Positions 1 through 64,000 of a stretch of DNA of 64,000 nt are shown piece by piece (position 1 is the first letter of the stretch; every line of letters begins with the position of its first letter). The stretch is from Antedon mediterranea. Taxonomy: Eukaryota; Echinodermata; Crinoidea; Comatulida; Antedonidae. The DNA is taken from NCBI RefSeq assembly GCF_964355755.1, contig NC_092670.1:15623201-15687200 (forward strand), written 5' to 3'. The position numbers and the translations under genes are program-made. The notes under the pieces are model-generated. The model did not search any database and had not been told where the DNA came from. It was given only the letters and a program-made list of their open reading frames with translations.

Positions 1-3000
1 ACATGTCTTTCCTGCCGGAGAACGTGAATATTCCAGAGATTTGTTTGTTTTCCTTTGTTTCATCTTGTTTGGTGTTGGATGCTATTTTACAGTTCAAGTG
101 AACGAGGATAAGATTCTAAACAGGTAGGTATAATTCATTACTTACAAGCAAAGCAATGGATTTATGTGTTTAGCTTTTTTAATGTTCAATGTTCAACTAC
201 TCTACTACTATACTATCATACAGTATCCCTATCTTGGCTAATTTCTGATTTACTGAGTACTAACAGTAATTTACAGTTAACCCCTTTTCACACTGCATAA
301 AAATTGTAACAATAACATTATTATTTTGATCTTGATTTATTAAACATTTTCATACACGCACATTCTCAAAGTATAGCTGGGCGCTATTTTATAATTATTC
401 ACAGGTTCACTGGTTCACTCGGAACAGAAATTGGCCTCTCCCGAAATATCATAGGCCCCCTTTTCCGAAAAATTGCCTTCACACTATGAGAACTTTTTAT
501 CAAACAGATTAAAAGGGTACAGTATACAAATCATTATTCTCTGATAACAATAAATCATGGAGCTATAATATAGCTCCATGAATAAATCGATAGAAAAGTC
601 TAATACCCATTCATGCATGTTGTTGTCTTTAGAATCTGTGAGGTGTGTACAGTGTCTTTTGTATTGTAGTACAGATTCTATTGTATAGTACTGTACCATG
701 ACTGTACTACATCACTACACATCAAGTATTTTAACGCCCAATTGTCAAGGTTATTGCTGTTAATTATGTGGACTTATTATATAAATAATTTAAATAAGTT
801 TCGCAAACTCACTTTTACCAGCAAAATAATACATAAAAAGAACCTGTACAATTATACACAAAAAAATGATCTACAGTGGGACACCCCTATTAACTCACTC
901 ACTTCTCCCTTGCCATCTAAACGACCTTTTCGCTCCTAATAATACCGTTCATAAATATTATACTAGAACAAGAAATAACATATATATCCCTAACCATAAC
1001 ACCAATTATTTTCAACATAGCATTAGATATTCTGGACCTCTATTGTTTAACAATTTACCCCCCTCAATTTCCTGTGCTGCCAACCGCTATTCATTTAATA
1101 ATAACATAAAAAATTACCTTTTGTCTCATTACTGATCGATCTGTTTGATATGGTCGTTTTTTCCATGTTCCGTGACTTGCTATCTTTATTATTCAATTGT
1201 CATCATATTCGCTATATGCCATGCAGCTGTACTTTTTTCTGTTCTTTTTTTATTTTTTATTCCAACTTTTATCTACTGGTTTTATATATATTTTGTATTT
1301 CTTTATTGTTTAATTAATTTATTTTCTTTATTTATATATTTTTTTTTTTTTTTCTTCTCTTATTTAAATATTTTGTAAAGGCAATCCCGTCACAAGATTG
1401 TAATCTTTTTGGGATTTGCCTTCGTCCATTTTCTTGTTTTATCACTTGCCATTTTGTTTTTGTTACTTTTGTCTTTTGGACGTGAATAAATGTTCCTTGA
1501 ATTGAATTGAATTGAAATTAAGGGGACACTTTTTTTGTGAAATGAATTAGAAGTTTAGTAAAACATTAAGACTATTTAGGGAACTAGTCTGTGTTCTCGA
1601 CATGATAATCTTTTAATCTTTAGATTTATGGATGTATAGTATAAAGTATTATTTGTATTATTTGTTATAATATGGCGTGAGTGCAGACTACATTACTGTA
1701 TGTTATTAGTAGTTTAGTGCAATCTGTTGTCTTTAAAAAAAAAAGATTAGAGTTCTTCCTAAATACCAAAGCCCTCAGTAACCAAGTCCTACGAGCCTTT
1801 CCATAACCAGGCCCTCCATCACCACGCCCTACGAGCCCTTCCACCACTAGACCCTACAAGCCTGTCCATAACCAGACCCTTCCATAACCAGGAGGCCCTC
1901 CATCACCACGCCCTACGAGCCCTTCCACCACTAGGCCCTACAAGCCTGTCCATAACCAGGCCCTTCCATAACCAAGCCCTACGAGCCATTCGATAATCAG
2001 GCCCTGCCATAATCAAGCCCTTCCATAATCAAGCCCTACTGTACGAGCCATTCCATAACCAGGCCCTCCATAACCAAGCCCTACGAGCCTTTCCAAAAGC
2101 AGGTCCTTCTATAACCAAGCCCTACGTGCCCTTCCATAACTAGGCCCTTCCATAACCAAGCCCTACGAGCCCCTCCATAACCAGGCTCTTCCATAACCAA
2201 GCCCTACGAGCCCTTCCATAATCAGGCCCTTTCATAATTAGGCCCTTCCATAAGCAAGCCTTATCAATCATAACCAACCCCTACCAGTATAAAGTGTAAA
2301 TTATACCAAATAGAAGTTATTTAAGAGTTTTTTTTTTACGACAAAATCACTCCTAAAGTTTGATTTTAATGATGAAAATGCAATTAGCTATCTAAATATC
2401 ATATTATATACAATTTCCACTTTATACCAGTGGTAGGGCTTGGTTACAGTATGATTGATGGCTTGGTATTAAATGATTCATTGATAGGGCTTGGTTATAG
2501 ATGGCTTGGTGTTTAGGAGGACCAAACAGATTGACTCAATGATGACAATCTTTAAATCTTTTGATAATCATGAGATTTGTTACGTTTGTTGAGCCTGCTA
2601 GATTCTAATCATCATCTGTTGAAAACAACATGTACAGTAAATAGACATTATTAATATTGATTAATTCTGATATTGTATCATCTGTGCAATGCTTTTGTTT
2701 GTCAAGTCTCCTGAGGTTAATGTGTACTATCATACCTACTGTACATCAATAATAATGTACTTAATAGCCTGGTAGCTACCAGCTGTTGGATGTAGTCTTG
2801 TGTACACGTCCACAGGTAGCTTTCGGATGGTAAAAGAAATGGAGGTACTGTAATTAACAGAGTGACATTTTTTTGGAGACACAAGCGATGACGGTCAGCC
2901 CCCTCCTCCTGAAAGACCCTGTACACATGGGTTTGGTAGGCGTGTTTGAAAAGTTTATCTTTACCCAGGCTACAGTACTGTAGTTCTACAGTAGGTTAGC

Positions 3001-6000
3001 AAAATTCAAAAGTAAAACTAAAAACAAAACCTCAAATTTAAAATGTATTTACGAGAGTGTGCGTTTTTTTTAATGAATAAAGAATCAAAGTAAATTCACA
3101 ACCAATAAATACTATATAATGTACATACTGTAAAATGATGTTTTAATTAAGTATTCAATTATCTTAAAAATGAAAAACTTCGGCCTATTATATGCATTCG
3201 TTTTGTACTGATCGGATATTGTGATGATTAGGATTTGGGGTAGCACTAACATTTCATTTTGTTTAGCCATTTGGCGAAAGTCAAAATATTTTTTTTAGTC
3301 AAATCAGTTTATCTATAGCCAAAATGGCTAAAGTCAAATTTTTTTATTTAGCCAAATGAATCGGTTTATAGCCAAAATTTAAAATTTTTGAAATATAGTG
3401 GTAAAAATATTTTAGTCAATTTATCTATGTCAACAGGTCTATACACTGTTCCCTGAACATTTTTGTAAGGCATTGAGATAAAGAACCATGCCTAAATCAC
3501 TGTATGATTAAAAAAAATATTTTTTTTTGTATTTTTTTTACATGATCAAAACAATTCTTCAAATTGTTTTTAATCATACAGCATTTATACAGTTATCAAT
3601 TTAATAAGAAACATTTAACAGTTTTCTGAAATCCCCTGAACGCTATGTTACTTTTGTTTTTACGCTTGGCTGGTCATGGCGTACCAGGCGAAAATCGTGT
3701 CCTAGAATCACCGCCGCGCAGCGGGTTAATGTTTTTAAATTGGGTATGCTCAAGAGGTGCGAAAGTGCAGAACCGCCGGCCTAGGCCTACAAAATTATGT
3801 ACAACAACGCAACGGTATATCGTATGCTAAAAATATTGAGGAAAATTCCTAGCAAACGAACACTCGTATCGTTCTTAAAAGTAAGATAATATAGGCCAAA
3901 GCACAGAGTACACGTCTTTCCATCCCTCAAGACTGCGCCGAAGCGTTTCTGTCAGGGCGAGAAATTTCCGATTATTATTTATTTACACAAAACAACACAG
4001 AATTAAGCCGGCGACCGGCCCCGCTCAGATGCACGTGTGTGTTTAGCTAAATCCCCGTTAGACTCTACCATTTCCCGCATGTTGTTTTGTTTACACTACT
4101 GACGCACGAGGGAAGTTTATTAAGGCTAAAATATGAAACTACATTAAATTGGAAGACTCTAAAATGCATAACGCATACATTTTTGATTTCGATAAGATTA
4201 AGACGTCATTCATCGAAGATACTATAATGTTTCTTTTTAATCTGAAAAGTACACCCCTATCGAAAAAATAGACAATCCCGGTAATTAGCCGACCGTCGGC
4301 TACGTAGTCGATCGTTTGTGCAGCGCACAACACGTGATAGTTTGGGTAGACTTCATCATCCATGTGTCGTGTAACGTCTTTCTCTCTGTGCAGTCTACCT
4401 CTGCTATCCATCTTTTTGAAATAACAAAGAGACGCCTGGTACAACGAAACAAGTTTACGAAAAATCGAGCTTGAAGTAAACAACGTGATAACGAACAAAA
4501 TAAATGCTTGGAGATCGACAAATGGACGTTTTAGTTGGACTTTATGCTTTCGCCAAAATGATTATTTAATTATCTATTTTATCATATGTCATCGCCAAAA
4601 TGGCTAAAGTAGCCGTTTTATTTTTCGCCAATCTAGAAACGTTTTCGCCCATGGCGACTTGGCGATCGGCCAGTGCGAGCCTAGGATTTATTTTTGAAAA
4701 AATAAATGTTGTTCTATGGGACTGATTATATCAACCAAATACTATAACGAATGGAAACCGAGTATATTGGGCTTATGCGCAGATAAATATTTTTGTACAA
4801 TGTTTCTTCATCTACCATCCCAAAACTAGTGTTTTACATTACATTACACTCCCCACCTTGTGTCAAGATTGCATAAAATATGTTGACAATGTTTATTATT
4901 AGCAGAACCCCCTCTTAGGGATACAGTACAATACACCCCTAAAAAGGGGACACTCCCATGAAACAATATTGCATTGTTTTAACATTAACAGCCAACCCGT
5001 TTTTGCAGATTCCTTAATAGTTATCAATTATCCCTTTTTGTTATTATTTTATAGTACTTAGTTTTTTACCTCTTTCCCTTTTTTTTAAATGATTTAATAA
5101 TGTACAGTGTATCTTTAATGTTTTCACTAGAGATCAAACTGAAGAATGGAAGGGTTGGATGCAGGTGATGTTTGTGTGGTATCATTACTATCATGCGCTG
5201 GAGACGTACAATATGATCAGAATATTTATTGCTTGCTATGTTTGGATGACAGGATTTGGTAAATATGAAAATCTTTTTAACAAACATTAACTTTATTCCC
5301 CAACACGCATTGTGTGAGTTCTACTCCTTTTGTAAATTAAAATTTAATCACTAATTTGAGGAACATTGTTTGTGATTAGAAAATTGAATATTGAGAGCTA
5401 CCCACCATATAATAAAATACCATGTTATGCCTTGGTGTATAAACTCTGGAGTTTTGCTAGGTATGAAGGGGGGTTACACACACAGTGGCACATAACATTC
5501 AAAACACTGGTGTTAGTATCTAGACTACAGTAGTGTGAAAGGGATTTTTTTGTCTAGAAGCACTTGAAATTGAATACATAAGTGAGATTTTTTTGAGCAA
5601 GTAGTGTCCTGTACAGTAAGTAAGCCAGCTTTTTATTCACATGCTAAATCAATGACTTTGCCATAAGCTATGTTAAAGTTTGACGCCCTTCTCATTTAAT
5701 TGTAAAATAGCCAACCAATCTTTAAAGAAGTATTTACCTTAAATTAATACAGCTTGATATTTTTCTCAATAGGTAACTTTTCTTTCTTCTGGATTCGTCA
5801 AGACTTTTCAATATGGCGCATCTGTAAAATGATGTTTCGTTTAAACTTCCTCGTTGTTTTTGTTGCCATGGTTACCAATAACCAATACGTGCTATACTAC
5901 ATATGTGCAATGCACACGTACTGGTTCATCACCGTTTACGTGTTCATGCGTGTATTATCATCATGGAACACGCAACCGAACCTGATGGCTATTAAGTTTG

Positions 6001-6728
6001 CCGCGTATTTCATTTGTAATACAATTATTTTTGATTTGCCATACGTTGCTGATGTCGTGTTTACGCCGTTTTGGCCTATTCTATCGTTTAACAATAGTCT
6101 ACATGAGTGGAAGTTTCGTGCGAAGCTAGACCATTACGCCACATTAATTGGGATGATATCTGCTTACAATTACCCTCATTATGAACGGCTTATGAAATAT
6201 CTGGACCAGAAACATATTGACAGACGAGATCGGATAATAACGATCGGTATAAAGATCATGTCATTGGGTATTTTAGGCATTTTTTTCATGACATGGTGTT
6301 ACCATTTTATGTTTATGGAACGCCACATGTATAATCACTACCACCCATACATATCATGGTTTCCAATCCTATCATTTATTTTTGTGCGTAATTTGTTTCC
6401 CGTTTTGCGAACGCATCACATCGGCTTATTCGCATGGCTCGGAAAAATCACACTGGAAACATACATAACCCAGTTTCATATATACATGCAGTACAACGCA
6501 AAACAACTTATTGTTTTCATTGATGGATATCCGTTGATGAATTTTGTCGTTTTAAGCGCGGTGTACCTCTTCGTCTCGTTCTATTTGTTCCGATTGACAA
6601 CTGAATTTAGTGCTTTTCTTTTTCCAAAAGATATGAAAAGAGTTTTATATCATTTTATTGGTATTGTTCTAATTTTTGGCATCTATTTTTGTATCGCTTT
6701 TCTGCTTCGTGACACAGGAATATTATAA
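1..6728 (+). CDS. CASD1: CASD1-like membrane acetyltransferase, copy A (5' end outside window)
   Basis: Exons seen: 2-123 (frame starts at base 2; base 1 belongs to the preceding codon), 5131-5258 and 5773-6728, with phases that join exactly (AG|A, then G|GT). The protein matches the C-terminal multi-pass membrane domain (Cas1p/CASD1 acyltransferase family): [11 protein letters not shown] in exon 2 corresponds to the conserved EQTDEWKGWMQ of CASD1, then TGFG|NFSFFW and [13 protein letters not shown]1 is the Golgi enzyme that moves acetyl groups from acetyl-CoA to CMP-sialic acid; the membrane part is thought to handle acetyl-CoA. The last exon is one uninterrupted 318-codon exon ending LLRDTGIL. 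The 5-kb intron carries a LINE tail and a minisatellite. Whether this copy has an SGNH domain upstream of the window cannot be seen. Confidence 0.88.
866..1516 (+). mobile_element. Non-LTR retrotransposon (LINE) 3' fragment
   Basis: Bases 866-1135 encode a peptide with the pattern of a LINE reverse-transcriptase C-terminus: [18 protein letters not shown], then [17 protein letters not shown], ending in a stop. A 3' UTR follows with a stem-loop (AGGCAATCCC / GGGATTTGCCT, about 1378-1423), an AATAAA near 1486 and a terminal TTGAATTGAATTGAA tract, the usual short-repeat tail of CR1/L2-type elements. The 5' part is missing and it lies in the first visible intron of copy A. Clade is inferred. Confidence 0.75.
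1765..2290. repeat. Degenerate minisatellite (CCATAACCAAGCCCTACGAG-type unit)
   Basis: A phrase close to CCATAACCAAGCCCTACGAG recurs about a dozen times with variable spacing (roughly 30-60 bp units). Inverted pieces of the same phrase (TAGGGCTTGGTTA) occur at 2430-2505. It lies in the large intron of copy A; no coding content is seen. Confidence 0.75.
3255..4680. other. Unexplained CpG-richer island flanked by related AT-rich phrases
   Basis: Inside the AT-rich intron, 3620-4500 is visibly richer in CG dinucleotides. Both edges carry the phrase GCCAAAATGGCTAAAGT (about 3318 and 4592) plus variants such as TTTAGCCA and TTTCGCCAA. A 119-codon minus-strand open frame (4139-4498) lies inside and I do not recognise it. 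It may be an inserted element or a decayed gene fragment; no transposase, terminal repeat or target duplication was identified. Confidence 0.35.
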
Positions 6729-7106
6729 TTCTACAACATTATAAGTTTATATTCCCCACACCCCACAGCCCCTTCCCAACACCCCACATCGTCAGAATTG
6801 ATTATTTTATACGTCTAAGCAATTAGTTCGCTCCTTTTTTACGCAAAGCTGCGTTCCAATAGTTTTTCTTAACATTTATTTAATTTCAACCCAAAATAAT
6901 GACAGAAACAGATTTTTAGAAAAACCTGTCGATTTATTTTAATTCTTCTATATTTATTCGTCACTTATGCCAAGCAGCATAATACAGTATTTATTCATTG
7001 TTGCTGGGCAACTTAGAGTCTTTATTTTAATTTAAATATTTATGACCAGTGTTTTATGTATTTATGAAGTAAATCAACATCATCTTATATTATATCATGG
7101 AGTAAT

Positions 7107-7234
7107 TATTACTCCATGATTATATACAGTAGTATTATGATGTGTTCAGGGTCGTAACCACCAGTAGGCCTATTACTCCATGATTATATACAGTAGTAAT
7201 ATGATGTGTTCAGGGTCGTAACCACCAGTAGGCC
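7107..7234. repeat. 64-bp tandem duplication
   Basis: Two adjacent near-identical copies starting at 7107 and 7171 (TATTACTCCATGATTATATA ... CCACCAGTAGGCC), differing at about one base. The second copy runs into the dispersed element at 7211-7325, so the duplication includes the left edge of that element. Confidence 0.85.
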
Positions 7235-7325
7235 TATGCTTGATAAGTTTTCAACCTGGACAGAAGACAGCCTTGTGGCCTGCACACAGGGGATTGTTCC
7301 TATTTTTTGCGATCACAGTACTGCT
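7211..7325 (+). mobile_element. Short dispersed element, single-unit copy (family of 21583 and 55806)
   Basis: The order of landmarks AGGGTCGTAACCACCAGTA, TTTCAACCTG, GACAG..GCC, GATTGTTCC, TTTTTTGCGATCAC matches, with divergence, the ends and one central unit of the element at 55806-55930 (opposite strand) and the flanks of the 36-bp array at 21637-22436. No coding capacity and no clear terminal inverted repeats; its class is unknown. Confidence 0.5.
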
Positions 7326-8785
7326 TTAATTCTCTTGGCTATGGGACTTTTGTTTTAATAAAACAAAACAAAAAAGGAGAAACAAAATGAGAATATACAT
7401 TTCACTAATAAAACAGGTTGAAATGTGGCACTGATAAAAATAAAAGTGCAGTGCCAATAACATTATTATTATCAGTTAATATTAATATTTCAATGATGAT
7501 GTGATTTATTAATTATTTTAGCTAACTAGTGATGGTGAAGGAGGTGGTTTTTCTTTTGGTGTTTGTCTACTAATCTCAGGTACTGGGTCAAATTCTTTAT
7601 TTCACATTCAAGTAGAATAAGAGCTGAACTACTGTAAATAAAGAAAACGTATTTATATATAAATTGTTGCTTTGTTGATATATAGAGTAAACAAAATGCA
7701 ATTACTGCAGTAACTGCAGTAGATTGAATTTTGACATGATCCCTTATACTGTTATTTAACTTTAAATTTCTTTATATAAAACAATTATCATTATTGATTA
7801 TTGTATAATTTATAGTGAACATATGATTATAAATATTCATATATTTATTTCAATAAAAAGAGATTTATAAAATATTATAAATGTTAATTATTAATTAAAT
7901 CCTTTTATATGCACAAGCAATAATTGTTGAAAATAATTGCAATAAAATTGAAATTCATATTTGGCCTAGATTTAAATGTCATCCTCATCTCATTCATAAT
8001 TAAGACTAGATAGCAGATACTGCACAATTTCTAATATCATTTTTAAATAATATCATTCAGTAATATTTACTGATTTTTGCAGTCAGGCCAGTTTAATCAT
8101 CATGAAGAGGGAAAATAATAAACTGTATGAACTTATTATTCTAGGTATAAAAAATATGTTGAATTGCATGTTATGAAGCTTTTTATTATTATATTTATAT
8201 TTTGTTTTTTAACTAAATTTTCGTTTGTTTCGTTTCTGTATGAACAAATGTAGGACTTTTGAAAAAGAATGAGGCAATATACTGTATCTTATTATTTACA
8301 TTAACCTGAAGTCTTTCAAAATATTTGATTAAAATAGTAATTGAACATGATATCATTTTAGTTTCATTTTTCACAATAAAATTATCAATAACATTAGTAT
8401 CATTTTGGAAAATTAATAATATATAAAATTAACCTTTGATTGGTATGTTTTCTACACTGTATGTCGGATATCCATGTTTGTATGGCATCAGGTGCGAATA
8501 AAAGGTGGTTTTTATTACATATGAATAATGTATTATTATACGTAAATATACAAATATTAATTATTTAATTATAATTAATTTACATACAACCTGCTAAAGT
8601 TCAGCACGCTCCCAAAGACTGGTAGATATTTGCCTGAAAATAAATATATACAGTAGGTTTGGATGGAGTAACTACTTACTGTATGCCTACATCAGTTTGT
8701 CTGCACTGCGCCCTTTTTAAACTTACTGTAATTGATTCCTTTTGAAAAGTTTGGACATTTTTACAACGAGTTGGCAGAGCATAAA

Positions 8786-11700
8786 ATGGAAGCACATTAC
8801 CATTGGATTCAGCAATTATCTTCCACTGGAAAGCGCGATGTCCCTGTCAATTACACCAGTGTTTTTTCTACAAACAACGGACAACAAGCGAATATTTGCC
8901 AATTGGCGCTTTTTCTTATATGGGTTACCATTATTTGTTTTTGGACCTTCAGACGTTTTTTTAATTGTAAACCTTTACCAGAAATTTCTTCTTGCGACAA
9001 TAAAACTATTGAAGATGGCGCTCGGAAAACAAAAGATGATATACCTCATGGACAGTTTGAATCAAATGAAGAAATCTCCAATATAAAAGAATCCACAGAA
9101 GTAATTGAGGATAAACCAACAACACAACAAGAAGAAAGTACTAATACCGAAACAAAAAGTCCATTTTCAAAAATTAAACCACCCCCTACGTTTGATAAAT
9201 TTCTGTTTTATTGCATTGTTTTCGGTGCGTTTATGGTGTTCTTCTATCTTTGCGATTCTAAACATGTCTTTCCTGCCGGAGAACGTGAATATTCCAGAGA
9301 TTTGTTTGTTTTTCTTTGTTTCATCTTATTTGGTGTTGGATGCTATTTTACAGTTCAAGTGAACGAGGATAAGCTTCTTAACAGGTAGGTATCTTAAACA
9401 ATTGTTTACATTAGAGCAAAGCTTCTGAATCAAATGAACGTATTATATTAGTGTAGAGAGCTGCAGCCTCAATTCCCATCTGACTTATCTGCAAAGGAAG
9501 ATGAGGATGTTGAACATGTTTATTATTGTTCAATGTACGGTAATTGCTGGTTTTTATTTATAGATAAATAGAAGCATCTGAATAATTTGTAACTACTAAT
9601 CCCATCTAATGTACCGTACTGTTTACAGCAGTAAGCTAACAGAAGACTTCGTTATTTGTTCTAGACCTCCCCCGAGACCTCCCAACTCCCGATATTTGGA
9701 GTCATCTCTTTAAAAAAATGTCCTCCCGATATTCTGTGTAAACAAAAAAATATCTATTACTCTAGATAAAGAAATAAAAAGAAAATGTGTTAAACATCAA
9801 TCAAGATAAATTCATGTAGGCCTATTTTGACCTATAAATAACCTTTTAAATTTATATATTTTTAAATTTATGTAAATTTAGATATTTTTAAATTTATGTA
9901 AATTTAGATATTTTTATACTAGACCTACTGTTCAAATTATATTATAATACGGTATAATACCTGAATACTAAAAACTACATTGTTTAGGAGCAATATTTAT
10001 TGCAATTGTTTCAAATATTTTTTGAATGCCAGATTTTAATATTCAGAGAGTTAATAGTTTTTATTTCATTGACTATTTGTTGCAATCTATTATTTTGTAA
10101 TACATTAATACTTTTGGATTAAACAATATGTGAGGCTCTTGATATCGTTTGAAAATTGTCTGGTATATCATAATCCCGAGATTATTACTATTGTTTGCTT
10201 CCTGATTGCAACATCTGCATTATTTAACAATAGGCGTACAGTATAATTATTGTAAAAATTGTATTTATTGCAATCTGTTAATAATTTTAATACAGTAATC
10301 TTTTTGATTAAACAAATAATAATTACAGTAATCCTTTTCGATTGAACCATATGTCGCTTGAAAAATTGTCTGATATATAATAATCCCGAAATTTGCTAAA
10401 GTATCGTATTGTGTGTTTACTGATTACAGAATCTCTATTTTATTAGACAATACAGTTATATAATTTAAGTTATTTGTACTTCTGTTAATATTTTTAATAC
10501 AGTAATCTTTTTGGATTAAACAAATAATATTTTTCTCTTGATAATATTTGAATCTCCGATAAATATCCTGAGATTTGTTAAAGTACGTTATTTTGTATTT
10601 TGTCGTCAACTGTTTAAATTTAGTAACATTAGGCCCTACATGAACATGCGTAACAATTCAAACAACTAGAATGTCAAATTTGTTGGATAGTAGGCAGCAA
10701 AACATATATATTGATCAAACCATGGGTACACTTGAGATCAATGATATGCATAGGCCCATGTAAGCCTAATCTGATTATCGATCTAATTAATCTGTAATAG
10801 AGTTGAATAATCAGTTGACTTGAATTTTCAAACTTTTTTGTAGACTTCTACAAATTTGTAGTTTGTCGAAGTTTACACTAACAAACATTGGACAACCTTT
10901 CTTTCCAAATTCAGCGTTTTTTTCTAGTTTTTTAACTAATGTTTACTAGTGTAGACTTCTGCAATTTGCCGAAGTTTGTCAACTGGTTTATACACTATCA
11001 AACTTATTGCTATTGATCAATTGTTTTTCGAACTAATATTTGCTAGTGCTAGCAAACTTGTTTTCTGCAGTTTTTCAACTGGTTTACACTAACAAACTTT
11101 GGACAATTTTTCTTGCCAAACTAGCTAAGGGTTGCTAGTGTAAACTTGTTTGCTGATATTTGTCAACTAGTTTACACTGACAGCCTTTGGAAAACTTTTC
11201 TTGCCAAACTAAAAGTTTGCCCAAGTTTTTAAACTAAGATTTACTCCTGAGACATTTGCAAATTTACAGTATACATCTGTTTCCTTTCAACTTTCCAAAT
11301 TCAGAGTAAATTATACAATTTTGAAAATTTTGATTATTAAATTCTTCACAGTTTATATTTGATTTATCATTTTGCTATCAATTATTGAATAAGAAACATT
11401 GAATATTATAATTACACATAGTACCTATGTCCCTCTTGCATATCTATTATTGTCTCCTCAGGGATCAAACTGAAGAATGGAAAGGTTGGATGCAAGTGAT
11501 GTTTGTGTGGTATCATTACTATAATGCAAGAGAGACGTACAATATGATCAGAATTTTTGTTGCTTGCTACGTTTGGATGACAGGATTTGGTAAATATGAA
11601 GTTATTAATTTTATTACCCAACACGCATTGTGAAGTTCTACGTATATCAATATAATTTTGTGATTTGTTTTCGATTGCGAGGTTGAAGTGGAATGTTAAT

Positions 11701-13092
11701 CAAAATATTTTTGTAGTTTTAATATTACAATGTTAATCTAGATGTAGGCCTACTTACTTTATTCCGAAAAAAATGTTCAGTTTTGGGCAGTAATGGAAGT
11801 CTCATAATTAGTTACATTTGCATAAGCTATTTATTTTTATTTTTTTTATTATTAGGCAGGATAACATAATTCAGAAAAGAAAAGATCACAACATTTCTTT
11901 TTTTTCAATATGGTCCTGCAATGAAACAACTATAAAAACTAAATAGAAAAATATAACAATTAGTAAATATAGAACGTTAATAATAATACGTGGGAAATAC
12001 AATGATTGTTCAAGGGAGAAAATGGGCCCGCAAATTATTTCTAGAGGAAAAATATGTATTATTAATAACTGAACCCTACACTCTTTCACCTCCACACACT
12101 TTAAGGAGTGCTTTAATACAATATTGTTTTCCATAGGTAACTTTTCTTTCTTCTGGATTCGTCAAGACTTTTCAATATGGCGAATATGCAAAATGATGTT
12201 TCGTTTAAACTTCCTCGTCTTTTTTGTTGCCATGGTCACCAATAACCAATACGTGCTCTACTACATATGTGCAATGCACACGTACTGGTTCATAACCGTT
12301 TACGTGTTCATGCGTGTATTATCGTCATGGAACACGCAACCAAAACTTATGGCTGTTAAGTTTGCCGCGTATTTAATTTGTAATACAATTATTTTTGATT
12401 TGCCATATGTAGCTGATATCGTGTTCACGCCGTTTTGGCCTATTTTCTCGGTAGACAACAGCCTTTTCGAGTGGAAGTATCGTGCTAAGCTAGACTATTA
12501 TGCCACATTTGTGGGAATGATATATGCTTATAACTACCCTAATCACGAACGACTTATGAAATATCTTGATCAGAAGCATATTGACAGACGAGATCGGATA
12601 ATAAGGATCGGTATAAAGGTCATGTCATTGGGTATTTTAGGTATCCTTTTCGGGACATGGTACTACTATTTTATGTTTATGGATCGTAAAATATACATTT
12701 ACTATCAGCCGTACATATCATGGTTACCTATCCTATCATTTATTTTCGTGCGTAATTTGTTTCCCGTCTTTCGCACTCATCACATCGGGTTATTTACTTG
12801 GCTTGGAAAAATCACATTGGAAACATACATAACCCAGTTTCATATATACATGCAGTACAACGCAAAACAACTTATTGTTTTCATTGATGGATATCCGCTT
12901 ATGAATTTCTTTGTTTTAAGCGCGGTGTACCTCTTCGTCTCGTTCTATTTGTTCAGATTAACGACAGAATTCAGTGCTTTTCTTTTACCAAAAGATATGA
13001 AAAGAGTTTTATATCATTTTACTGGTATTTCTCTAATTTTTGGCATCTATTTTTGTATCGCTTTTCTGCTTCGTGATACAGGAATATTATAA
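8786..13092 (+). CDS. CASD1: CASD1-like membrane protein without SGNH domain, copy B
   Basis: Exons 8786-9384, 11462-11589 and 12137-13092; 1,683 coding bases, 560 residues, phases consistent. Begins MEAHYHW; a predicted lumenal stretch of about 40 residues leads to membrane segment [14 protein letters not shown], an acidic/Ser-Thr-rich loop (about residues 62-130), then [17 protein letters not shown] and [27 protein letters not shown] in exon 2, and many membrane segments in exon 3. Human CASD1 is about 797 residues; the roughly 290-residue esterase domain is absent here. The start is the ATG shared with copy C. The frame stays open upstream to 8732, so a spliced upstream exon cannot be excluded for this copy. 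The family acetylates sialic acids in the Golgi; for a membrane-only copy the activity is uncertain. Confidence 0.85.
10040..10615. repeat. Degenerate tandem repeat in intron 1 of copy B
   Basis: Three diverged units of roughly 200 bp, each with ACAGTAATCTTTTTG.ATTAAACAA followed by TTGAAAATTGTCTG.TATAT.ATAATCCCGA. The two small minus-strand open frames inside are by-products of the repeat. Confidence 0.65.
10825..11240. repeat. Degenerate ~100-bp tandem repeat, about four units
   Basis: Repeated phrases GTTTACACTAACAAACTT, TGGACAA.TTTCTTGCCAAA and TGCTAGTGTAAACTTGTTTGC alternate about four times. Units contain short internal inverted repeats (GTTTACACTA / TAGTGTAAAC), like decayed copies of a small TIR element inserted in series. 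Lies in intron 1 of copy B. Confidence 0.55.
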
Positions 13093-15222
13093 TTCTACAA
13101 CATTAAATCATTATCATAAGATATAAACTAGATATGATAATTCGCATACATTCATAAGTACGGACGTATGCGTATATGAGCATATGTTTATTTAGTTTAA
13201 ACAGTTTTTGATAATATCGATGTTTTTGCACATTTCAAAACAAAATATGAAGCTTGCCCAGCCTTTTTGTACAGCAGGGTTTGTAACCAGATGTTGATGA
13301 TTTCTTGTATTCTACTCTGCATTTAAAGCAAGCATTAAAGTATCACTTATGCCAAGCACAATCCATTCATTTCTTTTACTTCGGATAGTACATCCAGCAT
13401 ACAAATCAACATATTCATTTTATTTAATTTCCAGTACTTTACTGGATGGGTTAGAGTTTCTTCATGGCTTTAAATTGATGAAAGTTGGTGTTTTTACTTT
13501 ATTTGTAAAGTCGCATATTATAATATGATGGTACCAGGGAAGAGAATGTCACTATTCCCCGGATGGTACAATGATTATGTTAATTATTAAATTATTTAGT
13601 AACTGGTGAGATGAGAAGACTCTTTACTTTATTATGTAATGTTTTTCGTTTATTATTATCAGGTGTTTGATTACATAATCTCGTGGTAATTGGTTTTAAT
13701 CCTTTCTTGTATCATGTGTTCAATAACATGCTATTAATATGTGCATTATATGTGGAATAATATCTGAACTAAATTAAACGTCATATGTTGTTATAGCTGA
13801 TGTTTATATCATGTTGATGATAAAAAGATGAAATACACAATTAAAACAATAATTTAATATGATACCAATTATATCATTTCAATAAAATACCCCTTTTATC
13901 ATTATGTATTATATTGGAAAATGTTTCCTGTAGCGCCTTCCTTTTGTTTATTCGAGAAAAAAAAAAATGATTATTGATTGATTGAATCACATCTGTTGAT
14001 CTATCTCCAGAGGAGAACACATATGTATTGGTAAGTTATTTTGTGCATTAAGTTTCAATAGACATTTATAATATTAAAATAGTGTTCTTTTTATTCCCTG
14101 ACACTAATACTGAATAACCATTTGTTATTTGATTAGTTTTGGCGGGTCTATTCGGTGTGACATCATCAGCTACATAACAGCTATTGATGAAAACATTTCT
14201 TCTGGTTTCGATTCGTATAATAATATAAGTAGTTCTTTGATAGTAAACCAATAAAACTTACGTTGGCAAGACAGTTTCGTCTAGCTGTCAGCTTGACTTC
14301 TTCAGTTGCTATGATGCGTTATGGCGCCGATTGGTCTCCTTTCCAGCCACTAGATGATTTTGTTGTGTAGCCTACTTATATTACTACATAACAGCTGTTT
14401 TTGTAACCACATGAATAATGTATTACATGTTATACATAACAATTATTAATTATATTATTTATTATATATTTATTTTAATTGACTATAAACAATTTGCATA
14501 AAACCTGCTGAAGTTAGAGGTATTCCCAAAGCGTATTACATATCTACCATTTTAGTCTCGTACTGTAGGTATGGAGATCTGGAACTACGTAAACCTACAC
14601 TGAGCCACACTGTAACTCGTACTGTAGGTATGGAGATCTGGAACTACGTAAACCTACACTGAGCCACACTGTAACTCGTACTGTAGGTATGGAGATCTGG
14701 AACTACGTAAACCTACACTGAGCCACACTGTAACTCGTACTGTAGGTATGGAGATCTGGAACTACGTAAACCTACACTGAGCCACACTGTCTCGTACTGT
14801 AGGTATGGAGATCTGAAACTACGTAAACCTACACTGAGCCACACTGTAACTCGTACTGTAGGTATGGAGATCTGGAACTACGTAAACCTATACTGAGCCA
14901 CACTGTAACTCGTACTGTAGGTATGGAGATCTGGAACTACGTAAACCTACACTGAGCCACACTGTAACTCGTACTGTAGGTATGGATAGATCTGGAACTA
15001 CCTAAACCTACACTGAGCCATACTGTAACTCGTACTACTGTAGGTATGGAGATCTGGAACTACCTAAACCTACACTGAGCCATACTCTAACTCGTACTGT
15101 AGGTATGGAGATCTGGAACTACCTAAACCTACACTGAGCCACACTGTAACTTGTTTTGAATTGGTTCCTCTTTTTTTGTTCTAAGTTTTGAAAATGTTCA
15201 ACCATTGACAGACTAACATAAA
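13093..15222. other. Spacer between CASD1-like copies B and C
   Basis: AT-rich with no convincing coding exon. A possible 20-bp exon, flanked by CTATCTCCAG and GTAAGTTATT, sits at 14011-14030. Block 14408-14550 resembles 8518-8637 upstream of copy B. The 59-bp minisatellite (14557-15150) ends 72 bp before the copy C start codon. Confidence 0.55.
14557..15150. repeat. 59-bp minisatellite, ten units, just upstream of copy C
   Basis: Units begin CTCGTACTGTAGGTATGGAG at 14557, 14616, 14675, 14734, 14791, 14850, 14909, 14968, 15029 and 15091. The first units are almost identical; the last three vary (extra TA, extra CTA, CCTA for CGTA). A related single unit (CAGTAGGTTTGGATGGAGTA, CCTACATCAG) stands at about 8650-8710 upstream of copy B, so the array looks like a local expansion after duplication. 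It is in the promoter, 5' UTR or a 5' intron of copy C. Confidence 0.95.
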
Positions 15223-17587
15223 ATGGAAGCACATTACCATTGGTTTCACCACTCATCTTCCATTGGAAAGCGTGATATTCCAGAATGGACAACAAACGCT
15301 GTAGAAGCACACTTGAGATCAAACGTACAATGTACCAGTGTGTTTTCGATAAACAATGCACAACAAGCGAATATTTGCCAATTGACTCTTTTTCTTATAT
15401 GGGTCACTATTGTTTGTCTCTGGACCTTCAGACGATTTTGTCATCGTAAACCTGTTCCACAAACTTCGTCTTACGACAATAAATGGACAATAATTGAAGA
15501 TGAAATTACACATCAACAAAAACTGCAAACTGGAAATTCGGGAAACCCGCTTTTAAAAGATAAAAACATTTCAATAGAATTGAACGTTGGTGATACATCA
15601 ACAACACCGCCAGAGGAAAACACAGAAACAAAAAGTCCATTTTCAAAAATTAAACCACCCCCGACGTTTGACAAATTTCTGTTTTATTGCATTGTTTTCG
15701 GTGCGTTTATGGTGTTCTTCTATCTTTGCGATTCTAAACATGTCTTTCCTGCCGGAGAACGTGAATATTCCAGAGATTTGTTTGTTTTTCTTTGTCTTAT
15801 TTTGTTTGGTGTTGGATGCTATTTTACAGTTCAAGTGAACGAGGATAAGATTCTAAACAGGTAGGTATAATTCATCATGTTTATCATTTAGAGCATAGCT
15901 AAGGTAAATGGACTTAAGTAGTCCATTACATTTTTCTAGCCTGGCATGGACCAAACTCAATTCGTCTCCTGTAGCATACGAAACAATGTCGTGTACTCGT
16001 GAAGTAAACACGTTTTATTTTTATTTCTGATTATATATATAACATCTAACTATATATTATTTATATATTATTCATCATATTTGTTATGTTTTAGCGGACA
16101 ATAGCCTACATCTTTGAAGTAAATAATTACAATTTAACAATGTATACCTTATAATGTCTTCACCAGAGATCAAACTGAAGAATGGAAGGGTTGGATGCAG
16201 GTGATGTTTGTGTGGTATCATTACTATCATGCGAGCATTGAGATGTACAATATGATCAGAGTATTTGTTGCTTGCTACGTTTGGATGACAGGATTTGGTA
16301 ACTATGAAACGTTTCTAAATGTAAACATTAACATTATTCCCCAACACGCATTGTGTGAGTTCTACTCCTTTTGTAAATAAAATTGAATGACTATATGTTA
16401 TAGTAATGCTTTGTAGCCCTTGATAAATGACTGGTCTGGATCACTGTAGGCCCTAATAGTGGCCGGTGGTAGCTCCATAAGGTAGCCCAATGTCAACTGC
16501 ACATCAATGAAACTTTAAGCTATGTTAAAATCGGTGAATTTGGTTTTCTTGTTGGTGAGCTTTCTTATTAAAAAGAGCCCTTCCTACCAACATGTAACCT
16601 GCGCGCGAAATTAAAAAAGTTCTATTTTTCACAATAGGTAACTTTTCTTTCTTCTGGATTCGTCAAGACTTTTCAATATGGCGCATCTGCAAAATGATGT
16701 TTCGTTTGAATTTCCTCGTCATTTTTGTTTCCATGGTAACCAATAACCAATACGTGCTGTACTACATATGTGCAATGCACACGTACTGGTTCATCACCGT
16801 TTACGTGTTCATGCGTGTATTATCGTCATGGAACACGCAACCAAAACTCATGGCCGTTAAATTTGTCGTGTACTTCATTTGTAATACAATTATTTTTAAT
16901 GTGCCCAACGTTGTTGATGTCGTGTTTACGCCGTTTTGGCCAATTCTCTCGATGAACAACACACTTTGTGAGTGGAAGTATCGTGCCAAGCTAGACCATT
17001 ATGTCACATTAATAGGGATGATATCTGCTTACAATTACCCTAATTACGAACGCCTTATGAAATATCTGGATCAGAAGCAGAAGCATATTGACAGACGAGA
17101 TCGGATAATAACGATCGGTATAAAGATCATGTCACTGGGTATTTTAGGCATCATTTTCGTGACATGGTGTTACCATTTTATGTTTATGGAACGCCACATG
17201 TATAATCACTACCACCCGTACATATCATGGTTTCCTATCCTATCATATATTTTCGTGCGCAATTTGTTTCCCGTCTTTCGCACTCATCACATCGGGTTGT
17301 TTACTTGGCTCGGAAAAATCACTTTGGAAACGTACATAACCCAGTTTCATATATACATGCAGTACAACGCAAAACAACTTATTGTTTTCATCGATGGATA
17401 TCCGCTGATGAATTTCTTTGTTTTAAGCGTCTTGTACCTGTTTGTCTCATACCATTTATTCAAATTAACAACCGAATTTAGCACTTTTCTTCTCCCAAAA
17501 AACAACAAAAGAGTTTTATATAATTTTGTTGGTATTATTCTAATGTTTGGCACCTATTTTTGTATCGATCGCTTTTCTGCTTCGTGA
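15223..17587 (+). CDS. CASD1: CASD1-like membrane protein without SGNH domain, copy C
   Basis: Exons 15223-15860, 16167-16297 and 16638-17587; 1,719 bases, 572 residues. Begins MEAHYHW like copy B; an in-frame TAA lies 9 bases before the ATG, so this start is well supported. Residues [10 protein letters not shown] sit where human CASD1 (from memory) has its DGLHLPESS, so the protein begins next to the catalytic DxxH and lacks it. Exon 1 has about 15 residues missing from copy B, exon 2 one extra codon, exon 3 two extra codons (QKQKHIDRR). Near the end ATCG is duplicated (17564-17571), shifting the frame so that the family tail IAFLLR... is replaced by IDRFSAS. Probably a functional or recently altered paralog. 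Confidence 0.85.
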
Positions 17588-19113
17588 AAAAGGATTATAA
17601 CTAAAAAATTATAATTATTATAATCATAATTTAGATGACGTTTATTGTCTCTAAACATAAACACCGTACGTCGAGGTTAGGTTAGTGCATAATATGTAAT
17701 TATGCGAGATGAATACAGTTTGTATTATCTTATTTATTAATCAATTATTCAATTGGAATGATGTGAGAGAGCGCGTTGAGGTAAAATTGCCATTTTTGTT
17801 CATGTTGTCATCTCAGGTTACTGGGTCGAAATAATTTCTTCCACATTACGGTGTTAGAATTCAAATCTGTATTACATATTTGATTGTCTGAATTAACACA
17901 TTTATATACGTTAGCCTGCTACTTATCTTAAAACTCCACATGTCAATTTTTTTTAACATTTCAAAAATATCGACTTATTGAATTATGTATGGAGGTAACA
18001 AGCTCAGAACAGATTATGTGATTCTGCACATACATTTTTTTTAATGTCTCTGTATTAAAGTAGGCCTACAGAGTTTTTTTTTTCGAAAAATGACCAAAAT
18101 ATCGACTTTTTTTTTTATCTGTTGTGGTTAACCACCACCTTTATTCATTCAATGTTGGATAAAAAACAATTACAGAACTCATATTATATGTTTACATTAT
18201 TTTCTGCATATTTTTTGTTATGTTATCTATTGAATATTCAATAAAAAGTTTTTTACTTATGAAACGTATAAATATCGACCTCTGAATTATTGGTGTAACA
18301 GAACAGATAATGTGATTCTGCGTACGTATTTTTTTTAGGAAAATGCAATTATTATGCGATAAAATTGCTCTATATGATTATATATTGCTTTATCATCTTA
18401 TAGTACCATAGACACCAGTTATGTCGAAAAATAAAAGGTCAAAAATTATAAAAATCCCTGTACTATAGTACAAGGATTTTTTTTCGAAAAATGGCCAAAA
18501 TATCGGATTTTTAAAATTCAATTATTATGCGATAAAATTGCTCTATTTGATTATATATTGCTTTATCATCTTATAGTACCACTGACACAAGTTATGTCGA
18601 AAAATAAAATGGTCTAAAATCGGCCTAATATTCTAGACAGTCCGTAATATATTGCACCCCTATAATATGACAACGTGCAATCTTACTCATTCCCTTTTTG
18701 CTATCTCCTTATATTTTTCTGTTTTACTGGGCTTTATTTTTAATGTATATAATATATATATTTTTTTATAAATGTTGTATTTTTTATTGTTTGTTATGTG
18801 CAATTTGGACCCCATTGGAAACGGGCTGGTTTTTTCCGGCCTAATGGGTGTTCCTGATGCTCGTTATTTTGTGTTTTGTTGGATAACATTTTTTATCATG
18901 AAAATACTACCGTTGGTCCAGCCTTTGGTTAGTGTAACCGTCACAATAAGTTGTATACATCCCAGATACATCCTCACTTATGGCGGCGCCCTACCACATA
19001 TGGACAATACAGTATTACTGTTACAGGGAAAATCGCGGATTACTCATTCTTGTGATATATATTCTTTGCTACAAGGCTACAATAATTCGACACACGTTGT
19101 TCAATATAGAAAG
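17588..19113. other. Spacer between copy C and DECR2
   Basis: AT-rich, with two kinds of internal duplication (see 18349-18615; also 17968-18043 resembling 18273-18340 around GTGATTCTGC) and a short perfect hairpin at about 18452-18482 (AAAATCCCTGTACTATAGTA). An open frame continues from 18772 into the DECR2 first exon, but the first 114 codons do not resemble any DECR2, so it is taken as upstream or 5' UTR sequence. Confidence 0.6.
18349..18615. repeat. Direct repeat, two ~95-bp copies 170 bp apart
   Basis: CAATTATTATGCGATAAAAT followed by TGCTCTAT.TGATTATATA and TATGTCGAAAAATAAAA occurs at 18349-18441 and 18519-18615 with few differences. Confidence 0.8.
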
Positions 19114-22100
19114 ATGGCAGCCTCCATAACAGAGGATTACGATGTTTGTTTAGATGACTACAAATACATTTTTAATCCTAGTTTATTGAAGTAGGATGGA
19201 AATTAATAATTATATTTTTTAGATATTTATACCTAGCTAGCCTCTCTATTCTAGCTATACTACTAGTTGGGTAGCCCAATGGAGGTATCCATCATGGGTA
19301 GCCAGGGCGTCCGATCTAGAATTTAGGCGCAGCCAGTTTGAGTTTGTCAATTGTCCATGCATGGTGCGCCACCAAGGAAAAATGTTTTTGTCATGTTCAT
19401 GTATGAAACGCTAACATCCATTGGCGCAAAAAAAAATGTTTGTTGTTAAATATTTATTAAGATTTTGTTGTCTCCACAATCCATAAAATAAACAAGAAAT
19501 ATTTCTTACAAACAAAAATACTTAAATTGTCAGACAATGGTTTTTGGGTTATAATAAGACGTTTCTTTTCTCATTTTAAACATGAATAAATATTTTTTTG
19601 TTACAGAAGTGAATAACTTTTGTCTTTGAAGTAAAATACAACAAGAATTCATACTTTGATATATCATAATTGTACAACATCTGCCTCAACTATAATTACT
19701 GCTTAATATAGCTTCTGAATGAGTAGCCCTCATGTATGTAGCTGGCTAAAGCAGAAGCGTGATAAAAATTTGCAATGATGCCTTTGTCTGGTAATCTGTG
19801 CAAATGCGGTCAATAATTGTTATCCAACATATATGTATGTCTTTTTCAAAATATTAATAAATAATTTTTTTTTCCAAGAGGAAAAGTTGCATTTATAACT
19901 GGTGGTGGATCTGGTATATGTTTCACAATTGCTGAAATTTTAATGAGGTAAGACTAGATAAGGTTGATTTAACAGGGTAGCAACAACTGTACTGCTGACT
20001 TCCTCTTAAATTAAAAACAATACAAAATTCTACAAAAAAAAGACATTAAACATCAAACTACAAGTAGGTTCAAAAAGTTAAAATTCACATTCAGATTCAA
20101 AAAAATTAAATTTATACAATGAACAATTTAGAAATGTTAAAATTCTCATTAAAAAATATAAAACTTAATAAAAAGTCTAAAAATATATATTAAATCATTC
20201 TTAATTAGCACATACACGCACAACGATCAAACTGTAAAGCTCTGTCTACACTATCAAACTTTATGTGACAAAAAATGTGATGTGCCCATATATTGACATT
20301 ATGATGTTATATCACTACCATATTTGGACACATCACTCTTTGTCAAACTAGTTTGATAGTGTAGGCAAAGCTTTTATTTTAACATGATATCCCTGGGTGC
20401 TCATTTTTATAAAAAGTGTACTGTTATAAATTCTCTTCTTTTTTATAGACACAAATGTGACACTATTATATTAAGCAGAAAATTAGAGAGAGTCAATAAG
20501 GTATAAGGTATTCATAGGATTGATACAGTAGTTAATATATATTAATTATAAAAATATCAAGTACTACATTGGTTATTATTATGACTAATATGATTGATTG
20601 AATACAAGTTCCGAAGAATTTCAAAGTTTAAGTGTGCCTCTCATTGTTAGAGTAAAACGTGTTTGCTTGCTGAATCCAAATATCAGATTTTTTAATAGGT
20701 CATAATCAATTTCATTTTTACAATTATTGTAGTCATCTCGGAGGCTTGAAGAAGCCACTGGACAGAGATGTCTTCCACTTCAATTGGATGTCAGAAAGGT
20801 AACTAAGCTCTATTTAAGGTTTCCAAATTCATTCAATAAGATTTTTTTTCCAAAAATATACATCGCCGTTTTATTCCTTTCAGCCACAAGATGTACTGAC
20901 TGCTGTAGACAAGGCTCTTTCTCATTTTGGTAGAATAGACATTGTAGTCAATGGTAAGCAGAGGATTTTTTGTAAGAAATTTTTACTGAAAACTGAGCAA
21001 ATAAATGACTATGAGCATCTATCAGTGTCAATACAACTTTTAAGTCTCTCTAGCCTACTGTTCAATTGACCAGTACCATCCAGCATTATAGGTCAGGGGG
21101 AGGGAGGGCTAAATATTTCATAAGTGATAAAAAAAAACGATCCATCGGGTTGCAGAACAACCAAAATTATTATTATTTTATTTTTAAAAGACATGGCAGT
21201 TTTGGGGGCTAAAGCCTGTTTATCCCCCACCAAAATTCTATTGCAATTTTTTTTTTTCAGGGGCTGCTGGCAATTTTCTATGCCCTGCTGAGAGTATGTC
21301 ATTCAACGCCTTCAAAACTGTCATAGAGATTGATACAATTGGAACCTTTAATATCTCAAAAGCAGTTTATGACAAATATATGAAGGTACGCATCCTTAGA
21401 ATTTAAATTTATAGAATGTATGCATAGATAGCACACCAGTTTTTATTTGTGATGTCAAAAATAGCCTCCATCCAAACCTCATAACCATCTGATTGGATTC
21501 ATTTGACTAGATATACAATATATGTATATAAATCTTCTCTCTCCCCCCCCCCCTTCCCCTTTTAACTAAAAATGTCAAACTCACCACCAGTAAATGGTTG
21601 GTAAGGTTTACTTTCAACCTGAATACTTTTTGACAGAGGCCTTTGACAACCCAGTGACTTGAACAGAGGTTGTTCCCTTTGACAACCCAGTGGCTTGAAC
21701 AGAGGTTGTTCCCTTTGACAACCCAGTGGCTTGAACAGAGGTTGTTCCCTTTGACAACCCAGTGGCTTGAACAGAGGTTGTTCCCTTTGACAACCCAGTG
21801 GCTTGAACAGAGGTTGTTCCCTTTGACAACCTAGTGGCTTGAACAGAGGTTGTTCCCTTTGACAACCCAGTGGCTTGAACAGAGGTTGTTTCCTTTGACA
21901 ACCCAGTGGCTTGAACAGAGGTTGTTTCCTTTGACAACCCAGTGGCTTGAACAGAGGTTGTTCCCTTTGACAACCCAGTGGCTTTAACAGAGGTTGTTCC
22001 CTTTGACAACCCAGTGGCTTGGACAGAGGTTGTTCCCTTTGACAACCCAGTGGCTTTAACAGAGGTTGTTCCCTTTGACAACCCAGTGGCTTGGACAGAG

Positions 22101-23877
22101 GTTGTTCCCTTTGACAACCCAGTGGCTTGAACAGAGGTTGTTCCCTTTGACAACCCAGTGGCTTGAACAGAGGTTGTTCCCTTTGACTACCCAGTGGCTT
22201 GAACAGAGGTTGTTCCCTTTGACAACCCAGTGGCTTGAACAGAGGTTGTTCCCTTTGACAACCCAGTGGCTTGAAAAGAGGTTGTTCCCTTTGACTACCC
22301 AGTGGCTTGAACAGAGGTTGTTCCCTTTGACAACCCAGTGGCTTGAACAGAGGTTGTTCCCTTTGACAACCCAGTGGCTTGAACAGAGGTTGTTCCCTTT
22401 GACAACCCAGTGGCTTGAACAGAGGTTGTTCCCTTTTCTTGTGAAAACCGTACCACTTTATTTCTTGATGCTACATCACTGTAACTAGAATAATCTGTTT
22501 ACAACTACAGTTGCACTAATTTTATACAATGTATTTTTATGTCACATTATGTTTTAATAAACATGACAGTAAAGTATGTTATCTTATTGATTTGAATTTA
22601 GAACTATAACAGTTGTACTACTTTTTCTTATGTCTTCAGATTTTATTGTAACAACTCAAATGATTTGTACAATACAGGGTATATCCAGTTATAATAAACC
22701 TGAACGTTATCTTATCTTATTGACCTCATATATTAAATTTTATCATGCAGCATCATGGTGGTGTGATTATTAACATATCAGCAACATTGGCATACAGAGG
22801 TCAAATGTTACAAGCACATGCTGGACCAGCCAAGGCAGCAATTGGTAATATTTAATTGTCATTTGCATTCTACTTAAAGATCCATTCCCTACAATTGTTG
22901 ACGTTTTGTAAAAATAATGTATATATTACATTATTACATTAAACCAGGTCATTCCTTGTCTTAAATGTATGTTTTATGGTAAATTATGATAAAAAGAGAG
23001 AAACAATGCACTACCTAGTAGTAAGTAGCTCACAGTGAAAAAAATATCAATCTTCGCACAATGCATGCTGGGATTTATAGCAGGCCACTTAAGTTATTAG
23101 AATCAACTTATTTTTTACATTTTTAACCTTTTAAAGAAAAAAAAGTTATTAAAATTGGACCATATAGTATTTATTTAAAAAATTAAAGGTAGATTGTGAC
23201 CTTAAATTAGATCTAAAAAACTTATTAGGGAATACAGTTTTCCTGTAAAGTGTATGTGAAAAGTAGAGCAACCAACCCGATAATATTCTTTGACAAAGGA
23301 ATTAGTGTGTTGTTTTTATTTTGTGAAAATTTACAGATGCATTGACCAAACATTTGGCTGTTGAGTGGGGACATCAGGGCATCCGTGTAGTCTCCCTTTC
23401 ACCTGGTCCAATAGAAAAAACAGAGGGCATAAGAAGACTTGGTAAATTTTGATTCTTTATAATAATTTTCTTTTGATACGATGTATAAAAACATAGACAC
23501 TCGTTCCTCAATAAAAAATGTATTTATTATACACCCTACTATATACATAGTATAAAACTAACACCAAAAAAGGACAGGAAGGTCATGATTCAACTTTTCG
23601 ATCTATTTAAACATAATCAGTTTATTGTATTTTCTAATACAGTATTTATTTGCTATTTCCTTTAGGTGGAAAACTCAAAGATGCAAGGGTAACGTCAATC
23701 CCTTTACAGCGATTTGGTACCAAAAAAGAAATTGCTGAGGGAGTGGTCTACCTAGCTAGCCCGGCAGCAGACTTTGTAACAGGTACCGTGTTGGTTATCG
23801 ACGGTGGGTCGTGGCTTACAGCAACTAATGACTTCAGTTTGGCCAAACCTTTGCTAGAGCTGATGTCAAAGATGTAA
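19114..23877 (+). CDS. DECR2: Peroxisomal 2,4-dienoyl-CoA reductase
   Basis: Nine exons: 19114-19190, 19879-19947, 20449-20500, 20733-20798, 20884-20953, 21261-21385, 22751-22844, 23337-23441, 23666-23877; 870 bases, 289 residues (human DECR2 292). It is an NADPH-dependent short-chain dehydrogenase needed to degrade fatty acids with even-numbered double bonds in peroxisomes. Visible landmarks: [11 protein letters not shown] (residues about 27-37), the DV pair, [37 protein letters not shown] and a C-terminal SKM that fits a PTS1 peroxisome signal. The start ATG (AAGATGG) begins [10 protein letters not shown], aligning with the human N-terminus. Odd: the last glycine of the nucleotide motif is Cys (GSGIC, human GSGIG), and the active-site segment has AGPAK where human has AGSAK. 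Convergent with INTS15. Confidence 0.95.
20235..20375. mobile_element. TIR element, family 1 copy 1 (MITE)
   Basis: Starts TAAAGCTCTGTCTACACTAT and ends GTTTGATAGTGTAGGCAAAG followed by CTTTTA: near-perfect terminal inverted repeats of about 25 bp around an AT-rich core with GTGATGTGCCCATAT and CATATTTGG. No coding sequence. Lies in DECR2 intron 2. TA at both ends would fit a TA target duplication. Confidence 0.85.
21583..22470. repeat. 36-bp minisatellite (~22 units) grown inside a dispersed element
   Basis: From 21637 to 22436 a 36-bp unit (TTGTTCCCTTTGACAACCCA, then GTGGCTTGAACAGAGG) repeats about 22 times with very few substitutions. Because 36 is divisible by three, long open frames appear on both strands but are not genes: the array is in DECR2 intron 6. 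The left flank (CCACCAGTAAATGGTTGGTA .. TTTCAACCTG) and right flank (TTTTCTTGTGAAAACCG) match the single-unit element at 55806-55930, showing the array is an expansion of that element's middle. Confidence 0.95.
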
Positions 23878-24875
23878 ATGGATGCAAGATAGAAATGAAT
23901 GTTTGTGATCTAATTATTCAGTAGAATAATTTTAAAATAACCTGGAAATGTTATTATTAGTTCTAATTAAAGACCACTGATATTGTCCATGATTATTTAC
24001 AAGGAGAAAACCTCATTGTAACAGCATAGTTCTTTCTATATTTAACTACTATTCCAACTGTAGGAACCTACACTTTATGAAAATTGCACATCATAAATGT
24101 ACCTGTACCGTTGATAACAAATTCAAAATATTTGTATAAGGAAAATATATTTTATTAATGTAAATATAAATTATTGTACGAATAAACAATAACAGAGTAA
24201 TTATAGTTTGTATAGCTGTTGTATTGTTATTTCGTGTTCCATATTGTTTTAATCCCCCTATAATCTTAACATGAAATGAGTTGGTCTTCAACCTTCAGCA
24301 TTAAAAATAATAGTTCATTCTTATATAGCGCTCTACAAGCAAGCTTCTCTAAGCGCTGAACATTATTACCCCAGTCATTTTTTGGATCAAACACGTATGG
24401 CAATAAAACATACTCCCATAATGCAGCTAGTAATCAGCGCAAAGTTGTGTCTTGATCTAACCGGGTACCCATTTATACACCTGGGTGGAGAGAGGCAAAC
24501 GTAAGTAAAGTATCTTGCCTAAGGACACAAGCAATGCGGCGAGAGTTGGATTCGAACCTCTGTCTCGCGATCAGTAGTCCAACATCCAACACCCTGCGCC
24601 ACACGCCCTCACACTTATTAAAGGCATATGCATTTGTTTCCTGTTCCTGCATTCAAGTTACACACAAATAAAGTACAAAATAAAACAATCAAGAGGGCTG
24701 AGAGTTAATTGTGACCAGCAGCTGATTCCCCTCTTAAAAAATTATTGCCATGGCCTTTACTGTTCACCTAAAAGACTCCCACCAACTGTAAGTTAGCAAG
24801 ATCAAACCCACCCTAATAGTCATTGCGTTTGTATCTTCCATAGCTTGCACCAAGTATATTTGAGTTCTCAATTAT
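23878..24875. other. Convergent 3' interval between DECR2 and INTS15
   Basis: Contains the DECR2 3' UTR (an AATAAA occurs near 24181) and the INTS15 3' end on the other strand. A tRNA-derived SINE fills 24310-24610. No other gene seen. Confidence 0.6.
24310..24610 (-). mobile_element. tRNA-derived SINE
   Basis: Read on the minus strand the element starts with a tRNA-like head: B box GGTTCGAATCC (24548-24558 complement) and an A-box-like stretch near 24595. Its body has TATATAGCGCTC and AAGTATCTTGCCTAAGGACA (plus-strand orientation), phrases typical of SINEs common in echinoderm and fish genomes. Family name not assigned. Confidence 0.75.
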
Positions 24876-27800
24876 TTAATGTTGCATATCTACTGGTAAG
24901 CTCTGTTTTTGTGGACTGGCTGTTGCCTTCTGGGAAACATCCATTTTGTTGCTATGAGACAATATTAAGTGAAGTAATCTGAAAAATAAAATAATTGTTA
25001 CTGAAGTTATTGAAGAAATAAAAGCATGATTTTATTTGCTTTTATCAAAAAAATAAATAAAGTTGAAGAACTTTAAAAAACCCTTACTTGTTATTGGGTA
25101 ATCCTTTACATATATCCACCATATTCCCTGAAAATAATAATATATTTGAGTCATTAAAACAAAACATTGAGGACAATCAAAATTAGTTCAGCGATCGGGT
25201 GGTGAAAATAAATATAAATCATTTGAGTCTATCCTCAGTCAGGGGAAAAATGGGAAAATACTTTCTAGGAGATAATCTATATTGTTTTGACAACTATTGT
25301 AACATGACCATAGTGCTGATTTTGACATTATCCCTCTAACTATCTTTTGGGTTTTTTGGAGCTATAACTAAAAAAACATGTATTGGTTCGAGAGATAAAC
25401 CTTAGAATAATAAATAAATACCTCTTGAACAGTGGGTTGTTCCAGTTGCCAGAGCAACCTGTACTACTTGACTGAACCTATCCAATGAAGTCTGCACTTC
25501 TTCTGCTTGTGGCATAATGCTGCCCTCTATAATAACCCTGTTAAACGACTCAACAATTCTTCTCAGATTTTCCGCTGTCAGTAAGCTCATCAGAACATCC
25601 AAGAGTTCTTTTGGCACACGATGTTGTGGCTGGCCCTTCTTCAACAACTGAGCTTGCAAAAGAGTTTGTAGAATACCAAACAACAGTCTTGAATATATTT
25701 GTGTTTCATCTTCAGATTCAGAACCTTTGCTTTTAAGTCTTTGTAAAGGGCCAACAACGCAGCAGTTGACAAGTCCTGGTAACGCAGAAAGGTGCATGAA
25801 CGTAGGTTTGGTCATGTAACCTCCGCGGTCACGAAACGAAGGAACACGTGGCAGAGGCGACTGGATTGATACAATGCAAATTGAATAATCTTGATTCAAC
25901 CATTTTGTGAATAATTCAAGTAAATTGGCAGGTAATGCAGCTACAGTTGATCGAGGACCTAAAATGAAAAAAAAGAAATATTTCAATCATAGTGAATGGC
26001 TTTCACTCTCTCCGGTTTACTTCAATAATTATGATTGCATTTGGATTCCTTGTTGATAAATGTGTGCATTGAGTGTTCATGTTTTGATGTTTATAAAAGA
26101 AGAAAATGAATACTTACAGGCCTAGTACAAAATATTTGCTTCTACTATCCAATATTTTTAACAATTTTCTCTTATTACATATTATATATTAACAAAAAAT
26201 ACATAATTGTTCTGAAAAAGGAACCAAGAAAACAATACTAAGAAGTTGTAAAACGACTATTCTAAACATTAATTACCTTGGGTTTCATAAAAGAGTTTGA
26301 TGGCAGACGTCATAAATTGACATGAGAACTGACGACATACAAGAGTTGTGTCTTCTAAAGAACTCAATGATTCTGGCACAAGAACACAGAAGTCTTTTAC
26401 CAAGGACGAAACTAATGTTAGGCTGTTGGTTGAACAGTCCTATAAAAATGAGAAAAAAGAAAGTAATTTAAACCAATTACACTATGTAATACAATAGTTG
26501 GTGTTAGAATATGTATGTGTACTGTATAGTAATTGTTTGTAACTACTGTTGAGTAGGTTTGCATCAGAGTCAGTGGCATAACGGCCATGAGGGCTCACTG
26601 GCTAAACCCAGGGGCCCGGGAGCTTATGGGGGCCCCTGAGCAGTGCCCAGAGAAAAAACAGGCAATAAATATGTCGAAAATATTTTTTTAAATGTTCGAG
26701 TCATCCAGCGTTGGCGTGTTCCTAAACCAGGGGCCTGAGTGCTCTGTGTTATGCCACTGATCAGGGTGTTGAGTAATTGGTATTCTCCATTTACTTTGTA
26801 TGAAATACAGAATTATGTCAGAGTAGGGCAAACATCTGACCAATATGTGAATAATGTCATTCAAGTATTGTCATTCATGAATTTGTACACAATGTTGTTA
26901 TATCAATGCTCACTTGGTTACAGAGCCAGATAGCAGTGTTGTTAAGCACTGACACACACTTCACAGAGATTGCCATTGAGACGAGCTGGCAGAGCATCCT
27001 GAACCGATGGGCCTCACATATGACGTCTCGACTGCAGCCAAACAGTGCATCAAACACTGAATACATTATAGGGGCACTCTTCCCTGTGCTAAAAAACTGG
27101 CACAGCAGCTCTATGATCTGTAGACTATCCAACGATGTTAATTTCTGTAACAAATAATAGAGAACATTAATAAAAATAAAACAACTACACTCATTTGTAA
27201 ATCATTTACAGTGTATACTGTGTTAAGCTCTTGATGTCATATCACTACTATATTTGGGCATATCACTACTATATTTGGGCATATCACTACCATATTTGGG
27301 CACATCACACTAGTTTGATAGTGTAGACAGAGCTTTTTCTGTTGAGTACTTGATTCATTCATTCATAATTCTTTAATTAGCCTTTAAAATCGAAATACAT
27401 TTAAACATAGGTAACAAAAACAAGACAGGCAGCTGAAATCTGAGGCAAGGATAAGCAAAGAAGAAAGATCAAGTAGTATATTATATTAGGAAAGAAGAGA
27501 ATAAAAGAAACTGTATGAACTTTTTGTTAATGGCATTGTGAATGTATGTGCTGAAATGTGAGAATAGATAATTAATGTAAAAATGGGTTACCTTTGGTAC
27601 AAAACCATCGAGTGGCTGATAGAAGACAAACAAATCAAGCAGCTGGCTTACAATATCTCTATTTGGAAATTTTCCTGGTGGAAAATTCTGGCACTGAATG
27701 AAATATTCAGCCATCCAGTCGAGAAGAGATCTTGTTGCTAAAGGGAATTCTTTTTGGTGAAGTGCTCGGCAAATCTCTGGCAAACGTGTTGGAAGATCTG

Positions 27801-28197
27801 AATACCAAAGAAATACAGGGCCTATAAAAAAACAAAAACACAAATATGAATTAGTTAAAACACAAATATGAATTAGGCCTAGGCCTAGTGATGACATAAA
27901 AAAGTACATTACTCAGTACGTTATTCAATTGTTAATGTTATGACCAGTGAGGCTTTGGGCCTGCAGTAAGCCAACCAAGAACCCACCACACACACCACCA
28001 CAGATAGCACATTCATGCTATTTCCCTTGCTGCTTCTTTCTTATAACTAGGCTAGGCCTAGGCCTAGCTAGGTAGAGGCCTACTTTATCAGTACTCTAGG
28101 TCTGGCTATGTTTTGTCTACCCTGCGCGCATGAATATGATTATATTACAATATCAGCATTACTTACTGTTTCCTCCTTGATCCATATATGATGCCAT
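24876..28197 (-). CDS. INTS15: Integrator complex subunit 15 (C7orf26 homolog)
   Basis: Seven exons, listed 5' to 3' on the minus strand: 28197-28167, 27821-27592, 27144-26914, 26439-26277, 25958-25422, 25127-25088, 24978-24876; 1,335 bases, 444 residues (human about 449). Recognised by order and pattern: QLLDLFVFYQP, LTSLDSLQIIELLCQFF (human LNSLQELQLLEIMCNYF), LCQLVSMAISV, DFCVLVPESL, CRQFSCQFMTSAIKLF, LLELFTKWL, SLDRFSQVVQVALATG and LPNNKLLHLILS. INTS15 is a helical subunit of Integrator, the nuclear complex that cleaves nascent snRNA and other transcripts. The C-terminus is shorter and lacks the Pro/His-rich tail of human. The start is the first ATG of MASYMDQGG, about 960 bp from the divergent next gene. 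Introns carry a hAT-like MITE and a family 1 MITE. Confidence 0.87.
26571..26759. mobile_element. hAT-like MITE with 8-bp target duplication
   Basis: Begins CAGTGGCATAAC and ends GTTATGCCACTG, perfect 12-bp terminal inverted repeats of hAT type. The flanks ATCAGAGT and ATCAGGGT form an 8-bp target-site duplication with one mismatch. The GC-richer 189-bp body has no coding capacity. Lies in an intron of INTS15. Confidence 0.9.
27224..27335. mobile_element. TIR element, family 1 copy 2 (5'-damaged)
   Basis: The right end is intact (TAGTTTGATAGTGTAGACAG AGCTTTT); the left end is reduced to TTAAGCTC. The core phrase ATATCACTACTATATTTGGG is present three times in tandem (22-bp period). Lies in an intron of INTS15. 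Confidence 0.75.
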
Positions 28198-29155
28198 TAT
28201 TTATTTATTTGACATTTAAATCTAGGCCTAGCAAAACACAATCCGCCATTTATCGACGATGGATGGAACACTTATTAGACGTTGAGGGGGTGCCATCATT
28301 TATTTTTTCTCTACAGCTCACTATGTCGGTCGGTTGGTCTGTTGGTAAGCACTAACGCACTAACTCAAATTGGCGCACCACGGGACTGCAGCCATGTATA
28401 TGGCCTTGTTTGCCTATTACTTATCAGTTTACTGACAAGTAGGTAAAAATTGGAAAGATTTTCTTTCATCCTAAACTAAACCGCCCGTATAACATTTTGA
28501 ATCAGCGTCCTAAAATGGATAAAACAATGGTCCGACAAATCTTAATTTCCTCCTGGTCACGCTACTCAAAAAATGTAATACTAATGTTGCAAAGTTTGGC
28601 GTTTACGTTTAGACCACTATTTTATTCCCAACTCACATTCTTTTTTAGAAACGTTATATTGTGGCCGGACGTTACTAACTGTTCACGTTTGAAACGTTGA
28701 AAGAAGACGTTTTTAATTTTTTTTTAAAGTAAATAACGTTAAATATATTACGTTACCAAAACGTCAGAGGGTTAGGGTTAACCAGAAATAGAAAAGCTAC
28801 TATGGCCCATGGGGGAAATAAAATAGAGTAGATGAAACACGATATTACACATATTGATATGATTTGTTGAATGTTTTATGAGCTCGTTATGTAAATCTTT
28901 TGGGGACGATCTTTTGACCCTGACATTTCTCACCCTAGCAACGTTGACGGTTCACTAAGTACGACACATATCGACGTGTAACTAAATCAACATTCATTGA
29001 TACACTACACAATAGAAGGGATTACAATTTGAAAGATGTTTCTGAGTTTACATTGTCTTGTTTTCTACCTATAAAACAAATCAAGGTCATCAGCGTATCT
29101 TTGTCTTCGTAGTCTAAAAGTTAATATGGAAGTATTGAAGGAAAATTATTAAGGA
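28198..29155. promoter_or_regulatory. Divergent intergenic interval INTS15 / gene-4
   Basis: About 960 bp between two divergently oriented start codons, so it should hold both promoters. No TATA box or other motif could be assigned confidently. A 68-codon open frame at 28497 has no gene-like features. Confidence 0.5.
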
Positions 29156-31195
29156 ATGGAATCATCAAGTCGGACGTTACCACCATTATCAAGAAATGTA
29201 TCGACGTCACATAATAGAGAGTTAACTCAAACCGGTATGGTGCGTCGTTCGGTAACGGTTACCATACCAGGTATCTTGCAGCAACAACATAGAAGTGTCC
29301 GGCAGGTTTCACAAATCCATATGATCAATAAATCGATTCCACCACAAACTCCGGATGTAGAGAATACGTCGGCGTTTATCACAAGTCGTTGTACTCCTCG
29401 GTCACTTTCACCGATACATCTTCGGTGTCAAACGGTTCCTTCTTCTACAAACTTCTCAAGTTTTGGTTCTCAGAGTCAAAGAATTAGAGCGATGAGACGA
29501 CGTACTGCAAGACCAAATGTCGTGGATGTCAGTGGCAATGTGGTACTAGAGCAGAAGGAGTATCTCCATCTCAGAGGAGTTAAAGGATTCTTTCCACCTG
29601 TGAAGTTGAGATGCAAGTCCTCACCAGCAAGTTTGGTAAGTTGAAGTTAAGCTCTTCTACCAAACTTGTTTGACAAAAAGTGTGATGTGCCCAAATATAA
29701 TAATGATATAATATGCCGAAATATGGTAGTGATATGACACCATTATGTCCATATAATAGACCTATTATAGGCACATTTGTGTTGTCACATAACGTTTGAT
29801 AGAGTTAGACAGAGCCTTAGACAATTAATAATATATGAGAAAAATGGAACTTGTTTGTTGTCAGCCCTCCTCCGATCCTGTGTATGTATTATAATATATA
29901 TATTTTTTTTGTATTTTGGAGATATCAAAGCTCCTGCGCATACAGTTAAGGATTCTCCTCTTGGTATCTAGAGAAAAGAATATGTTAATTGAGTCCAATA
30001 TCGTTTTTCTTTTGTCATTTTTATGTATTTTTGAGGAAATAAATTATTATTTTAAATATTTTTAAAAAAATAATTTTTGTCTGAATCGTCACAGCAATTA
30101 AATACATTCTTGTAATATATAACTGTAATGTATAGGTCTATTAGTTGAGAAATAAAACATTGTCCATTACGAGGCGACGAATGTACTGTATTTCACTTAC
30201 TTCCATAAAAATATGATATTGTCTATTCTTTACCACACAAACCTTCATCTGAATAAATACGGTAATAAAGGATGAAGTTCACCATGAATAGATATGTTTA
30301 AATTGGTACCGTAGGCGTCGCGAATATAAAGTACACGCTGCAGTGTAAATTTGTACAATGATTATTACATTACAAGTACACTTGTAAACTATCTTTTATC
30401 AGTTGTAATTAATGTGTAGGCTTTTGACTTTTTTATCCGTACAGTTTTAAAATGAAACGCAGGCCGATATGAAGAAAAACATATTTTTCACTTATTTATT
30501 TATTTATTTCAGGGCACCACTTTACCCGCGTCAACACCAAAAGATGCGTCTCCTTCAACACCAGCAATTCAGGACACCATGTGTCCGCAGTGTCGCGAGC
30601 CCCTCACCTACCACCACCACCACCACCACCCAGGGGGTGATCGATGCAGGTACAGTAGGCCTACTGACTCAACTCATGATAGGAACATACCAGCAGCGGA
30701 TTCCTCAGCTGGTGGACTGACATCAAGACAGTATAATGAACAAAGTAAGCCGGGTTGGGTTGCAGTACAGAAATAAATTATTCAATTTCATCAACCAAAT
30801 ATCCATTTTGTATTAAATTCCAGATAGAGCTACGTTCAGACTGAGCATGAATTCCGGGTCTGGTGGCCGGTGAAAAATCGTGGGAAATTGATGTAGTGTT
30901 AAAGGATAGAAACGGGTTCAGTGTGAACGAAGCTTAATCCCGGTCAAATTATTTCATTATAAAAATTGTTTATTTTTTAGAAACTGTTCAACAGGAACAT
31001 GAAGATTTGTCAGTAACAGTTACAAACCAACTTCGTCAGCGGGATGTTCCCTGGGTGAAGGCTTTTAAGGTAAAACGGAGTCGTCAGACCAAGATGAATG
31101 AACTAATGCGCTCTCCAAGCACCCATGATATGTACCATAAATGGCGCCTGGCACCAAGCAACGACCCAACATCATCCATGGGGATGGACGGATAG
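29156..31195 (+). CDS. Uncharacterised 308-residue basic Ser/Thr-rich protein
   Basis: Three exons: 29156-29635, 30513-30744, 30981-31195 (927 bases, phases consistent). An in-frame TAA three bases before GGAATGG supports the start. I do not recognise the family. Visible: a Ser/Thr/Arg-rich N-terminal 130 residues with RRSVTVTIPG, then QKEYLHLRGVKGFFPPVKLR at the end of exon 1; exon 2 has TMCPQCREPL (one CxxC pair) followed by six histidines; exon 3 has LSVTVTNQLRQRDVPWVKAF, KRSRQTKMNELMRSPSTHD and HKWRLAP before the stop. The low-complexity start and the conserved-looking, basic C-terminal segment suggest a disordered adaptor-like protein, but no function is proposed. Divergent from INTS15, convergent with LENG8. 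Confidence 0.72.
29648..29820. mobile_element. TIR element, family 1 copy 3
   Basis: TTAAGCTCTTCTACCAAACT at the left and AACGTTTGATAGAGTTAGAC AGAGCCTTAG at the right form degraded inverted repeats of the family; core phrases GTGATGTGCCCAAATAT and TGGTAGTGATATGAC are present. It begins 12 bp after the exon 1 donor of the uncharacterised gene. Confidence 0.75.
30827..30935. mobile_element. Short TIR element, family 2
   Basis: AGAGCTACGTTCAGACTGAG and, inverted at the other end, GGTTCAGTGTGAACGAAGCTT form imperfect terminal inverted repeats around a GC-richer 60-bp core. It sits in intron 2 of the uncharacterised gene. No coding capacity. Confidence 0.6.
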
Positions 31196-31737
31196 ACAGC
31201 ACATGACTCGATGGTGTACGGATAGTTGTAGGTGTGTCAGACGAAACGTCGAACGCCTACGTAAACATCGTCACAATTTCAATATCATTCCTTCAGCAAA
31301 AAACTTTGAATATATAGTGTACTGTGTACATGATTAATTATTACAGTAACAAATTCAAATGTCGATCTACAAATGTATGATTAAATGTTTTTGTTTTAAA
31401 TGTTAAATTAATGTTTTTTTGTAAAGTAAGTTAATATTGTAAGTTACAAGAATGAAAGTAACAAAACCTCAAACACCGTAGTACCTTCGAATTTTTATTT
31501 AGTTTATTTTACGTGCAATATTTACATAATTTGTCTAATAATAATTATTACTGTAATTCAAATAAATCACAAGTAAATATTTGAATGTCATATTGGAATT
31601 ATTATTGATACACAGGCCCTATTTATAGTTACAGTATGATACAAAATGTACAATGAAAAGACATACAATATAGACAATTGTTTCCACTCATCCACGCATT
31701 TGTAAGCCACGCCCTTTTTACGTGAATGACGCTAAAA

Positions 31738-31914
31738 GGCTAATTTACATAGACGAACGGTAACGGTAAGCGAAAAATACAATCTATGTTATTTATTACG
31801 ACGGTTTTCACAAAACGGATGAGCGGAATCCGGTGCAGGATAGATACAGATTCTACGTGGGACAAGCTACGCGTTTTTCTGCGTAGCATTACCGCTCGTC
31901 TGTGTAAATTTGCC
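31738..31914. mobile_element. TIR element, family 3
   Basis: GGCTAATTTACATAGACGAA CGGTAACGG at the left mirrors ATTACCGCTCGTCTGTGTAA ATTTGCC at the right (about 27 bp, few mismatches). The core contains a second hairpin, GCTACGCGTTTTTCTGCGTAGC. Non-coding; class unknown. Confidence 0.8.
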
Positions 31915-33649
31915 TGAATGCAGTGATGTATTACGTAGCATATCTGAAATGATTTCCTATATACAAATTACAATATGATGTGACTGAGCTAAAAAAAAAA
32001 AGAGTAAACATATGAATATGCAACATATAAGGATAAAATACAAACATAAATTAGTATAAAAAATGTTGGTATATAAATTGAATGCGTTTACCCTAATTTA
32101 TAATTGTTCATACATATTTAAAAGCAAACAAAACTACGACAAAATAAGTCAAATAATCTATAAAAAAATATTCGTGCTCCAGTATAACCATTTACCATCA
32201 TCCTGCGACTGAACCGTACCAACACAGTCACTATAATTAAACACATATAAGGCAATTGTATGATGAAAAAAATTGATTTATATAATAGTAAACGCATCAA
32301 CGGGTTTACAAACCGCATGCTTATTATATTGTGGATACACATATAGATTGAGACAAATATAACATTAATGTTTCAAGGTGATCACACAATGTTCAATTCA
32401 TGTTTGAATACTTGAAAATAATTATGCAATTCTTTGTTACATTTTTATTTTTCAAAATTAAAAGAAAAAAAATGTTAGAAAAAAACAAATTGAATAACTA
32501 TTTGTTTAAAATTAATATAGTATATTATTGCAATAAGTAAATTCATAAAAAAAATAATAGAAAAAAAATATGGTAGTTGATAGTAGTAACAGCTATCGTT
32601 TGAGTTGCGTCAAATTGGTGCCAGGCCAGTGTGGGTCTAGTTCAACACATAATTAAATCATGGCTAAAAAAATGAATTAATATGCGCAGGTGATATTAAG
32701 ACAATTGACATAACCGCTGTGGACATTTAATTTAGATACCCCTTTCGTTGGCTTGTTTAAAGGTATTCGCGACAAACACTCCATATCTTAATCTTGCTCG
32801 GATTTGAGGATCAACTTCACCGTGTCAAGTTGTTTTAAGCTTATTTTTATTCTGGGCTAGATACCTCTCCTGTGGGTTGGACTATGAGCTAGGGACAAAC
32901 ACACCTACAGCTATTTCAAGTTCATAGATATTTAACGAATAAAGTTTTTTTTTGACATTCAACTTCTGAAATCATACATATGGTTATTGTTCATAGTGGA
33001 TACTTTTATTGAGTGTAGAGAAGAAGCCCATCATCTTCGGAAATTATAACACACTGGAGAAAGCAAATAATTTACGATGCGTTGGTAGTTTTAAACACAG
33101 CAGGACGCTACTGTAAAGAGAATGTAAATCTTTTCTTTCGACACATTACCAATGTTTACTCGAGACACGTTGATAAGTAACAACTATATCCTACGGCACA
33201 CTATAGTACTGTACAGTCTGGTGTTTTTTACTTGACTGCAAGTACCTGTACTCGTACTTTAAATTTTCCCACCTGGTCTGATATTGAGAAACTCCTATAT
33301 CTTAGCGTTATTGTTGGTTTGGTTATTACTGGTTACAACTAAACACGCACTGTTGTTGAAGCCGAGAAAAGAAATCAGGAACCTAATTCTACTTAGTTGT
33401 GTGGGGACAGGACGATAACTGACCACAAGTCTTGGTTGCGTGGTTTTAGCTTAGCAACAGCCTTATTATTGGAGTATTATATTCTATACGTACCAATGTC
33501 TCCAAACCTCTCTGGTTGCGATGTTGTTGGCTTAGCTAATATCTAGTGACTTCCTCTGTGCTTATTCCCTATTTTCTAATTCCATGTTTTGTCTTACATA
33601 TTTCGCTCCTCTGGTTATTAATCTTGTACTGTTTCCGGTTTCTTGACAC

Positions 33650-33852
33650 CTTAACCGTCTCGGTTTGATGTGCTATCGGTTTAAGGTTGTTGATCTTTCA
33701 TGGTTTTGGTTTACCTCAACCGTCTCGGTTTGATGTGCTATTGGTTGGTTGCTGATCTTGCATGGTTTTAGTTTTCCTAACACCTCAACCGTCTCGGTTT
33801 GATGCGCTATTGGTTGGTTGCTGATCTTGCATGGTTTTAGTTTTCTTGACAC
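33650..33852. repeat. 62-bp tandem repeat, three units
   Basis: CTCAACCGTCTCGGTTTGAT followed by GCTATTGGTTGGTTGCTGAT and TTGCATGGTTTTAGTTTTCC occurs three times; the first unit is diverged, the last two nearly identical. A 62-codon minus-strand frame across it simply repeats itself. Confidence 0.85.
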
Positions 33853-34465
33853 CATAATCATCTCAGGTTTAAGATTGGTCTTTGAGGTTCTGGTTGACTC
33901 AACAACTTGATCCCTTCATTTATTTTATGCTGTCCGTCTTATTTATGCTTCTGCTTGCCTCAAGACAACTAACATTCTCTTGACCAATTTGTTATGTTTC
34001 AAACTGTTGGTTTTGCATGGTTTAAAAGTTTTCTATTGCTAGACAATACCAATTTGTAAAAAATGTTTAATTGTGAAATAAATTTTATTATCAAACAGTT
34101 TTTCAATAAAGGTGCAACTTTCACACAATTAATCCGGAGTATTAAAAATATCAAATCTAAAGTCCATATTCTAGTGCTTGCTAGAAATGCATCTTGATGC
34201 AGCAATCGGCCATAGGATGATACACATCTTCTCACAGAGGAAACACACTTTTGAATTTTTCTTTTCAACTACTACTAACCATTCTATTAAATTGTGCAGC
34301 TCGCTTTACTTTTCAAAATCTTGCAAATTCCAGATTTCCGTAAAACTATAAATCTTCAAACCTGACGACGACTAATTTGAATTTTGCCCAAACATTATTA
34401 TTTGCTTTCATAAAACAGGCAGCAGGGGGCAGCAGCTTTGAGATGAATTGCATAATACTCATCAT

Positions 34466-37400
34466 TTACTTAGGTGGGACTGGGGCTGCTTGTAAAACAG
34501 ACATACTCTGTTTACAGTCTATAGAACTCTGGTCTGGGGTCATGGTGACACTCAACTCGGTGAGAAACGCAACACATGCTGCCGTATCCTCAAACGCCAA
34601 TTCTTTCTCAACAAACGACACAGGTAGGTGTGGACGATAACTACCAATTTTCAAATTTAACAAAAAGAGAAAAATGAAAATATGTTAATTTTTTGGAAAT
34701 AATAGCAATTATTATTTTTAACTATTCCTAACATGATAAAGAAAATGTAAATATTATTTATACCTACCAGAACTTACCTTAATTATGCTGAAAAAAGAAA
34801 TTAGAAAAGCAAAAAGGCACAAAACTTGTAATAGTTTTACTACAGTTGCTGCAGTAAATCCATCTTTATAAATACTACTGTATACATTACATTTGTTGAA
34901 TGTATATTACAGTAGTTTTTTCAGTAAACAACTGATGATAGATAATTATAAACTGCTTCAAATTCAACATAATCAAGTATACAAACCATAGTTTAACATC
35001 AAGTTTTAAATTCTCATAAATTACCTAATACTTACCCATTAATTACCTAATACTTACCCATTAATTATACTTAATGTACAGTGTTACAGTTTTATCAACT
35101 CTAGTTTCTAGTCAAATTAGTTTATTTTAATAATTAAACAGACTTATGTGTAGTTAATTAAAGCTAAAATACTCACTTGTATTTAAAACTGAAAAAAATA
35201 TTAGCTTGTTAGTAAAATGGTTATTAACCAACGATGATGACATCACAAAACCAGTTATCAGAATGTATGTACTAACTACACTAATATCATCAATCAATAT
35301 TTGAATGCACTGCTGCTGATTTCATTATTTTAGTGGTTTTTCCCAACAATACAAATATATAAAAATGAAATAGTAGTTTCTGAAACTCCATTATTAAAGG
35401 TTATTTTTTTTAGTGAATTTTGTCCATTCCCATGGTATATTTTGGATGGATAATCTATATCACGTCCATAAACCAAGCTACATTTGAGGCATAGGCAGTA
35501 GAAACAGTCGCGAGTTACAACCCTGACACTAGATCAGGATTAAACTCTGGACCTGGGATCTGAAGGCAAGCATGTTAACATCCAAGCTACATCTTCAATT
35601 TACATGCCTTCGTAATTTTACCGTTTATCGCAAATAGCTTGATTTCATGAGGAACATCATTGAACAGTGCATAATAAGAAGGGTTTGAGAGCAAACATCA
35701 CGACGTGCATACAACAAATCACGTTTGTACGTGTCATGATGTTTGCTCCCAAACCCTTCTCATCATGTGTCGCGCACGTTATTTGCGATAAACCTTATTA
35801 TCCAACAAAATATCAAATTACTTATTTCTTTCAATATGTAAACATTTCCCACTGTTTTACACTATTCCATTCTAATGCAATATGATATATTTTAATTGTG
35901 TAATGTATAAAAAAAATAGTACATACGATTTTATTATTGATTGAACTGCCACCTTGCGTTCCCTGTCAATAAATAGATCCATCATATATGGGGTCATTCT
36001 AGGTGCTTGTTTGTATAAAAGAAATAGTCTATGGTAATTACAATATGCCCACGCCCTGTTTACAGCCAAGGCATGTTTAATAATTTCATCTGCTTTCTGT
36101 GCTTTTGTTAATGAACCTAAAAGATTTGCCATTTCTGGTAGAACTACTAAGGAAAAATAACCTAAAACAACAAAATTCAAAAATAAAAGCATTACAAATT
36201 ACAACAGCAGCAATGACCAACAACTACAAGTTGTTTGAAGGTTTGCATGGTGAAATCAAATGTTGATATAAAGTTTGCGGTACACCAGAGGACGATCAAA
36301 GCATATTGGTCAAACTTTATATCAACAATAATAATAAGCCAAAAGAACAATATAATTAGTACTACTATAAAAAGGATACCAAGTGTGTTCTTGGTGACTA
36401 CTTGATAGAGTATCCTATATGCTGTAAACTCTGTAGTATTGGGTCCTGGATGGTCCAAATACAGCGCCTTCAACTGCGTCTGACATTGATTAAACTCCTC
36501 ACGATCTCCCTACAAGAAAATACAAAGAATGTTGAGATTATATAGGAAAATATACCAAAACGGACACCTATGGGCCTGATTCTGTACGTTAGAAGCAGAA
36601 TGAGAAGGAAATTCAAGGCTGAAAGACAAAACTATCTTACCTTTTCTAAAGCTATCCTTGCATGGGTCTCATAAACTTCAACAGCGAATTTATTCCTAAC
36701 ACACTGGATCTAAAAGAACCAACAAAATTTCTTGTTAATAAATACATCACCTAGAGCCTGTTTTAATTTTTCCTCGTCCGAACCATCATGATTTAGCTCT
36801 CAAGGGTATTCCACAGTTACAAATGTAACTGATTTTATGTCTGAACACAGCCTTAATCTAGACATGAGGTGTACTGTAAACTGTTTATAAAAACATTGTT
36901 ACAACTTACTGTAAGATCTTGCCTAATTGATTTTAGTTGTTCACACACAAAGTTGTAGTCTGCATTCTTCTGCCATCTCTGTTTCACCATCTGTAAAGAC
37001 TTCTGCAGAACTGCTACTGGCCTTACTGTTGATGGGTGTGGTGCCTGAAAGAAATTTACAGATGATTGGAATATTCTTAGCGACACAGTATAAGTTAACA
37101 TAACAATGTCATAGGTCAGGCTTTGTTATCTACCTGGGTAATTTGGTTTCATGTGGACAGTTATCGCTCAATTTAGAAGGTAGAAACCAACGTCAACAAG
37201 TACAAAATATGCCTGAAAGTGCCCTAATACATTTCAAAATAATTATAATAATAAACTGAGGTATGTGGTGCCTAACTGGCTTATACAATTGCAGCAATTT
37301 AAAGTCATTGTAATAAAGTATTAATTGAAAATAGGAAGGCATCAAAGAGAGTGTTTGTTAAAAAGTACTTACGGATGTTAGACGTAAATACTGCTTAGTC

Positions 37401-40400
37401 AAACTTTGGCTTGTTCCTAGAATTGGCTTATCATTCAATTCAATTCCATCATCAAATTTCTGAAATAAACAGATATTTTAAATAATTGTTTTTACATTGT
37501 ACTATTACACACAATGCTATAATAACAAGAACCTAAAGCTCTGTCTACAATTCGATGTGCCCATATATGGACATGATGTCATATTACTACCATATTTGGG
37601 CACATCACATATTTTTTTTGGTCAAACTTAACTAGTTTGATAGTGTAGATAGAGCTTTAGGTGTGAAATAACAGAATATCCTGTTTTGTCTAAACATAAG
37701 ATGCTTTCTATCATTCTCTTGTTGGTCCTGTGGGTCATAAATACTTATTGTTATTAAGGAGATATATTAGTTTCATAATGATAAACAATGCTTCAGTTTC
37801 TACTTACAAGGTATGTGTTGATATCAAGGGTAAGTGTTTGTTTCCTTTGTTTACGTGGCCCCTTTCCCATCATATCACAGAAGCGCGCTGCACGCTTCTG
37901 CATTCGTTTCGTTTTCTCTACATCATCTTGATATTCCATTAGGCCGACGGATGACCTTTAAGAAGAAATTATCAAATATTATCTAACATTTTGTTAAGAG
38001 ATGAAGACAACTTGAATACTTAACATTATCTTAACAACTTAACATTAACTTAATAATCTTATATTAAGATTATTCAGTATAAAAGAGATTTAAATATTTA
38101 GCATAACAATATCAGTTTTAACCTTAATAAAATTGAGTTGCTCCTGTTTAATGAGTTAATTGTTAAATAAAATGAAAATAATTATAATATACTCACTGAA
38201 GTTGTCCTTTCTTGTTCTTTTGTCCCTTCTTTCCTGGTGTATACTGCTGTCCTTGATTCTTACCTCCCCTTCCTCTACCTTTCCCACGCCCCCTACCTTG
38301 TCCCTTCCCCCATGAATTACTTACTGGAATAAAACCTGAATCAGAATTGGAAGATGTACTGAAAAAAAACCACCACAAATCAAGTAAAATCGTACTTTAT
38401 GAATGTACTGTATGGGACCAAATAAAGGAAATATGACAAATGAACCAAGGTAATTTTGAATGTATCCGAGGAAAATGGAATACTGTGTTGTTAAAATTAA
38501 TAAGCAGTAAAAAAATATCATAAGATTATAATCTATTTTTAGATTTGTTATTTATTTATAATAGCTAAACATTACATACCTTCCACTGCGTCTTCTTCGA
38601 CTTTTCCTTACAAACGGTGAACGACTGCGCGACCTTGATCGTGACCTACTATCCCAAGATCTTGAGCGTGACCTGGATCTTGACCTACTAGGTCGTCGGA
38701 ACCCATAACTGTATGGTCTACGCTCCGTTCGTGATAATCCTGGAGATTTCTGAAAAGAACCGCGGTTTTGATTTGTTTGTTTACGTGTTGGTGTTAAAGA
38801 TGTTTGTTGTTGTCGTTGCGCAGCAGACGGTGCTTCTGAATCCCAACGTGACGACCGAAGTTGATTTATTTTCGCCTTCTCTCTAAAATAATACAATATA
38901 AAATAAAATCTTTTTTAGTATTCCATTACACATTTTTAGTTTACTTTGGTGAAAATGATGTACATACAGTCATGCCCAGCAACATGTTGTCATCATATTA
39001 AACATGAGAGTGTAAAATCTTGTAATTAGGGCAAGTTAGTTTTAAGAGCATTATTTAATACAACAACAATGTATAATGTGTCATCAACATACAAAGGTAG
39101 TGGTTCTCTATCCCAGTTCTTGCTCCAGGCCGAGTTATCTTTAAATGCTGAAGTTAAGATTTGTTTTAACGTTGATTCTACTATGTCCTTATCGCCCTCA
39201 GACTCACATGATGCAAATGCTCGTTGTACGTAATTTCTACAAAAAAATGTTATATATATATTAATATCCCTGGATAAATATGATATTTATGGTATTTTTT
39301 GGGATTATTAGGCCTATTAAAGTACAACATTTTTAACTTACTTTAAACTTTCTGGCCATTCACCTGGTGATCTAAAAGCAGAAAAAACAAAACATATATA
39401 TATATATATCTGTATACGTTAAACCATAAAAACGTCATTGCTAGATGAAGACTTGTTGAAACGTCACATGTAAACATCTTTTTATGGTTCATTGTATACA
39501 AAACATTACTATTAACAATGTTAATTGTGTCGAGGATTCTTTGTTTTGGGGGAATGATAGGGACTGAAGTTGACAGCATTATTATGGATAGTAATGAAAT
39601 GAGTAAATGAAAAAATAATTATTAGACTTACACGGCTGCTGTTGGCTTGTTTGGTTTTTTTACGGCATGATTAATAACATTTTGCTTGTCTAAGGGCGTC
39701 TTGTTCAGCATTTTCTTTTTAAAATTAGATCCTGCATTATGCATTGCATGCTGCTGCTGTTGGTTGAATTCATCTATGTTGGATGTGTCGTCATCTTTCC
39801 CATCGAGTTCGTTTGCGCCCTGATTAAAACCGACAAAATTTGGCTGCCGTCGTCTTTGAGACGGAAAGTTGAACCTAATATTACCTGAACCTGGTGCTTC
39901 TGAAAATGCAATAGAATCATTAAAAAATATAAATAACACATGCTATGTGTAACTGTGGTTGGATATTGAAAGTATGTAATAATTAGTAAGTAATATACGT
40001 ATATGTTAAGTAGGCAATTCTAAGATTTTTGCAAAGATTATTCCAAGTTTAATAACATTTTCACTTAAGATATTTCTTAAGTTGGGAAAAGAACAATGAA
40101 AAGAGTACAATGGTAAGATGGCATACTTACGGTTTTTATTCATCCATGATGCTGGTTGTTTTGGTTGTGAAGCTGCTTGATTACCCCCCTTATTACCCCC
40201 GCTATTTTGGTTAAATCCACCTTTGTTGTTGTACTTCATTTGCATGTTATTAAAATTATTTCTATTCCCCTGTTTAAACCCACTTTCTCCCTGTTGTTGA
40301 TGTTCCTGGTTGTTGCCCTCGTTGAATCCGCCAGGTCCCAATTTTGCGTTATTTTGTTGGTGTTGCATATGACTTTGTTGAAAGTTTCCTCCTTCGAATG

Positions 40401-41713
40401 ACGTGTATTGTGGTACATAGCCTGGGTACATCTACAATAAAAATGTATTGCTTTATTAAGCTGTATCAGACTGACATGGTAATGTTTTAACAATTGAAAA
40501 GAGTGACAAGTTACAAGGTGTACTATGTCTATATAGTTTGAGGGATCTTTCTCAATCTTGTCGTGGGATGTTAAGATGTTGGTGCAAACATACTATGTAG
40601 TAGTACTGTGCAGCTTGTTGATGGTTAATACAGTACTGTAATAACTATAGTAGAACCCCTATATCCCACGTATATAGTAGATCACTAACCTGCCGAGGAG
40701 ACTGTGGCGGATACTGGTTGCCGCCTGCCATCATGTTTCCTCCGTATGGATTCATTCCATAGTTGAATCCATATGGATTTTGAAACATTCCACCTGGATG
40801 TTGTCCAATAGGATTGTAATAATTGCCTGAAAATAAGAAAAACCATAATAGTTATTGTACTATTGAATAATAGTTATGTAAAATAATGTATGTTTGTTTT
40901 GAAGAAAGGAAGTACTCTAAATTCAACACATACCAGCATTAAAAGAATTTCCCATATTGTGTGCTTGGCCTGGATGCATTCCTTGAAACATCTGTTGTTG
41001 CATAGGGTCCCCATGCGATGACTGCTGCTGCATATTCTGTTTAGGCGTGGTAGCCTTCTTAGTAGGGCTAATCTTGGTGCTCTCCCCTGTAGCACCCTGT
41101 ACCTTCTCAAGTGCTTTTCTAGCTATTTCCCAGCTGGGATTAATATTTTGTTCACCACTACTATTTGTGTTTCCATCGTTGTTGTTACTCCCCCCATATT
41201 GCTGTGACCTGCATAAATATAAACACATTGATTCATGTGATTAACAGTTTTTTTCTATGATATAATATAATTAATCATGCTGCGCAGATAGAAAACAAGG
41301 AATTACTATTGTATTATTATATTATATGAACAATTCATCACAATTAGAAAAAAATGTGCCAATATCAACACCAAGACACAACAAAAAATATCAGAATGGT
41401 TAAAGAAAACATACAGCAACAACTTGTAATATCAAGCAAGTTCAACTCTGACTGCATGCAACATCTAGACACACAATCAATCCTCATATTCATACATTTT
41501 CAATCGAATATTATTAACTAGGCTGGAATCCTTGGCTAATACTTATTAGCGTACATCATTTTATTTACATTCACCCTAAAATGTCCTTACATAGCCTAGA
41601 CAGGCCTCGACAGTAAGTAAAGCACTGCCACCCGGCGAGGGAACTCACCATTGGCCTGCTTGGGCAATTTGATTTGTCCCGTTGGCCTGGTTCATCCACG
41701 ATAAGCCTGCCAT
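34466..41713 (-). CDS. LENG8: LENG8, SAC3/GANP-domain protein
   Basis: Sixteen exons (5' to 3' on the minus strand): 41713-41649, 41208-40934, 40826-40690, 40431-40131, 39899-39632, 39371-39342, 39236-39093, 38882-38580, 38358-38197, 37955-37808, 37459-37373, 37044-36910, 36709-36641, 36509-36380, 36134-35927, 34640-34466; 2,637 bases, 878 residues, every phase consistent. LENG8 is the animal relative of yeast Thp3, linked to nuclear mRNA processing and export. N-terminal ~400 residues are Gln/Asn/Gly-rich; [10 protein letters not shown] matches human KPDDWPQDMK; an RS stretch lies near residue 480 and a Gly/Lys/Arg-rich stretch near 540. The SAC3 part starts about residue 640: [85 protein letters not shown]. 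Exon 15's acceptor was chosen by alignment; another AG lies 32 bases upstream. Confidence 0.93.
35418..35597 (-). mobile_element. tRNA-derived SINE, same family as 51549-51765
   Basis: Read on the minus strand: GTAGCTTGGATGTTAACATG (A-box region), CAGAGTTTAATCCTG (B-box region), GGGTTGTAACTCGCGACTGT, then CCTCAAATGTAGCTTGG and TTATCCATCC. The same blocks occur in the same order on the plus strand at 51549-51765. Lies in the last LENG8 intron. Confidence 0.75.
35617..35800. mobile_element. Long-hairpin TIR element, family 4
   Basis: Outer inverted repeat GTTTATCGCAAATA / TATTTGCGATAAAC and an inner, longer one: AGAAGGGTTTGAGAGCAAAC ATCA (from 35677) against TGATGTTTGCTCCCAAACCC TTCT (to 35761), separated by a ~35-bp loop. 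The RNA or single strand would fold into one long stem. Lies in the last LENG8 intron. Confidence 0.75.
37534..37660. mobile_element. TIR element, family 1 copy 4
   Basis: TAAAGCTCTGTCTACAATTC at the left and TAGTTTGATAGTGTAGATAG AGCTTTA at the right; core GATGTGCCCATATATGGACA. In a LENG8 intron. The left inverted repeat is shortened by an internal deletion. Confidence 0.8.
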
Positions 41714-42878
41714 TTCAACCCTAAATATAAAGAAGAATTCACAAAAATATAGAGACTAATTTAGGCATAGGGCCTAATAGATAGGTAAAGAACACTTTAT
41801 GTATCCTAAAACTTCCAAATATGAATTGATAATGTATCAAATACTTCGATGACTTCTGTCTAATTTTGAATACAAAAGCTAAACTACGTAGCGCGAGAGG
41901 CAGTTCACTTTGACGTCATCTTGCATGATTCGCAAAGCTCATAAAACACGGATTGTGATTGGCTATCTTGAATTTCTATATGCCCACCACATTTCATGGA
42001 CCTTAAATAAGTTCATGCTTTATCAACATTTTAATTATTTCTGTTTTACTAGTTTCGTACGATTAACTCAGGATCTGACAACTATCATACAGAAAGTAAT
42101 TTTTATTTAATATGATGCTACAAATAAAATAAATAAAAATATCATCATGTTCATGTCTATATCTACGGTGGCTGATTTCCGCGTTATAACGCCCTAATAC
42201 GGCGTTATAACGCCGTAAAACTTTGGCGGAAATCAGCCACCGTATATATCAGATTTAATATTAATTAATTAAATTTATTTTGCACTTTATTAATATTATT
42301 ATTCAGATAGATGTATCATAATATTTCACTGAAACAATCATAGTTAAATTGGTTTAAATAAAAATGTTTTTAAAATTAAAAATCTGAGAATAAGAATCTG
42401 CCTTTTTCCAAAAGGCTTCAAAAGGTTTTGAATTTAGCATTCAATCGCATGCCTATACATTTTTATTTCAATAACAGAATTTAAATTTAGATCTATTTAT
42501 CATTTCTTTTCAACAAAATTAAAGAAGTAAAATTGTAAATGAATAGGAAAAGAAATAGGATGCATGTATTTTATGGCCCTATTATAGTAATTCGTTGTTT
42601 GTGTGAATGTTAATATTGTTAGAATTTTAGGAAATTAGAGAGGAGAAAAAAAAGGAGACTATTGCATCAAAAATGAATAAAAACTATAATTTAATTCCTC
42701 ACTTTGACTTATACACTTTGAATTATAGATGAAATATAACCATGGACCTGTATATCAATTATAGCTAGATTGATAACCATGCCAAGATAGAGTGAAAAAC
42801 TTCAGCCAATTACAAGAAGCGTTGCTTATGGTTTGGGTCCATTAACCAAATTTGCATATACACAGTGAAGTGACAAAC
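41714..42878. promoter_or_regulatory. Divergent intergenic interval LENG8 / PRKAR1
   Basis: About 1.2 kb between divergent start codons, presumed to contain both promoters; no core promoter motif was assigned. A perfect-hairpin TIR element lies inside at 42158-42250. Confidence 0.5.
42158..42250. mobile_element. Compact hairpin TIR element, family 5
   Basis: ACGGTGGCTGATTTCCGC and, inverted, GCGGAAATCAGCCACCGT are perfect 18-bp terminal repeats (42165-42182 and 42226-42243). The ~43-bp centre has its own repeats of GGCGTTATAACGCC. No coding capacity; it lies between LENG8 and PRKAR1. Confidence 0.85.
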
Positions 42879-45800
42879 ATGGCGTCTGGAATGGATGACG
42901 AACAGAGCCTAAAAGAATGCGAAGCGTATGTGCAAAAACACAATATTCAACAAATGTTGAAAGACTGTATTGTTGAATTATGTATTCACCAACCCGAGAA
43001 TCCAACTTCTTTCTTAAAAGATTATTTTGAAAAGCTTGAAGGGGTAAGTTAAGCCAGGCCCTAGCTAGCACTTTTAGCTAGGCGACAATACATCTCCGAC
43101 AAAAACAACAACAAACTCCTTCAACTGGCCAACAACAAGTACGACGGTTATGCTTATTGTGAGAGGCTAGGCCTAGGGGTTGGCCCCCTGGAGTGTACAT
43201 CAGATAGACTAGCCTAAGCTAGTGTAACTTATGAAAAATATTTAGCCTAGGTGGTAGGTCCTAGGCCTAGGCCCTAGTATGTAAAAAGTGAAGAAAAAAA
43301 TGTAATTTGTTTTTCTATTCATTCACTGTCCCTGTCATTTTTTTTCAATTCAGAAATTGTAGGCCAAAAAATTGGAATGAGATTTGTAGATTTGCGTCCA
43401 CCACCCGCCCGCATGTTTAGAAAATAAAATCCGCCGGGCAACAATTCATTAATTTTGTAAACAAAAAATCTTTTTGCATTTTTATTAATCACCCTACAGT
43501 TCACGCTTATTTAATTGATATTTATTGGATCTACTACAGTACCATCGTGTAGTATCGCAAATGTGTCGAATTCTGGATTAAGGAATCTAAGGATATGCAT
43601 CAGTTTGAGATCAAAGCTTCCATGACTCTAACCGACAGAGCGCGGACTGCCCACAATGTTACAAAATAAAAACAGTTTAATTAACCGTCGCAAACAACGA
43701 TCGCGTGTCTAATATATTGTTTACTGCACATGCACAACAACCATGATTAATATTTCATATTTTTAGCGCTAGCTGCTATGGCGACGAACAAAATGTTATG
43801 CGACGGTAAGCCTATTGGTAGGCTACATCGTGTATCATGATCTATTACTCACCTTTGTCTACTTGTGGAAATAATAATATTGGACAAGGTACTTTTATTC
43901 GTTAATCCATGTTTGTTTGTTTATGGTTTGCCTTGCGTCTACTTTTCAAAACGAGCGCTAAAGTAGTAGAATCAGTGACGTATCGCAACCATACATAGCC
44001 AGCTAACCCCAGATCAGGGATCGCAGTTTTGATTTGATTAGACCCGGTGATTGGCTGTGATGTGGATGACATAACCATTAGTCAATAACCAGGCACTACA
44101 ATTAAATAATCGTATCGATAATTAAGGACATTCATGAAGAAACCAATGCTTATAGCTATTAAAAACATGTTTGACTATATTGTAAACCACTGCACATGGA
44201 ATGCATAATTTAATATTCTATAGATTAAAGATGTATTGTCCCTTTGACTAATTCCAAAAAAATAAAAAATAAAAGATTTCGAAAAAAGGTGGGTCATTTT
44301 GAAGTATCATAATAGTTATTAACTATTTTTCGAAAAAAAGAAATATTTTACTGAAATACAGAGGTTTTTTTGTTAAAAAAATAACTTTGACTTCCAGTCA
44401 AAGTTTTCAATCCAAACATATCCCATAATGAAATGCGCTTGTTTGGCTACTCTGTATGCATAATCATAAAACTTCCTCATGATCTGTGTGAAAATACCTT
44501 CTTAACCGTGACGAGTTGTAAACAATCCTAATTTAGCATATGCATAATGCGCGTACTCATGGTTTGAAATCTTTGTTTACTTTCGCTCGTGACGATTTTC
44601 CAGATGAAATGTAATCAAACTAATTTACCTGTTCATTACGTAAACTTGTTGTTTTTGGCTTAAATTTTCGACTTAAAGTGAATAACTTTAATATTACTTT
44701 GATATGGCCACTTTAAATTTAGAATATTTTGACCATTTTTTTGTGTTTCAAGGGACAATACATCTTTAACAACATACTGTAGATTAACGCAATTCGCAGC
44801 GTCCTATAGAGGGCCGTGATTAGAGACAAAGTTCAAATAGCAGTGCTTTAGGCGAGCGCCTTGGAAAATCGTTTGATGTCACCTTTGATACGTATCCTAT
44901 TCCTTAATCCATTTTCGAACTGAATGACCATAGAAAACCATGTGAAAATACATTTTTAATGTGTTTCGGATACAAACTTTCTATGGCCTTAAAAAGGTTG
45001 AATACATTTTAAAACATTCAAACATGTGAAATGTTAAATTTGTAAAAAAATATTTAAAATATAAAATACAAATAAATAATGCAAAATTTTATTTGTATTT
45101 AAAAAAAAAAAAAAATTATTAGACAGGCATATTGTTTTCAACTTTGTCTATCTATTTTATTTATCTTTTTAACACGTGACCTAATTACGTCATATATTGC
45201 TTTTTTGACATGCTTGTGTCTTTTCATTGTTTAAATGGCAATACAGTAACTGGATATTGGATTGCATTGATTACAAAAGGATTTTATTTTTTTTTATTAT
45301 AATAAATCTAAGTTGCCCTTAAACAGTAGATTGACTGCAAATTCAATTTTTGACCTGGAAATATATTTTGGTATAAATTAATCATGATGGTGTACAGTAA
45401 TATTTAATTATTTTATTTTTTTAAAATTTTTTACCGTGTGCAATTCATCTGTGTACAGTAAGCATGATTATTGAGATCCAATGAACCAGTTATTAATACA
45501 ACATTGTATTGGATGTTAATAATAATTAGTATAGTATATAGTTAGTAGTGCTAAACAAGAAAATGTTATTAAATTTTAATTGGCTATTAAATGTGACACC
45601 TGTGATTCAGGCCACCGAAGGACACTTAACTTACTTGGTGTTAAATGATTAATCTGTAATAAGGCAATAGTAACATAAACACAGAAGTACCTACAATTTA
45701 AAAGGAAACTGTGTGCCAGACAGATGCTATTATTTTAATGTCAAGAAGTAATGATTTAAAACGGGAACAACATACAGTATACTTGCAATGTTGACATTAC

Positions 45801-48800
45801 AGTACAAAACTCTAGGATTGATGGTAAGATGATACAGTAGTAGTTCTGAAAATAGTTTATATCCACAATTACCAAATAGAATATGGCATGTATTGTGGAT
45901 ATTACTATATTAGTAATTAGTTAGTAAGCAATGTGATTTTTTTTAAATTTGACATGCCTTCTACCTACTATACCAAGAAGGCATTCTATGTTGACAGTAG
46001 ACATTATTATGAGAATAAATCAAAAAGTTTAAGCAGGCTTTGCCAAACATTTAGCCAACTATACTACTACTGGGATAATATGCATACAATAAGTGCATAC
46101 AGTAATAGTAGTTTCTATGCACTGTGACAAGAATGACTAAAAAAATAATACAATTTGAGAACAGAAAACAGGTACTTTTAAATTACTGTAGTAGAAAGTG
46201 CGTGTTGTGCAAATACTGTACCAAATTGAGACATGTAAAATATCTTCCGCCCACCCTCTCTTTTGTACATAATACTGTATTGTTGTATTACTGATACATA
46301 CTACCTGTATTCTTCATTAATTTTTAAAACAGAAATGCGGCTGAATAATTTATAAGAAAATACATGTATTGATTATTTTAACAGTTTTGTTGTACCTCTA
46401 GTACAAATGATTAGACAAACAATTTGTATGTCCCATTAATTAAGTATAGTTTTTCAAGAATTATTTGTTTTCCATTATGAGACATCTTTACTGGAATACT
46501 GTACAATAAAGGAAATTGTAGATCAATTAATAAATCAATTTATTTATTTAATTATCAATCATGTCAATTATTTTAAAGAATAGTAGAGTAATCAATGTAA
46601 ACTGCAAAATAAACTGTAGTACAACCATTAGACAGACTACTTAAAAAACTCTATCTTTCTTTTTTCCATCTAGCTAAGTGTTCAAATCTCTGTTAGTAAT
46701 TGATTTGCAGATGTAGATTATTAAACAGACTTTTTTCCACGAAGTTAGGGAGTTTCTTCTTGCATCGGTAATTGATACATAATGATGCAGGCTTTGCATC
46801 AGTGATTTTCTTCCTACTGTAAATGCAGTAATCCATCGTTGACTCAGCTTTGCTAGGCAGCCATTTTTCTCAGCGGTTACCACAAGACAACCACTAAGAT
46901 ACTTTAATCATTAGTCTTTAAATCTAAAACTGTTTACCTAGTCACGTCTACTACAGCATAATTGTTTTATATGGTGTAATTGCATTTCAAAATTATGCAA
47001 ACTTATCTTTGAACTTTGACATGATATTTAAGGCGGAACGGACGTAAAAGGGTATGGATTATATACGGTCATTTTTAAAAATACGTAGAAGAAGTTCTTC
47101 TTCGGATAGGACTCCACCTCGGGATGTAAGTAAAATTGTTTCACGCCCGTATACTGTAATAATAATAATAAATTATTTATGACAACAGATGCTGACAATG
47201 AATGCCTTGAGCGGATATCTGTGTTGCATTTAGTATTATTATATACATTATGCATTAAACAAATAGAATTCAAGATACAGTATAATGTTGTTGTATTCAG
47301 GTCGTTTTAAAAATTAAATATTTTGGAATTATTCTTTGTATTTCCAAATTATTTTCTTTGTTTAGGAAAAATATGTGACCCATGGCAGGTTTCAAATGCA
47401 GTTGAAATCCTTCCCATGACCATTCCATACCCCATGTGTACAAAACAAACAAACTTACAATATGCTCCCTTCTCTACCTTAGATTTAATAACAATAACAT
47501 ACAGACATTGGAAAAAGTCAAGAAACTGTAAAAAAAAACCATAAATAATGTTAAGATTTAGAAATGAATCCTTTTGATATTTTACCTTGCCTTTTAGCAA
47601 ATTTTTCCTTTTTTTAAAACTAAATGTTTTTTTTAGAAATATACTATACCATAAATTATCATTTCATACAATTTTTTTGTCTAATGATGACCTGCAGTAT
47701 GGTCAGAAGCATAAAATACATATGTAATATTTCTGAAATATTAAGAAGTTTGCTGGACTCTAGTACCAAGAATATTATTATATTATTTGGTCAGAATTAC
47801 TAATAACATTAATACTTGTGAAATAATATCATCCACATTTATGAGTTAGATAGTATATAATTTATAAATTGCTATTAATTGTACTTGACCCTATAGTACT
47901 AATAGTAAAAACATTAAATGTATATTGATTATTCTACGGTTTAAGAAATAGTTTAATTAAATAATTATACTGTAGCCATTTTGATACAGATGCAAATCTT
48001 TTACACTGTGGATAAAATATTTGTTATTTAAAGGATTTAAAAAATTAACCGAAGAAGAATGAGACTTTTTAAAAAAGAGAAATTCTTTTATGCCTTCTAT
48101 AGAATTCACTGAGCCTATCACAATTAATATAACCAGTTACAAGTATACCTTTTATGTGCTATATGCGCGGTACTCAAAGTAATATGTTAATTAACCCAAG
48201 AATAGTGAGACTTAAAAAAAGCGAATTTCTTTTAGCCTATGCCTTTTGTAGAATTCAGTGAGTCTATCAGTATCACAATTAATAACCAGTTACAAGTATA
48301 CCTTCTATGAGCTATATGCGCGGTACTCAAAGTAATATGTTAATTGCTATAATCGAATATCACTGTAATAGCTGCTGTAAAGTGTTACATTGACACGTTT
48401 TTCTTTGCATGTACGATGGAAATTGTACCACGGCTGAATTTTGCGATTATAATAAATTCAGAATCTCAAACATCGTTGTTTTTTCCCCTTACATAATTTT
48501 AATAAAGTATAATTTATTAAAGTATTCACCTTATTATTCAGAATTTAACTACAATTATATGAATGAAATTACATATTTTATTTCTGACAATAATTATATA
48601 ACTCTGTATAAATTTGCTTAAAATATAAATGGATAGCGCATATAATTTAATTAATAAAATTCCAGGAAAACTAAACAAATGACTCTGTTGGTATTCTGTA
48701 TCATTGTGTTTAATTCCATATAAATTGACTCTTTCATTAGGTTGCAAGTAATTTAGAAAAATATATGTTATGAGATTTAGGGACTTTTAAAATGTTTTCA

Positions 48801-51800
48801 CATAATGGTATGGTTAAATCATATGTAATCATAGGAAATTTACTTTAATTTCGAGGTGATCCCTATGTCATAAGAAATGGATAGGAATTTCTTGCTAACA
48901 GTATGTTAAGGAAAATATATCCTGTTCTAATCTAGGCGTTGTTATGACAACAATTATCAAAGATAATTTGTTTTTGTTTTTCATTTTCGTACATCACCAG
49001 AAAAGGTTCTTTGAATGGTAAAGTTGACTTCACTTGCATGCACAGATTTTATAGCATTCATTGGGCGTTTCGCTCATTAATTTCTCTCTTTTATTTTTAG
49101 CATTATTTATTTTATTTACCTAACAAAAAAATGTAATGAAAACTATTTATTTTGTCTTTTTTAAAGGACACTCAGAAAAAACCTAAACCAATATCGACAT
49201 CATCATCCAACGAGAATGAGAGGGATGATGAAGTATCCCCGACGACTGTACCACCAGTCAGACGCAGAAGAGGAGGGGTCAGCGCTGAGGTCGTTACAGA
49301 ACACGAGATTAAATCATACGTAAAGAAAGTAAGTATCATGTTTTCATCTCAATGCAAACCTAGTTTTTATATGACCTAACTAGGATAGGATGCAAGTGTA
49401 GGACACACAACTGGTGCTCACCGGTTTTAAATTAGTTTTGGGGTTTTTAGACTTTTGATTTTTCTTTTGGTTCTCAATTGTATGAAATATTTAAGAGTAT
49501 TTCACGATATTAAGAGTTTTCACGACATTAAATGCTATATAAATCCAAGATTATTATACAGTATTTTTATATAATATATATTACTGTATACATTTTTTAT
49601 ATAATAAATATTTATACAAAAAACACCTCTGCACTATTTGTAGTTTAATTTAACACGCAACATATTATTCTTCATTGTTTAAATTTTAATTAGTGTTAAG
49701 TGTATGAAACTGGCGACATCAGTGAAAGCTAAACAGATCATTTAAGCTGTAATCTTTAATGAACTGTAATCATGAATGTGTTGTTATCGATTCATTCCAT
49801 TATATAGTTTACATTTACTGTCTCGTATAAATTTTATAGTAGTATTTTATGTATATAAATTTACATGCATTAGAGAAACTCCACTCCAAAGCCTGTGTAT
49901 ATATATAGCCATTAAAAGACATTCTAAACCACCTCGTGGTGATAATTTTGAAATGATAATTTAAAGATGAGTAAATCAACCCAACTCGGATTCAAACTTG
50001 GATCCTTCTGCTTAAAATACAGATGTCCTAACCATTAGACCACTGGGGTTTCATGGTAATGTTCAAATCTCGTACCTTGTTTTTATGCAGTTGGTGTTTG
50101 AAATTAAAAAAATAAATTACAACCGACAATAAGAAAATGCTGTGCAAGCCACTAAAACACTAAACTTTAAAGTCTACACTATCAAACTTTATGCGACAAC
50201 AAAATGTGATGTGGCCAAATATGGACATAATGATGTCATATCATACCATATTTGGGCACATCACTTTTTTGGCAAACTAGTTTGATAGTGTAGACAGAGC
50301 TTTAGTTCAAAGTATGCATGCTCTTCTACAGTAAATCTAGTAATTACCGACCTATTATTCTCTTTGTTAGGTTGTGCCTAAGGACTACAAGACCATGGCA
50401 GCTCTGTCTAAAGCAATTGCTAAGAATGTGCTTTTTGCTCATCTTGATGACAATGAAAGGAGGTAAACCATTTTCTTTTATTTATTAATTTTTTGATTAT
50501 ATCTTCTAATTGTCTAAATAAAAAAAACTTGATTGTGTGTCAGTCAGTGTCAGAACTATTTGGAAAAGAAGACGTGTACAAAAATGCAAAAAAAAGTATT
50601 TTTGTTTCCCTTTCCCTATTTTTTTTTCCATATCTTTTGTTCTTAATTTCAGTGATATATTTGATGCTATGTTCCCTGTTAAACACAATGCAGGAGAAGT
50701 GGTTATTCAACAGGGTAAGGAAACATTGATTTTATAGAGAAAGTATGCAAACCTTAAGGTTATAATGGATAAACTGGAGTATAAATAGAATTCTGATGTT
50801 TGATGTTTACACATCTTGTTTTTTAGGTGATGAAGGTGACAACTTTTATGTAATTGATAAAGGAGAAGTAGAGGTAAGCAGATAGTAGATAGCAGATAGA
50901 TAGTAATTAATGAATTGAAGTATACTTACAGTATATATTCAGAAATATATTTGATTTTCAGTATGCTTTTATACATGAATTTTTCAAATATATAAAAAGA
51001 GCAGAATAGACGACCCAAATAATCCTTATACACAGAAGATTCATTTCCATTAGCTTCTTAAAAACAGTCGTTATTTGTATGTTTGTAGAGCAATTTGATT
51101 TTGTTGTTATTCAGTCTCGTTATTGTCTTTATGTTTTAGGTATATGTAAACGGTGACATGGTAACGACTATCAGTGATGGTGGTAGTTTCGGTGAGCTGG
51201 CCCTCATCTATGGCACTCCAAGAGCCGCTACTGTAAAGGTTAGTCAATCAACTAAAGCTCTGTCTACACTATCAAACTATTTTGACAAAAAAAAGTGTGA
51301 TGTGCTCAAATATGGTAGTGATATGCTTAAATATGGTAATGATATGACATCATCATGTCCATATATGGGCACATCACATTTTGTTGTCACATAAAGTTTG
51401 ATAGTGTAGACAGAGTTTAAAACATACTAATGTTTTTATTTCCCTTTTCCTCGCATCCAGCTGTAATTGGAACCTCAATACCCATTTGGTTTTAGGCAAA
51501 TTAGAATGAATACGATAATAAGTTAAAGGTAATTGGAAATATAATATTAGCGAGCTGTAGCCTGGTGATTAACGTGCTAGCCTTCCAATCTCAAGGTCCT
51601 GGGTTCAATCCCAGGGCCAAGGTTGTAACTCACGACTCTTTCAACTCCACTCCCTAAGCCTCAAAGACTTAGTTTATAAGCACGATCAATTATAAAATAG
51701 TTTATCCATCCTGTAAGTGGCGAGTTTCTCGCTATGGGATGAAAATGAAATTTAAAAAAAATCCTCCATTATATTACTTATATAGTACTGTATGTTATCA

Positions 51801-53521
51801 TAATAATAATTTTATAATAACATTATAATTTTTATTTTTTTTTAGGCTAAGATGGACCTCAAACTGTGGGGCATTGATCGTGATAGCTATAGGAGAATTT
51901 TGATGGTAAAGTTGTTGTGTCTTTTATTTTAAACACAATTGTGAAAGATATATCTAATATGGTATTTGTAGATGTAGTGGCCTCCAAGTATAATAAATAT
52001 ATACAAATATTTATTTTTTAGGGTTCCACTATTAGAAAAAGGGGCATGTATGAATGCTTGCTGTCAAAGATTTCTATTCTTGGTAAGTTAAATATAATTC
52101 AGTAAAAACGCAAAAAAAAATGTGTTATAATAAAAAATGAAACTTGTTTACTCATCTGGTAAGAGCTGATCCAAACTAAATTTCATGTTGTTATAACTAT
52201 TTTTCAATTTTCTCTGTGAATTGTCATTGCAGATAGTCTAGACCAGTGGGAGAGGTTGACTGTAGCAGATGCTCTTGTCCCTGTACAGTTTGAAGATAGC
52301 CAGAGTGTAGTCACCCAAGGGGAGCCTGGAGATGATTTCTACATTATTGTGGAGGTAAGAACCTCAAAATGATACATATATGCAATATGTTATAGATTGA
52401 TGTCATGTGTTAACAATAAAAGTTAGGCTTAAGCTCTATCTACACTGTCAAACTTATGTAACAAAAAAATGTGATGTGCCCATACATGGAAATGATGATG
52501 TCATATCACTATTATATTTTAAGTATATCACTACCATATTTGGGCACATCACACCTTTTTTGTCAAACTAGTTTGATAGTGTAGACAGAGCTTTAGAAGG
52601 TGCAGTTGAATGAATGTTAACAGTCATTGTTGTATTGAGTAAGCATTATCGTTTAAACATGTTGAATACCTTTTTGTCAGAACCATTGTACTGATTATAA
52701 CTGTCTATAAACTATCAATGCTTGTTTTTCACAAACATTTCTTGCATAACAATAGGATCATCATATAGGAATCAGCATGTGAGTGCCATGTTGATGTTTT
52801 TTCTAAATGTTTTTTTTTACTTTCAGGGTAGCGCAGCGGTCCTCCAACGGCGAACAGATGCTGAAGACTTCATTGAAGTCAGCAAATTAGGATCATCAGA
52901 TTATTTTGGTATGTTAAATTCGTTTACCTTTATTTTATTGTCAAGGTGATAGAAACAGTTTTTAATGAGATATTTTACTCTCATGCTGTAACTTACATAG
53001 TTTCTGTATTGTGAAGTGGACATGCCAAAATTTAGGGCTATCACATACTCACAGTCAATACAATCATAATCACAACTGACCAATCACAAAGATGTATTAC
53101 CAGATCTCACCTGTGCATTATTATTTGGAGCTACCATCTAGGATTTTATAATTCAACTGAAGACATTGTACATATGATGGTTCCCTATGGACTTTAATTG
53201 TGTACAATTACACACACTATATCTACGGGTAGAGAAAAACTTATTCTCTAAAACCTCTGTTTCGATGGGTTTATTTGACCTTGTGTTGCAGTAGTGTAAT
53301 ATTCTAGTAATGTTGATTTCTACAGTTGCTCAAATTTGTTGTTTACAGGTGAGATTGCATTGATATTGGACCGCCCTCGTGCTGCCACCGTTGTTGCCCG
53401 TGGACCATTGAAGTGCGTTAAGCTTGACAGACAGCGATTCGAGAGGCTTCTCGGCCCGTGCATCGATATATTGAAGAGGAACATCTCTCAGTACAACAGC
53501 TTTGTCGCCCTCTCAGTTTAG
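42879..53521 (+). CDS. PRKAR1A: cAMP-dependent protein kinase type I regulatory subunit
   Basis: Eleven exons: 42879-43043, 49167-49328, 50371-50462, 50653-50714, 50827-50873, 51140-51238, 51846-51905, 52022-52082, 52233-52354, 52827-52908, 53349-53521; 1,125 bases, 374 residues (human RI-alpha 381). The protein inhibits the PKA catalytic subunit until cAMP binds. Residues 11-55 are the dimerisation/docking domain ([12 protein letters not shown]) with Cys14 and Cys35 of RI conserved and an extra Cys30. The inhibitory pseudosubstrate RRRRGGVSA is near residue 88; Gly/Val-Ser mark type I. Both cAMP sites are complete: [16 protein letters not shown] and [18 protein letters not shown]-terminus NSFVALSV. 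The start is ATG in AACATGG. The 6-kb intron 1 carries a possible alternative first exon; introns 2, 6 and 9 carry family 1 MITEs. Divergent from LENG8. Confidence 0.97.
44225..44769. mobile_element. Non-autonomous TIR element, 545 bp, family 6
   Basis: Starts TTAAAGATGTATTGTCCC and ends GGGACAATACATCTTTAA, perfect 18-bp inverted repeats. The edges would allow a TTAA or TA target duplication. The interior is AT-rich, with a hairpin CTTTGACTTCCAGTCAAAG near 44385, and has no transposase-like frame. Located in PRKAR1 intron 1. Confidence 0.8.
47054..47125 (+). CDS. Possible alternative first exon of PRKAR1
   Basis: An ATG (GGTATGG) opens 24 codons, [20 protein letters not shown] then PPRD, ending in frame 0 at a strong donor (GAT|GTAAGT). 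An in-frame TAA precedes the ATG by six bases. Spliced to the PRKAR1 exon at 49167 (also phase 0) it would give an RI protein with the dimerisation/docking domain replaced by a basic, Ser-rich leader containing RRRSS, itself a PKA-type phosphorylation pattern. Alternative RI first exons are known in other animals. Expression is unproven; chance occurrence is possible. Confidence 0.4.
48043..48335. repeat. ~146-bp tandem duplication in PRKAR1 intron 1
   Basis: AACCAGTTACAAGTATACCT, TATATGCGCGGTACTCAAAG and AGAATTCA.TGAG.CTATCA occur twice in the same order, with about ten differences between copies (48043-48187 and 48188-48335). Confidence 0.85.
49981..50050 (-). mobile_element. tRNA-like sequence (SINE head or tRNA pseudogene)
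   Basis: Minus-strand reading gives CAGTGGTCTAATGGTTAGGA, a good A box, and AAGTTTGAATCCGAG, a B box, about 35 bases apart. Acceptor-stem pairing is poor, so it is not a working tRNA. It lies in PRKAR1 intron 2, 100 bp from a family 1 MITE. Confidence 0.55.
50168..50305. mobile_element. TIR element, family 1 copy 5
   Basis: TAAAGTCTACACTATCAAAC at the left (five bases missing after AAAG) and GTTTGATAGTGTAGACAGAG CTTTA at the right; core GTGATGTGGCCAAATATGGA. In PRKAR1 intron 2, ending about 65 bp before exon 3. Confidence 0.85.
51253..51420. mobile_element. TIR element, family 1 copy 6
   Basis: TAAAGCTCTGTCTACACTAT at the left and AAGTTTGATAGTGTAGACAG AGTTTA at the right; the core runs in the opposite sense to copies 4 and 5 (GTGATGTGCTCAAATATGGT first). 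It starts 14 bp after the exon 6 donor of PRKAR1. Confidence 0.85.
51549..51765 (+). mobile_element. tRNA-derived SINE
   Basis: Head GAGCTGTAGCCTGGTGATTA (A box) and GTCCTGGGTTCAATCCCAGG (B box at 51600-51613, canonical GGTTCAATCC), then a body with GTTGTAACTCACGACTCTTT, TTAGTTTATAAGCACGATC, TTATCCATCCTGTAAGTGGC and GCTATGGGATGAAAATGAAA. In PRKAR1 intron 6. An older copy lies inverted at 35418-35597. Confidence 0.85.
52430..52595. mobile_element. TIR element, family 1 copy 7
   Basis: TAAGCTCTATCTACACTGTC at the left and TAGTTTGATAGTGTAGACAG AGCTTTA at the right. The core has GTGATGTGCCCATACATGG and a partly duplicated ATATCACTACCATATTTGGG. In PRKAR1 intron 9. Confidence 0.85.
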
Positions 53522-53856
53522 TGGGTGATGTGTATGCATAGAGGATCACACAGGTCTAAATATATAGTTGTGCCATGTGCGTCTGTTACATGCACACATT
53601 ATAATAAGCTGAGAACTCAGTAAAAGTACAAACAGCTAATAATTATATCAATTAAAACAAACGCTTGTTACCTTCTCTGTACAAAGGTCATCAGAAACCT
53701 ATTAACATGTTATACAATACAATTATTTTTATTCTTATCTACCTAAGAACAGGTTAATCTCTCTTAATTAATTTGGAACAAAATATAGAGAGACTTAAAG
53801 CAAAGCTCCTTTTCTAAATCTTATTGAGACCTGCAGTAGTATATGATTTCTACATT

Positions 53857-54012
53857 GAAATGTATTTTAAATCACACATACTGTACTCGGACAAAATACA
53901 ATGAATAGTTGCTTCCTTTAGCTCTACTTTGGAATGTATTTTAAATCACACACACACATACTGTACTCGGACAAAACACAATGAATAGTTGCTTCCTTTA
54001 GCTCTACTTTCT
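53857..54012. repeat. ~75-bp tandem duplication downstream of PRKAR1
   Basis: GAATGTATTTTAAATCACAC, ATACTGTACTCGGACAAAA and GAATAGTTGCTTCCTTTAGC occur twice in a row with almost no change apart from extra AC pairs in the second copy, so the duplication is recent. Confidence 0.9.
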
Positions 54013-55130
54013 ACTACAGGCTTGTATATAAGATGTTTCATTCTATGGTATATATGTATTGGTATTGTGAGGTAAATGGGTGATTGTTAACGTTGATTTC
54101 CAATGTGCGTTTTAACTATAAACTTAAACAAGTTGGCATTATATTCTTTATTTCAGAATCTACCAAAAATACAGTATAAAGATTATTTAGTGCATCATAA
54201 GTTCAAAAAGCTTGTATTTTGCTTAAGATATTTGTAATTTAGAACAAAACAATCTATAGTATTTGAAGGTTGGACGTCGTGCATGGCTACCTAACCAAAA
54301 ATAGTAAGTAAATGCGTACAAAATTAAAAGGTTAGAATGGTATAATGAATTGTTACTGAGTGCAGGGCATTCAAATTAGTTTTCTTGCCAGAATTACTTT
54401 GTTTGCTACACTATTACTACGTTCATTGGAAATCAGACTTTAGCCTAAACCAATCGTCTACTGTACTGTTCTTTGGTGTATATAGTATCCGTATACGTTT
54501 ATATAAAGGCTCATGTGTGTTTTAACTTTAGTTTAACTGATGTTGTTTTAAAGGGGGCACAGATAAATTTGTGATGGTTCGTCCAAAAGTTTAAAACCGA
54601 GCTTAGTTTGGAACACATTTATAGGATATAATTAAAATGCATTTAATTTGGAAATTTTTGCATAAAATTCATGACATTTATTGCCTTATACGATACAGCA
54701 TTCAGTCAACCTCGATACATAATGATTATAGCAACCATTTGCGGTTTATGCCCTGGTATCAAGATTCAACAAAAATTAGAACACCCATGTATTACAGGTA
54801 TTATAATTAGTCATTCCATTTCATTGTCAATTTATTCAAATGTTTATTTATTTATACACTACAAACTAATTGTAATCTGAATCTGGTGATTAAATGTAAA
54901 TGTACACTTGTTATCTGATTGGCAGAGATTTTACATCATATATTTTCAAGAATATTATTTTATTATGAATAATTTTGTAGTGTGAATGGTGGTTTAGTAA
55001 TGTAACATGTGATTATTGTTTACTTTATCGTTTTGATTTAGCTTTTCGCTTTTTATTTTTGTATCACCATTGAGATCCAGCCACTGATACCCACAGCATT
55101 GTCATTTTTTTCAGTAATTTGCCTTTGGAT

Positions 55131-55153
55131 TTATATATATATATATATATATC
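55131..55153. repeat. (AT)n microsatellite
   Basis: An uninterrupted alternation of A and T of about 22 bases just before CTCTAGTTT. Confidence 0.9.
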
Positions 55154-55805
55154 TCTAGTTTAATATTTGTTATGAGTTAGTTACTGGAAAATGGGAAATA
55201 AAATCACTTTAGTCCAACAATGAAATAAAGCATGTACAGTATTTATATCTTCCATTCAATATGTCAACTGCAGTTACTGCAGTAATTTTACACTTTGTGC
55301 TCAGGATTATTTGTAGTTACTACATTTTTTAAGTTGAATTAAGATTTATATCTGGTTTCGAATTCGTACTTTTTGGATTTGAAAGTTTGGAAGTTAAATC
55401 ATAATTATATTTTTTATTCTTTCCACAAGTGATTGATAACGTAATGCTAACACAACACAATATATTGCACAACAATTTTAAGGTTTATAAATGCATTACT
55501 TCATTGGATTATGATTCCATTATGAATTTTTGCAGACCTATTGCATTTAAAAAAATTAACTTAATTGTAGTACAGAATAACCATACTTTTGGTTATAACA
55601 ATGTATGGGAAAAAATGCTTGATGGAAATACAGACATCATCGTAGACAATTTTTAAGTGCTAAAAACCTAAATATTGTTATATTTAAAGTTTATCGGCAA
55701 TGAATGAATGTAATTAGCAAATCTTAATTATGTGATCATTTCCCAGCAAAAACAAGGATGTACAGTATATGGAAGTAATTTGACCAATCACAGTGATTTA
55801 ACCAC

Positions 55806-55930
55806 AGGAAATAAAATGCGGTTTTTGCAAGAAAAGGGAACAATCTCTGTTCAAGCCACTGGGCTGTCAAAGACCTCTGTGAAAAAGTGGTCAGGTTGAA
55901 ACCTTATCAACCGTACTGGTGGCTACGGCC
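55806..55930 (-). mobile_element. Short dispersed element, single-unit copy
   Basis: On the minus strand: GGCCGTAGCCACCAGTACGG, TTTCAACCTGACCACTTTTT, CACAGAGGTCTTTGACAGCC, CAGTGGCTTGAACAGAGATT, GTTCCCTTTTCTTGCAAAAA CCGC. The same order flanks and forms the 36-bp array at 21583-22470, but here the GTGGCTTGAACAGAG unit occurs once. Confidence 0.8.
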
Positions 55931-56519
55931 CTAATTCACAAACAAATCATTCAAACTTTCGCGCGTGATTGGTGAAAAATAATTTTTATGTATGCATTTG
56001 CTTTGTATCTTTATTACTCCTACAAAAATGGTCTAACAGTAACTTGTAATAGAAGAGGTGCCATAAGTGTACCCACATAGTTGCTGTAATTTATGCTTTA
56101 CAAAAGGATATTTAGAGAATAGATAATTATTAGTGCATTCCTAAATGATTCCATTGATATTTGACGTCGTCATTTAGCTCATTTTGCATTCATCCTTTTA
56201 TTCCGTACATTTTTGTGGTATCGTAATTAAACAGAGATTAATAATAAATAAGATTTGCTGAAAATGTTTGTTTTGTTTATTCTTGTATTTAATGGTAAAA
56301 TGTAAAGTCATAGTCTTTCTAAGTTTCAATGCTTTATTTAATTTTCCTACCATTTCTTCTATATGTATCACACAGTTTCAATTGGGTGGATGCGAAAATG
56401 GCATTGAATGCCATGGGACCACAACCTCCAGTAAGTTTACATACATAGGGAGAAAGAGATTTGATTTCACCCATTTCCATTCACATTTTTGGTAAATTAA
56501 AAAAAAAAACTTTCAAGAA

Positions 56520-56625
56520 AGGAGGAAACGCGTCTGTTCACGCACGCGCACGCATATCCGGTTTACGCGCATCCAATATAAACGCGCCGCGTATCCGATG
56601 TACGCGCTAAACTTCCGCGCGCGAT
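56520..56625. promoter_or_regulatory. CpG-rich block upstream of TMEM184
   Basis: About twenty CG dinucleotides in about 110 bases (CACGCACGCGCACGC, AACGCGCCGCGTATCCG, CTTCCGCGCGCGATTG), unlike the surrounding AT-rich DNA. Position 250 bp before the TMEM184 start suggests a promoter, but no transcription start can be placed. Confidence 0.35.
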
Positions 56626-56863
56626 TGACTTTATTTACATACAGGTGGTAGCGGTGGTGCACGAGGAAACGAAAGAAGTGATATAGCGCTCTCAGTGTTG
56701 CAAAAACGACAAAACGTACGATCAATGACTGATATACACCTCCATATTGATTCATCTTTATTGTTTTGTTTTAGAAAATGATTCGATAATATCGTACAAA
56801 GACAGACAAATCAATTTTGAACTTGATATTTTTCTGATTGTTTATATTTGGTGGTTGTGTTCG

Positions 56864-64000
<7,137 letters not shown>

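Follow-up and report, generated by a model that had tools for sequence, protein, structure and literature searches.

Four CASD1-like genes stand head-to-tail on one chromosome of Antedon mediterranea and encode the membrane half of CASD1 without its SGNH half. On the balance of the sequence evidence we favour reading them as membrane-only relatives of CASD1 that act as stand-alone transmembrane O-acetyltransferases, natural counterparts of SGNH-deleted CASD1. In human CASD1, the membrane region at the C-terminus forms a second active site and is an O-acetyltransferase itself (PMC13043746, Nat Commun, April 2026). Both CASD1-S94A and CASD1 in which a tag replaces the SGNH domain gave >60% complementation in cells, H446A abolished it, and residues R428, K435, R489, R496 and Q714 were found to matter once the SGNH site was dead (PMC13043746).

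Gene models and the transmembrane active site

A profile search of the genome (354 Mb, 18 contigs) placed matches to PF07779 (Cas1_AcylT) at two places, the array at C1:15618076-15640787 and one gene on contig C2. The stretch of 64,000 nucleotides that was analysed, hereafter the window, is C1:15623201-15687200, and coordinates without a contig name are window positions. The four genes, named 0, A, B and C, have three exons apiece and intact open reading frames, every internal junction follows GT-AG and is in phase, and the proteins are 530, 568, 560 and 572 amino acids long, respectively. Only copies B (8786-13092) and C (15223-17587) are complete within the window, and the exon coordinates originally predicted for these two were correct; copy 0 (C1:15618076-15621303) lies entirely to the left. 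The exons in the window are as follows:

1-123, forward strand: end of copy A exon 1, which starts at C1:15622701, 499 bases left of the window
5131-5258, forward strand: copy A exon 2, TMH5-6 with YH...TGFG and the H446 equivalent
5773-6728, forward strand: copy A exon 3, remaining membrane core and stop codon
8786-9384, forward strand: copy B exon 1, ATG, short N-terminal tail and hydrophobic segments 1-3
11462-11589, forward strand: copy B exon 2, with K207 and H218 corresponding to CASD1 K435 and H446
12137-13092, forward strand: copy B exon 3, with R258, R265 and Q476 corresponding to CASD1 R489, R496 and Q714
15223-15860, forward strand: copy C exon 1
16167-16297, forward strand: copy C exon 2
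16638-17587, forward strand: copy C exon 3, with a 4-base insertion near its end

Judged by eye, the neighbours of the array are a lipin-like gene on the left (C1:15605001-15613187) and a gene resembling peroxisomal DECR2-type reductases on the right (20733-21406). Minisatellites occur in intron 1 of copy A (1763-2280, unit of about 41 bases) and at 21496-22587 (unit of 36 bases). In the latter both strands have long open frames, and one of these encodes 302 residues of a 12-residue repeat.

Copy B matched positions 46-480 of the 482 in PF07779 (E 6e-86, 289.6 bits against a cut-off of 27.3), and no other Pfam domain was matched by this copy. The original prediction that copies B and C encode the whole multi-pass membrane domain is right, with a match that, in copy B, spans nearly the full profile; the exons of all four copies exceed the cut-off. 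Hydropathy profiles show several strong hydrophobic segments along each protein and do not fix the number of helices. AlphaFold2 applied to exon 3 of a copy alone gave an unusable prediction (mean pLDDT 37), and for this reason the fold was taken from the family; exon 3, the only query used against solved structures, found no sequence match there.

Equivalents of R428, K435, H446, R489, R496 and Q714 are all present in each of the four array proteins. In the full-length CASD1 on C2 the putative counterparts of the first five residues are spaced exactly as published (7, 11, 43, 7), and that of Q714 is at most three residues off the published spacing. The array proteins also keep the [ST]G-aromatic signature (as TGF/Y) and the histidine of a late helix (QxH), features noted in PMC2824669. 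The TmAT/AT3 motif is a conserved basic residue and a histidine on the first core helix with an arginine on the third (PMC12423673, PMC2824669); the array proteins have the lysine and the histidine on the first core helix and keep two arginines, including the arginine of the third core helix. The transmembrane active site, consisting of the TMH5 histidine, the CoA-binding basic quartet and the late-helix glutamine, is conserved in the array. These proteins resemble CASD1 in the complete PF07779 domain, the six active-site and CoA residues and both additional motifs, whereas they differ from it in lacking the N-terminal transmembrane segment and the SGNH domain (GDS, DxxH), and identity to the CASD1 of the same genome is only about 34% over the core.

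Origin of the array and selection on its genes

The canonical full-length CASD1 lies on a contig other than that of the array, on the minus strand of C2:16510127-16528821, and its exons encode GDSR, GAATW and DGLH, followed by the membrane region. The model of this gene was assembled by eye on the basis of its open frames and splice sites, which leaves some uncertainty over a few junction residues. As modelled, its membrane region contains ten introns against two in the tandemly arranged three-exon genes, and not a single intron position is common to both. From the differing intron positions, which are the sole basis of the proposal, we infer that the array may have originated as a 5'-truncated, intron-free retroposed copy of CASD1. 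Truncation of this kind would have removed the N-terminal half, including the SGNH domain, and all introns in one step; two introns would have been gained later, before divergence and tandem duplication. Alternatively, the array may be an older separate lineage. The deviating introns appear to fit a 5'-truncated CASD1 retrocopy at least as well as orthology to the plant RWA proteins. No relatives of the array that could serve as an outgroup for a tree were found in the viral and prokaryote collections.

The coding DNA of the copies is 80-89% identical, and their introns can barely be aligned, if at all. Across the complete coding sequence of the four copies, pairwise dN/dS is 0.17-0.27 at dS of 0.35-0.75, which shows that the array genes are under purifying selection; on the same ratio, pseudogene status was rejected. 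Indels among the copies keep the frame, except for the 4-base insertion at the end of copy C, which shifts the frame (17550-17587) and turns the final residues into CIDRFSAS. This altered C-terminus, together with intron positions compatible with a retroposed origin, could be taken to mean that the copies are decaying retrocopies without function; four intact reading frames, the low dN/dS at dS reaching 0.75 and the otherwise frame-keeping indels make such an explanation hardly credible. Copies B (9143-9392) and C (15619-15868) are about 96% identical over the 3' part of exon 1 but only 73-80% alike in the cytosolic loop that precedes it. A recent gene conversion or a strong constraint on the helices may account for this stretch.

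The missing SGNH half and the upstream regions

The array genes start about 17-50 residues ahead of the helix that, in CASD1, is the first to cross the membrane after the SGNH domain. The original prediction had placed the start next to the catalytic DxxH; this holds by position, but the short stretch before the first helix has no similarity to CASD1. The luminal SGNH domain that CASD1 carries at its N-terminus, with its GDS and DxxH motifs, is absent from the open reading frames of the array, from the spacers and from the blocks that the spacers have in common. When the seven SGNH exons of the C2 CASD1 were used as tblastn queries, no credible SGNH exon was detected in 82 kb around the array. 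Since the sensitivity of tblastn is limited at about 34% identity, a spacer-to-spacer tblastx comparison of the four copies was added, and it revealed no coding exon common to the spacers. The power of this comparison was checked on known exons: the 43-residue exon 2 was recovered with E of ~1e-30 or lower, and the N-terminal stretch, although short and poorly conserved, with E from 4e-4 to 2e-17. With copies as similar as these in coding DNA and at such dS, any upstream exon under selection would be expected to be visible between the spacers. The earlier statement that the spacers carry no SGNH exon is thus borne out by both searches. Two tblastx matches between the spacers of copies B and C (E 0.002) were rejected as exons, being 17-20 residues long, on the strand opposite to the genes and missing from the other copies.

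The following features lie directly upstream of copies B and C:

8516-8601, forward strand: noncoding, AT-rich block ahead of copy B, whose counterpart ahead of copy C (about 14433-14515) is 72% identical
8778-8785, forward strand: copy B leader between a putative 3' splice site (ggcag/agcataaa) and the ATG, a layout common to the four copies, with splicing inferred
15214-15216, forward strand: in-frame TAA of copy C, nine bases before the ATG and after the putative 3' splice site

The 72% identity of the noncoding blocks indicates that the spacers of B and C are homologous, and even so they have no coding exon in common. A minisatellite with a unit of about 59 bases occupies 14541-15150 and stops about 70 bases before the copy C ATG, in the presumed promoter or leader. 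In every copy an AG stands 8-12 bases ahead of the start codon; this putative 3' splice site is probably the acceptor of a noncoding leader. The in-frame stop noted earlier in front of the copy C ATG is real, and copy A has a TAG at the equivalent place; in these two copies an upstream exon cannot be joined in frame at that site, as the stop lies between the AG and the ATG. Copies 0 and B contain no stop in this interval.

The AG found in front of all four ATGs makes an upstream exon, coding or 5' untranslated, likely, and two copies are open from there to the ATG. Combined with the limited power of tblastn alone at this identity, these observations leave room for the idea that the array consists of ordinary CASD1 paralogues and that their SGNH exons, lying far upstream or having diverged strongly, were overlooked. 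We consider this very improbable, given the stops in copies A and C and the lack of a common coding block in a comparison that detects weaker and shorter exons. In addition, a genome-wide search with the SGNH part of CASD1 returned just the exons of CASD1 itself and weak NXPE-type matches elsewhere.

Proposed catalysis, probable acceptor and possible partners

If the array proteins are stand-alone acetyltransferases, a mechanism may be outlined: the protein would reside in the Golgi membrane, its short N-terminal tail facing the lumen, cytosolic acetyl-CoA would bind within the helix bundle, and the TMH5 histidine would transfer the acetyl group straight onto a sugar in the lumen, likeliest CMP-sialic acid or a related glycan. 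Such a protein would depend neither on an SGNH domain of its own nor on SLC33A1. A close parallel is the CASD1-deltaLCD construct (PMC13043746), which consists of the membrane region minus the luminal SGNH domain and is active in cells; it is, however, a laboratory construct in which FLAG replaces the luminal domain, whereas the array proteins also lack the first transmembrane segment and carry a short N-terminal tail instead. Bacterial AT3 proteins without SGNH and HGSNAT, of the same TmAT superfamily (PMC12423673, PMC13043746), likewise transfer acetyl directly across the membrane to sugar, but they belong to different families, and HGSNAT carries its catalytic histidine in a loop.

A sialic acid is the probable acceptor, as suggested by the presence in this genome of CMAS, SLC33A1, full-length CASD1 and many GT29 sialyltransferases; with identity to CASD1 of only about a third, the acceptor could also be another glycan. 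GT29 sialyltransferase-like sequences gave at least 150 exon matches in the genome profile search, in which 142 of the 221 candidates were scored, and they form a very large clustered expansion, for example at C9:6932631-7213914, C7:20766351-20892042 and C1:25415842-25535686. The CMP-sialate synthetase profile (PF02348) has two matches within about 1 kb (C1:16262133-16263225), on opposite strands and pointing apart. SASA/SIAE had no match in the genome, in a search that is weak for a gene split into exons.

The original prediction compared the array to plants, in which membrane and esterase-like halves are separate proteins. With the SGNH half missing and the membrane half complete, the architecture does equal that of plant RWA proteins, which are called CTMR-only in PMC13043746, form a small gene family and keep the H446 equivalent (PMC13043746). 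The likeness is one of architecture, and the genome of this animal, unlike the plant system, also has a full CASD1. The split role proposed along with the comparison fared less well: because the membrane region of CASD1 acetylates sialic acid by itself (PMC13043746) and its catalytic and CoA-binding residues are kept here, a separate SGNH partner is not required.

Candidate partners do exist. The NXPE4_C SGNH domain gave 25 matches in the genome profile search, equivalent to about 23 loci, most of which encode the SGNH domain almost in full within a single open frame. GDS was found in all seven that were read, and one of these, at C2:25068139-25068819, also has DxxH at the expected place. Several of the NXPE-type domains form a tandem cluster of nearly identical copies at C3:8975969-9012752, where at least two matches are incomplete, and the others occur at about 16 further places. 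PF13839 (PC-esterase, TBL/AXY9-type) had no match in the genome, but this search was uninformative, being blank also in control genomes and on true CASD1. Human NXPE1 is a sialate O-acetyltransferase of the SGNH type that lacks a multi-transmembrane half (PMC12216134); it shares the sialic acid chemistry proposed for the array and belongs to the family expanded here, yet it has the SGNH half only, the reverse of the array proteins. It is therefore conceivable that the array proteins serve one of the NXPE-type proteins, one locus of which lies about 200 kb from the array on the same chromosome, and RWA/TBL provides a precedent (PMC6110886). We nevertheless regard this as unlikely: in vitro, the luminal part of NXPE1 in recombinant form works with free acetyl-CoA (PMC12216134), which SLC33A1 is present to supply, the CASD1 membrane half works without SGNH, no physical or expression link between the array and NXPE proteins is known, and a strict DxxH is missing at the expected place in most NXPE copies examined. 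Slightly less probable again is a full plant-like division into two families, in which membrane-only proteins would feed or complement the expanded NXPE family beside the fused CASD1 and so diversify sialic acid acetylation.

The genome also encodes a full-length CASD1 that has the GDS and DxxH exons, and the array copies might regulate or partner it through mixed oligomers or competition for acetyl-CoA, thereby tuning 7/9-O-acetylation. Inactive decoys would not be expected to keep every active-site residue in four copies under purifying selection, and we find such a role improbable. The stand-alone acetyltransferase thus remains our preferred reading.

Domain, enzyme class and membrane-only architecture are already familiar from CASD1, Cas1p and RWA. 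The N-terminal domain is conserved in the animal homologues of Cas1p (PMC2824669), and the literature searched, a part of the whole with invertebrate protein databases outside its scope, makes no mention of a membrane-only CASD1 in animals. Relative to that literature, what is new is an animal in which a membrane-only form has been multiplied in tandem and kept under selection alongside an intact CASD1. Until recently, the membrane half of the enzyme was largely regarded as accessory to the SGNH domain. Four selected membrane-only genes with all catalytic and CoA residues provide evolutionary support for the membrane half as an enzyme itself, and the array offers a natural system for finding out where on sialic acid, or on what other sugar, it places acetyl groups without interference from SGNH. 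If the array proteins are paired with NXPE proteins, they would represent an animal parallel to plant RWA/TBL.
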